The notes under the pieces are model-generated. The model saw only the letters and a program-made list of their open reading frames with translations. It was not told the DNA's origin and did not search any database. Both the position numbers and the translations under genes were made by a program. DNA of 64,000 nucleotides from Sphingobium sp. (GTDB lineage: Bacteria > Pseudomonadota > Alphaproteobacteria > Sphingomonadales > Sphingomonadaceae): contig JAGIAZ010000001.1 in the NCBI GenBank assembly GCA_017744605.1, positions 248,001 through 312,000 of the forward strand, given 5' to 3'. Below, piece by piece: positions 1-64,000 of the stretch. The first letter of the stretch is position 1. Each line of letters opens with the position of its first letter.

Positions 1-1
1 C

Positions 2-2212
2 ATTGCCGGCGTCATCAACATCATCCTCAAGAGCGACACGTCAGGCGGCAAGGTCACCGGCAGTGTCGGCCAATATTATGATGGCGAAGGCACGACCTAC
101 AGCGCCAGCACCAATTTCGGTCTCTCCATCGGAGACTCGGGCTATCTCGACATCAGCCTGTTCCACCGCCGCAACGAGGTCACCACGCTCGGCGAGGGCC
201 AGATTACGGTCAAAAACTACAACGGCACGGTAAACTCCGGTACGCCTGCCGGATTCCAGTCGATCTACAATGCGCTCGTCAGCAACAATGGCACGTCCCA
301 CATCAACGGGGGCCAGCCGAAGTCGATGCTGAACATCGGCTTCTACAATTTCGGCTATGATTTCGGGGGCGTCGAACTCTATTCGTTCGGCGACGTGTCC
401 TACCGCCATGGCGATGCGCTCCAAGGCTATCGCGTTCCGAGCCGCGTCTGCACCTCCGGGTCAAGTTACAAGGACCCGATCACGAACGTCGCGCTGCCGA
501 CCGACCCGGCCTATTGCTATGGACCGACCGTCGCTTCGGGCATGATCCCGCACATCGAAGTGAAACAGCAGGAATTCCAGGTCACCAACGGCGTCAAGGG
601 TGATCTTGGCGGCTTCAACTGGGATCTCGCCGTCAGCTATTCGGAAGACCTCGCAAAGGTCTATACGACAAAGTCGCTCAACGCCTCGATGTGGCAGAAC
701 AGCTTCTTCAACGCCTATAGCGCCGCCCGTAGAGCCGGCGCCACTCAGACGGCGGCCGCCGTTGCGGGACAGGCCGGCGCCTTCTCGCCGACCGACTTCT
801 ATGACGGCCAGTTCCTGTTCACCCAGTTCACGACGACGCTTGATCTGCGTAAGGAAATCGAAGTCGGCCTGTCGGACCCGCTCACCCTCGCGCTCGGCGG
901 CGAATATCGCAAGGAAACCTATCAGATCGGCGCGGGCGACGCCGGCTCGACATATATCGAAGGCGGCCAGGCCTTTCCCGGTTATGCAAAGAGCGACGCG
1001 GGCTCGATAGGGCGCACCGCAAAGGCTGTCTACGCGGATATCATCGTCAAGCCGGTCGCCGACTGGAGCGTCGACCTGGCCGGGCGTTACGAAAATTATA
1101 GCGACTTCGGCGACACCTTCATCGGCAAGTTGACCAGCCGCTATGACATCACTGATACCATCGCCGTCCGCGGCACGGTGAGCACCGGCTTCCGCGCGCC
1201 CTCCCTGCCTGAATCGGGCTATTCGGCGACCAGCGTTGCGCCGACATCGGCGACCATCCAACTGGCGCCAAGCTCGCCAGGGGCGACCAGCGCCGGCTTC
1301 GGCGCGCTCAAGCCCGAAAAGTCGACCAACTTCTCGGCAGGTTTCGTGGTGCGACCGATGCCGCGCATGATCGTCACGCTCGACGGCTATTATATCAAGA
1401 TCAAGGACCGCATCGTGTCTTCCGGCAACATCACGGGGCAGAACGCGCAGCCCTTTCCCACGCCCGGCACGCCCGTCCTGACGCCGTTGATCAATGGGCT
1501 GACGCCTTACCAGCTCGTGCTGAACGCCATCGCCGCCAGCGGAAAGCAGCTCGATCCCACCGTGCTGCAATCCGGCGGCCTCAGCATCCAGACCTTCACC
1601 AACGGGATCGATACCGAGACCTGGGGCCTGGAATTCTCGGCGCGTTACCCGATCACGACGAGCTTCGGCAAATTCGATCTGACCTTCAACGCGAACTACA
1701 ACAAGACGAAGGTGACCGATAACCGCCTTGGCACCCTGTTCAACATCCAGGCCCAGGCGATCATCGAGAAATCCAGCCCCACGTTCAAGAGTGTGGCCGG
1801 CATCAACTTCACCAAGGGCCCGTTCAACGCAAATCTACGCGCGACCTACTACAGCAAGACCACCTCGCTCGTGCAGCCCAATGCCTTCTCGACGACGCCG
1901 CGGCCGATCGGCAGCGCGACGAACGGCTATTACCGGGCAGTCGTGGACCCTGCCGTGATCTTCGATCTCGAGTTGGGCTACGACATCACCAAGTGGATCA
2001 ACCTCTCGGTCGGCGCCAACAACCTGCTGAACAAGATCCCGGAGGTCCCGCCGCTGGTCGCCGACTATAATGCCGCCAACCCTGCGGCCGGATGGCAGGC
2101 CGGGCGTTCGCCCTACATCAATGGCCAGGGCAGTCTCGGAGCGCCCTACACATTCGGCCCCTACGGTACGAAGGGCGGCTATTATTATGCTCGCCTCGCC
2201 CTCAAATTCTGA
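2..2212 (+). CDS. TonB-dependent receptor (5'-truncated by window edge)
   Basis: Frame 2 is open from base 2 (IAGVINIILK plug-domain motif) through the 628-aa ORF; beta-barrel-like repeats and terminal aromatic residue (ARLALKF). Confidence 0.93.
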   Translation: MAGVINIILKSDTSGGKVTGSVGQYYDGEGTTYSASTNFGLSIGDSGYLDISLFHRRNEVTTLGEGQITVKNYNGTVNSGTPAGFQSIYNALVSNNGTSHINGGQPKSMLNIGFYNFGYDFGGVELYSFGDVSYRHGDALQGYRVPSRVCTSGSSYKDPITNVALPTDPAYCYGPTVASGMIPHIEVKQQEFQVTNGVKGDLGGFNWDLAVSYSEDLAKVYTTKSLNASMWQNSFFNAYSAARRAGATQTAAAVAGQAGAFSPTDFYDGQFLFTQFTTTLDLRKEIEVGLSDPLTLALGGEYRKETYQIGAGDAGSTYIEGGQAFPGYAKSDAGSIGRTAKAVYADIIVKPVADWSVDLAGRYENYSDFGDTFIGKLTSRYDITDTIAVRGTVSTGFRAPSLPESGYSATSVAPTSATIQLAPSSPGATSAGFGALKPEKSTNFSAGFVVRPMPRMIVTLDGYYIKIKDRIVSSGNITGQNAQPFPTPGTPVLTPLINGLTPYQLVLNAIAASGKQLDPTVLQSGGLSIQTFTNGIDTETWGLEFSARYPITTSFGKFDLTFNANYNKTKVTDNRLGTLFNIQAQAIIEKSSPTFKSVAGINFTKGPFNANLRATYYSKTTSLVQPNAFSTTPRPIGSATNGYYRAVVDPAVIFDLELGYDITKWINLSVGANNLLNKIPEVPPLVADYNAANPAAGWQAGRSPYINGQGSLGAPYTFGPYGTKGGYYYARLALKF

Positions 2213-2218
2213 CGATTT

Positions 2219-2246
2219 CGAAGCGGCCGGTTCGCCGGCCGCTTCG
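2219..2246. terminator. Perfect 12-bp hairpin with TTCG loop between receptor and RidA genes
   Basis: cgaagcggccgg-ttcg-ccggccgcttcg; no clear T-tract, so possibly a processing or attenuation hairpin. Confidence 0.5.
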
Positions 2247-2277
2247 CCGCAAACCAGTCCAGCGAGGAGCAGGATCC

Positions 2278-2778
2278 ATGACCTTGAAGCCGATCACCGC
2301 CATTGCGGCCGCCGCCATTCTGGCATTTCCCTCCCAGGCCGCCACGCCGGCAAAGCCCAAGCCGGCCATCACGCGCGTTGTCGGAAGCCCGACCGCCATC
2401 ATCTCCAGTTCCGTCGACATTCCCGCGGGCAGCCGGATCGTCATGCTCTCGGGAAGCACCGCCTCGCCGATCGACCCGGCCAAGCCGGATGAGTTCGGCG
2501 ATACGGCGACGCAGACCAGGAGCATCCTCACGAAGATGAAGGCGACGCTCGAAGGCATGGGCCTGGGCATGGGCGACATCGTGAAGATGAACGTCTTTCT
2601 CGTTGCGCCGACGCCCGGTGGCCGCATGGACTCGGCCGGCATGAACGACGTGTTCAAGACCTTCTTCGGGACCAGCGAGCAGCCCAATCGCCCGGCGCGA
2701 TCGACCGTCCAGGTCGCCGCGCTCGGCCGACCGACAATCCTTGTCGAGATCGAGGCGATGGTCGCCAAGGCGCCCTGA
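2278..2778 (+). CDS. RidA (YjgF/YER057c/UK114) family protein with N-terminal signal peptide
   Basis: ATG at 2278; hydrophobic leader MTLKPITAIAAAAILAFPSQAA followed by a RidA-like domain (GDTATQTRSILTKMKATLEGMGLGMGDIVKMNVFL). Confidence 0.85.
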   Translation: MTLKPITAIAAAAILAFPSQAATPAKPKPAITRVVGSPTAIISSSVDIPAGSRIVMLSGSTASPIDPAKPDEFGDTATQTRSILTKMKATLEGMGLGMGDIVKMNVFLVAPTPGGRMDSAGMNDVFKTFFGTSEQPNRPARSTVQVAALGRPTILVEIEAMVAKAP

Positions 2779-2881
2779 GGGCAGCACCCTCCCCCGGCCC
2801 CACCGACGCCGACCGCGCTCAAATAAGAAAGGCGCGCCCTCCCGCTTGGAAGAGCGCGCCCTTGAACCGGAAGCGATCAGA

Positions 2882-3193
2882 TCAGTCGACGTTCGCCATG
2901 CGCGAATCCGACTTGCCGCTCAGCTGCGCGATGCGCACTTCGGTGACTTGGGCCATCGACTTGCGGCAGGCGAAATCGGGCGACATGTCGGCGCCGATGC
3001 GGTCGCCGGGATTGCAGGTCGCTTCGGCCGCCTTGGCGACGCGCGCGCGGAACTTGGCAACGCTAGCGGGATCGCTGAAATCGACGCCGGCGGTCGAAAC
3101 GCGAACGGCGACATTTTCGCGAGACTTGGCATAGGCGCCGGTCGAACCGGCGACCAGGGCAGCGGCGATGATCGCGGCGCTGACAATCTTCAT
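2882..3193 (-). CDS. UrcA family protein
   Basis: 103 aa, signal peptide, then VRVSTAGVDFSDPASVAKFRARVAKAAEATCNPGD...FACRKSMAQ, typical of UrcA. Confidence 0.75.
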   Translation of the reverse strand: MKIVSAAIIAAALVAGSTGAYAKSRENVAVRVSTAGVDFSDPASVAKFRARVAKAAEATCNPGDRIGADMSPDFACRKSMAQVTEVRIAQLSGKSDSRMANVD

Positions 3194-3741
3194 GTGGCTT
3201 CTCCTAGAAACTTGATTTCGGATTTGAGTGGTTCCGGTCCTGACATCGGTTTTATGTCCCGATCGTCTGGACCAGACGTGTCAGCGTTCTCATCCGCGCT
3301 TGGCGGCGCACTTAGGCACGGCCAGGCTTATCCACAAGCCGAAATCGTCGCTGCACCGCAGAAAACAGCCATTTTTCGATGCTGCGACACAGCGTGATAA
3401 ATTTGCATCTGGCCTTGAATCGCGCCTCGTCAAAGGTTGGCGATCGGCATCTCCGATCACTTCAACCGACTGGAATGACGGGCCTTCTCCCAGCCCTCTT
3501 GCCGCCAACCCTTGGCGGTGCGGATTCGGCACGCTGCTCCAGAAAACCGCACGTCCTGCGGCAGATTTACGGAGAGATAGCTGCGGCCCGACAAGGAAAT
3601 CGGCCTGGCGACGCCGTCCGGGCGCACCGCCGTCATGTCCTTCGAACCGGTGGCTCCGCGTCAATGCGCTGTTTGACGTATTCCCTCGCAATGCCTCGCG
3701 ACGCTGAAATCGCCCGTATTCGGGCCGGATTCGGAGTAGCT

Positions 3742-4371
3742 ATGGCAGAACAAATTCCTTCGCGTCGCCAGTTCCTGACCGCGGTCGGCAACCTCGCCAG
3801 CGTGGCGTGGATCACGCTCAACTGGCCGCAGATCGCGGCAGCGGCCGAACAAGCGGATCATGTCGGGCATAATATGGACATGTCGCCGGGGCCGACGACG
3901 ATCAAGACACTGACGGCCGCCGAAGCGGCCGAGGTCGACGCCATTTCGAACCTGATCGTACCCGGTGGCGAAACGCCCGGCGCGCGTGACGCCAAGGTCA
4001 TCTACTTCATCGACAATGCGCTCGGCAGTTTCTTCGCGGCGCAGCTGCCGGCCTTCCGCAAGGGGCTGGCGGATTTCCAGGCGTCCTACGCCAAGCGGCT
4101 GGGCAGCGGGAAGCCTTTCTCCGCCGCGAGCGAGCCAGTGCAGATCGCCTGGCTGCGCGAGGTCGAGGAGACGCCCTTCTTCCTCGCTGTCAGACGCCTG
4201 ACCATCGTCGGCCTCATCGCCTTGCCCAAATATGGCGGCAATTACGACAATCTGGGCTGGAAGCTGCTGGGCGTGGAGGACAACCACGTCTGGGCGCCGC
4301 CCTTTGGCTATTACGACCAGGATTATGCGGGGTTCGAACCCTATCCCGGCACCAAGCCCTACATGGCCTGA
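3742..4371 (+). CDS. Gluconate 2-dehydrogenase subunit 3 family protein (Tat signal)
   Basis: Start ATG 3742; SRRQFLTAVGNLASVAW Tat motif; subunit-3-like body; directly precedes GMC oxidoreductase. Confidence 0.85.
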   Translation: MAEQIPSRRQFLTAVGNLASVAWITLNWPQIAAAAEQADHVGHNMDMSPGPTTIKTLTAAEAAEVDAISNLIVPGGETPGARDAKVIYFIDNALGSFFAAQLPAFRKGLADFQASYAKRLGSGKPFSAASEPVQIAWLREVEETPFFLAVRRLTIVGLIALPKYGGNYDNLGWKLLGVEDNHVWAPPFGYYDQDYAGFEPYPGTKPYMA

Positions 4372-4384
4372 CGGAGCGCACCCC

Positions 4385-6034
4385 ATGCCCAGCAAGACAT
4401 ACAAGACCAGCGAAACAGTCGATTTCATCGTCGTCGGTTCCGGCGCCGCGGGCGGTATCATGGCGCGGGAGCTGGCGCGCGCCGGCAATAGTGTCGTCGT
4501 GATGGAGCAGGGTCCGCGCATGGAGCCGGGCGACTTCGAACATGACGAACTGAAATACCGCCAGCTCTCGGGCATCACCAACAATCCGGCAACCAATCCG
4601 CAGAGCTTCCGCCGCGACCCCAGCCAGAAGGCCGAGCGCGTCGCCGGCCGCAACCCGCTGACCTATGCACGCATCGTCGGCGGCAGCAGCGCGCACTTCA
4701 ACGCCAATTTCTGGCGCCTGCATGAGATCGATTTCATCGAGGGCAGCCGGCTTGGTTCCATCGAAGGCGCGAGCCTCGTCGACTGGCCGATCACTTATGC
4801 CGAGCTCGAGCCCTATTACACCAAGGTGGAATGGGAAGTCGGCGTCTCGGGGCTCGCGGGCTCCAGCCCGTTCGACCCATGGCGCAGCAAGCCCTATCCG
4901 ATGCCGCCACTGCCGGTGAAGGCATCGGGCGTATTGTTCGAGCGCGGCGGGCGCAAGCTCGGCCTGCACCCCTATCCCGCGCCGATGGCGATCAACTCGA
5001 TCTTCTACAAGAACCGTCCGGCCTGCGCGCAATGCGGTCTCTGCGGCGGATTCGGATGCGAGGTCATGGCCAAGTCCTCGTCGGTGTGGACCGTCATCCC
5101 CGAGGCCGAAGCGACCGGGCGCTGCGAAGTGCGCTCTGAGAGCTATGTGTTCCGGATCGGCATGAGCAGGCAGGGCCGCGCGACCGGCGTCCATTATTTC
5201 GACCGCGACCGGAAGGAACAGTTCCAGAAAGCGCGCGCCGTGGTGGTCTGCGCCAACGGCTCGGAGACGCCGAAGTTGCTGCTCAACTCGGCCACCAACG
5301 GCTTCGAGCAGGGCCTGGCGAACAGCAGCGGCGCAGTGGGGCGCTATCTCATGTTCAACAAGGGCGGCGGCGCGGCGGCCCGGTTCGAACATCCGCTCAA
5401 CGAATATAAGGGCGCCAACGTCACGCGCGTCATCCACGATTATTACGACAGTGACCCGAAGCGCGGCTTCTATGGCGGCGGCGGCTTCGACGCGCGCTCC
5501 GGCGGGCCGCTGACCTGGGGCCAGAATGTGCCCGAAGGGACGCCGACCTGGGGCCCGGGGTTCAAGGAATATCTGGAATCTTACACCTACTGGATGAGTT
5601 GCTCAGGCCATGGCACGTCACTGGCGCAGGAGAATAACCGCGTCGACATCGACCCCGAGTTGAAGGACGATTGGGGCATTCCGGCGATGCGCGTCACCTA
5701 CAAGGACCATCCGGACGACATGAAGCATGCCGCCTGGCAAGTGCAGCGCGCGGTCGAGATCATGGACGCGGCGGGCGCCAAGGAGATCGTGCCCGGCGAT
5801 GTCGATGCGGCCAGCGGCGGCGTGCACCTGCTCGGCACATGCCGCATGGGCAACGATCCCAAGACCTCGGTGATCGACAAATATCACCGCACGCACGACG
5901 TGAAGAACCTGTTCCTCTGCGACGGGTCGAGCATGGTGACATCCGGCCGCGGCCAGCCCACGCAGACGATCGAGGCGCTGGCCTTCCGCGCCGGCGACTT
6001 CATCGCCAAATTCGCCCGCGCCAACGAGATATAG
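4385..6034 (+). CDS. GMC family oxidoreductase
   Basis: N-terminal FAD motif VDFIVVGSGAAGGIMARELARAG; C-terminal GTCRMGNDPKTSVID...LFLCDGSSMVTSGRGQPTQTIEALAFR. Confidence 0.92.
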   Translation: MPSKTYKTSETVDFIVVGSGAAGGIMARELARAGNSVVVMEQGPRMEPGDFEHDELKYRQLSGITNNPATNPQSFRRDPSQKAERVAGRNPLTYARIVGGSSAHFNANFWRLHEIDFIEGSRLGSIEGASLVDWPITYAELEPYYTKVEWEVGVSGLAGSSPFDPWRSKPYPMPPLPVKASGVLFERGGRKLGLHPYPAPMAINSIFYKNRPACAQCGLCGGFGCEVMAKSSSVWTVIPEAEATGRCEVRSESYVFRIGMSRQGRATGVHYFDRDRKEQFQKARAVVVCANGSETPKLLLNSATNGFEQGLANSSGAVGRYLMFNKGGGAAARFEHPLNEYKGANVTRVIHDYYDSDPKRGFYGGGGFDARSGGPLTWGQNVPEGTPTWGPGFKEYLESYTYWMSCSGHGTSLAQENNRVDIDPELKDDWGIPAMRVTYKDHPDDMKHAAWQVQRAVEIMDAAGAKEIVPGDVDAASGGVHLLGTCRMGNDPKTSVIDKYHRTHDVKNLFLCDGSSMVTSGRGQPTQTIEALAFRAGDFIAKFARANEI

Positions 6035-6258
6035 GGCGGTAGACAGCCGCCCCAGGGCGGCATCAAGATCGAGAGCAATGACGACAGGCCCCGGCTCCTG
6101 CTCATGCGGCAGGCCCCGGGGTCCGCCATTCCCCTCAAGACGCCGGCCTTGCGAAGCCCTCCCCCATATTGCGGTATCGAAAAAAGCCAGCGCCGCACCG
6201 GAATATCCGGGCGGCGCATGTGAATTATAGCAGCTGCAATGCGGGAGACGTTTGTCGG

Positions 6259-6687
6259 TCAGCGCACCCCCTTCACGTCCGCCTCGCTCACGGCATCCTT
6301 ATACTTGTTGCCGAAATTCGTGCGGAGGTAGTTGGTGACGTCCGCAACCTGTTTGTCGGTCATCATGTCGCCAATGGCGGGCATTCCGTTCAGCCCATGC
6401 AGGATGACATAGACGGGGTAGGTGGAAGCCTTCAGCTTCTGGTTGGCTGCGAGCGCCGGATAATGGCCGGCACCCTCCGCCCCCTTTGCGTCCGGCATGT
6501 GGCATGCCGCGCAAACCCGCCGAAAGAGCGCTTCTCCCGTCGGTTCGCCGAATGTCGAGCGCGCTACGAACGCGCCGTCCGCGACGTCATCGGGGCTTGA
6601 AGCGACTTTCGTCTGCGCGTCTGTCGAAGCCGGAATGCAACCCAGGCTCATTCCCGCCATGGCGAGAGCCAATGCGTGTATCTTCAT
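6259..6687 (-). CDS. Cytochrome c, class I-type
   Basis: Signal peptide and CAACH heme motif; start MKIHALALAMAG at 6687. Confidence 0.85.
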   Translation of the reverse strand: MKIHALALAMAGMSLGCIPASTDAQTKVASSPDDVADGAFVARSTFGEPTGEALFRRVCAACHMPDAKGAEGAGHYPALAANQKLKASTYPVYVILHGLNGMPAIGDMMTDKQVADVTNYLRTNFGNKYKDAVSEADVKGVR

Positions 6688-6691
6688 GATC

Positions 6692-8302
6692 TTAACTCGC
6701 CAGCACATGTTGATGGAGCCGCGTGATTGCGTCGATCGCCGAGGTAATGCCGCCTTCCTGCCAGCCCCCGTAATAGGAGGCATGTTCGCCCGCGAGCATG
6801 ATGCGGCCGTCCATGGCGCAGAGGTTCTTATAGTGGCTCGCCCGGGTCTCCTCGTTCCATTGCCCGAAGCAACCCAGCACCCAGGGCACGCGGTGCCATC
6901 CGACGGAAATGCCGTTCATATATTCGGCCCTGTATTGCGGATGCATCTGCGAGCCCCAATCGAGCACGCGCGCGATCCGGTCTTCCGGCGACATGGCCGT
7001 CAGTTCGTAGCCCGCGGTACCGCCCGTATAGGCCCCCAGGAGAACGCCGGGTCCGGTCGCGCCATAATTGCTGCTGGGATAGCTGATCTGACTGTTCGGC
7101 AGATCCGTGTAGCTGATCCCGCCATAGATCTTGTCGTCCTGCTCCCAGAACCGCCGCTTGAATTCGAGGCCGACCTTCACGCTGGTGGAGTAAGGCACCG
7201 CCCGAATGGCGGCGGCGAGGTCCGGGCCGACATTCATTTCGATTTGCGCGAGGATCGGCAGCGGGATTGTGCAAATACAGTAGTTTGCGCTCGCAGTCCC
7301 TTTCGCCCCCGTCTTGGTGTCGACATAGTTGACGGTGACGCCGGCATCGCTCTGCTTGATGGTTGTCACCTTGCTGTTCAGGCGCACCAGGTGGCCGACG
7401 GCCTTCTCGAACCCCTTCGCGACCATGCCCATGCCGCCCACCGGCTGGAATATGGTGGATTCATGATCCCACGACAGGTTGCCGCCCAGCTGCCGCCACA
7501 TGCCGGAGCGAAGCACGGTTTCGACCGACATGGGGTCGGACGGAATGGGCTCGGCGGACAGGCCGCCGCCGGGTTCCTTGTCCCAGCCGCGACGATTGCT
7601 GGATTCGCGTCCCTTCACATAACGGAAATTCTTGTCGAGCCCGCCCCAGCTCCGCAGGGATTCGAGCAGGAGTTCGCCATCTTCCTTGGAGACCGCATCG
7701 TCGAGCGCGCCCTTCTTGACCGATTTGGACAGAAGCTCGCCGACATAGCCGTAATAGTCCGCCTGGACATGCCTGAAACGCTGCGGTTTTCCGCCGAATT
7801 TCTTGGTGTCGTGAATATAGGCGTTGTAGTTCACCTGCATGAACGGCTCGAGAGCGACGCCAAGCTCATGGCAGTAATGGATGAGCCCGTGATGATGCCA
7901 CGGAATGCGCCACGGCCCTGGATTGATGTAATTTCCGGGGGCGAACTGGCAGTGCTGCGTGGCGCCACCCAGTTCGGTATAGCTGTCCCCGCCGCGAAGC
8001 GTCCAGGACCGGCCGCCCACGCGATCATTATATTCCAGCACCTGGACATTGTAGCCGGCGCGGCTGAGTTCGAGCGCGGCCGTCATGCCTGCAACGCCAG
8101 CGCCGAGGATGAGAACCGATTGCCCCTTGGGGGCGCCTTCCAGCTTGATCGGCCCCTTGAACGTCGAGGCCTGTGCCTGGCCAAGGCTGTTCATGGCCAT
8201 GTACATCGCCGTCGCGCCGGCCGTTCGGCCGATCATCGCCAGCAGGTCGCGCTTGCTCATCGTCGAGCGATTGTCTTCATCCATGCCCCACCCCGTTGTC
8301 AC
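6692..8302 (-). CDS. Flavin monoamine oxidase family / FAD-dependent oxidoreductase
   Basis: VLILGAGVAGMTAALELSRAGYNVQVLEYNDRVGGRSWT; C-terminal LAGEHASYYGGWQEGGITSAIDAI; leader-like N-terminus. Confidence 0.9.
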   Translation of the reverse strand: MTTGWGMDEDNRSTMSKRDLLAMIGRTAGATAMYMAMNSLGQAQASTFKGPIKLEGAPKGQSVLILGAGVAGMTAALELSRAGYNVQVLEYNDRVGGRSWTLRGGDSYTELGGATQHCQFAPGNYINPGPWRIPWHHHGLIHYCHELGVALEPFMQVNYNAYIHDTKKFGGKPQRFRHVQADYYGYVGELLSKSVKKGALDDAVSKEDGELLLESLRSWGGLDKNFRYVKGRESSNRRGWDKEPGGGLSAEPIPSDPMSVETVLRSGMWRQLGGNLSWDHESTIFQPVGGMGMVAKGFEKAVGHLVRLNSKVTTIKQSDAGVTVNYVDTKTGAKGTASANYCICTIPLPILAQIEMNVGPDLAAAIRAVPYSTSVKVGLEFKRRFWEQDDKIYGGISYTDLPNSQISYPSSNYGATGPGVLLGAYTGGTAGYELTAMSPEDRIARVLDWGSQMHPQYRAEYMNGISVGWHRVPWVLGCFGQWNEETRASHYKNLCAMDGRIMLAGEHASYYGGWQEGGITSAIDAITRLHQHVLAS

Positions 8303-8501
8303 GATGTGCGGCCTCGCTCAGCCTGGACGGCACGTCCGGTCGAAGGACGATTCGCCGGTCAATCCGAGCAGAGGGTTTGTCCGCATGGCCAGCTTATCGG
8401 GCCGGGCAGGCAATCTATTAATACGTCGTTTTGCGTATTTCGGTGGGATGCGAGACGTGAGCGAATTGGAATCCGCTTCAAGCGCATGACCTGGGGGCTG
8501 C

Positions 8502-8553
8502 GGGAAGCAGCGTCAGAAACCAGCGGTGGGAAGCAGCGTCAGAAACCAGCGGT
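8502..8553. repeat. Two perfect tandem copies of a 26-bp unit
   Basis: gggaagcagcgtcagaaaccagcggt at 8502-8527 and 8528-8553. Confidence 0.9.
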
Positions 8554-8564
8554 CAATTTGGAAA

Positions 8565-8585
8565 TGGTGGAGCCGAGGGGGATCG
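8565..8585 (-). other. Candidate attachment site: tRNA 3'-end-like fragment
   Basis: Minus strand reads CGATCCCCCTCGGCTCCACCA, like a T-arm/acceptor/CCA 3' end of a tRNA(Ala)-type gene; no tRNA body adjacent; integrase starts 192 bp away. Confidence 0.55.
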
Positions 8586-8776
8586 TACTGGCATATTTTA
8601 TCCCTTTTGAATCCATGGAGATCGTTGCCATAACCACGTGTTTTTGCTATAGTTTTGTATAGAGAAACGTTCCAGAGCGTTCAATTCCGTTTCAATATGT
8701 TCCGCGTTATCCGCGCAAAAATTAGGACGGGAATTAGGACGCAAATCAGGAGCGGACGGTAGGCTTTGCCCAGACG

Positions 8777-10078
8777 TTGGGCAGACAGATGAGAGCGAAA
8801 ACGATGGCTGGAGGGATTCATAAATTGAAGCCACGCCGCCTAGAGGCGACGAAGGAGCCCGGCTGGTACGGCGACGGAGGAGGGCTCTGGCTCAGGGTCT
8901 TCAAAGACGGATCGAAGCGATGGATCTACGTCTGGACTAAAGAAAAAAAACGGCGCGAAATGGGGCTGGGCTCCTTTCGCGAAATCACCCTCGCCGAAGC
9001 ACGCGAACAGGCAGGAGCCGCAAGGCGATTGCAGAAAGAAGGGCTCGACCCAATCGAGCTCAGACGCGAGGCGCTAGAGGAAGAAAAGGCAGAAGAGATC
9101 AGCAAGGAAGAAGCAGAAACCCCGCCTGTCGTGCCGACATTCCTCGAATATGCAAAGATCTATATCGCTGCCCACGAAGAAGGCTGGACCAGCGAGAAAC
9201 ATCGGTGGCAGTGGAATAATTCGATCACAAAACATGCCGAGTCACTGCTCGCAAAGCCGGTCAACCACATAACCGCTGACGACTTAGTCGACGTATTGAG
9301 ACCTATCTGGAACGTGATCGCCGATACCGCCGGTCGACTTCGCGCCAGGATCGAACTCATTCTTGATGCGGCGAAAGCGGCGGGTCACATTCAAAGCCCA
9401 TGGGAAAATCCGGCACGCTGGGAAGGCAACCTTATTCATCGCCTTCCTAAACGGAAGCGGCTTGCCACCGGCCATTATCCGGCCATGCCTTACGAAGACC
9501 TGCCAGACTTCTTTGTAGCGCTCCGACAACGCCCTGCCCCAGCGGCTCGCGCGCTCGAATTAACAATTCTCTGTGCCACCCGGACGAACGAGACGCTGGG
9601 GATGAAATGGAAAGAGGTGAACCTGAAGACCGGGATTTGGACAGTACCCGCGGACCGCATGAAAATGCGTATCGAGCACCGAATTCCATTATCGCAGGCT
9701 GCCATCAACGTGTTACAGATCATGCGTCTAAATAGAGAGATAAATCCCGATAATTTCGTATTTCCAGGACAGAAAAAGGGAAAACCCCTATCTCAGATGT
9801 CGATGACAATGGTTATGCGGCGCATGAAACTTGGGCATTTTACGGTGCATGGCATGCGCAGCTCATTTCGCGACTATATGGGCGACATGACCGTCCATGA
9901 GGAAGCCGTCATCGAACATGCCCTTGCGCATCAGTATGGAGATTCCACGGCTCGAGCTTATCGACGGAAGAATGCTTTCGAGAAGCGAAAATTCGTCATG
10001 ATTGATTGGGCCGAATACCTTCTTAGTGCCGAATCACAGATCGATGGGCAGGCGGAAGGTGCAAAGAAGGCCGCGTAA
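8777..10078 (+). CDS. Tyrosine-type integrase (P4/DUF4102-like N-terminus)
   Basis: WYGDGGGLWLRVFKDGSKRWIY...LGSFREITLAEAREQA N-terminus; C-terminal HGMRSSFRDYMGD...HALAHQYGDSTARAYRR. Confidence 0.92.
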   Translation: MGRQMRAKTMAGGIHKLKPRRLEATKEPGWYGDGGGLWLRVFKDGSKRWIYVWTKEKKRREMGLGSFREITLAEAREQAGAARRLQKEGLDPIELRREALEEEKAEEISKEEAETPPVVPTFLEYAKIYIAAHEEGWTSEKHRWQWNNSITKHAESLLAKPVNHITADDLVDVLRPIWNVIADTAGRLRARIELILDAAKAAGHIQSPWENPARWEGNLIHRLPKRKRLATGHYPAMPYEDLPDFFVALRQRPAPAARALELTILCATRTNETLGMKWKEVNLKTGIWTVPADRMKMRIEHRIPLSQAAINVLQIMRLNREINPDNFVFPGQKKGKPLSQMSMTMVMRRMKLGHFTVHGMRSSFRDYMGDMTVHEEAVIEHALAHQYGDSTARAYRRKNAFEKRKFVMIDWAEYLLSAESQIDGQAEGAKKAA

Positions 10079-10101
10079 TTTTATCGTATGTATCATTGTA
10101 T

Positions 10102-10476
10102 TTACGAGCCATCTCGCCGAACAGTAGAATTTCTTATAACATATTCCTCGATGCTTCTGATTGTAACCCTGGACGAGCCGCCAATTTTTGTTTTTTCGAG
10201 ATCCCCTCTGTTAATGAGGGCATATACCTTTGTCCTTCCAACATCTAACATTTTAGCAGCCTTAAGTATGCTCACACATAATAGTGGTAGGTCTGATGCG
10301 GAATTTGCCGCGGCTGTCGTGGGCGGGGCATCTCTCTTCTTTGAAGGTTCTTGAGGATCTGGCTGGCGTGAAGAAGCAACCTTGGCGCCGCGCCGTCTCC
10401 GCAGGAGGATGTCCAAGTCGCTAATACCGGCATCGCCACCACCGTTATCGCGCGACATGGCGACCATCTCGGACAA
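10102..10476 (-). CDS. Helix-turn-helix, excisionase-like protein
   Basis: LCVSILKAAKMLDVGRTKVYALINRGDLEKTKIGGSSRVTIRSIEEYV resembles MerR/excisionase-type HTH. Confidence 0.8.
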   Translation of the reverse strand: MSEMVAMSRDNGGGDAGISDLDILLRRRRGAKVASSRQPDPQEPSKKRDAPPTTAAANSASDLPLLCVSILKAAKMLDVGRTKVYALINRGDLEKTKIGGSSRVTIRSIEEYVIRNSTVRRDGS

Positions 10477-10987
10477 AAATTTTCGGGCCGAATCGCAAAA
10501 CGAGCTTCGACGCTACAAGCGTTGCATAGTGGCGTTGACGCCAGTTGGTCGGGCTATGATAGGCACCGACCGCCTGCCAATAATCTCGCGTAACCGCGAG
10601 GCCGGATAAGAAAATCCACCGTGCAGCCTGCACGTTAAAACAGGCGTCATGAGTAAGCCACCAGCGTACGCGAGCTTCGGGACGCCCGGTAATGGCGGCT
10701 AGCTTGGGCACCCACCATGTGTTGACTTGGAGCGGGCCAAGATCGCGACTTCCGTCGTTATTAACGACTTCCGCTCCCAGCCAGCCGGCCTCCTGATCAC
10801 GCAGCCCCCATAGGGTGCGCTCCAGCCACGCTTTACCGCCCGATGCTTGATAGATGCATCGGGCGATTTCCCGCTCGGCCCCATCTGTTCCTGATCGCAC
10901 ATGCGCCGCTGAGGCTGGCTCAAGCACCGTTGTCATGCACATCCCGGCCATCAAGCAATGCCAGGCAGATCGGACGCGCGCCCTCAC
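10445..10987 (-). CDS. Lytic transglycosylase domain protein (VirB1/TrbN-like)
   Basis: Exported; QEAGWLGAEVVNNDGSRDLGPLQVNTWWVPKLA...AVGAYHSPTNWRQRHY. Confidence 0.78.
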   Translation of the reverse strand: MRARVRSAWHCLMAGMCMTTVLEPASAAHVRSGTDGAEREIARCIYQASGGKAWLERTLWGLRDQEAGWLGAEVVNNDGSRDLGPLQVNTWWVPKLAAITGRPEARVRWWLTHDACFNVQAARWIFLSGLAVTRDYWQAVGAYHSPTNWRQRHYATLVASKLVLRFGPKIFVRDGRHVAR

Positions 10988-11625
10988 AGCGACATGCCTC
11001 TGATCATGATCGCGCCGCCGTGAATTAGGGCAAGCAATCTTTCGCCGGAAATGATTTCGATATGGTCATGCCGTTCCACAAGTGCGCGAGTAGTCGGCCC
11101 TGTTCGTCCGGTATGAATGAACAGTCCAGACACCTTTCGCGCGCGGCAGAGAGCAGCGAATGCGTCGACATGCTCGGGACGAATGGAGGTAGCATAGCGT
11201 TTCGCCTGGATGAGCCAGGTCTGGCCCTGAATAACGACCTGACCGTCCAAGCCTCCATCACCAGTGTACCGGGTGTTGCGGACGACCTTGCAGCCTCTGC
11301 GTTCGAAGCACTCCAGAAGAAGCTCTTCGAAGGCAAGCGGATCCATACCCCGTAATCGGGCAAAGACGAAGCCTGGAGGCTGATCCCGATCTCGCCCCGA
11401 CAATTGCCTGTTCATAGTCCGGGCTTGTCGGCGCCGCCATCTATGACTGGCTGGCCCTCTCATCCGACGGGCGAGCAAGCCAATCAATATCAGCGCTATA
11501 ACGAATATCCATAGATGGGAGTGTCCGCCCCCGCCGACACCGGATTTAGCCGCCGCCGGATCGACGGCCGCCATCCCGATGGCAAACAGCAAGACGGCCC
11601 TGCGGAGAACCTTATTATCGGTCAT
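10984..11625 (-). CDS. Membrane-anchored Mrr-like restriction endonuclease domain protein
   Basis: N-terminal hydrophobic segments (LWIFVIALILIGLLARR); MDPLAFEELLLECFERRGCKVV...GDGGLDGQVVIQGQTWLIQAKRY matches the Mrr (D/E-Q)xK nuclease pattern. Start set at MTDNK; ORF opens at 11700. Confidence 0.8.
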   Translation of the reverse strand: MTDNKVLRRAVLLFAIGMAAVDPAAAKSGVGGGGHSHLWIFVIALILIGLLARRMRGPASHRWRRRQARTMNRQLSGRDRDQPPGFVFARLRGMDPLAFEELLLECFERRGCKVVRNTRYTGDGGLDGQVVIQGQTWLIQAKRYATSIRPEHVDAFAALCRARKVSGLFIHTGRTGPTTRALVERHDHIEIISGERLLALIHGGAIMIRGMSL

Positions 11626-14581
11626 GCTCGCCTCCGTGATTTTGGGCGTGACCGTGCGCCGGCTCGGCGGCGGGTTGCTGGGTCGGGGCAGCCCGCTCAT
11701 GCTCCTCGTTGCCCGATCGGCTTCGATCGAGCATCGAGACGATCCACTGGTCTATCGATCGAGCTGCCGACTGAGCACGACCGGCAAGCAGTGTTGCGAA
11801 ATCCCTGGGTGGCGGCTCTATTTTCGGCTCAAGCCTTTTGGCCAATCGCTCTTTTCGAGCCTGTCGCTCCGTGCGCTGCTCCTCACGCAACCGGTCCCAA
11901 CGCTCGCCGTGTCGAGCCCATCGGCCGTTCACGCTGTCGCGATCGACGCGACCGAGCCCTTCGAGCGACGATGTCTTCACCCCCGACTTCTGGGTTAGCT
12001 TCTCAGCAAGGCGCTCCAGATTTTCTGTCCAGAGGCTGACACCAAATTGTGCGCGCGTGATGGCCGTGTAATAATTTTGGCCAGTGACCAACAGCGAATT
12101 TATCGGCGCAAGCAGATAGACCCAGTCGTAGGTCTTCGATTGAGCGGAATAGACGGTCTCACTGTAGCCGTAATCCCAATTCTTATGACGGGCGAGATCA
12201 ACCTCCTGAACCTTCCCGCCACGGTCCCAGCGAATGGTCGCAACGTAGCCATCAAGATGCTCTACCGTGCCGCGCTCGGCATTTTTGATACCCAATTCAT
12301 TATTGACGAGCCGCCACTGAATGCGATCGCCAGTAGCAATGTCACGTTTTTCTTCCTTGAAAACGTTGATTTGGGAAGCCTTTCCGAGACGGGGGTCCCA
12401 ACGGATCGTCCGCCCATTTTCGTCGACAAGGTTAACCACCTGTCGCCCCCGCGCGTCGCGCGCGATGCCAACAACCTTGTATTCGGCATCGCGCGCGATG
12501 CCGAGGCCGACATTATCGCGCGAGAAGACCACGACCTGCCCCTGGGAGTAGAACCGCGCGAAATGTTTCTCCTGGTCGGTCATGCCTGACGGAGCGAGAA
12601 TCGACAGCCTGGCCTCTTCCGCCGCGATCGCGCCCTCAGTCTTGAGAACGTCGCGTATCTTGCTGTTGACGATGAGGCGTGTGGCATTCTCCAGGACGAG
12701 GATGTTGGTCTTCGCGCGCTGCTCCGGCTCCAGCAGGGTCCAATCCTTCACCAGCATCTCGGCGAGCTTGTCGCTGCTGGCGCCGCTTGTGACTTTGTCC
12801 AGAGCACCGATGGAAGGAGCGTAGTTCTGCCTGCGTGCGAGAGTAACCGCCTTCGCGAGTTCGTCGCTCTTCTGTCGGATCGGTTCGCGCAGTTCCGCTT
12901 TCGACATGCCCAGGCGCATCATCAGCCAAAAGGGCTTCCCCTGCTCGAGCGCACCAGTCTGAAGGGTGTCGCCCAAGAGGAAAAGTCGCGCACCGGTGGC
13001 GCGGCTGATCTCGAGCAATCGGATAGCCTGGCGGTTCCCCAGCTGCCCGGCTTCATCGACGACAAGGACATGGCGATCGTCGAGCTTCGCTCCACCGGCA
13101 GCGAGCAGACTGGCGACCGTGCGCGATTCAATCGCGGCTTTCACCCCCAATTCGGCCGCCGCCGATGAGGTCGGCGCTAGGGCGATCAGTTCAGCATCCT
13201 TGCCGGCTGCCTCACGGAGCGCACCCACGATCGTCGATTTACCGGAACCCGCGACACCATAGACCGCAACCACCCGATCACTGGTTCGACCGAGATGAAA
13301 AAGAGCCGTCCGCTGGTCGCGTGTCAGTTTATGCGCAAGGCCCGCTTCGCGTATCGCTTCGATTGACGCAAGCGGCTTGGCATCATCGATCGCCAACGCA
13401 AGATGATCGGACAAAGCGATTTCCAGGCGCGCGGTCCGATAGGTAGTCCGCCCGCGGGTATGGATCTCATCACCTGTCCGGTGCCTCGTCTCAAGAAGCT
13501 TGAAGCGGGCTTGATGTGCCTCAAGCAACGGTCGAACATCGGCCAGTCGCACCTCGCCAACGTGAGAGGCCAGCCCTACCTGGATGAACCGACCGAGATT
13601 GTTGACGGCCTCCTTTCCCTCGGATTGCCGGAGCCCAAAGAGCGTCGCCCGAGCTGCGATTTGGTCAGAAACCTCGATGTGACGCTCTCCCGCTTTTTCG
13701 GCTGCGGCTAAAGCTTCATGCACAGCCCTGGCATGAATCCCGAGCCGCTCTTCCCAACCCCGATGGAGATCCTCGGCCGAAACCTTTTCCTTGGGCCCCC
13801 GGGTTTCATAGAAGGAGATGCGGCGCGCGGCCTGACCGGTCAGGCCATGCTCGCGCGCATGTGCCTCGATCTGTTCGGCTCGCTGGGACAGCTCCGTGAT
13901 GAGTTCCCGTGGAACACCGCGGATTTCGAAGAGCCCCCTCCGGGGGTCAAACTCTACTTCATAGCCTCGCTCGCGCAGGAGATGGGCCAATTCGTTGCGA
14001 TAGATCTGCCCTGCGACCATCTGCTCGGCATACATTGCCCGGGATTCGAGGCTGACGAATCGGGCGCCATCACGCTCGTTGCTGATGTTCATGACGACTA
14101 CGTGCGTATGAAGATGCGGGTCGAGCTCGCGCGATGCATGTTCCGTGAAACGGGCGAAGACGAGCCGACCCGTCGTCTTTTCGACAACCTCACCATTGAC
14201 GCGGTGACGCATCGAAGCATGTTCTTCCAGATAAGAAAGCGCGACCGTGACCGCCTGTTCATGGGCGCGCGCAATCCGATCGTCACCTGCAACGAGCGCC
14301 ATGATCGATACCGATTTCGGAGCATTGACGGCGAAGTCCCATCCCGGATGGTGCTGGATATCACCGTCAGCGCGCCGACGGCCGAGCTGTTGACCGTCGA
14401 CTTTGCCAGCCAGCAAATCCTCGAAGACAGCCGTATCGACCTTTCCTTCGAGACCGAGTTCGGCAGCGATTTTGCCGCCCCATTCCGAATGCTCGTCGGC
14501 GCCTTTGGTGTAATAATCTCCTACGGTATAATAGCGGGCGATGTTGGCGGGTTTGCCCTTCAGGCGGCGAGGATGGATCAT
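11615..14581 (-). CDS. traI: MobF-family relaxase/helicase (TrwC/TraI-like)
   Basis: HHPGWDFAVNAPKSVSIMAL, HLHTHVVVMN metal triad, helicase Walker A GVAGSGKSTI; 988 aa. Confidence 0.95.
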   Translation of the reverse strand: MIHPRRLKGKPANIARYYTVGDYYTKGADEHSEWGGKIAAELGLEGKVDTAVFEDLLAGKVDGQQLGRRRADGDIQHHPGWDFAVNAPKSVSIMALVAGDDRIARAHEQAVTVALSYLEEHASMRHRVNGEVVEKTTGRLVFARFTEHASRELDPHLHTHVVVMNISNERDGARFVSLESRAMYAEQMVAGQIYRNELAHLLRERGYEVEFDPRRGLFEIRGVPRELITELSQRAEQIEAHAREHGLTGQAARRISFYETRGPKEKVSAEDLHRGWEERLGIHARAVHEALAAAEKAGERHIEVSDQIAARATLFGLRQSEGKEAVNNLGRFIQVGLASHVGEVRLADVRPLLEAHQARFKLLETRHRTGDEIHTRGRTTYRTARLEIALSDHLALAIDDAKPLASIEAIREAGLAHKLTRDQRTALFHLGRTSDRVVAVYGVAGSGKSTIVGALREAAGKDAELIALAPTSSAAAELGVKAAIESRTVASLLAAGGAKLDDRHVLVVDEAGQLGNRQAIRLLEISRATGARLFLLGDTLQTGALEQGKPFWLMMRLGMSKAELREPIRQKSDELAKAVTLARRQNYAPSIGALDKVTSGASSDKLAEMLVKDWTLLEPEQRAKTNILVLENATRLIVNSKIRDVLKTEGAIAAEEARLSILAPSGMTDQEKHFARFYSQGQVVVFSRDNVGLGIARDAEYKVVGIARDARGRQVVNLVDENGRTIRWDPRLGKASQINVFKEEKRDIATGDRIQWRLVNNELGIKNAERGTVEHLDGYVATIRWDRGGKVQEVDLARHKNWDYGYSETVYSAQSKTYDWVYLLAPINSLLVTGQNYYTAITRAQFGVSLWTENLERLAEKLTQKSGVKTSSLEGLGRVDRDSVNGRWARHGERWDRLREEQRTERQARKERLAKRLEPKIEPPPRDFATLLAGRAQSAARSIDQWIVSMLDRSRSGNEEHERAAPTQQPAAEPAHGHAQNHGGEHDR

Positions 14582-16602
14582 GCCGGCCTCGCCACGTCAC
14601 GAGCGCCGTCCCGTCGGCCATGTTGCCGCAACCGGAACTCCGGCGCTTTTCCGAACAGGACGAGTTCGGGAATCTCCCTCGGTGTCTCATCCGGCTCTGA
14701 TGGTGGCGATGGCGGTGCTGTTGTCGGGGGTTCGCTCTCCGTCGGCAAATCCGCCTTCGGTTTGACGGGTTCGAATTCAAGAAGAGGCAGACTGAGTTCT
14801 TTGGGGGGCTTCGGCTTGCTCGGCTTTACCCGCTTCAGGGGCTGGACCGTGGCGGGCGGTAATACCGCCTGGTCAAGCCGTAGGGGAGGCGTTGAACGCT
14901 CCTCATATGCGTTACTGACTGCCGGAACCTGGTTGTAGCTATCCTCAAAGCGAACCACGGGCAGGTTGCGGCCAAAGCGAAGATAGCCGGACAGATTGGG
15001 AAGGTTCGTGACTTCGGTGTGCAGGACCAACGGTCGCGTCACCTGCATGCGGGAGAGGTTCACCCCGTCCCGCATATCGTTGACACCGTAGCTCATCCCC
15101 TCGTTCGCCTCGACCTGCTCGACTTGGCCGAGATTTTCCGAAACATGCTTGGCGGTGGGGGTGTCGTTGGCGCGCAGCGCTACCCAGGTGGAGCAATAGC
15201 CGGTGATGGCGGCGGCATCCTGGATACCGTAGGTCGCTTCCAACTGCGGGTAGCTCTGGAAACCCAATATGCCGCAGCCTCCGTATTTCCGCGCACGGGC
15301 AAGGAAGTCGGAGAGCGATGGCAGTTTCTGCAGGGTCGGCAGTTCGTCGATGACGCAATAGAGCCGACGGGTCCGGTCGGGAACCATGCTCATGATCGCG
15401 CTGATGGCGATGTCGAGCCAGACGGTAATAAGCGGCCGAAGGGAGGGAAGCTGGTCAGCCTTCACCGTGATGAACAGCCAGCTATCGTCCTTCTCATTGG
15501 CGACCCAATCGCGGATGGAGAGGCCGTCCTCGGTGTCATCCAGATAGGAGAAGCTGCGCATCACCGAAGCGAGTTCCGCCTGGATACCTGCCGAGGTTCG
15601 CTCGCCCTCGGTCGAGATGAAAGCGGCGGCGTCGGTGCCCGCGGCAAATGTCGCAAGGTCCTGCAGCTTCGATCGAAGCAGGGTATCGAGTAGGACCGAT
15701 ACGAGGGTCCGTTCTTGACCCGCCAGTTTGCGCAACACAGCTACCAGGGTGCCGCGCGCGGCTTTCGCCCAGAACGGATCGCCACCCTTTTCTGGGATCG
15801 TGGATTCCGCGATCTGGTCATAGTGATAATCGCGGGGCACATCGACCCAAGGCGACCAGATATCGGATCGACGATCCAACGGGTTCAGGAGAACGTCGAT
15901 TCCAGGCCGATAAAATTTCTCAACGAAGGTGCCGGCGGTATCGTACACGATCGCGCGGCGCTTCCGCTTGCGGATGCCGTCGAGCATCTTGACGATCATG
16001 TTGGTCTTGCCCGTGCCGGGGGCGCCGCAGATCAGAATATGCTCCGGCTCGTAGGCATCTGGTACATTGACGCCACCGATATCGAAGCTGCCGCGCCGTT
16101 GACGCCAGAGCAACCGGCGCACCTGGCGAGCGGTGCCGAAGCGCGCGCCGCGCAGGAACTGGTTTGATCCGAGCCCCTTTCCGGTTCGGGTGAAATAAAA
16201 CCAGGCCCAGAAGAGCATCGCGAGGGCGAAGATTCCGGAGAGTGCGGCGCCATGCAGGAGGTAGGTCTCGAAGGCACGGAGCGTCCTATGGGCGAGGCCC
16301 GATGCCAGGAGATCCTTGGGGCTGATCCAGTAGGTTTGCCCGCCGGGTGTCTTGAAGAAGATCGGCGTAGCGTTGCCAGGAACAGCATCCCCCATGACGC
16401 TCGCCTGAGCAAGCTTCACGAGGACGAAGCGCTCATAGTCGGTCGACTTTTCGAACGCATACCAGACGATACCGCCGATCCAGATTACAAGCCCTGCGAG
16501 GAAGGTCTGGTAGAAGACCTGTGTCGTCATCCGGACATTGTGGACGATCGCCTGGCCGCCCCGCGTCCAGGAGCCGAGCGTGTCGTGGCGGAAGATGCTC
16601 AT
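14578..16602 (-). CDS. traD: Type IV secretion coupling protein (TraD/TrwB-like)
   Basis: N-terminal TM segments; Walker A ICGAPGTGKTNMIVKML; RLYCVIDELPTLQKLPSLSDFLARARKYGGCGILGFQSYPQLEATYG. Confidence 0.94.
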   Translation of the reverse strand: MSIFRHDTLGSWTRGGQAIVHNVRMTTQVFYQTFLAGLVIWIGGIVWYAFEKSTDYERFVLVKLAQASVMGDAVPGNATPIFFKTPGGQTYWISPKDLLASGLAHRTLRAFETYLLHGAALSGIFALAMLFWAWFYFTRTGKGLGSNQFLRGARFGTARQVRRLLWRQRRGSFDIGGVNVPDAYEPEHILICGAPGTGKTNMIVKMLDGIRKRKRRAIVYDTAGTFVEKFYRPGIDVLLNPLDRRSDIWSPWVDVPRDYHYDQIAESTIPEKGGDPFWAKAARGTLVAVLRKLAGQERTLVSVLLDTLLRSKLQDLATFAAGTDAAAFISTEGERTSAGIQAELASVMRSFSYLDDTEDGLSIRDWVANEKDDSWLFITVKADQLPSLRPLITVWLDIAISAIMSMVPDRTRRLYCVIDELPTLQKLPSLSDFLARARKYGGCGILGFQSYPQLEATYGIQDAAAITGYCSTWVALRANDTPTAKHVSENLGQVEQVEANEGMSYGVNDMRDGVNLSRMQVTRPLVLHTEVTNLPNLSGYLRFGRNLPVVRFEDSYNQVPAVSNAYEERSTPPLRLDQAVLPPATVQPLKRVKPSKPKPPKELSLPLLEFEPVKPKADLPTESEPPTTAPPSPPSEPDETPREIPELVLFGKAPEFRLRQHGRRDGARDVARPA

Positions 16603-16901
16603 GCGCGGTCCTGCTCGGGATCGAGCAGCCCCCTGTCGCGGAGCAAACGGCGAGCTTCGGACAGTCCCTTTTGGAGGATATCAGGAGATCGCTCGCCTAC
16701 CGACGTGGCGAGGATTGCGAAGGCCTGGATAGCCGTCGCGTGGAGCTCGTCGAAGCGAGCATGATAGCCCGACGGGTCCGTCCCTTCGAACCGATCAAGG
16801 ATGTCTCGACAATAGGTCGCAAGGCCGAGACCGGCACTGCGCGACTGGACGGTGAGGCGCGCATAGAGGTCGTCATCTATGCGGATCGTAATACGTGCCA
16901 A
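16599..16901 (-). CDS. Ribbon-helix-helix-type relaxosome accessory protein candidate
   Basis: MARITIRIDDDLYARLTVQSRSAGLGLATYCRDIL; 4-nt overlap with coupling-protein gene. Confidence 0.65.
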   Translation of the reverse strand: MARITIRIDDDLYARLTVQSRSAGLGLATYCRDILDRFEGTDPSGYHARFDELHATAIQAFAILATSVGERSPDILQKGLSEARRLLRDRGLLDPEQDRA

Positions 16902-16991
16902 GCGGCGGACTCCTTGTCCGACACGCCTGGAACGTGATGAAGCGATGTCTTGATAGCAGCATTTTCTAGCGATCTCAAGAATTTATCGAAA

Positions 16992-17087
16992 CTGCCGGTG
17001 GCAGCCACTAAGTGCCAAACAAGATCAGATGGTTGGTAGGAAAGAGATAGTGGGCTGGCTGCCACTGGCAGTCACTTAGTGCCAAAC
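16992..17087. promoter_or_regulatory. Candidate oriT / relaxosome binding region
   Basis: Direct repeats TGGCAGCCACTAAGTGCCAAAC (16999-17020) and TGGCAGTCACTTAGTGCCAAAC (17066-17087), each with CACTnAGTG and CTGCC..GGCAG palindromes, in the gap upstream of the mobilisation genes. Confidence 0.5.
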
Positions 17088-17351
17088 CGACTGCCATGTT
17101 GTGCCATCGGAAAGGCGCAGAAATCCGCCAAATTCGCGCCCGCAGCACCCGTGCGTACGGTGCATTCCCTCCGCCTCCGGCGTGCGTCACCTCTCCGCAG
17201 CGCCCCGCGCGCTGCGCCTGCCCTCGCTCGGCATGGCGGGTCATCGCTGTGCCGGGGCCTTGGGTGCTGATCGTCCGTAGGCTGGATGGGCGATGCCATT
17301 GCATTATGCGACCCCTTTGCGGATAATGATCGGCGGCGGGCAGGCCATCCC

Positions 17352-17687
17352 ATGACGGAGATGAACATGCCCAAGATGAATGACCGCGAGCGGCTTGCGA
17401 AGCTGGAAGCCGATCAGCGCAATATTGCGAATGAAGCAGAAACCGTGCGTCGTGCGCTGCGCGGGCAGTATGGGAAATTAGTAAGCGAGCAGCCTGTCGA
17501 AAGGTTGAGCGAGCGGGAATTCCGCGATCTGCTGGTGCAGGGGATTCGCGTTGGCGGCGGCGCTGCGGTTGCGGCTCTCAAGGGCCTGCCAACGGCGAAC
17601 ACATCCACGCCTGCCGTGTCCAATGGTCGTCAGAAAAAAGGGGCAGCGTTCGCCCAAGGGGCGGCGGGCGATGCGCCTAGCGAATAG
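17352..17687 (+). CDS. Small conjugation-associated hypothetical protein
   Basis: MNDRERLAKLEADQRNIANEAETVRRALRGQYG..., divergent from mobilisation genes; start may be downstream of 17352. Confidence 0.6.
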   Translation: MTEMNMPKMNDRERLAKLEADQRNIANEAETVRRALRGQYGKLVSEQPVERLSEREFRDLLVQGIRVGGGAAVAALKGLPTANTSTPAVSNGRQKKGAAFAQGAAGDAPSE

Positions 17688-17692
17688 GGTTC

Positions 17693-17730
17693 GCTTGGCA
17701 GGCCGCGCCGCCAGGCGCGGTCTGCCAAGC
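17693..17730. terminator. 17-bp hairpin downstream of the 17687-ending gene
   Basis: gcttggcaggccgcgcc-gcca-ggcgcggtctgccaagc, one wobble. Confidence 0.55.
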
Positions 17731-17774
17731 ATAAAAAAAGCCGATGCGGGACGCCCCACATCGGCCTTTATCGT
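17731..17774 (-). terminator. Rho-independent terminator for the DUF2493 gene
   Basis: Minus strand: gccgatgtgggg-cg-tcccgcatcggc followed by TTTTTTT. Confidence 0.75.
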
Positions 17775-17806
17775 TGCCGCGCTAGGCAGCCTTGGGTGGA
17801 GATAAG

Positions 17807-19000
17807 TTAGTAATAGGCTTCCTCAACGGGCAGCACATCGGGGAGAATCTCGCGCTGCCACCTAATCGGCTTCTTAGGGTAGCCCTTCGGGACCTTCGGC
17901 CTGTCATCCGGTGCCTGATCGGCGCGCAAGAATAAATGAGTCGGAACGCGCCGCCCGCTCTCCGGGTTAAGCAGGTCATAAAGGTGGGACTGAATGCCGG
18001 ACCCCTCGCACAACACGGCTTCAACCGGCATGATCTTGGCGACCAATTCGCGATTGCGTTTGAAGGCACGTCCGTTGCCCCTGCCATAGAGGCCATAATT
18101 GACGCACGGCACACCTTCCTTGTCGGCCCATGCCGAAGCAATCGCGGGAACACCCATGCTGCCCCCGGTGGATACCAGAATCATATGCGGGATACGCTGC
18201 TTGATCTGGCTAAGCCGGGCAAAAATGATTCTCCAATCGTGCCAGTCGAAGGGGCCGGAAATGAGGACGCAAGGGCCTTGCGGATCATATTGTTCCCGGC
18301 GCTTTTCGGCACGGGCGCGCAGAAAGTCGAGTGCGTTAATCTGGCTCGCGCTCGTAACCTCGCTTGCCTTTGATCCCTTCGACGGCGACCATGCACGCCC
18401 GAAACAGGCACGATACATCGCCGCCATATAGTCACGCATTGCCTCAAACGCAGCGCGCTGTTCGGCAAGCGATTGGCATTCAAGCTGCTTATCCTCAAGC
18501 TTCTTGTTGAACACCTCACCCGGCTCCATCCGGCGCGCCATGTCGCCGATTTGGTCGGCAAGCCGATCCTCCTCGCGCTGCAATTTGCCCGCGACGAAAT
18601 GCGGGCTGTTGACGAAGCCCCACGCCATTTCCGGGGCCAGATGCTCAAGGCGGGTATTGGTCAACAGGTCGCAAATGGCAGCGATGATCCCGCCGCATTC
18701 CGCCTGTGCGGCGAATGGTTCGGGCATATAATATTCGCCCGGTTCGTCGCCATGCTCGATGATGGTAAGCGGCAAAGGATCGCCAAAGGATGCCTCAAAG
18801 GCCGGTGTGACGATAAGCGCCGCCTGATCCCTGCGAAGGTCGCCGCGCGTGATGGCGGAGCCTTCGCCTTCCTGCATATGCTCGATTTCGGCGGTCATAT
18901 CATCGCTGTCGTCGGGCAGGTGGTCGGGAAGTCGCGCGTAGAGTTTCGGCAGGTCCGCAAAGCTGCTAATGGCGGCGGAGGCCGGTTGTTTGTTGCTCAT
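17807..19000 (-). CDS. DUF2493 (SLOG-like) domain protein
   Basis: CVLISGPFDWHDWRIIFARLSQIKQRIPHMILVSTGGSMGVPAIASAWADKEGVPCVNYGLYGRGNGRAFKRNRELV. Confidence 0.75.
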   Translation of the reverse strand: MSNKQPASAAISSFADLPKLYARLPDHLPDDSDDMTAEIEHMQEGEGSAITRGDLRRDQAALIVTPAFEASFGDPLPLTIIEHGDEPGEYYMPEPFAAQAECGGIIAAICDLLTNTRLEHLAPEMAWGFVNSPHFVAGKLQREEDRLADQIGDMARRMEPGEVFNKKLEDKQLECQSLAEQRAAFEAMRDYMAAMYRACFGRAWSPSKGSKASEVTSASQINALDFLRARAEKRREQYDPQGPCVLISGPFDWHDWRIIFARLSQIKQRIPHMILVSTGGSMGVPAIASAWADKEGVPCVNYGLYGRGNGRAFKRNRELVAKIMPVEAVLCEGSGIQSHLYDLLNPESGRRVPTHLFLRADQAPDDRPKVPKGYPKKPIRWQREILPDVLPVEEAYY

Positions 19001-19084
19001 GGTTTAGGTTCCTTGGGTCGGGCTATCGGTTCAGGGTCCGGGGAAGCGTTCCAGCGCTCCCCCGGCCCGTCTCGGTCCTAGCGG

Positions 19085-19606
19085 TTAGAAGGGCACGTCA
19101 TCGTCAAGCTGACGCCCGCCGCCGACATATTCGCCGCCAGCCCCTGCGGTGCTGCCTCCGGCAAACCCCCCGGAAGATCGGCCGGAGAAACCGCCATTCT
19201 GGCGCTGGCCACCGCGCTGGAAATTGCCCCCGCGCTGATTGCCGTTCCCGCTGTTCGATTGCGGGGCGTTGCGCCGCCATTGCACCTCATAACCGGCTGT
19301 TTGATTGCCGAAGAAAGCCATTTGCTTTTCGTCGCCCGCATGGTGGTCATCGACGAAGCCCGCGAGGTAGGGGGTTCCATCCGCCATCGGTCGTTCCCAG
19401 AGGGAGCCGATAGGTGCAAGCTGACCTGCCATATTGTATGCTTTAAGCTCGCAAATCGGCCAGCGTTCAGACCGCTTATCCTCCGGGATGAAATGCATTT
19501 CGACGTAATCGTAATTCATGGTGAAAGTTCTGACATAGCCAGTCGGCAAGCCAACCTCATCATTATACTTAAATTCACCTACCAACATTTCACCTACTCC
19601 AATCAA
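19085..19606 (-). CDS. DUF736-like protein with Gly-rich linker and SSB-like acidic tip
   Basis: DUF736-like core (ICELKAYNMAGQLAPIGSLWERPMADGTPYLAGFVDD) followed by GGNFQRGGQRQNGGFSGRSSGG and C-terminal QLDDDVPF. Start set at ORF start. Confidence 0.6.
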   Translation of the reverse strand: MIGVGEMLVGEFKYNDEVGLPTGYVRTFTMNYDYVEMHFIPEDKRSERWPICELKAYNMAGQLAPIGSLWERPMADGTPYLAGFVDDHHAGDEKQMAFFGNQTAGYEVQWRRNAPQSNSGNGNQRGGNFQRGGQRQNGGFSGRSSGGFAGGSTAGAGGEYVGGGRQLDDDVPF

Positions 19607-19721
19607 ATTGCGCTTGGGAGCTATTTCCCTCCCGCAATTACTTTCTACCCCCTCCCCTCCATTTTTACCATTTCATTGTCTTATTGACAGAATTTCATCG
19701 CATCTGGTGAGCCTGAGCCAA

Positions 19722-19775
19722 TAAAAATGGCCGCGGTAGCGGCCCCTCAAAAAAACGCATGCCGAAGGCATTCCA
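19722..19775 (-). terminator. Tandem intrinsic terminators
   Basis: Minus strand: atgccTTCGgcatgcgTTTTTTT then ggccgc-tacc-gcggccaTTTTTatt. Confidence 0.7.
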
Positions 19776-19807
19776 TCTTGATCGATGCTGGACGGACCAG
19801 TGGGTGT

Positions 19808-20064
19808 CGTTCATCGCATCCGGAGCCGCCTTCGCCGTGGCTCAAGGGGCAGGCGCGGCCGTCGTGGGCAACAGAAATGACGGAGGCTCCGCCGCGCAGC
19901 GGTGGAAACCGTAGGGCCGCTTGCGGCCCGGTATTTCTGTTGAGGTGCCTTCCTGACAAACAAACGCATTGGCCGCTCGCGGCCAATACATTTTTGGCAC
20001 CGACCACGGCGGCCGGGTCTGCCACGCAGAGACACTGCGAAGGCGGCTCCGGATGCGATGAACG
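19808..20064. repeat. 28-bp perfect inverted repeat, ~201-bp spacer
   Basis: cgttcatcgcatccggagccgccttcgc / gcgaaggcggctccggatgcgatgaacg. Confidence 0.9.
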
Positions 20065-20288
20065 ACGGCGTGCGGCATCGATGGCGGGCCGAGGCGTCCC
20101 GCCGAGGACCGCCATGGCGCGACCTCTCGGTATCGCGAAGACGGTGCCCCAAGCGCCGCGAAAGGGATCGTTACCGCGTCAGCGGGCAAGACCCCGAAGG
20201 GGGCTTGATCGGAGCGCAGCGGAGATAGAGCCCGGTGCCCGCCTTGGCGGGCATTCGCCCTACCCCTTTCCTTGCCGGGGCGTCTTAC

Positions 20289-20498
20289 TCAATCGCCGGT
20301 TGATCCGATCCAGAGCAATTCGAGGGATCCCGGTCCGCGTCGAAACCCCTCGATCTGCACCTGCTGATCGCAGCGATCACCAAGATCATCGCTGGTTTCG
20401 AGACGCCAGACGGGGCCATCCTCGGTTTCGAGGACGGGGCCACGCTCCCCGATCCGGAGCGTGCCGCGCAACCGCAACGGCAGACCATTGGTGCTCAT
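20289..20498 (-). CDS. Small protein, DUF5818-like
   Basis: MSTNGLPLRLRGTLRIGERGPVLETEDGPVWRLETSDDLGDRCDQQVQIEGFRRGPGSLELLWIGSTGD. Confidence 0.55.
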   Translation of the reverse strand: MSTNGLPLRLRGTLRIGERGPVLETEDGPVWRLETSDDLGDRCDQQVQIEGFRRGPGSLELLWIGSTGD

Positions 20499-20663
20499 CG
20501 GCAAAGGTCTGGGCGCATCCACGTCCGCCCTTTTGGAAGCCAACAACGTCCATCGGCGCGCTTTGAAATCGGAACATACATGTGCTGGCTCCTGCCATAT
20601 ATGAGATTGGCATTGCAATCTTGTTCGATTTATGTTCCTGTCCACTCCCTCAAGGAGCATGTC

Positions 20664-21053
20664 ATGATCCGCGATTATCTCGCCAGCCTCGATCTCAATC
20701 TTGGGCTTTACGATGCTGCGGTCGATCCTGACCTGCCGCTGGTCCGGCGCAAACTGGCAAGCCGCGCCGCGCAGGAAGATGTCGATGGCGGCTATTACGA
20801 GGCGCAGGAATTGGCGGAAGCTTTTCTGCAAGCGGCGCAGGAGGCCAATGGCGGCATCGAGGACGATGACAGCCCGGCGCGAACCCGGTTGCGGGATATC
20901 CTCGCGCGAAACCTCGACTATCAGCGCGAGCTGTTCGATCTGGTGTGCACCGCGCCGCTGGCAGATGCTGCGGCGCATTTGTGCTGGCTCACCGAGATGA
21001 TGAAAGGCCGGGGCAAGCTCTATCGGCCTGTAACCGACGCGCGCAGGAAATAG
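20664..21053 (+). CDS. Hypothetical protein
   Basis: MIRDYLASLDLNLGLYDAAVDPDL...; SD-like aaggag upstream; one of few plus-strand genes in the block. Confidence 0.65.
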   Translation: MIRDYLASLDLNLGLYDAAVDPDLPLVRRKLASRAAQEDVDGGYYEAQELAEAFLQAAQEANGGIEDDDSPARTRLRDILARNLDYQRELFDLVCTAPLADAAAHLCWLTEMMKGRGKLYRPVTDARRK

Positions 21054-21088
21054 CGGCCCCCTCGCGCGGCTCGGCCTCGTTATGGCGG

Positions 21089-21316
21089 TCAATCCGTGAC
21101 GGGGGCAAGATATTGCGTTTCGACCAACTCGGTTTTCTGGACCCGTTCGCGCGGCGACATATCGAGCCGCACATAGAAGCCAGCGAAATGGGTCCGGACA
21201 ATGGTTCCGATGCGACCAGCGAAGCGATCGCCGCCGACACGGGGGCGCAGCCGAATTCTGACGCGATCGCCGATCGCGAAATCCGATCCGTCACTAGGCG
21301 GTTGAGGACCGGTCAT
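21089..21316 (-). CDS. Small hypothetical protein
   Basis: MTGPQPPSDGSDFAIGDRVRIRLRPRVGGDRFAGRIGTIVRTHFAGFYVRLDMSPRERV; 4-nt overlap with upstream ORF. Confidence 0.65.
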   Translation of the reverse strand: MTGPQPPSDGSDFAIGDRVRIRLRPRVGGDRFAGRIGTIVRTHFAGFYVRLDMSPRERVQKTELVETQYLAPVTD

Positions 21317-21861
21317 TGTGGCGGCTCCCTGCGGCGGGGAGCCAGGGCCATGCGATCGCGATGGGGCAAAAAGCGAAGGCGCGCGCCCCTGAAGAGACTG
21401 TCGTCCCAAGTCTCCTCAAGATGGGCCTGCTCGATCGCCTTCAGGATCGGAAGGAGCGCCGCGCGGGCATCGGCCTCGCTGCGCGCGGGATGCAAAAGCA
21501 CTTGCAGCGTCATCGGCACGTCGGCGGTATAATATTGAGCGCAGACGTCATCGGCGTCGCATCGGAGGATCGGACCGGTTGAGGAGGACCAGTCGACATG
21601 ACTGGCGATCCATTCGGGCACGAAGTCCCAATCAAAACATAAGGGGTAATCGTCCTCCACGCGGCGCCAATCGGCTTCGACCGCGTCGGTCCAACCGATG
21701 ACGATCAGGCGCAATGCGGCGGTTCCGATCTCGCGGAACGTGGCGCGAACCGCCAGTGTGCGTTCGATGGAATCAGAGTTCGTCGATGGGTCGTCGCGAA
21801 AGTTCAGCACCGCTTCCCATAGGCAAGCCGCGGTTTCGAGGGATTCGGTATGATCGGTCAT
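21313..21861 (-). CDS. Hypothetical protein
   Basis: 182-aa ORF MTDHTESLETAACLWEAVLNFRDDP..., operonic position. Confidence 0.65.
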   Translation of the reverse strand: MTDHTESLETAACLWEAVLNFRDDPSTNSDSIERTLAVRATFREIGTAALRLIVIGWTDAVEADWRRVEDDYPLCFDWDFVPEWIASHVDWSSSTGPILRCDADDVCAQYYTADVPMTLQVLLHPARSEADARAALLPILKAIEQAHLEETWDDSLFRGARLRFLPHRDRMALAPRRREPPQ

Positions 21862-21990
21862 GATCCGTTCCTTGTCGGGAGGGGACCAGGCTGCGCACGC
21901 CCACGGCGCTGCGCGACCGGAGGTCGGCAGGCGCGGCTCAACGGCGCGGTCCTGGTCGTGATCGAGGAGGAATAATGCGCGTCCTGTGGG

Positions 21991-22437
21991 CTAGCCGCTC
22001 ACCCGGATCGCGAGCACTGGAACATTTATCGGCGGAAGCGATTCGAAAACGGAGGTGAACCCGGGCGGGATCGGAAAGACCGTGGTATCCACGATGGCCC
22101 GGGCGTGCCGCGTCTCCAGTTCGCCGGGCCTGGCTTTCCAGGGAGCCTCCAGGATGTCGAAGCGGTCTTCCCGGTCCTTCGACCGGATCAAGGTGAAATC
22201 GCCGCACCAGCAGTCCCTGCCCGGACAGAGGTTCCCGATCTCGGCGGATAACGTGGCATCGCCGGTGCGGCGCCGCAACGATTGCACCAGCGCGCCGCTC
22301 ATCCGCCCGAGCGGAAGCGCACGCATAGGGTCGGTGTCACGATCGGGGAATTCGACCAGCCACCAGTCGCGTCGATGGTGGAGCACAATGGCGCAACAAC
22401 GGTAGATATCTGGAATGGCGGCGGATGTGGGGGGCAT
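21991..22437 (-). CDS. Hypothetical protein
   Basis: MPPTSAAIPDIYRCCAIVLHHRRDWWLVEFPDRD...; start ATG 22437 with SD. Confidence 0.65.
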   Translation of the reverse strand: MPPTSAAIPDIYRCCAIVLHHRRDWWLVEFPDRDTDPMRALPLGRMSGALVQSLRRRTGDATLSAEIGNLCPGRDCWCGDFTLIRSKDREDRFDILEAPWKARPGELETRHARAIVDTTVFPIPPGFTSVFESLPPINVPVLAIRVSG

Positions 22438-22572
22438 GGCAATCTCCTGATGATCGAGCGAACGGACGCGGTGCGTTGCCCATTCGGACCCACGCACTAT
22501 GTCGCCCATTCCCGCCTCCTCCCCTCCACGCTGTAAGTGTCAGGCTGCGAAATCGGAGAGCCGATCCGCGCA

Positions 22573-23619
22573 TCAGGCAGCCAGTCGCGTTAAGCTTTGA
22601 CGCCGGCCATCATCCGCATTGTCGGACCGTCGCAGTTCGGCAGCGCGGATCTGAAAGCGCGCCCGGTCGGATCGGCCGCGTCGAACGCGAAACTCGTCAT
22701 CCACGACGTCATTGACCCTTGCCCATTGATTCCATGCGAAATTGCGTCCCAGGCCCACGGTTGTATTCGAACTCGGGAAACGGTCTGCGTTCGAGACAAG
22801 CTCCTCCCATGTGGCGCCGAATTCGACCTCATCGAAGCGACTGTGTCGCCCTGTGAGCGCGGTGCGTTCAAGCAGGAGCGCCCGTTCGAGCAGGTCAGGA
22901 TGGTGGGCGGCGAGCCAATACAGCTCCCAGATTTTCGAAGCCGGGCAGAAGAAACAGGCCGATTTGATCGGCACATAGTCGACGCCCAACACGTCCATGA
23001 TGATCGCGATGCAGTCTTCGCGCGTCCAGCCGAGAAGCTGTAGCGGATAGGCGTAATCGAAATCGGCATCGACCGTCCGCAGATTCCGCGACCGCCGAAG
23101 ATCGGCGCGACCGCAATCATAGCCGATCAGTTTGACGATGCGCTGACCGGTTCCTTCCGCTTCAGTCCATACAGGATGGGGCAGCGCCGCGTTCGGTCCG
23201 GAACGCGCGCCCTTGATAAGTTGGTCCTGCGGAATCTGTTTCCATTTTATGGAACAACTTTTCATGCCGAAGGCCAGAGACGGCAGAGTTTCATTGGTGA
23301 GACAGTTACCGAAAAGATCGTCATAGCCGGTTGAGGCGAGCGGAATTTTTCGGCAGGTGATGATGGGCGGCCAGTTCCATGCGGCGAGGATCGCGTTCAT
23401 CCGATCCCGGTGGGCAATGGTCTCCGGCTTTTCACCGCCGACATCAGCGAACGTGATAACCTGCGGCTGGATTTCGGCGAGATAGAGCGCGATCAGCATC
23501 GCGGTTGAGTCAACCCCAGCGCCGAAACAGGCTGCGAGCAAGCGTCCCTTGAGCGATCGTAGGCGATGAGCCAGGAAAGAGGCGCGCGCCCTCTCGCTGG
23601 TGAAAGATGGCAGAAGCAT
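22573..23619 (-). CDS. PP-loop ATPase / PAPS-reductase-like protein
   Basis: CFGAGVDSTAMLIALYLAEIQPQVITFADVGGEKPETIAHRDRMN; KSACFFCPASKIWELYWLA cysteine motif. Confidence 0.78.
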   Translation of the reverse strand: MLLPSFTSERARASFLAHRLRSLKGRLLAACFGAGVDSTAMLIALYLAEIQPQVITFADVGGEKPETIAHRDRMNAILAAWNWPPIITCRKIPLASTGYDDLFGNCLTNETLPSLAFGMKSCSIKWKQIPQDQLIKGARSGPNAALPHPVWTEAEGTGQRIVKLIGYDCGRADLRRSRNLRTVDADFDYAYPLQLLGWTREDCIAIIMDVLGVDYVPIKSACFFCPASKIWELYWLAAHHPDLLERALLLERTALTGRHSRFDEVEFGATWEELVSNADRFPSSNTTVGLGRNFAWNQWARVNDVVDDEFRVRRGRSDRARFQIRAAELRRSDNADDGRRQSLTRLAA

Positions 23620-23771
23620 CGGTAAATGCCTTCCTATTGGCGGCGGAGGTTGGAGCTTCGGCGGCGGCGCGCCTTCATATGATCGCCAGAAACCCGACCA
23701 CGACGGCGATCGGGTTTCTGGCGCATCAGCACGCCAGCATTCGACGTCCCCCGCTGGCTAGGGGCGCCGTT

Positions 23772-23972
23772 TCAACGGTAGGCGTCATCGACGCCTGCAC
23801 TACCGCTCGGCTGGAGACGGCTGGCGATCGCCTCATTATACTGCCGGGCCACATCGCGCGCAGTCGAGCGGCTATTCCAACGCCAGTCTTCATCATACAC
23901 GGCGGATCCGTCCGGGCTTCGCACGATCCATCCATCCTGATCGCGCGAAACGCGATAAGGGCGGACACGCAT
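23772..23972 (-). CDS. Small hypothetical protein
   Basis: MRVRPYRVSRDQDGWIVRSPDGSAVYDEDWRWNSRSTARDVARQYNEAI. Confidence 0.45.
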   Translation of the reverse strand: MRVRPYRVSRDQDGWIVRSPDGSAVYDEDWRWNSRSTARDVARQYNEAIASRLQPSGSAGVDDAYR

Positions 23973-23973
23973 C

Positions 23974-24168
23974 CTAACAGCCCGGCCCGGGGTCGGGCGT
24001 CACGCACAACCAGATGTCGTTTTCGAACGCATCCGCCAACTCGCGGGCATCAGGCCGGTCACCGGCGGCATCGAGCAAGCGGAGATCTTCGACGACGGTC
24101 CGCTCCTGTTCGCTGTCAAGATAGTGCGAAAATGTACATCGACGATCGATATCGAGTGGGTGAGCCAT
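23974..24168 (-). CDS. Small hypothetical protein
   Basis: MAHPLDIDRRCTFSHYLDSEQERTVVEDLRLLDAAGDRPDARELADAFENDI; SD aaggagg upstream. Confidence 0.5.
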   Translation of the reverse strand: MAHPLDIDRRCTFSHYLDSEQERTVVEDLRLLDAAGDRPDARELADAFENDIWLCVTPDPGPGC

Positions 24169-24230
24169 GACTGATGTCCTCCTTTGATTGGGGGGGCAGG
24201 CGCGGTGTCGAAGCGGTCAGGTGATCGCCG

Positions 24231-24677
24231 TCACAGTTTCGCTGTGCGTTCGATCATCAGCCGAAACGCGCCACCGTCATCAAGGACGATATAAATGCAG
24301 GCCTCGTTTTCCGCTTCGTTCGAAGCCGTGGCTAAGCTCGCGATATTGGCCCGCGTTCCGAATGTGTCGGAGACAATATCGGCAGCTCCATCACCGGGAC
24401 CCGTGCGTTCGCGCTCGCATTTATCGATATGCGTCTCGATAAGTTCCGACACGAATGCGACCATCGTCGAAAGACGCGTTCTCGACCGATGGCCCGCAGC
24501 GGATTCGCCCGCACGGTCGGCGAGATCACACAGGAGCGGCGTGAGCGCGGCCTTGATATCGGCCAGTAAATCCAGGTGCTCCTTGGCTTCCAGGACATGC
24601 AGCATGGATTCGGGTATCAGAGCGTTGACGGCATGGGTCGCAGCATCGACCAGCGCATCGAGACGATAGGTTTTCAT
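24231..24677 (-). CDS. Hypothetical protein
   Basis: MKTYRLDALVDAATHAVNALIPESMLHVLEAKEHLDLLADIKAAL...; SD upstream. Confidence 0.6.
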   Translation of the reverse strand: MKTYRLDALVDAATHAVNALIPESMLHVLEAKEHLDLLADIKAALTPLLCDLADRAGESAAGHRSRTRLSTMVAFVSELIETHIDKCERERTGPGDGAADIVSDTFGTRANIASLATASNEAENEACIYIVLDDGGAFRLMIERTAKL

Positions 24678-24697
24678 GGGAGTTTCCTTGACGATAT

Positions 24698-24730
24698 GAT
24701 CGGGCAAGGCGCCAAAACGCCTGCCCGATC
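24698..24730. terminator. Intra-operon hairpin (no T-tract)
   Basis: gatcgggcaaggcg-ccaaaa-cgcctgcccgatc with one bulge, just upstream of the 24677 start codon. Confidence 0.4.
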
Positions 24731-24749
24731 CTGGTAGAAATGGGAAAGG

Positions 24750-26450
24750 CTATGCCGCGACGTTGCTCGCGGACGCGTCGTCGTTGTCGGCGAAGGATGC
24801 TTCGACCTTATAATTGACGGCACGCATGACGATCATCCGGTCATCGGGGATCAACCAGGAAACATGCTCACGGATCGCCTCGCGCACTCGCTCGATGACC
24901 GCCGTATCCTCGCCGAGCAAAAGCAGGTTGGCGGTAAAGCGCGCCTGCATCTCGAACGCCGTCTCCTGGGTTTCATGGCTGTCGGCGTCGCTATCGTCAC
25001 TTGATATGAAACAGGCGTCGACCAGCAGGCAGGCGAGATCGGCCGGCGAGATGGCGCAGTCAGTGGAAAGCAGGATTGCGACGTCTTCCAGGCCACACCA
25101 GCAATCGGAAGGGATGATCACAATATCGGCGGGCAACCACATTACATCCTCGGATGCCTCAGGTTCACCATTGGCCCGCACGGCGCATTCGAGCGTGATC
25201 GCATCGACGCGTCCGGAATCGAGGTTGGACGGGACCGGCCCATCCCCGCCGTATTCGAGCACATCATTATCGCCCCGCTCGATCCGGAAGTTCCAGCTGA
25301 GCACACGCGGTAGCGCATCGTACCAGGCATAGCCGGCGAATTCACGGATAGGATCGACCGGTATCGCGCCAAGCGGTCGCCCCGAGGTGAGCGCGCGGGC
25401 GACGCATTGCTCGATATGAGCCTCGGCCGTTGGCATCAGAATCATCGGCTCGCCGGCGACTCGCTCGCCAAGGGAATCATCGTCGGTATCCGCGCTGCGC
25501 GGCCTCCATGCGAAAAGCCATGGTGCAGCGTCGGGCAGCAAGACCCCAAGGTCCTTGGCGCGCAGCCAATCCCGATGCGCGAGCCGGTGATATCCTTCGC
25601 GGGCGATGGTGCGATAGATCGCTGCCTCGCAAGCCTCGCGCAACGACACCAAAGCTTCTTTCTGCACCATTTCCTTGCGCGCGGGCAAAACGAGCTGGAG
25701 GTGCGGCGCATCAACGATGTCGACCTTGGCATACCAGCCGCGATGATCATCGACGCTTTGGATATGTGGCAGTCTGCACGGAACGGTGAGACCGTGAAAA
25801 TTGATCCGCACCAGTTCGTGCGGCGGACGGTGCGGATCAGCGAAGATGCCGATCCGACAACCGTTCCAATCCTCGACCCGGACCGCATCCCGCAGGAATT
25901 GTTCTTGGACCTGCCGTTTTCCACAGAACGAGATCGGGACCGGACAGAAGCGCGCGGCGGCCCGTACCGCCTCTTCAAGCTGGTCGGCCCAAGCCTTGGG
26001 GAGATCGATTTCGATTTCGGTGCCCTTGTCTAGCGAGGCCGGCGAAAGGTCGAGCGGCTCGCCGCTTTCCCAGGCATCGGGCGGGATGGTCACCTGCCAG
26101 CTTGCGCCGAATTTGGCAGCGTAAGAGCGCACGGTAACGCGGTGTCCGGCGAGGCTGAACACGCCCATGCCCGCCGGATCTTCCCGCCGCGCGATCTCGG
26201 CATCCCAGCCGGAATCTCCAAGGCGCAGAAATTTCGCCGGCTCGTCAATGCCCCTGCCGTCGTCCCGGATACTGAGGACCGGGCCAGACCCTCGGTCGAC
26301 CCGGTCGATATGGATATGGCTCGCGCCAGCGCGCCGACTGTTCTGGATCGCCTCGGTCAGGACGTCCGTGACGCTGCCGTTGAAGAACCTGCCGATTTTG
26401 GTGAGCAGCGATTGGTCAACGGTGGTCTGGATTGTGGTAAGAAGGGTCAT
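24750..26450 (-). CDS. HSP90/GHKL-type ATP-binding protein
   Basis: DVLTEAIQNSRRAGASHIHI...LSIRDDGRGIDEPAKFLRLGDSGWD...DPAGMGVFSLAGHRVTV GHKL motifs. Confidence 0.8.
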   Translation of the reverse strand: MTLLTTIQTTVDQSLLTKIGRFFNGSVTDVLTEAIQNSRRAGASHIHIDRVDRGSGPVLSIRDDGRGIDEPAKFLRLGDSGWDAEIARREDPAGMGVFSLAGHRVTVRSYAAKFGASWQVTIPPDAWESGEPLDLSPASLDKGTEIEIDLPKAWADQLEEAVRAAARFCPVPISFCGKRQVQEQFLRDAVRVEDWNGCRIGIFADPHRPPHELVRINFHGLTVPCRLPHIQSVDDHRGWYAKVDIVDAPHLQLVLPARKEMVQKEALVSLREACEAAIYRTIAREGYHRLAHRDWLRAKDLGVLLPDAAPWLFAWRPRSADTDDDSLGERVAGEPMILMPTAEAHIEQCVARALTSGRPLGAIPVDPIREFAGYAWYDALPRVLSWNFRIERGDNDVLEYGGDGPVPSNLDSGRVDAITLECAVRANGEPEASEDVMWLPADIVIIPSDCWCGLEDVAILLSTDCAISPADLACLLVDACFISSDDSDADSHETQETAFEMQARFTANLLLLGEDTAVIERVREAIREHVSWLIPDDRMIVMRAVNYKVEASFADNDDASASNVAA

Positions 26451-26542
26451 GAAAGCCTCCGGGCTTGCCGCGACACCCTTGTCGCAACCACCCCTCCCCC
26501 CTCCCCTCCCGGTGGCATCGGCCGGGAAACCGATCGAGCACG

Positions 26543-27004
26543 TCAGGCGGCGCGGCGCTCGCAGTCCTGGCGCAGACCGACGTCATAAGCGGTGAGGATG
26601 TCGCACTCCGCCGCGAGCCGGTCATAGGCGCCGGTCAGATCATCGATGTCGGTCCAGATCGCGGCGTCGCCCGGTTCATGGTCGATCGCGATGACGGGGC
26701 GCAGGAGGTCGGCGGTCATTTCCGGAAAGATGATCCGCACGACCAGCGTCTCGATCCGCTTCGCCAGCACGCCGATATTGGCGGCGAGCGCGCCGCGTCC
26801 GGCATCGGTCAGATCGAAGAAGCGATCGGGCGCGATCACCGGTGCGATCCGCAGGCACGGGATCGACCCGGCGACCTTGGGCGCCTTGACGATGTAGGTC
26901 CGCACCCGGCGCTCGATGTCGACCGCCTCGGCGGAAATGAGCGCGCGATACTCATAGAAAGGCAGCGTCCCCGCGATGCGGGAACGGGTCACGACGATGT
27001 CCAT
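26543..27004 (-). CDS. Hypothetical protein
   Basis: MDIVVTRSRIAGTLPFYEYRALISAEAVDIERRVRTYIVKAP... Confidence 0.6.
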   Translation of the reverse strand: MDIVVTRSRIAGTLPFYEYRALISAEAVDIERRVRTYIVKAPKVAGSIPCLRIAPVIAPDRFFDLTDAGRGALAANIGVLAKRIETLVVRIIFPEMTADLLRPVIAIDHEPGDAAIWTDIDDLTGAYDRLAAECDILTAYDVGLRQDCERRAA

Positions 27005-27015
27005 GATGGGTCTCC

Positions 27016-27108
27016 TTAGGCGACCAGGCCATGGAGGCAGTTGGCGAGGGTGGTCAGCGCGGACGGGTCGAGCGCCTGCTGGAACCGGAAGGCGATATCG
27101 TAGGACAT
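27016..27108 (-). CDS. Candidate 30-aa microprotein
   Basis: MSYDIAFRFQQALDPSALTTLANCLHGLVA, SD-like aggag upstream, G-rich motif about 49 nt upstream. Confidence 0.4.
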   Translation of the reverse strand: MSYDIAFRFQQALDPSALTTLANCLHGLVA

Positions 27109-27207
27109 GGGCGATGCTCCTGAGGTCCGGGCGCACTCCCACGCCCGCCCCATTTCCCACTCCCTCCCCTCCCTGCCGCGATCACCGGCGGCGGCAGCGC
27201 ACCGCCA

Positions 27208-27903
27208 TCACCATTCATATTCGGGGAGATGCGCGGTGGTGCCCGCATCCCGGTCGAGCAGCAGATACGTGCAGCCCTGGTCGCGGGCGAAGGTCAGCGC
27301 GGCGGCGAGATCGGCGGGAAGCTTGTCCTGGTCGGCGGGGGGCACCGGATTGGCCGACACGAACCAGCCATAATGGTTATTGGCGACGCTGAGCGGACAC
27401 TGCATCGGTTCGATCTGCGCCCATTGGTCGAGCAGGGACGAGGTCGCCTTGGTGATATGGCTGGTCGACAGCACCAGATAGTCACCATATTCCAGTTCCT
27501 CGCGATCGACGCCGGTCTGGGGATCGACGTGCAGCATGGCCGTCTGCAGCCGGTCTTCAGGATGGCGATTGAAATAGTCGCGAGCGGCTGTCGCATCATC
27601 GAGCGCGGCGGGATCGCGCGGGTGGTTGATCTCACCCCATTCACGCCGGCAGAAATCCGCGACCTGGGCCAGCAGATGGTGATGGTCGATCGCAGCGAGC
27701 ATCAGGATGCCGCCCTGGTGCGTGATCTGTCCCACATAGAGGAAGAAGGACCAGGGCACGACGGTCTTGCCGATCGCGGCGATCCCGGTGCCCAAGTCGG
27801 CGAGGAGCGTGTGCATCTCGTCGGTATTCGGCATGTGGGCTTCGAGCGCGGCGCGCACTCGTTCGAGCAGTGCCAGATGATCCGCCTTGGTGGTTGTCGT
27901 CAT
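27208..27903 (-). CDS. DUF5983-like hypothetical protein
   Basis: YLVLSTSHITKATSSLLDQW...AALTFARDQGCTYLLLDRDAGTTAHLPEYEW. Confidence 0.5.
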   Translation of the reverse strand: MTTTTKADHLALLERVRAALEAHMPNTDEMHTLLADLGTGIAAIGKTVVPWSFFLYVGQITHQGGILMLAAIDHHHLLAQVADFCRREWGEINHPRDPAALDDATAARDYFNRHPEDRLQTAMLHVDPQTGVDREELEYGDYLVLSTSHITKATSSLLDQWAQIEPMQCPLSVANNHYGWFVSANPVPPADQDKLPADLAAALTFARDQGCTYLLLDRDAGTTAHLPEYEW

Positions 27904-27949
27904 GGTGGTGATCCTTCGGTGTTGGAGGAACGATGGGCCGCTCGACCGG

Positions 27950-29077
27950 TCAGGCACGGTTCGCCGGCTTGAGCGCGATCAGCTCGGCGAAGCGATCGCG
28001 GACGGTCGAGGCGGTGGGGTAGAGAATGCGAAGTCGATGGCGCGCGAGGATCGGCGCGCGCACCGACGTGATGATGGCCGCCTCCTCCAATGTCGGGACG
28101 CGCGACGGCCATCCCTTCACGAACCGCAAATCCGGCGGCATCGACGCTTCCAGCGCGCGGCGCTCGCCCGCATCGCGTTTCGCCTGGTCGATGGCGGCGG
28201 CGAGATCGGACGGCAGCGCGTCGGGCGCGACATCGGCGAGCCAGCGGGCCGGCTGGAAGGAGAAGGTCGACGCCGCTTCGATACCGACCAGATGGCGATA
28301 ATGATCAAGATTGGCCGGGGCGCGGACCGATGCGGTGAGATCGTGGAACGAGGCGAGCACGCAGAAGCGGCAGCTCAGCCGCGTCGCGCCGTGGATATGA
28401 TAAGCGTCATGCAGTGGCACTGCGCCCCGCGCGTGGCAGGCGAATACGCTGTCGGCGGCCCAATCGACCAATGGATGCCAGAGCATCATGCGCGTTCCGT
28501 GGCGGTTGCCCGGCTTCGCGAACCGGGGGTCGATTTTCGAGACCGGCGTGTTGCGCCGCCGCAGACTCTCGTCGCGGCGAATGCCGACCACGGAGATGAT
28601 CGTCTGCCCGCGCAATCGCCGCGCCAAGGCGGGTCCGATCACCTGAGCCTTGAGTTCCGAGGTGCAGAAGCGCAGCGATGATGAAGACCAGGGACCGATG
28701 AGATTATAGGTCTCCAGCGCCTCGTAGCGCGTCTTGCCATTCTCGAACCGTTGCTCCCAGCGCGCCACCATGTCGCCGGCACCACGGCGCACGACGATCA
28801 ACGGCACGCCGATATGCGCGGCGATGGCTTCCACGGTCACGGGCGTCGTCTCCCATTCGGCGCGGCCGAGATCGGCATGGACGGCGATACGGCGGTCGCG
28901 GGGGTGGCCCATGCGGTCGAGCAACCCGCTCACCGCATGGGCCGACGCGCCGCTGTCCTTGCCGCCGGAGAGATTGAAGGCGACCCACGCGCCATCGGCG
29001 AGCGCATCGCGGACGCGGGCGTCGATCGCCAGCGCCGGAAGAGCGCGATTGAACGCGCCCGGCATCAACATGGACAT
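27950..29077 (-). CDS. PAPS-reductase-like PP-loop ATPase
   Basis: WVAFNLSGGKDSGASAHAV (SGGxDS) and LRFCTSELKAQVI; ATRLSCRFCVLAS. Confidence 0.82.
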   Translation of the reverse strand: MSMLMPGAFNRALPALAIDARVRDALADGAWVAFNLSGGKDSGASAHAVSGLLDRMGHPRDRRIAVHADLGRAEWETTPVTVEAIAAHIGVPLIVVRRGAGDMVARWEQRFENGKTRYEALETYNLIGPWSSSSLRFCTSELKAQVIGPALARRLRGQTIISVVGIRRDESLRRRNTPVSKIDPRFAKPGNRHGTRMMLWHPLVDWAADSVFACHARGAVPLHDAYHIHGATRLSCRFCVLASFHDLTASVRAPANLDHYRHLVGIEAASTFSFQPARWLADVAPDALPSDLAAAIDQAKRDAGERRALEASMPPDLRFVKGWPSRVPTLEEAAIITSVRAPILARHRLRILYPTASTVRDRFAELIALKPANRA

Positions 29078-29107
29078 GACGATTTTCCGTTCAGGGGCGA
29101 GTTGCGC

Positions 29108-29638
29108 TCAGGGCCGTTTCGCTTCGAGCGATTGCAGCACCTCGTTCATCAGCCAGCCCGTGGAGCCGCCGATGATGTCGGTGCCGGTGATGACGAAATA
29201 GCCACCGCCATGCTCGTTCGGCGCCAAACGATCGCAATAATAGGCCCACTGAAAGCCGAAAGGCAGGGCCGATGGGCAAGCTTTCTGGATCAGGTTCGCC
29301 ACCGCGCGCACATCGATCTGGTGACCGCTGATCAACGCGACAGCGCCCGGACTATCATCGGCGGCCCCGATCGACAGGTCGGCGTCGAACTGGGGAAAGT
29401 CGGGATCGTCCCAGAGATCGAGGAAAGCGGCGAACGGATCGCTCTCGTCGGGGTGGATCGGGAAGGCCGCACGAAAGCCCGCGCTGCGTTCGTCATAATA
29501 GGCTCTCGCCTCGTCCAGTTCCTCGCCGCGAATGCAGCAGTCGATCTCAGCCGCGACCTCGAAACATTCCTCGAGAAGCTCGGCTTCCTCAGTCGTAACG
29601 GGGATTTTGAACGCGGTTCGCACATAGGTATTGGCCAT
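29108..29638 (-). CDS. Hypothetical protein
   Basis: MANTYVRTAFKIPVTTEEAELLEECFEVAAEIDC... Confidence 0.62.
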   Translation of the reverse strand: MANTYVRTAFKIPVTTEEAELLEECFEVAAEIDCCIRGEELDEARAYYDERSAGFRAAFPIHPDESDPFAAFLDLWDDPDFPQFDADLSIGAADDSPGAVALISGHQIDVRAVANLIQKACPSALPFGFQWAYYCDRLAPNEHGGGYFVITGTDIIGGSTGWLMNEVLQSLEAKRP

Positions 29639-29707
29639 GGATCGGATCTCCATCGGCAATGGACCATCCATTGCCTGCCAACCCTCTTCCCCCTCCCCTC
29701 CAAGCGC

Positions 29708-29926
29708 TTATTCGCCGATCTCCTCGACGATGCTGCCGCCCTCGACGGTAAGCGGGCCAGTATCGGTGCTTATTCCTTCATGAACATCGCAATATTGGTC
29801 GATCTGCTCGATGGTCGGCGAAAGCCATTCGGCGAAGCGTTCCGCCAGCCATACGGCAAGCTCAGCATCGTCGATATCGACGACGACGCTGATGGCGGCC
29901 TGCACCATCACGCGATATTTAGGCAT
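29708..29926 (-). CDS. Small hypothetical protein
   Basis: MPKYRVMVQAAISVVVDIDDAELAVWLAERFAEWLSPTIEQ...; 8-nt overlap with upstream gene. Confidence 0.55.
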   Translation of the reverse strand: MPKYRVMVQAAISVVVDIDDAELAVWLAERFAEWLSPTIEQIDQYCDVHEGISTDTGPLTVEGGSIVEEIGE

Positions 29927-30278
29927 CGTTCGTCTCCCCATGCTTCCCCCATCGCGCGACCGGCTCGATGGCGACGGGTTTGACCAGCACGATCTGCCCA
30001 CGGTTCAGACCGGCGTCGACCGGTGCGCAGAGCACAGCTTCCATCTCGAAGGCCGACTCCGGATCATACCAAGGGCCGAAGCCAGCTTCCTTCTGGCCGG
30101 GCAGTGGCGGACACGCGCGCAGTGCCTTGCGCGCGAGCGTTTCGACCGCGGCAAGATCGGCTTCGACGATCGGACTGGTCGCATCGCCGATGACATTCAC
30201 CTTGGCGGTGACTTCGACGTATTCGGTGTGAAGATGGCTGGAACGCATGATCACCAGCACTTTGCGTTGGATTGTCAT
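29919..30278 (-). CDS. Hypothetical protein
   Basis: MTIQRKVLVIMRSSHLHTEYVEVTAKVNVIGDATSPIVEADLAAVETLARKAL... Confidence 0.6.
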   Translation of the reverse strand: MTIQRKVLVIMRSSHLHTEYVEVTAKVNVIGDATSPIVEADLAAVETLARKALRACPPLPGQKEAGFGPWYDPESAFEMEAVLCAPVDAGLNRGQIVLVKPVAIEPVARWGKHGETNDA

Positions 30279-30384
30279 GATGATGCTCCTTGGGAAAGGG
30301 CAGCGCCTGGCCGGAAACCGGCGCGGGGCGCGCGAGAGAATGGGCGAGGCGTCGGGACGGCTGAGAGCCTGTCATCGAGCGCGC

Positions 30385-30705
30385 CTAGGCATCTCCACCG
30401 TTTAGTTTGCTGGCGGCGACCAAGAGATTTTCGATCAATTCTTCCCGATGCGAGCGGATTTCGCTCTCGGGATTCTCGATCACGGCCGCCGCGCGATTGA
30501 GAAGGTTGGCAAGGTCACGGTGCTTCGGCATGCCGATCGCTTCCCTGACTCCGACCACGCGCAGGACCGCCCCCGCATCGTCATCAGCGGACAGTCCTGC
30601 GTCCTGCCGCCTATGTTCGATGGCGCGGGCGATATTGCTCGCCACCACGTCCATCGAGACGGGGCCGTCGATCTCCAACGTGACTGTCAACATCACATGA
30701 GTCAT
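30385..30705 (-). CDS. Hypothetical protein
   Basis: MTHVMLTVTLEIDGPVSMDVVASNIARAIEHRRQDAG... Confidence 0.6.
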   Translation of the reverse strand: MTHVMLTVTLEIDGPVSMDVVASNIARAIEHRRQDAGLSADDDAGAVLRVVGVREAIGMPKHRDLANLLNRAAAVIENPESEIRSHREELIENLLVAASKLNGGDA

Positions 30706-30707
30706 GG

Positions 30708-30938
30708 CTATTCTCCCAGCAAATCGTTGAAAAATTCGCCGTCTTTGCCGAGGGCCAGTAGTTCGTCTTCGACTTTGTCATCGGGGACATCGCACTTGAC
30801 CGTCTTGGTCCACTCGCCGACGAAACCGCCATGATCGCATTCGTGAAATATCTGATCGATCGACCAGTTCCCGGCAATGTCGGCGGCGAGATGCAGGAAC
30901 GTGAAGGTCATTTCGGTCTTTTGGATTTTGGGGCGCAT
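30708..30938 (-). CDS. Small hypothetical protein
   Basis: MRPKIQKTEMTFTFLHLAADIAGNWSIDQIFHECDHGGFVGEWTKTVKCDV... Confidence 0.58.
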   Translation of the reverse strand: MRPKIQKTEMTFTFLHLAADIAGNWSIDQIFHECDHGGFVGEWTKTVKCDVPDDKVEDELLALGKDGEFFNDLLGE

Positions 30939-30942
30939 CGGT

Positions 30943-31374
30943 TCATTCCTTTCCTTGGTCGGGCACGAGGCTGCGCTCGAGTCTGTCGAGGATCGCGGCG
31001 GTGGACGGCATCGGGGCGCTGCCCAGATATTCGGCCCAGAGTGCATCGGGATCGGCGAATTCATGGGTGAATACCGAACGACCGAGCAGCCGGTTCATGC
31101 CTTCCTGGAAGCGACTGAACGGTATGCAGGGGCAATCCTGACGGAGCTGGAATAGCGCGCTCTCCTCAAGCGAGAGAAAGCGCCAGCGCTCGGTAGCGGC
31201 GAAACCAATGGCCTCGTCGCGCGTAAACTGGCGCGGCGAAAGCCGGGATATGAATAGATTCTGGGTGATAAGATTCTCCGGGCCGCGCCGCGTGCGGCGA
31301 TGAAATGAGAGGATGAAAGCGCTGGAGCGGCGACGTCGCGTACGGCCGCTCCAGCGGACATGGACCAGAAGCAC
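30943..31374 (-). CDS. Hypothetical protein
   Basis: 143-aa ORF in tight array; start uncertain. Confidence 0.5.
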   Translation of the reverse strand: MLLVHVRWSGRTRRRRSSAFILSFHRRTRRGPENLITQNLFISRLSPRQFTRDEAIGFAATERWRFLSLEESALFQLRQDCPCIPFSRFQEGMNRLLGRSVFTHEFADPDALWAEYLGSAPMPSTAAILDRLERSLVPDQGKE

Positions 31375-31378
31375 CGCG

Positions 31379-31912
31379 CTATGATGTCGCGGCTGGAACC
31401 ACTTTCATGAGGGAGGTCAGCTTCACCGACCGCGCCCGGCGGCTGTCGCACCAACCGGGTTTCGACAGGGCCCGATCGACTGGCCGGACGGTCGCGCGGC
31501 TATTTCCGAGACGTTCGATCGTCGCAACGTATTGCAGCCCTCGACCGGGGCTCGGCACAACGAGGACGCGTTCGCCTACCGAGAAAGCCGTCAGCGGGGG
31601 CTCCTCCGGCTCGTGATCCGGGCCGTAGTTGCGAGATCGGGCGTATTCCTCATCGTCGGCTTCGTCGACCAGATAGGCCGTGACCTCCTCGGCATAGTCG
31701 ACGTCGAGCACCGCGAGCTTTTTCGGCGTGAAGCGAACCGCGAACCCGTTGCTGAACAGCACCTCGTCGGCAGCTTCCATCGCCGCGCGATGATCGTGGG
31801 CGTTCACCGCGACCTTGGCGCGAATGACGGCATAGACATGGACGAAGTGACGGCGGCTTGCGCCGCCCGTCACCTCTTGAGAGTCCGGACCGACAGAAGT
31901 GGCCGCCATCAC
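31379..31912 (-). CDS. Hypothetical protein
   Basis: 177-aa ORF; 4-nt start/stop overlap with upstream gene. Confidence 0.62.
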   Translation of the reverse strand: MMAATSVGPDSQEVTGGASRRHFVHVYAVIRAKVAVNAHDHRAAMEAADEVLFSNGFAVRFTPKKLAVLDVDYAEEVTAYLVDEADDEEYARSRNYGPDHEPEEPPLTAFSVGERVLVVPSPGRGLQYVATIERLGNSRATVRPVDRALSKPGWCDSRRARSVKLTSLMKVVPAATS

Positions 31913-32376
31913 GCGGCCCTCGCCAGGGTCGGGGACAGGACCACCGGATCGGGATCGAGCACGATCTCGGCGCGCATTCCCGAATAATGGTTGTCGGCCA
32001 TCCAGCGTTCGGCCTGTTCCATGTCGCGAGCCAGGAACCGCAGCTCCTCGCGTGTCCCATGCCCGGTGAGCACGCGGACCATGCCAGGCTTCGGCACCTC
32101 GACGATTTCGAACGGTTTCTGGCTGTCGGCGTTAAACAGGCGACGGACCACCATGACGATGACGCCCTCGCTCTCGAAATCGCCTAGGTGGAGCGTGAAG
32201 TACGCGGGCGAGGTGTCGCTGGCCGGTTGGCGTTCGACCAGGCGGCCGGTGCCGTTTTCGCCTTCCCAGGCGCGCAGCTTGAGCTTGAACCGTTCGGGTG
32301 GACGCGGCTCGCCACTCGAATAGGCGATCAGGCTGCCGAGCGGCGCGGACTCATAGACGTGTCGTGCGGAGTGCAT
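31909..32376 (-). CDS. Hypothetical protein
   Basis: MHSARHVYESAPLGSLIAYSSGEPRPPERFKLKLRAWEGENGTGRLVERQ...; SD aaggag. Confidence 0.65.
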   Translation of the reverse strand: MHSARHVYESAPLGSLIAYSSGEPRPPERFKLKLRAWEGENGTGRLVERQPASDTSPAYFTLHLGDFESEGVIVMVVRRLFNADSQKPFEIVEVPKPGMVRVLTGHGTREELRFLARDMEQAERWMADNHYSGMRAEIVLDPDPVVLSPTLARAA

Positions 32377-32389
32377 GAAAAATCTCCTT

Positions 32390-32427
32390 AAAAAGCACGA
32401 AGCCCGGCGCGATGGCCGGGCTTCGTG
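32390..32427 (-). terminator. Terminator-like attenuator immediately upstream of an SD
   Basis: Minus strand cacgaagcccggc-catcgc-gccgggcttcgtg then cTTTTTaaggag...ATG; 13-bp perfect stem. Confidence 0.75.
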
Positions 32428-32453
32428 AAAGTTGAGATGGACGGAAGGCTGGT

Positions 32454-32648
32454 TCAGCCGGGCAAGGCGCCGGCGGCGACCTCTTCGACCCAGGTGGCCG
32501 CTTCATCGAAATCGGCGTCATCGTCCTCAACCAGCGCGGCCAGCGCGATCGCGGCTTCCCGGCCGAGCTGGCCGAGGCGCTTGAGCCCGGCATGGAGGAT
32601 CGGCGCGAGCTGTTCCGGCGTCGCGGTATCGAGATCGGCTATTTGCAT
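32454..32648 (-). CDS. Small hypothetical protein
   Basis: MQIADLDTATPEQLAPILHAGLKRLGQLGREAAIALAALVEDDDADFDEAATWVEEVAAGALPG. Confidence 0.58.
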   Translation of the reverse strand: MQIADLDTATPEQLAPILHAGLKRLGQLGREAAIALAALVEDDDADFDEAATWVEEVAAGALPG

Positions 32649-32754
32649 GCAGGTTTCTCCTGATCGTGAAAGGTCGGGGATCTGTCCGCGAGGTGCGGGC
32701 ATATGATCCGACGCGCCCGACCATCCGCGCCGGAAACCGGTAAATGGGGGTTCG

Positions 32755-33462
32755 TCACGCCGCCTTGGCAGGCGTCCATTCATAGAGGAGATGAGCATCG
32801 GGCTGATGCTCGCTTCCGATCGCGAACCGCACGCGCTTGCCGTCACAGGCGAACTGCGCGGCGCGCGGGAGAGTGAGATAGACGGGTCCCTCGAACACGA
32901 TGTCCTTCGAGCGGACGGCCTTGACGGTCCGGATCGCGCCGAGCGTGCGAAATCCGTCCGGCGCGCCGATCAGCTTCATCTGGTCGCCCGGTTTGACCTG
33001 CTTCTTGAAGGCGGCCAGCGAAACGAGCGATTTGACCGCGTTGCCCGTACCGCGCCGCGCGCCGAGAGCAGCCCAATAAGGTTGCCCGATGCCGACATCG
33101 CAGAAGAATGAGCAATTGTGGGAGTCCTGATAGACATTGGAGCGGGTAAAACCGAACCGCTCGATCTGGTCCTTGACGCGGGTGGAAAAGGCGTCCTTCG
33201 CATCCCGGTCGGTCAGATCCTCGGGCGTATCGAGCAGTTCAGCGATGATCTTACGCCCACCGGAGAAAGTCTCGGTGCGGATCGCGAAGCGGGAGTCCGG
33301 GAAGATGACACGCAAATGGGCTTCGACGCGCGCCGCGATCGATGCCAGCGGCTCGCCTGGTTTGTGAAGATCTCCCTGATAATGGAAGTTGCCGCGCTCA
33401 TCGTACTCGGTCTGGCTGTAGAGAAGCGCCGGCGCATCGGACGTGGTATCGTCGGGTTGCAT
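32755..33462 (-). CDS. Hypothetical protein
   Basis: MQPDDTTSDAPALLYSQTEYDERGNFHYQGDLHKPGEPL...; strong SD aaggagg. Confidence 0.68.
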   Translation of the reverse strand: MQPDDTTSDAPALLYSQTEYDERGNFHYQGDLHKPGEPLASIAARVEAHLRVIFPDSRFAIRTETFSGGRKIIAELLDTPEDLTDRDAKDAFSTRVKDQIERFGFTRSNVYQDSHNCSFFCDVGIGQPYWAALGARRGTGNAVKSLVSLAAFKKQVKPGDQMKLIGAPDGFRTLGAIRTVKAVRSKDIVFEGPVYLTLPRAAQFACDGKRVRFAIGSEHQPDAHLLYEWTPAKAA

Positions 33463-33484
33463 GGCGAATACCTCCTTCAAATAG

Positions 33485-33511
33485 CAAAAACCCGGCGCAA
33501 CGGCCGGGCTT
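33485..33511 (-). terminator. Second terminator-like attenuator, sequence-related to 32390-32427
   Basis: Minus strand aagcccggc-cgttgc-gccgggtttTTgctatttgaaggagg...ATG. Confidence 0.65.
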
Positions 33512-33544
33512 GATGGGTTTGATGATGGGGATCGGGGGTGCGGG

Positions 33545-33928
33545 TCAGTCGGCGCCCGAACGCCTGCCGAGAAGCAGCACGGCGATCGACGGCTTGTCCG
33601 AAATCTCGGCCTTGCGGCTGTCATAGGGGTGGCGCCCCTTCTCGGCGATCGTCAGCATGTCAAACACCGGAACGGGCTGGCCGTCAGCGCCGGGCACGGT
33701 CATGCCCGCATCGTGATACTGAATGTCGATGAAGCGCGGGGGACCGCCCGTCTCATAGGGACCGAAATAGAAGGTGACGCGCAGCCCGTCGCTGGTTTTG
33801 GTGCTCAGGGTGAACCCGCCATCCGGAATCTCGATCGGCAGGGTCGGAACGCGATTGAACGGGGCGTAGCCGATGCTTTGGGCATCGGTGCTGGTCATGA
33901 CGGGGAATGGGCAAATTGGGGCGTCCAT
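33545..33928 (-). CDS. Hypothetical protein
   Basis: MDAPICPFPVMTSTDAQSIGYAPFNRVPTLPIEIPDGGFTLSTKTSDGLRVTFYFGPYE... Confidence 0.62.
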   Translation of the reverse strand: MDAPICPFPVMTSTDAQSIGYAPFNRVPTLPIEIPDGGFTLSTKTSDGLRVTFYFGPYETGGPPRFIDIQYHDAGMTVPGADGQPVPVFDMLTIAEKGRHPYDSRKAEISDKPSIAVLLLGRRSGAD

Positions 33929-34020
33929 AAGCTGTCCTTTCTGATAAGGATTTTGAGCGAGGTGGTGGAGGCGGTGGCCGGCGCGGGAAATTCGTCGCCC
34001 GACCAGCCCTTTGAGCCACG

Positions 34021-34464
34021 TCAGATGAGCGGCACATCGTAACTGGGCTCGATGCTGGTCTCGCCGGGATAGCGGCCTTGCGGGTCGCACAGGAGCAATT
34101 GCTGGACGGTGTAATCGTCGTGCTCGAGGTAACGGCCCACCTGGATCGTCCATTCGGTCTTTGCGGCGGCGGCAGCGATCCGGGTCCGGATGGGGAACGT
34201 GCCGCCCATGTCGACCTCTTCGGGCAGAGCCTGCCCCGCGGCGCGCATGATTTCGCCGACCTTATTGAGGATCGTACCTGCAAGCTGAGCGTCGAATGGC
34301 CCCACGATGATGAGTTCGGGCAAACCCTTGAGGGCGTTGCCGATCGTATAGACGAACGGATGGCCAGGATCGTCCCTGGTCGGGAATACCGCCATCAGAA
34401 ACTGACCGTACCGGTCGATATTTTCCTGAATCCGGCGGTAGAAGGGAGATGTGTCGAATATCAT
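34021..34464 (-). CDS. DUF4262 domain-containing protein
   Basis: FPTRDDPGHPFVYTIGNALKGLPELIIVGPFDAQLAGTILNKVGEIMRA. Confidence 0.72.
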   Translation of the reverse strand: MIFDTSPFYRRIQENIDRYGQFLMAVFPTRDDPGHPFVYTIGNALKGLPELIIVGPFDAQLAGTILNKVGEIMRAAGQALPEEVDMGGTFPIRTRIAAAAAKTEWTIQVGRYLEHDDYTVQQLLLCDPQGRYPGETSIEPSYDVPLI

Positions 34465-34619
34465 GAGCGGCCCTTTCGGTGTTGGTGCGGCGATCCCGAA
34501 TTCCGGAACCACACTCCCCTTTCCCTCCCTCCCCTCCAAGAGCTTTGGCAGCGAGATAGGACCGGATGACGCCCGCAGCGGCGGCGCATCATCCGGCATT
34601 TGGTTTGTGACGATGCGGA

Positions 34620-35813
34620 TCAGTTGAGCCGTTCGAGCAAGCCGCGAGCCTTGGTTTCCAGATCAAGGCGACGGTCCTGCTGGGTCTTCGAGCGAGCGAG
34701 CGCGGTGATCCCGTTCACGAAGTCGAAGACACTCTCGGGCGGGCGACCTTCCTCGGCGAGCACGGTTTCGATGATCTTGGCGGTCTCGGCCTTGGAAAAT
34801 CCCCGTGCGCGCAGGAAATCTTCGCGATCCTCGTCCTTGCGGGCGACGATGCGTTCGCGGGCCGTGCGGATGCCATCGACGAAGCGGCTGGGCGATGCGT
34901 CAGCGTAATGCTCCAGCGCCGGCTCGGCCTGCTGGGCAAAGCGGCCAGCCGCGAATTTCGAGTGGCGGATCTTGATTTCCTCGAAATGCTCGACGCCCCA
35001 GAGGATGCGATTGGCGCACACCGCGCGTAGATAGAAGGTCGCGATACCGAGGGTTTTCGCGCCGACCTCGCTATTCCAGCAGTAGAACCCTCTGAAAAAG
35101 AGATCGGGATCACCGTTGGGAAGACGTCCAGCTTCGATCGGATGCGTATCATCCACCAGAAAAAGGAAGACGTCGCGATCTGAGGCGAAAAGCGTCGTGG
35201 TGTCGCGGGTCACATCGACATAAGGATTGTGCCGCATCGCACCCCAGTCGAGCACGCCGGGCACTTTCCAGCGCGTATCGCCGGTCCCGCTGCCCGCGAA
35301 GCGCATTACGGCCGCGACCAGTTCATGATCCCAGATGCGGCCATAGTCGGGACCGGTAACGGCGCGCAGCTCGGTACGGCCGGTATCGGTCTGGAGCAGC
35401 TTCACCTGCTCGCCGCGATGATTGAGGAGTCCGTGCTGCAGATTGATTCCGGCCAGCGGCGCGGGCAGGTCACGCAGATAGGATGCCGGTGCACCGACGA
35501 TGCTGCAGAGTTGGCCGAAGGACCAGTTAGTCGGCGCGACGGGCATATCGCTGTCAGGCAGGATGAGCGCCAGGCGATCGGGCGTATCGCGCCGCGCCTC
35601 GACGCGGATGGCGCGGCTTTCGACGATCCGCGTGTGAGAGGTTTTGCTGCGCGCGTGGACGGACTTGTAAAGATCGTCCAGCGACAGGAAACGTTCATCG
35701 TCGGGCCGCGAAAACCATTCGGAGGAAACGCGGCTGTTGGACGAACCGCGCGAGAGGTTGACGGCATAGGCGCCCGAGGCCGGACGCGCAGCGGATAGAG
35801 CAGGCACATTCAT
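34620..35813 (-). CDS. DUF932 domain-containing protein
   Basis: FLSLDDLYKSVHARSKTSHTRIVESRAIRVEA...FRGFYCWNSEVGAKTLGIATFYLRAVCANRILWG. Confidence 0.82.
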   Translation of the reverse strand: MNVPALSAARPASGAYAVNLSRGSSNSRVSSEWFSRPDDERFLSLDDLYKSVHARSKTSHTRIVESRAIRVEARRDTPDRLALILPDSDMPVAPTNWSFGQLCSIVGAPASYLRDLPAPLAGINLQHGLLNHRGEQVKLLQTDTGRTELRAVTGPDYGRIWDHELVAAVMRFAGSGTGDTRWKVPGVLDWGAMRHNPYVDVTRDTTTLFASDRDVFLFLVDDTHPIEAGRLPNGDPDLFFRGFYCWNSEVGAKTLGIATFYLRAVCANRILWGVEHFEEIKIRHSKFAAGRFAQQAEPALEHYADASPSRFVDGIRTARERIVARKDEDREDFLRARGFSKAETAKIIETVLAEEGRPPESVFDFVNGITALARSKTQQDRRLDLETKARGLLERLN

Positions 35814-36306
35814 GGGATTTTCTCCGATACAGTGGATGGATGGGGCGCGGGGCGCGGGACTCCCCACGCCATCACCCACTCGCCCCACACTCCCTCCCCT
35901 CCCGATCCGGAGATTGCGCACGACGGGCGTCATCGGCATCGTCTGGCTGTTCGCCGTGCCGGAGGCGGCCTTGGCAGATTCTTGCACGGCGCCACTTCCA
36001 TCCCGGGGAAGCCAGTTCAGCGGCGTGGTGCGCTATATCGGCGACGGGGACAGCCTGTGCGTCGGACCGGCAGCGCGGCCGAACCAGTGGATCGAGGTGC
36101 GGCTGGTGGATTTCAACGCGCCCGAACTCCATGAACAGGGCGGCCAAGCGGCGAAGCAACGGCTGCGTTTCATCACGCTTGGCCACCGGCTCATGTGCCG
36201 CGCCGGGCAGCGTAGCTACGATCGGGTTGTCGCTGCCTGTACGCTCGACAGGCGAGCCCTGGGAGACGTGTTGCGCCAGGCCGGCGGTGTAGAAGGCGGA
36301 CGATGA
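35812..36306 (+). CDS. Thermonuclease (SNase-like) family protein
   Basis: VVRYIGDGDSLCVG...IEVRLVDFNAPELHEQGGQAAKQRL...CTLDRRALGDVLRQAGGV; divergent to DUF932, true start probably downstream of 35812. Confidence 0.78.
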   Translation: MGFSPIQWMDGARGAGLPTPSPTRPTLPPLPIRRLRTTGVIGIVWLFAVPEAALADSCTAPLPSRGSQFSGVVRYIGDGDSLCVGPAARPNQWIEVRLVDFNAPELHEQGGQAAKQRLRFITLGHRLMCRAGQRSYDRVVAACTLDRRALGDVLRQAGGVEGGR

Positions 36307-36335
36307 TATCGTTCACCCGCGTAGGGAAAGGGACC

Positions 36336-36355
36336 GGGCCGGCGGTAACCGGCCC
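36336..36355. terminator. Hairpin between convergent SNase and helicase genes
   Basis: gggccgg-cggtaa-ccggccc followed by agttt. Confidence 0.5.
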
Positions 36356-36363
36356 AGTTTGCG

Positions 36364-39300
36364 TCAGACCATTACCGGGTCCATCGCGGCGAGGATCGTC
36401 TCGGCCCGGTCGGGCGGCACGAACAGGCGTGTGCGATAGCTGATGATCTCGGTGAAGCAGCCGAGCGATTTCAGCCAATCGAGCCGATCGAACGGATAGC
36501 CGCGGACTTCGAGTCGAGGCTGATCATTGACGCGCACGCGGACCAGGCGCGCGCCGGGTAAGGCATCGATCGGCGCGCCATCGACCGATGCGGCTGCCGC
36601 GACGATGTCGGCGGGCGAAAGCCTGATTGCCTCGGAGACGTCGAAGCTCGCGGCGGTCGCCGACAGCATGTCCGCGGAGATGATGCGGCCGAGCCGGGAT
36701 TCGCCGGTGGCTTCGTCGACGATCCGCCACACCCGCACATCGTCTTCCGGCAGCTTGTCCCAGACCGGCAGCAACAGCCCGGTCGCGATATGGACGGTCT
36801 CGATATCGACCTTTTCCCGCGCCTGTTCCACCTCCGCATCCCAGAGCGCGCGGAAGCTCGGCTCGTCGAGCCGCGTCCAGAAGCTGCGCGAGAGATTTTC
36901 CAGTGCCGCGCGGTCCTGCCCGGTCGGCCGGATCAGCCGGCACATCGGGATCGGTCGTCCCTCTTCATCCATCGTCGACCAAGACGGCACGCGCAGCGCG
37001 ACACGGCCCGAACGGCTATTGCGCACAAACGCGATATCCTCGGTCCCGGCCCAAACCGCCATCAGGCGATCGAAGGTGGTGACGGATCGCTTCAGGTGCA
37101 GGTTCAGCTTCTGAAGCCGTGTTTCGGCTCCAGACCTCGCTTCGCGATAGATCACGATATCGGAGAGCAGGTCGATTCGGACCGCCCTGATCGTCTCGAC
37201 GCCGAGATCAAGTGTACCGGCTTCGCGCGCCGCGTCGATGCGCGACTGGATGAGACCGAAAAATTCCTCGAAAATGGCGTCCTGCGTCGCGATGCGCAGT
37301 GCGAGCAGCCGGTTCAACCATCGCTGGATCGGCGGCAGGCGCTCGAGCAATTCGCCGCCCTCGCATGTCGTGAGCGTGAGTCCCGTCATCGCCTCGAAAT
37401 CGCCAAGTGTCGTGCTGGCGAGCTTGCCATCATGGAGCAGATGATACCATTGATGGAGCGCATCCTTGGCGAAATCGCTTTCGAGATTGTCGGCCGGGTC
37501 GAAGAGATTCTGGCCGCCCGCCTGACGCTGGCCACGCGTAAGCGCGCCCAAGGCGTCGAGGCGCCGCGCGATGGTGCTGATGAAGCGACGTTCGCCCTTG
37601 CAGTTGGTGGTGACCGGCCGGAAGATCGGCGGGGTGATCTGGTTGGTGCGATGGGTGCGCCCCAGCCCCTGGATCGCGGCGGAGGCCCGCCAGCCCGGTT
37701 CAAGTAGGAAATGAACGCGCCGGCGATGCGCGCTTCGGCAGTTCCGATCGGAGTGATAGGATCGTCCCGTGCCGCCGGCACCGGAGAAGACCAGGATATC
37801 CTTGTCGCCGTTCTGGAACGCATCGGTCTCGGCGATGCGGGCGAGCGGACTGAGTCGTTCGATCTTCTGCCGTCCGGCCGCGTCGGTGACGATGCGGCGG
37901 GTCCGCCCGGTCACTTCGGCCACCTGATCGGTGCCGAAATGCCGGATCAGTTCGTCGAGCGCGGTCGCGACCGGCGGCATCGCGCATAGGCGTTCGATCA
38001 GCGCGTCGCGTGTCCGCACCGCGTCCTGAGAAATCAGTGGGTGACCGTCCTTGCCGATGGCGGGACGCGAGCGCGCTTCGCCGCTATTGTCCCGAAACAC
38101 CTCCATCAGGCGCGTCGGGAAGGCGTTGGTCAGATAATCGATCAGCTGCTCACGCGGCGAGAGATCGATGTCGAGATTGGCGCGTTCGTCCGGCGTGAGG
38201 CTGGCGATGCGCCGGTCGAGCATCGCCTCGGACGTCGAAACGAGTTGGACCACCGCGACATGGCCCTGGGCGAGTTCCTGCTCGATCGCCTGGATAAGCG
38301 TCGGCATCTTCATCGAGATGAGGAGTTGCGAAAAGAAGCGCTGCTTGGCGGATTCGAAACGCGACAGCGCCGCGCCCTTCGCCTGGCCGTTCAGCGTGGC
38401 GCCATCGACCTTGTCGACAACACCGGTGGCCCGTAGGACTGCCTGAAGGTTGGCGTGGATGATCGCCCACGCATCGGCATAAGCGTCGTAAATCCCGATT
38501 TGCGCCGTGGTCAGCTTATGTTCGAGCGCGTCGTATTCGATCCCGGCGTAGCTCAGCGACCGGGCGGTATAGAGTCCGGTCGCCTTGAGATCGCGGCTGA
38601 CGACTTCCATCGCCGCGATGCCGCCCTTCTCCATCGCGACGGTGAAGCGGGCCCGCGTGGGAAAGGCCGAACCCTCGCCCCAGAGACCGAGCCGAGAGGC
38701 ATAGCCTAGATTGGCGGGCGTGGTCGCGCCGGTCGCCGAGACATAGAGAACACACGCACGCGGCAGGGAGTTCTGCAAGCGCAGGCCCGCGATCCCCTGC
38801 TGCGACGCAACGGCATCGCCAAATTCGCTCGCGCCCGGCGCGGCATTGGCGAGCGCATGGGATTCGTCGAGAACGATGACGCCGTCGAAATCCTCCCCGA
38901 GCCAGGCCAGGATCTGGTCGAGCCGCGAAGGCCCTTTGTCCCGCGCCGAACGCAGCGCGCTATAGGTGAGAAACAGGATGCCGGCGGCCATACGGATCGG
39001 CTCGCCGAGCGCGATCGCGTCGAGCGGCTGGATGTCGATGTCGAGACCGCCGAGCGCGCTCCAATCGCGGCGGGCATCCTGAAGGAGCGGCCCGTTGAGG
39101 CTGATCCACAAATGCCGGCGGCGGCCCCGGCTCCATTGGTCCATGAAACAGGCGGCGGCTTCGCGGCCCTTGCCGACGCCGGTGCCGTCACCGATGAAGA
39201 AGCCCTGACGGTAGGTGTGGCCGTCGGCGTACTCGACTAGCTGATCTCCGGCCTTGTTGGGGAGATAGGCGCCCGGCAGATCGCGCTGAAACGCCTCACC

Positions 39301-40668
39301 TGCCTGGATGACCGTTTCGAGTTGGGCTTCCGAGAGCGCATCCAGCGCCGATTTCGGCAATAGCGGCTGATAGGACGGGACCGGTGGAAGCACCGACGCC
39401 ATCGCCAGGGTCTCGACCAGCATATCGGGATGGGATGCGGCGCCCGGAATCTCGATCCGCGACAGCCGCCAGGGCGCGAAGATACCGGCCGCTTCGCCCG
39501 CCGGCAGCGGTTGCTCCCGCACGGCGTAGGCGACCGGCGTGGCGGTCAGATCGATGGTCTCGCGATCCGGCGGCGCGATGGTGCGGGACGGCTTCCCTTT
39601 GGCGAACAAAGAAAGGGCCGGCCTGCGGGTGCAGACCGGCCTCGGGGACGGCATGGGTGCCGCCATCTCGGGCGGCGGTGATGACGGCGGACCCAAGCGG
39701 TCGGGCAAGGCCAGCACATGGGGTAGCGCCTCGGCAAGCGTCGCGACCGCGATGCGCGTGGTCTGGCCGCTCCATCCCTTGTCGAAGATCAGCAGTCGGA
39801 CGCGGACGCTGGTGCCGTGTTTGGCGAACAGCAGTGCATCGAAATCGATCTCGACGCGGGGGCGAGCCATTTCGCAGACGGCGGCATAACCGGCGCGGCC
39901 GGCACCGTCGGCGGTGAAGTTCCCCGGCATGATGGCGACACAGCGCCCATGCAGCCGCATGCGTTCGAGCGCCGAGCGAAGATGGCGGGCCGCAGCGTGA
40001 CGATCGCGGCCACGCTCCTCACTACGCGAATAAGGCGGATTGAGGAGCACGACATCGGGCGCGAAGCTGGCCGGCAGCCAGTTGCCGATCGCGGCACCGT
40101 CGTGACCGGTGACATGTTGGCCGGAGACCTTCTTGAGCAATGCTGCGCGGCAGGGGTCACGCTCGTTGAGGTGAAGCACGGCACCGGCGCGGGCGGCGAG
40201 CACGATGAGCATCCCGGTTCCGGCCGAGGGTTCGAGCACCACATCCTTGTCGGTCGTCTTCGCGCACAGGGCAGCTATCCAGGCGAGCGCGACCGGGGTG
40301 CTGAACTGCTGGAAGTCGACCTGATGCTCGGTGCGGTAAGTCTGCGTCGGCAGGTTGTGTTCGAGATCAGTGAGTGCGCGAAGGATGGCGATGGGATTAT
40401 CCTGCGCCAGCGGCGAGGCAGGGTTGTCGCGCAGGAACAGGACCTGGGCGGCTTCGAGCGCATCGTAGGCGTCCCGCATCGACCAGGCGCCCGATGCGTC
40501 GTCGGCGCCGAACGCCTCGCGCATGGTGCGCGCCAGAAACTGCCGGGACAGGGTTCCTGTTGTCGCAAGGGTATGGGCGAGGATGATGGCAACGTGGTGG
40601 AGTTTTTCGGCCTTGGCGGCGGCGTCAGCGGCGCGCGCGTCGAGGACAGCAGAATGCTGTGCGGTCAT
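36364..40668 (-). CDS. Methyltransferase + strawberry-notch-like helicase fusion
   Basis: Methyltransferase motifs (VVLEPSAGTGMLIVLAARAG; DVVLLNPPYSRSEERG), then GDGTGVGKGREAAACFMDQW, VILDESHALANA, and C-terminal SNO-type helicase (FSGAGGTGRSYHSD...GLGRTHRTNQ). Confidence 0.88.
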   Translation of the reverse strand: MTAQHSAVLDARAADAAAKAEKLHHVAIILAHTLATTGTLSRQFLARTMREAFGADDASGAWSMRDAYDALEAAQVLFLRDNPASPLAQDNPIAILRALTDLEHNLPTQTYRTEHQVDFQQFSTPVALAWIAALCAKTTDKDVVLEPSAGTGMLIVLAARAGAVLHLNERDPCRAALLKKVSGQHVTGHDGAAIGNWLPASFAPDVVLLNPPYSRSEERGRDRHAAARHLRSALERMRLHGRCVAIMPGNFTADGAGRAGYAAVCEMARPRVEIDFDALLFAKHGTSVRVRLLIFDKGWSGQTTRIAVATLAEALPHVLALPDRLGPPSSPPPEMAAPMPSPRPVCTRRPALSLFAKGKPSRTIAPPDRETIDLTATPVAYAVREQPLPAGEAAGIFAPWRLSRIEIPGAASHPDMLVETLAMASVLPPVPSYQPLLPKSALDALSEAQLETVIQAGEAFQRDLPGAYLPNKAGDQLVEYADGHTYRQGFFIGDGTGVGKGREAAACFMDQWSRGRRRHLWISLNGPLLQDARRDWSALGGLDIDIQPLDAIALGEPIRMAAGILFLTYSALRSARDKGPSRLDQILAWLGEDFDGVIVLDESHALANAAPGASEFGDAVASQQGIAGLRLQNSLPRACVLYVSATGATTPANLGYASRLGLWGEGSAFPTRARFTVAMEKGGIAAMEVVSRDLKATGLYTARSLSYAGIEYDALEHKLTTAQIGIYDAYADAWAIIHANLQAVLRATGVVDKVDGATLNGQAKGAALSRFESAKQRFFSQLLISMKMPTLIQAIEQELAQGHVAVVQLVSTSEAMLDRRIASLTPDERANLDIDLSPREQLIDYLTNAFPTRLMEVFRDNSGEARSRPAIGKDGHPLISQDAVRTRDALIERLCAMPPVATALDELIRHFGTDQVAEVTGRTRRIVTDAAGRQKIERLSPLARIAETDAFQNGDKDILVFSGAGGTGRSYHSDRNCRSAHRRRVHFLLEPGWRASAAIQGLGRTHRTNQITPPIFRPVTTNCKGERRFISTIARRLDALGALTRGQRQAGGQNLFDPADNLESDFAKDALHQWYHLLHDGKLASTTLGDFEAMTGLTLTTCEGGELLERLPPIQRWLNRLLALRIATQDAIFEEFFGLIQSRIDAAREAGTLDLGVETIRAVRIDLLSDIVIYREARSGAETRLQKLNLHLKRSVTTFDRLMAVWAGTEDIAFVRNSRSGRVALRVPSWSTMDEEGRPIPMCRLIRPTGQDRAALENLSRSFWTRLDEPSFRALWDAEVEQAREKVDIETVHIATGLLLPVWDKLPEDDVRVWRIVDEATGESRLGRIISADMLSATAASFDVSEAIRLSPADIVAAAASVDGAPIDALPGARLVRVRVNDQPRLEVRGYPFDRLDWLKSLGCFTEIISYRTRLFVPPDRAETILAAMDPVMV

Positions 40669-40738
40669 GGAACTATCTTTCGAAAGGGCGCGCGGGACCG
40701 CCCGGCGTCGCCGCCAGCATCGATCCCGCACGAGATGC

Positions 40739-40769
40739 AAAAAGGGCCGGAGCATCGCTGCCCCGGCCC
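40739..40769 (-). terminator. Intrinsic terminator-like hairpin downstream of parB
   Basis: Minus strand gggccgg...ccggcccTTTTTgc; 70 nt upstream of next start codon. Confidence 0.65.
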
Positions 40770-40792
40770 ATGGATGTTGCGGAGATGTCCGA

Positions 40793-42874
40793 TCAGGCAG
40801 CTTCGGCCAGACCGTCGCTATCACCATCGTTGGCGGCGTCGTTGACGGCGGCCGGCTCGGTGACCGGCGTCTCCTCGTCGTCGCGCCGCCCGATCGCCGC
40901 AGCCAGTTCCGCTCGGGTCGGCTGATCCTCGCGGACCTCGACCTGCGGTTCCTCGATCCGCATCGGTTCGGGCAGCCAGGTCAGCACCTTGTCGCGCAGT
41001 TCCGCCTCGATGATCGCCGTGCCGGCGAAGATCTTCTCGGCTGAGGCGGCAAGATCGGCCTTCTTGGCGGCGCCATAGCGAGACTTGAGTTCCGCGCCGC
41101 CGATTTCCCCGAACAGGTCGAGGATCCACGGACGGGTCACACCATCGAAGAAGTTCCGCGCGGTCGGCCGCCACCAGCGTGCCACATCGATGTCGAGCGA
41201 TCGCCCGATATGGCGGAGGAACTTCGCGCCCGAGTCGTGGTCGTTCACCGGTTCGAGGGTGCGCGCGATCGCCCAGGCGAACCAGCTCGCACGCATATCT
41301 TCGTCCAGCGCGCGGAAGGCATCGAAGCGCGCGACGACATCGCCCGTGTCGAGCCACGAGCGATCGAGATCGCCGTCGAGCTTGGCCCAGGCCTCGGCCG
41401 CCGCCGTCTCGGTCACGAAATTGCCGATCCGGGAGTCGGGCTCGGGCGCCTTGAGTGTCGATGCCAGATCATAGGCGCCGTATTTCCGTTGCGCGGTTTC
41501 GACCATGATGAACGTGCCGAGATCCATCGCGAGGTGCGGATCGTTGGCGACGTGGAGCGCGACCAACTCGGTCCGCATCGCCGCAAGCCGATCGATCAGC
41601 TTCGAACTGAGCTTCGGCTTGCGCGGCGTGTCCGTCTCCGCCTGAGCATTCTCATCGGCTCCATCGTCACCGGCCTCGTCGTCGATCGCCTCGTCGTCCT
41701 CATCCTCGTCGGTCGGCGCGATGAACAGCGTTTCCTGAACCGTCGGCTGGCCGTCTTCGCCGATCACGACATAGGCGAGCGCCTTGGACCTCTGCTCGGG
41801 CTCATAGACCGGCTGACGATCGACGATCTCACCCAGCTCCTCTTCGAGCGCGCCGATCTTTTCGAGCTGCTCGTCGCTATATTCGTCGACGTCGCTGGCA
41901 GCTTCCTCGATCTCGTCGATCTCGGCTTCGATCGCGACCTTACGCGCTTCCTGCTCTTCGCTGAGCGGCGGGAGCACGCCTTCGATCCGGCGAAGTCCGA
42001 TGGTCGCGGTGTAGGGCAGATGGGTGGACGCAAGGGTACGAACCTCGGCGAAGCCTTCACGCTGACGGATGGCTTCGGCGGCCTCGGCCAGCGTTCGTTC
42101 GGCGAGTTCGTCGACAAGTTCCTTGTTGGTCCACAATTCGCTTTCGGCATCGGAGTAGAGATCCCTGTCGATAATGCCGCCGGCGGCGAGATAGGCGTCA
42201 CGGCCGACCAGCAGCGCCTTGGGATGCCCCCCGTTATAGCTGCCCGCCGTCACCTGGCGTTCGATCTCGCCCGTGTTGTTGGCGTAGTAGGTGCCCGCCA
42301 GGCTTTCGAAGACGGCGGCCTGCCGGACGGTATCGCTGGTCTTGGCATAGGCCTTGGCGATGTCGAGCGTGATGTCGCCCTTGGCGAGCGCCTCGAACAC
42401 CGGCTCGGCGAGGTTGGCGAGACGCAGGCGCCCCTCGACGAATTTCTCGGTGATGCTGAACCGCTTGGCGATATCGGCGGGCGTCTTCTTCTCCTTCTCG
42501 ATGATCGTGCGGAACGCGGTGCAGGCATCGGCCGGGTTCATCGCGAGTTGGAAGAAGTTTTCCGCGAGGCTCATCGAGATCGCGTCCTCGGAGCTGGGCA
42601 CGACCATCACCGGGACCTGGAAGTCATTGGGCAGCACGCCCTTCTCGATATTGGCGAGCGTACGGCTGAGGCGGCGGCCGCCGGCATATATATTGTAATG
42701 ACCCTTGCGCCGCTTGATCGGCACGCCGATGAGGTTCTGAAGAACGATGCCGGCTTCGCCGAGATGCGCCTCGAATTGGGCATCGGCGTCCGCATTCGAA
42801 TGTTTGCGGACATTGTCCGGGGCGACCTGGCAGTTCACTGCGGACACGTAGATGATGGGATAAGTCATATTCAT
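40793..42874 (-). CDS. parB: ParB/RepB/Spo0J-like nuclease-partition protein
   Basis: IGVPIKRRKGHYNIYAGGRRLSRTLANIEKG...SLAENFFQLAMNPADACTAFRTIIEKEKKTPADIAKRFSITEKFVEGRLRLANL. Confidence 0.85.
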   Translation of the reverse strand: MNMTYPIIYVSAVNCQVAPDNVRKHSNADADAQFEAHLGEAGIVLQNLIGVPIKRRKGHYNIYAGGRRLSRTLANIEKGVLPNDFQVPVMVVPSSEDAISMSLAENFFQLAMNPADACTAFRTIIEKEKKTPADIAKRFSITEKFVEGRLRLANLAEPVFEALAKGDITLDIAKAYAKTSDTVRQAAVFESLAGTYYANNTGEIERQVTAGSYNGGHPKALLVGRDAYLAAGGIIDRDLYSDAESELWTNKELVDELAERTLAEAAEAIRQREGFAEVRTLASTHLPYTATIGLRRIEGVLPPLSEEQEARKVAIEAEIDEIEEAASDVDEYSDEQLEKIGALEEELGEIVDRQPVYEPEQRSKALAYVVIGEDGQPTVQETLFIAPTDEDEDDEAIDDEAGDDGADENAQAETDTPRKPKLSSKLIDRLAAMRTELVALHVANDPHLAMDLGTFIMVETAQRKYGAYDLASTLKAPEPDSRIGNFVTETAAAEAWAKLDGDLDRSWLDTGDVVARFDAFRALDEDMRASWFAWAIARTLEPVNDHDSGAKFLRHIGRSLDIDVARWWRPTARNFFDGVTRPWILDLFGEIGGAELKSRYGAAKKADLAASAEKIFAGTAIIEAELRDKVLTWLPEPMRIEEPQVEVREDQPTRAELAAAIGRRDDEETPVTEPAAVNDAANDGDSDGLAEAA

Positions 42875-42901
42875 TCTCCTGTGCGGCGCTTCGCCTGACC
42901 T

Positions 42902-43837
42902 TCAGGCCGCCTTCCGCACCCCCCAACCCACTCCCTCCCCTCCATTTGCCGCCGCCGTAGGCTGATCCCGCAGCAGGTCGTTCCAATCATTGAAACCTGA
43001 TCCGGGCAGCACCGGCTCGATCGTCCGGTCCGGCCGCGCGTGCGCCTCCATCGCCTTGGCCGCACCGATTTCGCCGGCGAGGTCATCGTCGTGGAGAATA
43101 AAGAGGTGATTGACGGAATCGGGGATGGCGACGTGTGGAAAGCGCTCGCTGCCAAGGCAGGCCCAGACCGGGAATCCGAGCAGCAGATAGGCCGACCAGG
43201 CGGTCTCCCAGCCTTCTGCAAGGCCCAGCGTATCGCTCGCCATACCGAAGCGCACGGCGCCATCGAGCGGATAGCCGAACATGCGCTTGGGCGGGCGAAG
43301 ATCCGCGGCCGGCAGTCCGGTGACTGGATCGAGGAACAGCCGCTCGACCGCGATGACGCGCTCGCCGCTGCGCACGGCGGCCAGCACCGCCGGACGGAAG
43401 CGGACGGCCCGGCCTTTGCCGAGCGGCGTGCGCGGGTGATAGCGCAGGTTCTGCGGGTTGCCGATCAGCCCCCGGCCCCGCGCATAGATCATGCCGGGGC
43501 TGCGCGCGAAGGACACCGCACCGTCCCAGAGTTCCGATACGCGGGCTTGTGTCCATTCCCGGCTGGATTGTCTGGCTGGCGCGGCATCCCCCTGTTGGGA
43601 TGGGATATCGAGACGGAGCCGGCGGATCGCGCGCAGCACGTCGATCGTGTCGCAGCCCGCGAAGCATTTGAACAGCAGGCTGCGGTCTCCGACCCGGACG
43701 GACAGGCTGGGGGTGCGGTCGTTATGGACGGGGCATAGACACATGCCCGTGGCCCGCTCCCTGGACCAATGACCACCGAGGCGTTTGACGATATCGGCCC
43801 CCGCGTTTTCGAGTGCGAGATCGATTGATTGGGACAT
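42902..43837 (-). CDS. Toprim/zinc-finger primase-like protein
   Basis: CLCPVHNDRTPSLSV...CFAGCDTIDVLRAI zinc-finger-like; C-terminal NHLFILHDDDLAGEIGAAKAMEAHA Toprim-like. Start MSQSIDLALENAG. Confidence 0.8.
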   Translation of the reverse strand: MSQSIDLALENAGADIVKRLGGHWSRERATGMCLCPVHNDRTPSLSVRVGDRSLLFKCFAGCDTIDVLRAIRRLRLDIPSQQGDAAPARQSSREWTQARVSELWDGAVSFARSPGMIYARGRGLIGNPQNLRYHPRTPLGKGRAVRFRPAVLAAVRSGERVIAVERLFLDPVTGLPAADLRPPKRMFGYPLDGAVRFGMASDTLGLAEGWETAWSAYLLLGFPVWACLGSERFPHVAIPDSVNHLFILHDDDLAGEIGAAKAMEAHARPDRTIEPVLPGSGFNDWNDLLRDQPTAAANGGEGVGWGVRKAA

Positions 43838-44124
43838 GGCGGATTTTCCTCCCGCCGCGCGTTTCGTCCCTGGCCTACGGTCGTGATGAACATTGCCGTG
43901 GTCGGTCCCGATGGACGCGACCGACGCATGTGCAGGATCGGGGCAGGAAGGAAATGACGGCGTTGTGCGGGGATGGGTTGCCCTAGCGAGATGGCTGATC
44001 GGGATGGGCGAGCGCCGCGCTACCGACGGCACAGCGATTGCCCGCTGATCGAGGCGCGGGGCGAGAATGAGGGCGCATTGCGCGGGGCGAAGGATGGAGC
44101 TCGCCGCGATCAACCACTCAGAGA

Positions 44125-44622
44125 TTAATCGGCATCAAGGGTCGCGCCGATGTTGAACAATGCCAGGGATAGGAGACTTTCGACCTCATCGATCGAAAGC
44201 GCATGCCGTGCGGCGATCTCCCGATAGGAGAGATTTTCACGCATATTTTCGAGGAATACGGTGCGCATCAAATCCGGCAGCGCCTCGACGGCGGCCTTGT
44301 ATCGGGTGCGCATCGCGTCATCGATCTCGCCGATGGTCTCCGGATTGACGTGGATCCAGCTCCGGACCCAGTAACCGTCGGTGCTGACATCGACGATACG
44401 CTCATCGTCATCGACGCGCAGGAAGCCGACGGTGTTCCACCGGATCCGGGCGGCCTCGATGGCGGGATGCGCCGGCTTGCGCCATGTCGCGAGATGGGCT
44501 TCGATGCGCGAGGCAAGCGCGTAGCTGTCGCGATCACGGTTTCGGCGGAGGCTGAAACGCGGGTGGTCATTGAAGAATTCGAGGGCTTCGGCAAGAAGCG
44601 CGCGGGTGTCCCTATCGGTCAT
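44125..44622 (-). CDS. Sigma-70 region-4-like HTH protein
   Basis: AAVEALPDLMRTVFLENMRENLSYREIAARHALSIDEVESLLSLALFNI resembles sigma region 4. Confidence 0.7.
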   Translation of the reverse strand: MTDRDTRALLAEALEFFNDHPRFSLRRNRDRDSYALASRIEAHLATWRKPAHPAIEAARIRWNTVGFLRVDDDERIVDVSTDGYWVRSWIHVNPETIGEIDDAMRTRYKAAVEALPDLMRTVFLENMRENLSYREIAARHALSIDEVESLLSLALFNIGATLDAD

Positions 44623-45400
44623 GATGACGGTCTCCGAAAGATCGGCCCAACCACAGGCCACCCGCCCCCCACCCCCTCCCTTCCTCCCGTGCGCCGGAGC
44701 CAGACCGCGTGGTGAGATTGCGCGAATGGCCGGTGCGCTCCGCGCAGCCCCTTCCGGACCGGTCGCCGGATGCAATTGTCGGGGAACGCGCAAGTGAAGC
44801 CAATGCGGTCGCGCTGCGCGGCATGAACCGCGCGGATGGCGAGACTCCGGAAGCTCTATTTGCGATCCGGCTACCGGCCGGAAACTATATCTGCAGCCAG
44901 CGCCGCATCTGTGGGAATAGCGCTTGCGAGCGCGGTCGGCGCGGCTGGTCCGTCATGCCGCCCGCGACCAGGCCATGGACACCGAAGTAATGACCGGTCG
45001 CAACAATGTCGTGAAGCGCGAGGCCACCGCCGTCGAACCCACGATAGAAAGGAACGTGGGTGTCGATCTCGGTCGCCGCCGCCGCCGCATAGCTCCACGC
45101 AACCGCTTCGCACTCGCCGCTTTGACCTGTGTTCGATTGCCATATTGAGGCGGCTTTGCGTCCCAATCCGGTCGTCCATGATACCGCCTTCACTTTCCGG
45201 AACCGGCCAATGGTAGACACTTGGCCTTTAAATGTTCGCCTGTTGATCCTGACGTTTCAGCGGCGCAATGAGGTTGCGCTCCAGGCTTGGTCCTAACTCG
45301 ATCTGGACTTGGAATTGTCCGCTTTGACCGCAACATCAAAAACTTCATGGCCGCGATCACACTCGCCGCCGCCGTCATCTGGTGGTTGCGAGTCCGGACT

Positions 45401-45841
45401 CTAGCAAGTTGTCGACAATTCCCATGCGAATAGCAGGATGGCGCACACTCCGAGACCGCTTCGCACATTATGGAGCTTTCCCCACGTCAGGAGCAATTGG
45501 CGGGAAGTGGCGCTGGCCTGGCTTGGCTGCATCGCCTGGAGTTGTTTATTGACCGGCATGACGACCAGCAGGGTAAACGGCCAGTTGGCGAGGAGCACCA
45601 GGCTGCCTGCAAGCGATCTCCAGTCGCCCGGCAGGACATACCACGAGGCGAGACCCGCGAGGCTGCCCACAACTGCCAAGCCTGCCTGGATCGGCAACGC
45701 CCTGGCATAGCTGGGTTGCCACTGTGCGAGCATCGGCCCATCTTCCAGCATAAGCCGTGCCGGATGTTCTACGAGGCTGATATAAAAGGCCGCTCCAGCA
45801 AAGAGAGCGGCAAGAACTAGAGCAACGACGGCAAAGATCAT
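45401..45841 (-). CDS. DUF1772-like membrane protein
   Basis: FAGAAFYISLVEHPARLML...QPSYARALPIQAGLAVVGSLAGLASW...WPFTLLVVMPVNKQL...LLLTWGKLHNVRS. Confidence 0.75.
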   Translation of the reverse strand: MIFAVVALVLAALFAGAAFYISLVEHPARLMLEDGPMLAQWQPSYARALPIQAGLAVVGSLAGLASWYVLPGDWRSLAGSLVLLANWPFTLLVVMPVNKQLQAMQPSQASATSRQLLLTWGKLHNVRSGLGVCAILLFAWELSTTC

Positions 45842-46212
45842 TGTCAAATCCCTCGGTTTTGCATCCGAGGCAGCGCGGACCAGACACGTAGCGCCGCCCC
45901 GACATGATCGGTTCGACGCCGTGGCAGGGAAGAGCCCGATGGATCGGGTGCAGGAACTACCGACCTGCTGCTCTATTTTCGGCCCGTCCTTTATCTGCGT
46001 TCCTCGACGGGCGTGCAAGAGTTCAGATGCTGCCGGTGTCCCCCGCCGGTCAGGTGCGCGGCGGGAGATTAGAAAACGAACGATCCCAAGACTGGAATTG
46101 GTGGATAACCCCTGATCATCGCTGTCGACGGACAACATTACGAAAAATCAACATGACGCCCGCCGCTAATGCGAATACGTCGCATTTGCGAATCAATCTG
46201 TAGGGGGAAGCC

Positions 46213-47130
46213 ATGCCAAAGGCATCGGTCGGGATCATTCTTTGTGCGGCAGGACTGGGCGTGGCCTCGCCGGCCTGGGCGGGTGAACCGCTATTCGGTT
46301 ATATCTACACCACCGACACGCTCCCCAAAGGCAAGGCCGAGGTCGAGCAATGGGCCACGCTGCGAAGCCAGAAGACCGATGGCGGCACCTTCACCCAGAT
46401 CGACGAACGGACCGAGATCGAATACGGCCTGACCGACAATCTCCAGGTCGCGCTTTATGCCAATGCCACCTGGGCCAAGGCTTATCACAATGGCCCCTTC
46501 GGTGAGACGGCGCCACCCGAACCGCTGGTCTACGATACGCCCGCCCCCGGCGCGCATTACAGCAATTCGCGTTTCACCGGCTTCTCCGCCGAAGCCATCT
46601 GGCGGGTGCGCAGCCCGCTGCTGCACAAGGACGGCATCGGGGTCGCGCTCTATGTCGAGCCCAGCTATGGCGCGCGGTTCCGTGAGGTCGAAACCAAGCT
46701 GATCCTGCAAAAGAACTTCATGGACGATCGGCTCGTTGTGGCGGCGAACTTTACCTATGCGCCGGAATATCGCCTGCTCCCCAATGACGATGATCCGATG
46801 CGAAGGAGCTGGCAGGAGGAAACCGATACCAATTTGGGGATCGGCGTCTCGTATCGTTTTCGCCCCAAATGGTCGGCGGCGGTCGAGATGGACAATGAGC
46901 GCGAATATAACGGCCTCAATTTCGCCAAGCTTGCCAACAGCGCCTATTATGTCGGTCCATCGATCCATTTCAGCGGGCGGAGAGTCTTTGCCACGCTGAG
47001 CTATCTCGAACAGCTGCCCTGGTCGACGGTCCACGGCGATTCCGTGCCCGGCGCTATCGTCAACGGCTATACACTCGACAACGATTTTGAGCGGCGGCGG
47101 GTGCGCCTGAAGGTCGGCTATTTGTTCTGA
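46213..47130 (+). CDS. Exported outer-membrane-like beta-barrel protein (DUF6662-like)
   Basis: Signal peptide; alternating beta pattern; C-terminal RRRVRLKVGYLF. Confidence 0.65.
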   Translation: MPKASVGIILCAAGLGVASPAWAGEPLFGYIYTTDTLPKGKAEVEQWATLRSQKTDGGTFTQIDERTEIEYGLTDNLQVALYANATWAKAYHNGPFGETAPPEPLVYDTPAPGAHYSNSRFTGFSAEAIWRVRSPLLHKDGIGVALYVEPSYGARFREVETKLILQKNFMDDRLVVAANFTYAPEYRLLPNDDDPMRRSWQEETDTNLGIGVSYRFRPKWSAAVEMDNEREYNGLNFAKLANSAYYVGPSIHFSGRRVFATLSYLEQLPWSTVHGDSVPGAIVNGYTLDNDFERRRVRLKVGYLF

Positions 47131-47144
47131 GCGCGAGAAATCCC

Positions 47145-47663
47145 ATGAAACGCTATACTCTCCTCCTGGCTGCCCTGGCCGCACCGAGCGCGGTTCACGC
47201 CACGACCTATCTTACGGTCGAACAGGCACGGTCCGCGATGTTTCCCGGCGAGACCTTCGATCCTGCCTTCCATAGTCTGACCCCGCAGCAGATTGCGGAA
47301 ATCCGCAGGGCATCGGGTGAGAGCCCGCTGTCGAAGGAGCTCAAGGCATGGCGCGCATCGGGCGGGGGCTGGTTCATCGTGGACCAAGTGGTCGGCAAGC
47401 ATGAAACCATCACCTACGCACTGGCGCTCGATGCGAGCGGCGCGGTGAAATCCGTCGAGATCATGGACTATCGCGAGAGCTATGGCAGCCAGGTACGCGA
47501 TCCGCGCTGGCGGGCGCAATTCACCGGCAAGCGGGCCGGCCAGTCGCTGCAATTGGGCAAGGATGTGAAGAACATCTCCGGCGCGACCCTGTCCTCGAAG
47601 CATGTGACGGACGGTGTGCGCCGTCTGCTGGCGACCTATGCCATCGTACTTGCACGCAGCTAA
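47145..47663 (+). CDS. Periplasmic FMN-binding domain protein
   Basis: Signal peptide; flavinylation-type motif ISGATLSSKHVTDGVRRLL. Confidence 0.82.
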   Translation: MKRYTLLLAALAAPSAVHATTYLTVEQARSAMFPGETFDPAFHSLTPQQIAEIRRASGESPLSKELKAWRASGGGWFIVDQVVGKHETITYALALDASGAVKSVEIMDYRESYGSQVRDPRWRAQFTGKRAGQSLQLGKDVKNISGATLSSKHVTDGVRRLLATYAIVLARS

Positions 47664-47676
47664 AGCGTGCTCGCGC

Positions 47677-48534
47677 ATGGTTGAAACAGGCTCGCCCGCG
47701 GATGACGGGGTAACGCGCTGCCAGCCATGGCTGGGAACCTTCGTCGAAATCACCGTTCCCGCCAGCGCGATTGATCGCGTTGAGATGGCCTTCGCGGCGA
47801 TCCGCCATGTGCATGAGCGCATGTCGTTCCACGCCGACGACAGCGATCTGGCCCGGCTGCGCGCCGCTGTATCGGGACAGGTGGTCCGCGTCGATCGCGA
47901 GACCTGTTTCGTCCTGAGCAAGGCGCTCGACCTCTATCGCGCCAGCGGGGGCCTCTTCGATGTCGGCGTCGGAGCCAGACTGGCGTGCGCGGGCTTCCTT
48001 CCCGCGAAAAGCGCCGCCATCGATCTGGTGGCCTTCGGCACCTGCGCCGATATCGAGATCGTCGGGGAGGATGCCGTCCTGCTGCGCCGTCCGGTGCTGA
48101 TCGATCTCGGTGGGATTGCCAAGGGGCATGCCGTCGATCGCGCAATTGCCGTGCTGCGCGAGGCGGGCGTTCCGGCGGTTTGTGTCAACGCAGGGGGGGA
48201 TCTCAGGGTATTCGGCGCGTGCGGCTGGCCGATTGGCCTGCGTGACGCCGATGGCCTTGTCCGGCAGCATCTGTCGCTCACCGAAGCAGCGATGGCGAGT
48301 TCGGCCAATCTGCTCGATCGCCGCGAGGCTGAAGGGCGAGAATGGAGTCCGCATATCGGCGCGGGTGGCGTACCGGTGCTGTGCGACGAACGGGTAACGG
48401 TCATCGCCGATACCTGTCTGCTCGCCGATGCGATGACCAAGATCGCGCTGGCCGATCGGGGCCTTGCGGCGGAAATGCTGCGTGTGTCCGGTGGCGAGAT
48501 GCTGTGGGAAAGTGATCTGCGGGGGAACGGCTGA
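47677..48534 (+). CDS. apbE: FAD:protein FMN transferase
   Basis: LGTFVEITVP...MSFHADDSDLARL...ASGGLFDVGVG...IDLGGIAKGHAVDRAIAVL...VNAGGDLRVFG...TVIADTCLLADAMTKIA. Confidence 0.9.
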   Translation: MVETGSPADDGVTRCQPWLGTFVEITVPASAIDRVEMAFAAIRHVHERMSFHADDSDLARLRAAVSGQVVRVDRETCFVLSKALDLYRASGGLFDVGVGARLACAGFLPAKSAAIDLVAFGTCADIEIVGEDAVLLRRPVLIDLGGIAKGHAVDRAIAVLREAGVPAVCVNAGGDLRVFGACGWPIGLRDADGLVRQHLSLTEAAMASSANLLDRREAEGREWSPHIGAGGVPVLCDERVTVIADTCLLADAMTKIALADRGLAAEMLRVSGGEMLWESDLRGNG

Positions 48535-48980
48535 TGCCGTATCGGCGTACGGCGCGGCTTGCCCGATGGCAGAAGTGGCTCCTGTGTCTCGCGGGCGGCG
48601 GCTTGTGGCTCAGTGGCTGCGGATGGCTATTGCTGCATTATTATGGGCGAGTGCAGGGCGCGTTCGGGCCGGAGACCAATCCGGCCGAACCGTGGCTGAT
48701 GCGTCTGCACGGGTTGGCGCTGATCCCGGCACTGCTCGGCATAGGTGGCATGTTCGTGGTGCATATCCCCAAGGGGTGGACCCATGCGCGCCAGCGCGTC
48801 GCGGGCGTCGCATTATGCACGATACTCGGCATCCTGATATTGAGCGGCTACCTGCTCTATTATCTGGGTGATGATGGCGCCCGTAGTTGGGCGTCGGTCA
48901 CGCACTGGATGGTCGGCCTGGGCCTACCCGCCATTTTTTTGTGGCACTGGCTCAACGGGATCGCGGCGCGCAAAAGATGA
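48534..48980 (+). CDS. Multi-pass membrane protein (DUF4405/cytochrome-b-like)
   Basis: Four hydrophobic segments with conserved-looking His (RLHGLAL, VVHIPKGW, VTHWMVGL, LWHWLNG); overlaps apbE stop. Confidence 0.68.
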   Translation: MPYRRTARLARWQKWLLCLAGGGLWLSGCGWLLLHYYGRVQGAFGPETNPAEPWLMRLHGLALIPALLGIGGMFVVHIPKGWTHARQRVAGVALCTILGILILSGYLLYYLGDDGARSWASVTHWMVGLGLPAIFLWHWLNGIAARKR

Positions 48981-49124
48981 GCGCCCGCCGGGCTGCGGGG
49001 CAATTGATCGGGCGGCTTCAACGGGGGGGCCTCACTTCCTGAACATTCGCTAACGGCGGCATTCAGAAAATGGCCAGGGCATAGGGCAGATACAGATCTC
49101 ATATCGGCGTGATAGGAGGTTCCG

Positions 49125-49598
49125 ATGTTCAAGGCCGCGATCATTTCACTTTCGCTCGGCTGCGCAGCCGTTGCCGGACTGGCGGCGACACCTGCTGCCG
49201 CGCAGGGCCGTTCCTACCACTACAGCGAACGCTATCAAGACGAGGACGGGAGCTATTACCGGAGCGAAACCTATCGCGGCGGATATCGCGACGCCTATGA
49301 AGACGAGGATGATCGCGACGGCGACTATCGTAGCTATGAGCACCGCGATGTCACCTATGCCCCACGCGATTATTACTATCGTCAGCCAGCCTATCGCTAT
49401 AGCCCGCCGTATCGCCACTATGCCCGTTGTAGTTCCGGCACGACCGGGACCATCGTCGGTGCGGCTCTTGGCGGCCTGCTTGGCCGTGAAATCGGCCGGG
49501 GCGGCCCGTGGAACAGACCCAGCGGGACGGGGCTGATCCTGGGTGCGGGAGCGGGCGCTCTCGCAGGCCGGGCAATCGAACGGGATGGTTGTCGCTAG
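49125..49598 (+). CDS. Glycine-zipper 2TM domain protein
   Basis: Signal peptide, Tyr/Asp-rich middle, TIVGAALGGLLGREIGRGG...GLILGAGAGALAGRAIERD. Confidence 0.75.
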   Translation: MFKAAIISLSLGCAAVAGLAATPAAAQGRSYHYSERYQDEDGSYYRSETYRGGYRDAYEDEDDRDGDYRSYEHRDVTYAPRDYYYRQPAYRYSPPYRHYARCSSGTTGTIVGAALGGLLGREIGRGGPWNRPSGTGLILGAGAGALAGRAIERDGCR

Positions 49599-49652
49599 TT
49601 CGCTCTGATGAGCGCGGCTCGGATGGGACAGGCAGTTAGCCCTCACGGCTCA

Positions 49653-49922
49653 TCAAGCCGACATCGATGCTGCGCTCGTCATTGCCGTCGATGAGCAGGC
49701 GAGTTCGCCATCATACTGGTCGGCGTGCAGCGTGCCGTTGCCTGTCCAAAGATCGACGCGGTCACGGATGCGATTTGCCTGGGCATGCCCTTCCATCACC
49801 TGCGCCTCGAACAGGCTCCACAAAAGCGAAAAATCGTAAATCACACGGCGGTCGGGTTCGGGCAGATTCCGAAAGCCTGGCGCATGTCGTTCCAACCACA
49901 GTTCAGTCGCGGTCGTGGTCAT
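49653..49922 (-). pseudogene. Probable truncated hypothetical gene
   Basis: ORF has protein-like N-terminus (ERHAPGFRNLPEPDRRVIYDFSLLWSLFEAQVMEGHA) but a low-complexity tail suggesting frameshift/truncation. Confidence 0.35.
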
Positions 49923-50117
49923 AGGCGGCGGGTCCGGTCCTCTTGGCGATCTGGCGACCGAGAATATTGAAAAACGCGGGCTGACATGCTATGTACGCAG
50001 TACGAGTTCCCTAGTGGAGGGGCAATCGCACATATCGGAGCTTGGATTACGGAAATCATTGGTCACGGCCTTCTTCATCTCACTATCGAAAAACTACTAA
50101 CGCTAGGGAGAAAGCCT

Positions 50118-50222
50118 ATGACTAAGATTGCTGAGTTCATCAAATCTATCGGTCGTTACACCCAATCGAGACTTCATGGGCTTCTGCCCACTCTCATCGT
50201 AGCAGCGGTTGTAACCATCTAA
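50118..50222 (+). CDS. 34-aa small hydrophobic peptide (candidate type I toxin-like)
   Basis: MTKIAEFIKSIGRYTQSRLHGLLPTLIVAAVVTI with SD gggag and terminator overlapping the stop codon. Confidence 0.55.
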   Translation: MTKIAEFIKSIGRYTQSRLHGLLPTLIVAAVVTI

Positions 50223-50252
50223 AGGCCCGCCGAACCGGCGGGCCTTTTGTCA
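50221..50252 (+). terminator. Strong intrinsic terminator
   Basis: aaaggcccgccg-aac-cggcgggccttt-tgtcattt, 12-bp perfect stem. Confidence 0.85.
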
Positions 50253-50286
50253 TTTCGATATCGAAATCAAGACTTTCTGCCCTACA

Positions 50287-51306
50287 TTGTCATGCTCAAG
50301 CCCGGACACGCGGGCGATGACGATGGGATGGTTTGAAGCGATGTATTTCATGGGGCTTTCAAAGGCGGAGCGCAAAAAACTTGAAACCGAAGTGGTTTCC
50401 AACGCGGCCCGTCTGAAACTGACCCGCCTCGTGCGTCGACGCTGCGAGGTGCGGCATGGCGGCGGTGATGGGGACGGTGGCAACATCGAGATCATCAACC
50501 GCAACCAGATTATCAACACTGCCCGGACGGTTCTCGGGCTCCCGATCTACCGGCTCGTGCCGGATGACATGGGCATGTACATGTCAGAGGAATTCGCTTG
50601 GCACGCCGCGGAAACCGAACTCGTCATGCGTCGGCCGGATACGGCTCAACTCGTCGAGATCCTCGGCGACCTGCTTGAACAGAGGATGTTGGAAACCGAT
50701 GCCGTCAACGCGATCCTGAGCGAGGACAACAGCTCGATCCGCTTCGAGACAGAGGGTTTCGACGAGAATGTCTCGGTGAAGCTGCTTTCCGATACGGAGA
50801 TCGAGGACGGGAACGACGCCGCCGACCATCCCAATATCCGCGTGCTGATCGAGCGGATGGAAACGGGGTTCGAGAAGAAGGACTATGCCGGCGTGCTTCA
50901 TGCCAGCGCGACGGTGTTCGAGACATTGGCCAAGCTCGTCTTCAACAATCCGAACGTCGAGAAGGAATCGCTCGGCGCCATGTTCGCTGGGTATCAGAAG
51001 CGGTCGGAACTGTCGGCGCCGCTGCTCGACTACATCCTCGAAACCTACAATCGACGGAACACAGAACCGCTTGCCGGCCATGGCGCGACCAAGGCGCCGT
51101 CGGTGACAGCGAAAGATGCCTCGGTCCTGATCGAGATTACAAAAATGTGCGTGCGTCTGGAACGTCGCCTCGCTGCACAGGAACTGGACGGTGTTCCGCA
51201 GGCGTCGAAGGGCACTGGCGGGCCTCCGACAGGCAAAGCTCCGGCCGTGCCCGTGAAGAAAGTGAAGCCCAAACCCGGCAAAGCGAAGGGCAAAGGAAAA
51301 TCGTGA
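50287..51306 (+). CDS. Abortive-infection (Abi_C-like) family protein
   Basis: C-terminal YAGVLHASATVFETLAKLVFNNPNVEKESLGAMFAGYQKR...YNRRNTEPLAGHGATKAPSVTAKDASVLIEITKMCVRL. Start uncertain. Confidence 0.6.
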   Translation: MSCSSPDTRAMTMGWFEAMYFMGLSKAERKKLETEVVSNAARLKLTRLVRRRCEVRHGGGDGDGGNIEIINRNQIINTARTVLGLPIYRLVPDDMGMYMSEEFAWHAAETELVMRRPDTAQLVEILGDLLEQRMLETDAVNAILSEDNSSIRFETEGFDENVSVKLLSDTEIEDGNDAADHPNIRVLIERMETGFEKKDYAGVLHASATVFETLAKLVFNNPNVEKESLGAMFAGYQKRSELSAPLLDYILETYNRRNTEPLAGHGATKAPSVTAKDASVLIEITKMCVRLERRLAAQELDGVPQASKGTGGPPTGKAPAVPVKKVKPKPGKAKGKGKS

Positions 51307-51355
51307 TTGGCGACGGCCGCCGGGCGACGATAGGTGTAAGGCCGGTTGTAAATCT

Positions 51356-51607
51356 GTGGAGCTTCGCTTGAGCTATATCGACAATCTGATCGCAAACGGC
51401 ACGAATTTCGGGGTTGAGCGGAAGGACGGCAGCGCATCCTTCCGGCCAGCCAGCTCGGCACACGCAGACCTTGACGCATTTCAGTCGGTTGTGCGCGATC
51501 TGCGCGCGAACGAAGGCGATGGCTACCGGATACATCTGGAGCATCCAGTGAGCGACCACGGGCGGGACCTGGTTGACCTCGTGCTGGTGACGTTCGAGAA
51601 AGACTGA
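51356..51607 (+). CDS. Small hypothetical protein in defence cassette
   Basis: 83-aa ORF MELRLSYIDNLIANGTNFGVERKDGSASF..., GTG start, 49 nt after Abi-like gene. Confidence 0.5.
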   Translation: MELRLSYIDNLIANGTNFGVERKDGSASFRPASSAHADLDAFQSVVRDLRANEGDGYRIHLEHPVSDHGRDLVDLVLVTFEKD

Positions 51608-51689
51608 TCCTCCTCAATCATTTGGCTGCAATTCTGCCAAGCCTCGGCTATGCAGACCAAAGTAACGGTGAAGTAGCAGCGGAGATGAG

Positions 51690-54668
51690 ATGATTAAGAG
51701 GGGCTCGGAATGGCGTCGGTGGGAGCCCCATATCCATGCTCCTGGGACGGTGCTGAACAATCAGTTTGGCGGCGCAGATCCTTGGGGCGACTATATCACT
51801 GCCATCGAGAGCCGTTCGCCGAGGATCGAAGCGCTTGCTGCTACAGATTACTATGTCACTGATACTTACTCGCAAGTCCTTGCGTATAAGGCAGCGGGGC
51901 GGCTTCGAGATGTCGCTCTAATCTTTCCGAACATTGAGCTGCGGCTCGATGTCACTGCCCGCAAGGGCTATGTGAACCTTCATCTCTTGGTCAGTCCTGA
52001 AGACCCCCAGCATCTGGTAGAGGTCGGCCGTATCGTTAAGCGACTGCAATTCCACGCTTATGATGACGATTTCGATTGCAGTCGTGAGGAGTTGATTCGT
52101 CTCGGCCGCCGCGCGAACCCGGCCCTGACGGACGATCGCGGCGCGCTGGCGCATGGCGTTACGCAGTTTCGCGTCAATTTCGCTCAATTGCGCAAGGTGC
52201 TGAAGGACAGCGATTGGGCGAAGAAGAACATTCTCGTCGCCGTTGCAGGGGGCGCCGATGATGGAACCTCGGGGCTTCGCCAAGCAGCGGATGCGACGGT
52301 GCGCCAGGAAATCGAGAAGTTCGCCGACATAATCTTCGCGAGCAGTGTCGCTCAGCGTGAGTTCTGGCTCGGTCGGCGGGCAATGACGATCGAGCAACTG
52401 CAGGAGGGCTATGAGGGGTGCAAGCCCTGCCTGCACGGTAGTGATGCCCACGATCAGGCAAGCGTTGGCAATCCGGTCGAAGACCGTTTCTCATGGATCA
52501 AGGGTGCGCTGACATTCGATGCGTTGCGTCAGGCGTGTATCGATCCGGCGGGCCGAGCCTATGTGGGGACGGAGCCGCCGCACACGGCGATGCCATCACA
52601 GGTTATTTCAGAGGTGGCGATCGGGGGCGCAGCTTGGGCAACGACGCCGGTCGTGCCGCTCAATCCGGGCCTCGTTGCCATTATCGGCGCGCGCGGGTCG
52701 GGAAAGACCGCGCTCGCCGACATGATCGCTGCCGGCTGCGACGCTATCGCGCCCGCTGCCTGGAAGGCTGACGAAAATATCAGTCCTTCGTTCCTGGTCC
52801 GGGCACGGTCGTTGATCGGGAATGCTTCGGCGACCCTTACATGGGGCGGCGGGACGACGGTCACTCGCTTCCTCGACGGGCGGGATGCAAACGACCCATT
52901 CTCGTTTCAGCGGGCGCGATATCTGTCGCAGCAGTTTGTCGAGGAACTGTGCTCCTCCAAGGGAGCGTCTGAAGGCCTGATCGGCGAGATTGAGCGGGTC
53001 ATTTTCGAATCTCACCCGCGCGATCAGCGTGACGGCGCCGTGAACTTTGCTCAATTGCGGGATCGTTGGACATTGCGGTTCCAACAGGCGCGCCAGCGCG
53101 AGGCCGAGGCCATCGCGGCGATTTCGGAACGAATCGCCGAAGAAATCGAGAAGGAAGCTCTCGTTACGCCCCTCGGCAACCAGGCCGTGCAGAAGCGCGG
53201 GTTGATCGCTGGCTATACCGCTGACCTTGCGAAGCTGGTGGTGAAGGGGACGGAGACGCAGGCAGCGCGTCACGCCCAGCTCAATTCGGCGGCGCAGACG
53301 ATCAATGCGACGATCCAGCGATATGCGAATCAGCGCCGAACGTTCGTCGCGATGCAGGATGAGGTTCGGAGCACCAAGGCAACGAAGGCGCCAGAGTTGC
53401 TGCGCCAGGCTCAGGCGCGCCACACGAACAGCGGGCTCGATGCGAAGCAGTGGGATGATTTCCTGCTCGTTTACAAGGGCGACGTTGACGCTGCCTTGGC
53501 TGGCTATATCGTCTGGTCCGATCAGGAGATTGCCAAGTTGCGGGGCGTCCCGCCACCGCCGCCGACCGATCCGAACGTACCGCTGATCGCGGATGGCGTT
53601 GACCTCTCGAAATTGCCGCTGACCCTTATCCAGGTCGAGATGGGTCGCCTTGAGCAGCTCATCAGCGCGGATCAAGTCGTGCGCGGCCAATACACCGCGC
53701 TATCGGGGCGGATTGCCCAGGAAAACAGCGAACTGCAGAGTATCGAGGTTCGCCTGCTGGATGCTCAGGGCGCTACCGTGCGACGCAAGACGCTCCAAAC
53801 CGAGCGGGAAGCGGCCTATGGCCGGGTGTTCGATGCGGTCGTCAGCGAGCAGAATGCCCTGGCGGCGCTCTACGCGCCGCTGATGGCGCGGCTTACGGCT
53901 GCGCCGGGGACATTGGGTAAGCTCAGCTTCTCAGTCAGGCGGGTCGTCGATGTTCCCGGTTGGGGCAATTTCGCCGAAGACGATATCATCGATTGCCGCA
54001 AGGCTGGCCCGTTCTACGGCCGAGGTTCGCTGATTGCCTTGGCTGAGAAGGCTTTGCGCGCCCCGTGGGAAACGGGAAGCGCGGCCGACGTCCAGGTGGC
54101 AATGTCGAGCTTCATTGCGACACATACGCGCGACCTCTTCGCCCACGCGCCCTATGCGCCGACCCAGCAAGCCGAGTTTCGGACATGGTCGAAGCGCTTT
54201 GCACACTGGCTGTTCAGCACCGATCATATCTCGGTTCGCTACGAGATCGGCTACGATGGCGTCGACATTCGTAAGCTCTCGCCAGGGACGCGCGGCATCG
54301 TCTTGCTGCTCCTCTATCTGGCCCTCGACGATGGCGATGATCGACCGCTTATCATCGATCAGCCCGAGGAGAATCTCGACCCGAAATCGGTCTTCGACGA
54401 GTTAGTCTCTCTCTTCATCGCCGCAAAGACCAAGCGGCAGGTGATCATGGTGACGCACAACGCCAACCTCGTCATCAACACCGACGCGGACCAGATCATC
54501 ATCGCCGAATGCGGCGCGCATCAAAGCGGCGGCTTGCCGCCGATCACCTATGTTGCTGGCGGGCTCGAAGATGAGCATATCCGCAAGGCCGTCTGCGACA
54601 TTCTGGAAGGCGGGGAACAGGCATTCCGCGAACGAGCGCGCAGGCTGCGTGTTCGTCTCAAACGGTAG
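51690..54668 (+). CDS. TrlF-like AAA/SMC-type ATPase with N-terminal PHP domain
   Basis: PHP motifs (WEPHIHAPG, CKPCLHGSDAHD), Walker A IIGARGSGKTALAD, ABC-type LSPGTRGIVLLLLYLAL, Walker B PLIIDQPEENLDPKSVFDELV. Confidence 0.88.
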   Translation: MIKRGSEWRRWEPHIHAPGTVLNNQFGGADPWGDYITAIESRSPRIEALAATDYYVTDTYSQVLAYKAAGRLRDVALIFPNIELRLDVTARKGYVNLHLLVSPEDPQHLVEVGRIVKRLQFHAYDDDFDCSREELIRLGRRANPALTDDRGALAHGVTQFRVNFAQLRKVLKDSDWAKKNILVAVAGGADDGTSGLRQAADATVRQEIEKFADIIFASSVAQREFWLGRRAMTIEQLQEGYEGCKPCLHGSDAHDQASVGNPVEDRFSWIKGALTFDALRQACIDPAGRAYVGTEPPHTAMPSQVISEVAIGGAAWATTPVVPLNPGLVAIIGARGSGKTALADMIAAGCDAIAPAAWKADENISPSFLVRARSLIGNASATLTWGGGTTVTRFLDGRDANDPFSFQRARYLSQQFVEELCSSKGASEGLIGEIERVIFESHPRDQRDGAVNFAQLRDRWTLRFQQARQREAEAIAAISERIAEEIEKEALVTPLGNQAVQKRGLIAGYTADLAKLVVKGTETQAARHAQLNSAAQTINATIQRYANQRRTFVAMQDEVRSTKATKAPELLRQAQARHTNSGLDAKQWDDFLLVYKGDVDAALAGYIVWSDQEIAKLRGVPPPPPTDPNVPLIADGVDLSKLPLTLIQVEMGRLEQLISADQVVRGQYTALSGRIAQENSELQSIEVRLLDAQGATVRRKTLQTEREAAYGRVFDAVVSEQNALAALYAPLMARLTAAPGTLGKLSFSVRRVVDVPGWGNFAEDDIIDCRKAGPFYGRGSLIALAEKALRAPWETGSAADVQVAMSSFIATHTRDLFAHAPYAPTQQAEFRTWSKRFAHWLFSTDHISVRYEIGYDGVDIRKLSPGTRGIVLLLLYLALDDGDDRPLIIDQPEENLDPKSVFDELVSLFIAAKTKRQVIMVTHNANLVINTDADQIIIAECGAHQSGGLPPITYVAGGLEDEHIRKAVCDILEGGEQAFRERARRLRVRLKR

Positions 54669-54700
54669 AGACGGCGCTGAATGCGGCTGCGGGTATCTAC

Positions 54701-54958
54701 TTACGCGGCGGCTTCGAGCTCCTGCAAGCGGCCGCCCCAATCGCGCATGCTGAGTAGGACCGGCGCGAGCGAACGGCCGAGATCGGTCAGCTCGTATTCC
54801 ACCTTCGGTGGCACTTCGGGATAGACGATCCGGTCGATGATGCCGTCGGCCTCGAGTTCGCGGAGCTGGAGCGTAATCATGCTTGCCAACCGACCGGCGC
54901 TTTCTCGTTGGCACGCGGACTGGATGACCGGTTTGAAAGCTTCGTTGAACACTCTCAT
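54701..54958 (-). pseudogene. 5'-truncated HxlR-type regulator
   Basis: [50 protein letters not shown] is the HxlR C-terminal half; normal N-terminal HTH start missing, adjacent to IS91-type unit. Confidence 0.7.
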
Positions 54959-55141
54959 TAGGATTCGCTCTCAGCGTACAAGCGCCCGCGAGCAACGTCT
55001 TGAGTTGGATCGTTGCACGAACCCGCTGCGCGGGATTGGTGTGTGCGGCGGGTTGGCGGCGTCAACGAGAGGAGCGGGCGTGGATTGAGCGCGGTCCGGC
55101 ATGGGCAGAGCATTTCGGCTCCTTCAGCGAGGAGTCGAACG

Positions 55142-56050
55142 ATGAACGAGCTTATCCCGGTTGCCACCCCCGTCAGCCCGCTGCGCCAGCGACTGATCGA
55201 CGACATGACCATACGGCATTTCAGTCGTGAGACGCAGCGCAACTATATCCGTGATGTCGGACGCTTCGCCACGTTTCTGGGCCGCCCTCCCGATACGGCG
55301 ACCTCGGAGGATCTGCGCCGGTTCCAGGTCGGGCAGCGCGAAGACGGCATGCCGGTGCCGACCATGAACAGCATCGTCGCGGCGTTGCGGTTCTTCTTCA
55401 CCCACACGCTCGACCGGCCTGACCTCGCGCGACGGTTGGTGCGGATCAAGCAGATCCGCAAGTTGCCCGTGGTGCTGAGCCGCGACGAGGTCGCCCGGCT
55501 GCTGGGCGCAACCACCTGTCTCAAGCACCAGGCCGCGCTGTCGGTCGCCTATGGCGCGGGGCTACGCGTCGCCGAGGTTGCGATGCTCAAGGTCCGCGAC
55601 ATCGACAGCGAGCGCATGCTGCTGCGGGTCGAACGCGGCAAGGGCGGCCAGTACCGCAACGCTATGCTGCCGACCGATCTGCTCGTCCTGTTGCGCCAGT
55701 GGTGGAAGCTCGGCCGCGAGCAGGGCGTGATGCACCGCGATGGCTGGCTGTTTCCGGGCCAGCACGCGATGAAGCCGATCTCGACGCGGCAGCTCCATCG
55801 CATCGTCGTCGAGGCGGCGCAGGCGGCGGAGATCACCAAGCGGGTCTGCCCGCACACGTTGCGTCACAGCTTTGCCACTCACCTGCTCGAGGACGGCACC
55901 GACATCCGGATCATCCAGGCGCTGCTCGGCCATGCCAAGCTCGAGAACACCGCCTTCTATACCAAGGTCGCGACACGCACGGTGCGCGCGGTGACCAGCC
56001 CGCTCGACAAGCTGGGCATCTTCGCGCCAGAGGTGACCGCCTCCGGCTGA
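55142..56050 (+). CDS. Tyrosine recombinase (XerC/D-like)
   Basis: R..HxxR..Y residues: AYGAGLRVAEVAML, CPHTLRHSFATHLLEDGTDIRIIQALLGHAKLENTAFYTKV. Confidence 0.93.
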   Translation: MNELIPVATPVSPLRQRLIDDMTIRHFSRETQRNYIRDVGRFATFLGRPPDTATSEDLRRFQVGQREDGMPVPTMNSIVAALRFFFTHTLDRPDLARRLVRIKQIRKLPVVLSRDEVARLLGATTCLKHQAALSVAYGAGLRVAEVAMLKVRDIDSERMLLRVERGKGGQYRNAMLPTDLLVLLRQWWKLGREQGVMHRDGWLFPGQHAMKPISTRQLHRIVVEAAQAAEITKRVCPHTLRHSFATHLLEDGTDIRIIQALLGHAKLENTAFYTKVATRTVRAVTSPLDKLGIFAPEVTASG

Positions 56051-56053
56051 GCC

Positions 56054-57244
56054 ATGCGCGCCTCGCTCGAGGTCGCCGATATCTTCCGCGCAGCCGGTCC
56101 CGCCTATCGCGCCGTACATGCCGGGCACCTGAGCCTGCACCAGCTCCAGATCATGTCGGCGATCGAGCATTGCCGCACCGCTGCGATGGGTGGCCATGTC
56201 GAGGCCTGCACCGACTGCGGTCATTGGCGGATCGCTTATAACAGTTGTCGCAACCGGCATTGCCCCCGGTGCCAGGGCGCCGCGGCACGGACCTGGCTCG
56301 CCGAGCGCGAGGCCGACCTGCTCCCGGTCGGCTACTTCCACGTCGTGTTCACGCTCCCGGCGGAGATCGCCGCGATCGCCTTCCATAACAAGGCGCTGGT
56401 CTATGACCTGCTGTTCCGCGCCGCGTCGGACGCGATGCTGACGATCGCGGCCGATCCGAAGCATCTTGGCGCACGTATCGGCATCACCGCGGTCCTTCAT
56501 ACCTGGGGTTCGGCGATGACCCATCATCCGCACGTCCATATGATCGTGCCGGGCGGTGGCATCGCGCGCGACGGCAGCCGGTGGATCACGTCGCGGCCCG
56601 CGTTCCTGCTCCCGGTCCGGGTATTGGGCGCGCTGTTCCGGCGTCTGTTCCTGACCCGGCTGGTCGCGCTGCACCATGCCGGCCAGCTCGCGTTCTTCGG
56701 CCGCCTTGCGCACCTCGCCGATCGCCAAGCGTTCCTGCGGCACCTCGCGCCGGTCAGGAAGAAGCGCTGGGTCGTCTATGCCAAGGCCCCGTTCGCCGGC
56801 CCAGAGGCGGTGCTCGCCTATCTCTCGCGCTACACCCACCGCGTCGCGATCTCGAACAGCCGGCTCCTCGGCTTCGACGAGGGCGGGGTCACGTTCCGCT
56901 ACAAGGATTACCGCCGCGCGGGTGCTGGTCGGCAGCAGGTCATGACGCTAGCGACCGACGAGTTCATCCGCAGGTTCCTGCTCCACGTCCTGCCCAAGGG
57001 GTTCCATCGCATCCGGCATTACGGCCTGCTCGCAGGCAGCACCCACAAGGCCAGCATCGCCCGCGCCCGCACGCTCCTCGCGGCCGCGCCGCCGTCCGCA
57101 CCCGACGAGCCGGAAGAGCCGGTCGATCCCCGACCGCGTTGCCCGTGCTGTGGTGGCCGCATGATCGTCGTCGAGACCGTGCCGCGCTGGTGGCAGCCAC
57201 GCGGACCACCGGCGACGGCACCCATCCGGAACATCGCGGCGTGA
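56054..57244 (+). CDS. IS91-family (HUH) transposase
   Basis: Zn-binding CTDCGHWRIAYNSCRNRHCPRCQ; HHPHVHMIVPGGG; YLSRYTHRVAISNSRL. Confidence 0.95.
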   Translation: MRASLEVADIFRAAGPAYRAVHAGHLSLHQLQIMSAIEHCRTAAMGGHVEACTDCGHWRIAYNSCRNRHCPRCQGAAARTWLAEREADLLPVGYFHVVFTLPAEIAAIAFHNKALVYDLLFRAASDAMLTIAADPKHLGARIGITAVLHTWGSAMTHHPHVHMIVPGGGIARDGSRWITSRPAFLLPVRVLGALFRRLFLTRLVALHHAGQLAFFGRLAHLADRQAFLRHLAPVRKKRWVVYAKAPFAGPEAVLAYLSRYTHRVAISNSRLLGFDEGGVTFRYKDYRRAGAGRQQVMTLATDEFIRRFLLHVLPKGFHRIRHYGLLAGSTHKASIARARTLLAAAPPSAPDEPEEPVDPRPRCPCCGGRMIVVETVPRWWQPRGPPATAPIRNIAA

Positions 57245-57595
57245 CCCGGCACGCCCTGCCTCGACAACCCGTCGCAGCGATCGTGCCGCGGCCTATGGTG
57301 CTGATCGCGCCAACACCAAACGGCAGCGTTCGAGCGCCTCTACATCCATCGACTTCGCCTCGCCGGGTTCGATGCGACAAGCCCTCGCGGCGCCCGGTCG
57401 CATCGATCCGCTCGCATCTCGCCCGCGGGCGCCACCCCGCCAAGACCAACCGGAAAACGAAAACCCCATAGCCATCGCCCGGGGCCCGCGGGTTCGTGCC
57501 TCGGGGACTTCCGTACGCCTCCGGCGCCCGGAACCCTTCACGTAAGCCGCCATTCGGGTGATGCTATCTGAATGGCCAGTTTGTCCCAGTAGCCG

Positions 57596-58519
57596 TCATT
57601 CCCGACCGGAATCCAGGATGCGTTCTCGCTGCGTTGCACATTCATCGGCGAGGTAGTCGAGCAGCGCCCGCACCGATGGCAGCAGACCGCGCCTCGACGG
57701 GAAAACGGTATGGACGATCTCGCTAATCGGCCGCCAGTCGGGCAGCACGGTCGCGAGCCTCCCGCTTTGCAGATCGTCCCACACCACCAATGTCGGCAAT
57801 CGCGCGATCCCGACGCCGGATAGCGCTGCCTGCCGCAACAGCGCCATGTCGTCGGTGACGAGACGCGGATCGTGCCGCACCTCGGCCGCGCCGCCGTCGC
57901 GGTGGAACAGCCGCCAGCGATGCTCGCCGGGCGCCGGCCCGAAATCGAGGCTGGGCAGGTTGGCGAGATCTGCGGGCAATGTGACAGGATGCGTGCGGAG
58001 AAGATCGGGGCTGGCGACAAGACGGATCGTCCGCACATCGAGGCGGCGCATGACCAGTTCACTTTCCTCCAGCGGTGGCGGACGCACACGGATGGCGAGA
58101 TCGAAGCCTTCACCGATCACGTCGACGCGACGGTTGGTGCTTTCGACGTGCAGCGCGACATCGGGATAAAGCGCCATGAACCGCGCGAACAGGTCGCCGA
58201 ACTGGAAGGCAATGAGGCCAGTCGGACAGCTCAGGCGGACGATCCCGCACGGTTCGGCGCGCGACTGGTCGATACTGTTCTGCGCGGCTTCGGCCTCGAC
58301 CAGCATCGCGACGCAATGGCGATAATATTCCTGACCGATCTCGGTGATCGAGAAGCGCCGGGTGGAGCGCTGGACCAGCCGGACGCCGAGCCGATCCTCC
58401 AGCAGCCCGATTCGGCGGCTGAGCTTCGATTTCTGCATACCGAGCGCCCGTGCGGCCGGGGCGAAGCCGCCATGATCGACCGATTGCACGAACAGGTAGA
58501 GGTCGTTGAGGTCCTGCAT
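57596..58519 (-). CDS. LysR-family transcriptional regulator
   Basis: LYLFVQSVDHGGFAPAARALGMQKSKLSRRIGLLEDRLGVRLVQRSTRRFSITEIGQEYY; start ATG 58519. Confidence 0.93.
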   Translation of the reverse strand: MQDLNDLYLFVQSVDHGGFAPAARALGMQKSKLSRRIGLLEDRLGVRLVQRSTRRFSITEIGQEYYRHCVAMLVEAEAAQNSIDQSRAEPCGIVRLSCPTGLIAFQFGDLFARFMALYPDVALHVESTNRRVDVIGEGFDLAIRVRPPPLEESELVMRRLDVRTIRLVASPDLLRTHPVTLPADLANLPSLDFGPAPGEHRWRLFHRDGGAAEVRHDPRLVTDDMALLRQAALSGVGIARLPTLVVWDDLQSGRLATVLPDWRPISEIVHTVFPSRRGLLPSVRALLDYLADECATQRERILDSGRE

Positions 58520-58629
58520 CGTCCTATTGGTAGGACTCTCAGTCCAATTCCACAATCTTATCGATCGATTGGTGCGGAGCTATTTGTGTCTCAACAGTCG
58601 CTTCCACCGTGGAGCGCAGGAGACGCACG

Positions 58630-59496
58630 ATGAAGAAGGTTCTTGGCACCTACAGCAATCCCAACCAGCATTGGGTCGGCGACGGCTTTCCGGTCCGTTC
58701 GCTGTTTTCCTACAACAGCCTCGGCGGAGCGGTGAGCCCGTTCCTGCTGCTCGATTATGCCGGGCCGCATAACTTCACGCCGACGACGGCCCGGCGCGGC
58801 GTCGGCCAGCATCCGCATCGCGGGTTCGAGACGGTCACGATCGTCTATGATGGCGAGGTCGAGCACAGGGACTCAACCGGCAATGGCGGCATCATCGGTC
58901 CCGGTGACGTCCAGTGGATGACCGCCGCCGGCGGCATCATCCATGAGGAATATCATTCGCCTGCATTCGCGAAGACGGGCGGCCCGTTCAAGATGGTGCA
59001 ACTCTGGGTCAACCTGCCTGCCAAGGACAAGATGACCCCCGGTGGCTATCAGGGCATCACCGCGGCGGACATTCCGACCGTCGAGCTTCCCGATGGCGCT
59101 GGCATTGGCCGCGTGATTGCGGGCGATCTGCTCGGCGCCAAGGGGCCGGCGCGCACCTTCACCCCGATCAACGTCTGGGACGTGCGGCTGAACCGCGATG
59201 CCGATCTGGCGCTCGACCTGCCCGAAGGGCACACCGCGATGCTGGTGGTGCTCGGCGGCCATGTCACCGTCAACGGCGGCGACCATGCCGGCGAGGCGGA
59301 GATGTTGCTGCTGAGCCGCGAGGGCGATGCCGCCCGCATCCATGCCGATGGCGATGCGACGATCCTCGTCCTGACCGGCGAACCGATCGACGAACCGATC
59401 GCCGGCTATGGCCCGTTCGTGATGAACAGCGAGGCGGAGATCCGTCAGGCGATCGACGACTATAACAGCGGCCGGTTCATCCGCGCCGCGGCCTGA
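58630..59496 (+). CDS. Pirin family protein
   Basis: GQHPHRGFETVTIVYDGEVEHRDSTGNGGIIGPGDVQWMTAAGGIIHEEYHS cupin motif. Confidence 0.92.
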   Translation: MKKVLGTYSNPNQHWVGDGFPVRSLFSYNSLGGAVSPFLLLDYAGPHNFTPTTARRGVGQHPHRGFETVTIVYDGEVEHRDSTGNGGIIGPGDVQWMTAAGGIIHEEYHSPAFAKTGGPFKMVQLWVNLPAKDKMTPGGYQGITAADIPTVELPDGAGIGRVIAGDLLGAKGPARTFTPINVWDVRLNRDADLALDLPEGHTAMLVVLGGHVTVNGGDHAGEAEMLLLSREGDAARIHADGDATILVLTGEPIDEPIAGYGPFVMNSEAEIRQAIDDYNSGRFIRAAA

Positions 59497-59631
59497 CGCA
59501 GGGCCCGGCTCCATCCCCCCACCTCCAGAGCCGGGCCCACATTTTTCAAGACATCACGACGGATTGCACGCCTCCGCCCTGATGGCCGTTGTCGAACCCT
59601 GGCGCGCGCTCGAACGAAAGGAGACGTTCCC

Positions 59632-60312
59632 ATGTCCACCCCCGCCAACTTCAACGGTCAGCGCCCGGTGATCGACCCCGATGACGCCGCGATGCTGCTG
59701 ATCGACCACCAGAGCGGCCTGTTCCAGACCATCGGCGACATGCCGATGCCCGAACTGCGGATGCGGGCCGGCGCGCTCGCGTCGATCGCCACGCTTGCCA
59801 ACATGCCGGTCATCACCACCGCTTCGGTGCCGCAGGGACCGAACGGTCCGCTGATCCCTGAAATCCACGCCAATGCGCCGCACGCGAAATATGTTGCCCG
59901 CAAAGGCGAGATCAACGCCTGGGACAATCCCGAGTTCGTCGCAGCGGTGAAGGCGACCGGCCGCAAGACGCTCATCATCGCCGGCACCATCACCAGCGTC
60001 TGCATGGCCTTTCCGGCGATCAGCGCGGTGCAGGACGGGTACAAGGTGTTCGCCGTCGTCGATGCCTCGGGCACCTATTCCAAGATGGCGCAGGAGATCA
60101 CGCTGGCGCGCGTGGTCCAGGCCGGCGTGGTGCCGATGGACACCGCCGCCGTCGCCTCGGAAATCCAGAAGACCTGGAACCGCGCCGATGCGGAGAAATG
60201 GGCCGAGGTCTATACGCAGATCTTCCCGCCCTATCGCCTGCTCATGGAAAGCTATGCCAGAGCACAGCAGGTCGTAACCGAGCATGAAGTGCTCGATTCG
60301 GCCCGAGCGTAA
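59632..60312 (+). CDS. Isochorismatase-like cysteine hydrolase
   Basis: [18 protein letters not shown]...[42 protein letters not shown]. Confidence 0.9.
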
Positions 60313-60383
60313 CGCCTTGGCCTTGCCCCGCTGCCAGTGAGCGTGGGGCAAGGCAATGAAGATGGATGAAGGAGAAGCAGACC

Positions 60384-61262
60384 ATGAGCATCGAACGGAT
60401 CATCGACAAGCGCACCCACGATCTGGGCGGCGGCTTCGTGGTCGGTCGAGTCCTGCCGTTCCATGCCCGGCGGATGGTCGGGCCGTTCATCTTCTTCGAC
60501 CATCTCGGCCCGCTCGAATTGGCACCGGGCATTCCCCGCGAACTGGATGTGCGGCCCCATCCGCATATCGGGCTGTCGACCGTCACCTATCTCTATTCCG
60601 GTCAGATCACCCATCGCGACAGCCTCGGCTTCGAACAGGAAATCCGCCCCGGCGAGGTCAACTGGATGACGGCAGGCCGCGGGATCACGCATAGCGAGCG
60701 GCTCGAATATGCCCGGACCAACGGCGCCAATATGCATGGCATTCAGGCTTGGGTCGCGCTCCCGGTCGAGGATGAGGAGACGGCGCCCAGTTTCGATCAT
60801 CTCGAAGGCGCGGACCTGCCCGAATGGCAGGAAGGCGGCGTCCGGGGACGGCTGATCGCGGGCGCGGTCGATGGCCTGCGCGCCGCGACCAAAGTTCATT
60901 CGCCGACCTTCTATGAGCATTGGCAGATGGAAGTCGGTGCGCAGCGGAGCGTCACGCAGAGCTATTCCGAGCGCGCGGTCTATTGCGCGACCGGCGAGAT
61001 CGAAGTGGATGGCACTCGCCTTGCCGCCGGCCAGATGGCGGTGCTCGACGGCAAATCCGGCGGCGGCATACAGGCGCTCCAGCCGGGCCAGGTCATGGTG
61101 CTGGGCGGCGAACCGATCGGCGAGCGTTACCTGCTGTAGAATTTCGTCTCTTCCTCGAAGGCGCGGCTTGAACAGGCTGCCGAGGACTGGCGGCAGCAGC
61201 GCATGAAGCTGCCGGTCGGTGACGACCGGGAGTTCACGCCGATGCCGGAGAAGTCGGCGTGA
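60384..61262 (+). pseudogene. Second pirin gene, interrupted by in-frame TAG at 61137-61139
   Basis: Pirin motif HPHIGLSTVTYLYSGQITHRDSLGFEQEIRPGEVNWMTAGRGITHSER; after the stop the same frame continues NFVSSSKARLEQAAEDWRQQRMKLPVGDDREFTPMPEKSA-TGA, the expected pirin tail. Confidence 0.75.
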
Positions 61263-62245
61263 AAGCGGCGGTCCTCGAAGCGCTGGGCAGCACGCCCGTC
61301 TATGGCGACTTCCCTGAGCCGGATCTGCAAGCCGGAGAGGCGCTGGTCCATGTCCGCGCTGCGGCGGTGAAACAGCTCGAACGGTTGATCGCGTCGGGCA
61401 AACATTATTCCAGCCCGAAGACCTTGCCGATCGTGCCGGGCCTCGATGGGGTCGGGCTGCTCGACGATGGCGCGCGAGTCTATTTCATGGCGCAGCGCCG
61501 TCCCTTCGGTGCGATGGCGCAGCGCGCGCCCGCCAGCCTGACCGTGCCGGTGCCGGCCGGACTGAGCGACGCCGAGGCTGCCGCCGTCGTCAATCCGGGC
61601 CTCGCCGGCTGGCTCCCGCTGGTCGAGCGGGGGCGGATGAAGGCCGGGGAGAATGTCCTGATCCTTGGCGCGACCGGCACTTCGGGGCGGATGGCCGTCA
61701 CCATGGCGCGCCTGCTTGGCGCGGGGCGCGTGATTGCCTGCGGTCGGCGGCGCGAAGTGCTGGAAGGCCTGGACGCCGACGCCACGATCGATCTCTCCGC
61801 CCCGGAAACCGACATCGCCGCCGCTTTCGCTGCGGAGGCCGAGCGCGGTCTTGGTGTGATCGTCGATTATCTATGGGGTCGCACTGCCGAATTACTCATC
61901 GGCCAGCTCGCACGGCCCGATCTCCACAGTAGCACGGACGACAGCGCGATCCGGTTCGTCACGGTCAGCCAGATGGCGGGACCCGACATTGCCCTGCCGT
62001 CGAACGCCCTGCGCGGCTCGCGGCTCGAACTGATCGGCAGCGGGACAGGCAATTTCCCGCATGGTGAGGCGATGCGTCAGGCGATCGCGAAAGTGCTCGA
62101 TCTTGCCGCGGCCGGGCATATCTCCACCGAGACGAGCGAGGTCCCGGTCGAGGATGTCGCCAGAGCATGGCCCGCACCGAACAACCCGGATCAGCGGATT
62201 GTGCTGACCTTCGGGGCAGCCATAAGCCAGGGAGAAAGCGCATGA
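61259..62245 (+). CDS. Zinc-type/MDR-family alcohol dehydrogenase (quinone oxidoreductase-like)
   Basis: GENVLILGATGTSGRMAVTMARLLGAGRVIACGRR Rossmann motif; GTG start overlapping pirin TGA. Confidence 0.88.
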   Translation: MKAAVLEALGSTPVYGDFPEPDLQAGEALVHVRAAAVKQLERLIASGKHYSSPKTLPIVPGLDGVGLLDDGARVYFMAQRRPFGAMAQRAPASLTVPVPAGLSDAEAAAVVNPGLAGWLPLVERGRMKAGENVLILGATGTSGRMAVTMARLLGAGRVIACGRRREVLEGLDADATIDLSAPETDIAAAFAAEAERGLGVIVDYLWGRTAELLIGQLARPDLHSSTDDSAIRFVTVSQMAGPDIALPSNALRGSRLELIGSGTGNFPHGEAMRQAIAKVLDLAAAGHISTETSEVPVEDVARAWPAPNNPDQRIVLTFGAAISQGESA

Positions 62246-62580
62246 CCGACATCACGATCACAACAGAAGATGATGGCCGGCATGGCCGCTATGTCGCCAA
62301 GGTCGCCGGCATCGATGCCGAGGCGGAACTGACCTTCACGCATCGCGGACCCAAGCTGATCAGCGCCGATCATACCGGCGCACCGGACAGCCTGAAGGGA
62401 ACGGGGGCCGCCGCCGCGTTGGTCGATCACCTGATCGCCGATGCCCGTGCGCAGGGTTTCCGGATCATCCCGCTCTGCCCCTATGTCCGCGCGCGGTACG
62501 AGAGGCATCCGGACTGGCAGGATGTGATGACCGTCGCGCCCGGAGAGATGCCGCGCATCTCGGCACGGCCGCGATCATGA
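62242..62580 (+). CDS. GNAT-family (YidJ-type) N-acetyltransferase
   Basis: DAEAELTFTHRGPKLISADHTGAPDSLKGTGAAAALVDHLIADARAQGFRIIPLCPYVRARYERHPDW. Confidence 0.88.
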   Translation: MTDITITTEDDGRHGRYVAKVAGIDAEAELTFTHRGPKLISADHTGAPDSLKGTGAAAALVDHLIADARAQGFRIIPLCPYVRARYERHPDWQDVMTVAPGEMPRISARPRS

Positions 62581-62784
62581 TGCGCCTGCTCGGAATCTCG
62601 GGCAGCCTGCGCGCGGGCTCGTTCAACACCCATTTGCTGCGCAACGCGGCGGAACTGGTGCCGCCGGGCGTGTCGGCACGCTGCACGGCATTCCGCTCTA
62701 TGATGCGGATGCGGAGGCTGCCAACGGCCTGCCTGAGGCGGTGGTCGATCTGAAACAGGCGATCGCGTCCGGACCTGGGCGGTA
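62577..62784 (+). pseudogene. Frameshifted, truncated NADPH-dependent FMN reductase
   Basis: MMRLLGISGSLRAGSFNTHLLRNAAELVPPGV, then in another frame GTLHGIPLYDADAEAANGLPEAVVDLKQAIASGPGR-stop. Confidence 0.75.
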
Positions 62785-62952
62785 AACCGCCACCGAACTG
62801 TCACATTCGTCCCAACTTCGTGCAATCGCCGCGCACGACATAACGGCACCTTCTCCTGGAAGGCTCCTTGGAGGACGGTCTTATGCATGTCAGCGCGAGG
62901 GACGGCAGACCGCCATCCGAAGCCTCGCGATCGCCGGGCGCGGGATGAGATC

Positions 62953-63363
62953 ATGGACGACTCTCCCGCAGCCGTGAGAGCGTGGTTTAACCGACGGGCA
63001 GTCGTGCAGATGACCATGGCCGCCAATCGAGCGGTCAACGAGGCCTTCGGACGCGAGGTCTTCTCCGCGCCGGCCTGGGAGATGCTTCTCGATCTCTATA
63101 GCCGCAACCCCAATGAGGTGATCTCCGTCACCAGCCTGTGCATCGCGGCGAATGTGCCGACACGAACGGCGCAGCACGTCATAGAACGCCTCGTCGAGCT
63201 GGGGCTTCTGGTGCGCTCATCGCACCCATCCGACAAGCGCCTGGCGTTGATTTCGCTGTCGGCGCTTTCGATCACCCTGCTCGACAAGGTTTTCGATCAC
63301 CTCATGGATCTCACCCTGATCAACGGCATCGCGCCCGAGCGAAATCTTGGCGATCCGATTTGA
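62953..63363 (+). CDS. MarR-like winged-helix regulator
   Basis: APAWEMLLDLYSRNPNEVISVTSLCIAANVPTRTAQHVIERLVELGLLVRSSHPSDKRLALISLS. Confidence 0.72.
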   Translation: MDDSPAAVRAWFNRRAVVQMTMAANRAVNEAFGREVFSAPAWEMLLDLYSRNPNEVISVTSLCIAANVPTRTAQHVIERLVELGLLVRSSHPSDKRLALISLSALSITLLDKVFDHLMDLTLINGIAPERNLGDPI

Positions 63364-63652
63364 TGCTCGAGATCGCCGAACCAGGCAATCCCCTCTCCCG
63401 ACCCAAGTCCGGAGGAACGATATTATGTTGTATGCATCCCGCTTATCCGGCATGGCGATTTTGCAGGTTTGACCATGCCGGTTCGGCCTGTGAGACTATC
63501 TCGCCTGGCATCACACGCGCTCGACCGATGAAGGTCGGGCTTTCAGCCACGGCTTCTTGCTCCGGCCTGTCTGGACGGCTTGGTTGTGCCTGCTCTTTTT
63601 CAATCCGATTCACCGGCGCTCCCGCGCTGGTCGACATGGATCGGGTGAGCCT

Positions 63653-64000
63653 GTGGCTCGCCCCCATGCGCGGAAATCGCGCCCTGAGGATTTCCCGGAC
63701 GATTCCACACGCCTGGATGATCTCTATCGATCCGAGGCGCCAGGCCTTACCCGATGGCTGCTTCGGCGATTGCGCTCGTCGGAAGATGCGCGTGACCTGG
63801 TACAGGACGCGTTCGTTCATCTTTTGCGATCGGGACAGCTCGATCGGCTGCGGCGTCCACGGTCGTTCCTCAATAAGATCGTGCAGAACTTGATCGTCGA
63901 TCGGTCGAGGCTGCTGATCAATCGCACCGAGCATACGGCGCTGATCGACACGATCGAAGCCGCCCCCGATGCCGACCCTGCCTATCAGCTCGAGGTCAAG
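63653..64000 (+). CDS. FecI-like ECF sigma factor (3'-truncated by window edge)
   Basis: Frame 2 reads DDLYRSEAPGLTRWLLRRLRSSEDARDLVQDAFVHLLRSGQLDRLRRPRSFLNKIVQNLIVDRSRLL; GTG start tentative. Not in ORF track because it runs off the window. Confidence 0.8.
   Translation, partial: MARPHARKSRPEDFPDDSTRLDDLYRSEAPGLTRWLLRRLRSSEDARDLVQDAFVHLLRSGQLDRLRRPRSFLNKIVQNLIVDRSRLLINRTEHTALIDTIEAAPDADPAYQLEVK

Follow-up and report, generated by a model that had tools for sequence, protein, structure and literature searches.

A folded element preceding DUF736 genes in sphingomonad conjugation modules, with features of a single-stranded DNA control site

Introduction

A non-coding stretch of approximately 600 nt in a mobile element of sphingomonad bacteria is densely packed with inverted repeats, and the question it raises is what folds there: an RNA, or one strand of the DNA itself, and if the latter, which strand and to what end. 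The stretch lies within a 64-kb piece of DNA that was analysed as a whole and is called the window below. A first-pass annotation, made from the sequence, had proposed a structured RNA of the minus strand, and an origin or ssDNA-folding element as the alternative.

The element and its fold

Pfam matches confirm the two genes, of the DUF5818 and DUF736 types, between which the structured region (19589-20288) had been placed (Table 1). The core of this region is a rod. Its perfect outer stem had been described as 28 bp (19808-19835/20037-20064); the stem is present, its actual length being 30 bp (19806-19835/20037-20066), and it lies within a 38-nt pair that is 95% complementary. The inner stem, the two GGCCG-CTYG-CGGCC hairpins and the hairpin of the outer flank were all found where they had been annotated. 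The outer flank shares 84-90% identity with its relatives over about 100 nt. Part of it, the block GGAGATAGAGCCCGG...CTTGCC with its hairpins (window 20140-20252), also occurs without the rod and is a separate module; such rod-less copies are found on S. paucimobilis plasmids, where SprT-like/ParA genes follow, and near the end of pHMP9.

The region folds beyond chance, with z-scores of -9.7 for the minus strand and -6.8 for the plus strand against 20 dinucleotide shuffles. When 425 windows were scanned across the 64 kb, the extreme outlier was the 300-nt window at 19801 (plus-strand z -8.15), and the next best fold, in the window at 16801, had a z of -2.88. With the extreme fold of the whole stretch, and with stems that its relatives conserve, the region deserves its description as an ornate structured non-coding element. 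The Rfam scan that had been suggested as a check returned no family at either gathering or permissive thresholds, and the 11 plasmid records with a match to the element carry no annotated feature beneath it.

Table 1. Features of the element and of the neighbouring conjugation module (window coordinates).
Feature	Position	Strand	Basis or remark
MobF relaxase (TrwC family)	11615..14581	-	Pfam PF08751
Type IV coupling protein (TrwB family)	14578..16602	-	Pfam PF10412
Small ribbon-helix-helix (RHH) gene, TrwA-like by position	16599..16901	-	weak RHH match below curated cut-off; synteny
Putative oriT, repeats TGGCAGTC..GACTGCCA	16930..17110	.	upstream of RHH gene; R388 analogy
YAcAr/SLOG-family (DUF2493) gene	17807..19000	-	Pfam PF10686
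DUF736 gene	19085..19588	-	Pfam PF05284
Near-invariant block GGCTCAGGCTCACCAGATGCGATGAAATTCTGTCAATAAGACAATG	19673..19719	-	two sub-blocks, variable spacing
Linker hairpin GGCCGC(GGTA)GCGGCC	19729..19744	+	on minus strand, terminator-like hairpin
Linker hairpin ATGCC(GAA)GGCAT	19759..19771	+	on minus strand, terminator-like hairpin with T7 tail
Rod	19806..20066	+	30-bp outer stem around 200 nt of further stems
Type A inner arm CAACAGAAAT ... ATTTCTGTTG	19869..19942	+	alignments A1-A4
Hairpin GGGCCG(CTTG)CGGCCC	19914..19929	+	loop class gCNNGc, stable-DNA
Hairpin ATTGGCCG(CTCG)CGGCCAAT	19968..19987	+	preceded by ACAAACAAAC tract
Outer flank	20073..20288	+	conserved block GGGATCGTTACCGCGTCAGCGGG ... 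GGAGATAGAGCCCGG with hairpins
Flank hairpin TGCCCGC-CTTG-GCGGGCA (arms TGCCCGCC/GGCGGGCA)	~20236-20254	+	
DUF5818 gene	20289-20498	-	Pfam

Relatives and distribution

A distant blastn search of 72,556 plasmids, F included, gave matches in sphingomonad plasmids only; enterobacterial plasmids showed no BLAST similarity to the element. The seven best plasmid records have the element upstream of DUF736, as checked in six of them, where a DUF2493/SLOG gene comes next. Within the family, 22 of 401 genomes contain a match. The exact pattern of the near-invariant block matched 66 contig stretches in a set of 85,462 species and was not found in the viral set. Two of these, in a Spirochaeta MAG and in Flavobacterium, neither with DUF736, were taken as chance matches; the remainder are titled sphingomonads or unclassified proteobacterial MAGs. 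The pooled loci comprise 63 distinct copies. With these two and one copy that has only 224 nt downstream left out, a DUF736 gene is present in 60 of 60, its start lying 102-166 nt past that of the block, and a SLOG gene lies downstream of the block in 53. The element was found only in Sphingomonadales.

All copy types share the outer stem and the linker hairpins and differ in the inner arm. In type A, to which the window belongs, the sequence of this arm is highly conserved among copies, while in type B it is replaced by long palindromes of different sequence. The decayed end of an IS or MITE, which the annotation had allowed for, was ruled out because every checkable copy (60/60) occupies the same place before DUF736, with no dispersal to unrelated sites.

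The near-invariant block repeats part of the outer stem arm in direct orientation (CCNGATGCGATGAA), and the spacing between its two parts varies from 15 to 17 nt. Many copies have a duplex-type -10 box (TATAAG-like) before DUF736, with the block upstream of that box, so that DUF736 may have an ordinary regulated promoter; the block is likely to be a regulator's binding site. A search of both strands for -35/-10 pairs found none conserved except this weak duplex-type -10, and the rod has no conserved strong pair as scored with E. coli-like weights, which may not be those of sphingomonads. An R388-like nic word, ATTGTCT, noticed by eye in the block, was rejected because it is not conserved in relatives.

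Selection and the folded strand

The structure of the element is under selection. Compensatory double changes occur in 26 of 88, 41 of 108 and 31 of 88 pairs in three alignments, in keeping with the compensated hairpins that had been noticed at the outset.

To see which strand is selected, 59 copies were folded with Watson-Crick pairs only, which is strand-neutral, and the mismatches interrupting the stems were then read, counting single mismatches with at least three flanking pairs on both sides. On the DUF736-sense (minus) strand there are 98 A.C mismatches versus 4 G.T, counts that overstate independence since the copies are related by descent; the ratio is 65:3 in 40 non-redundant copies (93% identity filter) and 47:4 by unique context. 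On the plus strand the same A.C mismatches become G.T wobbles. Composition predicts a ratio of about 0.8, and shuffled sequences gave 85:85. The alignment columns, read on the plus strand, contain 40 G.T and 16 A.C, which agrees in direction and is weaker. With DNA parameters, the plus strand has the more stable fold in 59/59 copies.

The terminal loops have the same polarity. On the plus strand they include 42 of class C(GNA)G and 37 of class C(GNNA)G, while the mirror classes are absent (79:0), and 78 of the 108 loops of the linker hairpins are C(G..A)G, again with no mirror. The g(CTTG)c loop, which occurs 16 times, is of the same class on either strand. Among the GNNA loops of the listed types the third base is a pyrimidine in 28, with GCAA in 5, so most of them are not of the GNRA type known from RNA. 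In DNA, triloops of the GNA class have exceptional stability. The motifs d(cGNNAg) and d(gCNNGc) are reported to have come out of a selection for stable DNA tetraloops (Nakano 2002, cited in PMC5090098). Because the loops fall in DNA-type classes and the GNNA loops are mostly not GNRA, folded DNA is preferred over RNA. Wobble polarity, DNA energies and loop classes together place the selected structure on the plus strand, and the distinction between ssDNA and RNA rests on the loop preferences and the missing promoter and terminator signals.

The conjugation module and the transferred strand

The element heads a module of one orientation, in the order element, DUF736, SLOG, oriT-like repeats, RHH, T4CP and MobF. 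Order and orientation agree in the window, in pIBU218, in pSfKp5.2 and in all loci with enough DNA, where a coupling protein (16/16) and MobF (7/7) follow downstream in the same orientation; in pIBU218 and its relatives an SSB gene lies further downstream. A tyrosine integrase is encoded at 8777-10078, adjoining the MobF/T4CP operon (11615-16602), which suggests that the window module is an integrated conjugative element.

The inverted repeats upstream of the RHH gene differ in sequence between relatives; with that position and the second strongest fold of the window, they were taken as the putative oriT. R388 has its oriT region between two divergent operons, one with the mob genes and the other entering the recipient first, the leading operon (PMC3098194), and relaxases are typically located in the lagging region (PMC11541004). 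Given an R388-type arrangement of operons, a relaxase on the lagging side and the putative oriT, the window plus strand is likely, by synteny with R388, to be the transferred strand, which would put the element in the leading region.

Comparison with known single-strand elements

The Frpo1 and Frpo2 regions of plasmid F lie before ygeA and ssb, respectively, genes that point to oriT (PMC9849209, PMC11541004). Refolded here, both form rods of >300 nt with the lower energy on the transferred strand, with -101.2 versus -89.8 kcal/mol for Frpo1 and -98.7 versus -90.9 kcal/mol for Frpo2. The sphingomonad element resembles them as a rod upstream of putative leading-region genes that would point to oriT, with a bias to what is probably the transferred strand. 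It differs in several respects: no sequence kinship was detected in the blastn search of plasmids that included F; Frpo is defined by a -35/-10 pair in a hairpin, and none is recognizable in the sphingomonad rod; the loops are mostly GNA/GNNA, which were not seen in F; and the fold is far stronger (z -8 versus -3 for F). Our hypothesis therefore likens the element to Frpo and ssi by analogy and does not class it as a member of either.

The ssiA and ssiB sites of RSF1010 are primase-dependent single-strand initiation sites of about 40 nt that bind RepB'. They too are strand-specific ssDNA hairpins near plasmid transfer/replication genes, whereas the present element measures approximately 400-600 nt and is tied to DUF736. 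Integron attC sites are likewise folded, structure-conserved and strand-specific ssDNA; unlike them, the element has no cassette array or integron integrase context and is fixed before DUF736.

Proposed function and alternatives

We think it probable that the element is a folded single-stranded DNA on the transferred strand, situated in the leading region of a MobF-type module and acting like Frpo/ssi. What is observed is a conserved and covarying structure, the strand on which it is selected, its loops of DNA type and its unvarying place before DUF736; the annotation's alternative of an origin or ssDNA-folding element is the one that strand polarity, stability and loops favour. Recruitment of RNA polymerase or primase and early expression we infer from the likeness to Frpo. 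The transferred strand would enter the recipient from oriT at approximately 17 kb, and the rod and its side hairpins would fold on the entering single strand. The folded DNA might then recruit RNA polymerase (or primase), allowing DUF736, SLOG and other oriT-proximal genes, for which the transferred strand is the template, to be expressed before conversion to duplex; it might also, or instead, prime the complementary strand for that conversion.

If only the last of these roles were real, the folded transferred strand would be where a primase, of the plasmid or of the host, lands to start the complementary strand, and it would not drive expression. The structure, the strand and the probable leading-region position all fit, as do the repeated units of A/C-rich tract plus hairpin, and the gene cluster also encodes a DnaG-like CHC2/Toprim/DUF7146 protein of its own (42902-44113). 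We nevertheless judge priming as the sole function unlikely, for it would not account for DUF736 following so strictly in all copies checked.

A structured non-coding RNA of the plus strand, transcribed away from DUF736, would have the same polarity of stem mismatches, and the block does carry an invariant TTGACA on that strand. However, the sequence 15-17 nt after it is GGTGAGC, which is no -10; no terminator-like site was found at the far end of the element; most loops are GNA triloops or GNYA, not GNRA; and Rfam has no match. Only the loop type and the failure to find a plausible -10 or terminator speak against such an RNA, which we regard as quite improbable.

The large inverted repeats beside conjugation genes and the strand-specific structure might also be expected of oriT itself, or of a second nick or termination site. 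This is very doubtful: the examined copies have DUF736 and SLOG genes separating the element from the mob operon, the R388 operons diverge from the region that contains oriT (PMC3098194), and the module has a separate repeat-rich region upstream of the RHH gene. Least credible, and strongly disfavoured, is the minus-strand leader or small RNA ending in tandem terminators that was first proposed: both terminator-like hairpins are present in the window and at least one is found in 44/60 relatives, but two occur in only 17/60, the stem mismatches on that strand are A.C and not G.T, that strand is the less stable in every copy folded, and the loops are of ssDNA type on the other.

The DUF736 product

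If the folded transferred strand does act like Frpo/ssi, DUF736 is indicated as an early establishment factor. The window protein ends in LDDDVPF, like the C-terminal tip of SSB, and an acidic tip resembling SSB tails is present in 32 of the 57 DUF736 proteins behind the element. In many DUF736 proteins a glycine-rich linker is followed by such a tip (LDDDVPF, LDDEVPF). The predicted structure has a confident, all-beta core; a PDB search with it gave no significant match, so the acidic tail is the one feature from which the SSB-like label comes, and an SSB role, suggested by sequence, is no more than a lead. Scanning for proteins with a DUF736 pattern also gave no match.

A second, smaller element and wider occurrence

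Expression of the leading region from ssDNA is established mainly in F-like and related enterobacterial plasmids, and Frpo elsewhere has been catalogued largely through similarity to known Frpo sequences (PMC11541004, PMC12826799). Catalogues of this type would miss the sphingomonad element, and the literature searched contains no paper naming Frpo along with Alphaproteobacteria.

In other Alphaproteobacteria no big rod stands before the DUF736 genes (best z -2.7). These genes are often preceded by a 58-nt motif of two stems on the gene-antisense strand, for example at 1911-1968 of L138 and 1912-1969 of L121, among loci L111-L160. Its stems covary, with a score of 0.534 versus 0.184 in shuffles. 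With a covariance model the motif was recovered from 23 of the 289 genomes searched in the class, the genomes from which the model was made included, often in several copies, and Rfam contains no match at the gathering threshold. The motif precedes DUF736, SLOG and, in one case, ArdC genes. On the gene-antisense strand 14 of its 17 loops belong to the C(GNA)G or C(GNNA)G class; the stem wobbles (5 A.C and 4 G.T) are too few for a strand call. Just upstream of 28 such DUF736 genes, C(G..A)G loops number 11 antisense and 3 sense, against 1 and 2, respectively, in a distal control. The motif is absent from the window and from the sphingomonad rod loci, and it is unrelated to the rod, with similar loops.

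With slightly more doubt than belief, we propose that conjugative elements of Alphaproteobacteria carry at least two unrelated folded-ssDNA control elements, the rod and the 58-nt hairpin, which would be independent of Frpo, have GNA-type DNA loops and serve the expression of anti-defence/establishment genes from the entering strand. If the reading of the rod as an Frpo/ssi-like element is right, zygotic control from ssDNA would reach a large class of plasmids and ICEs from the environment, and wobble polarity combined with DNA loop motifs would be a means of recognizing functional folded ssDNA in genome sequences. The window's own genome carries the 58-nt motif on another contig (G000:C44).
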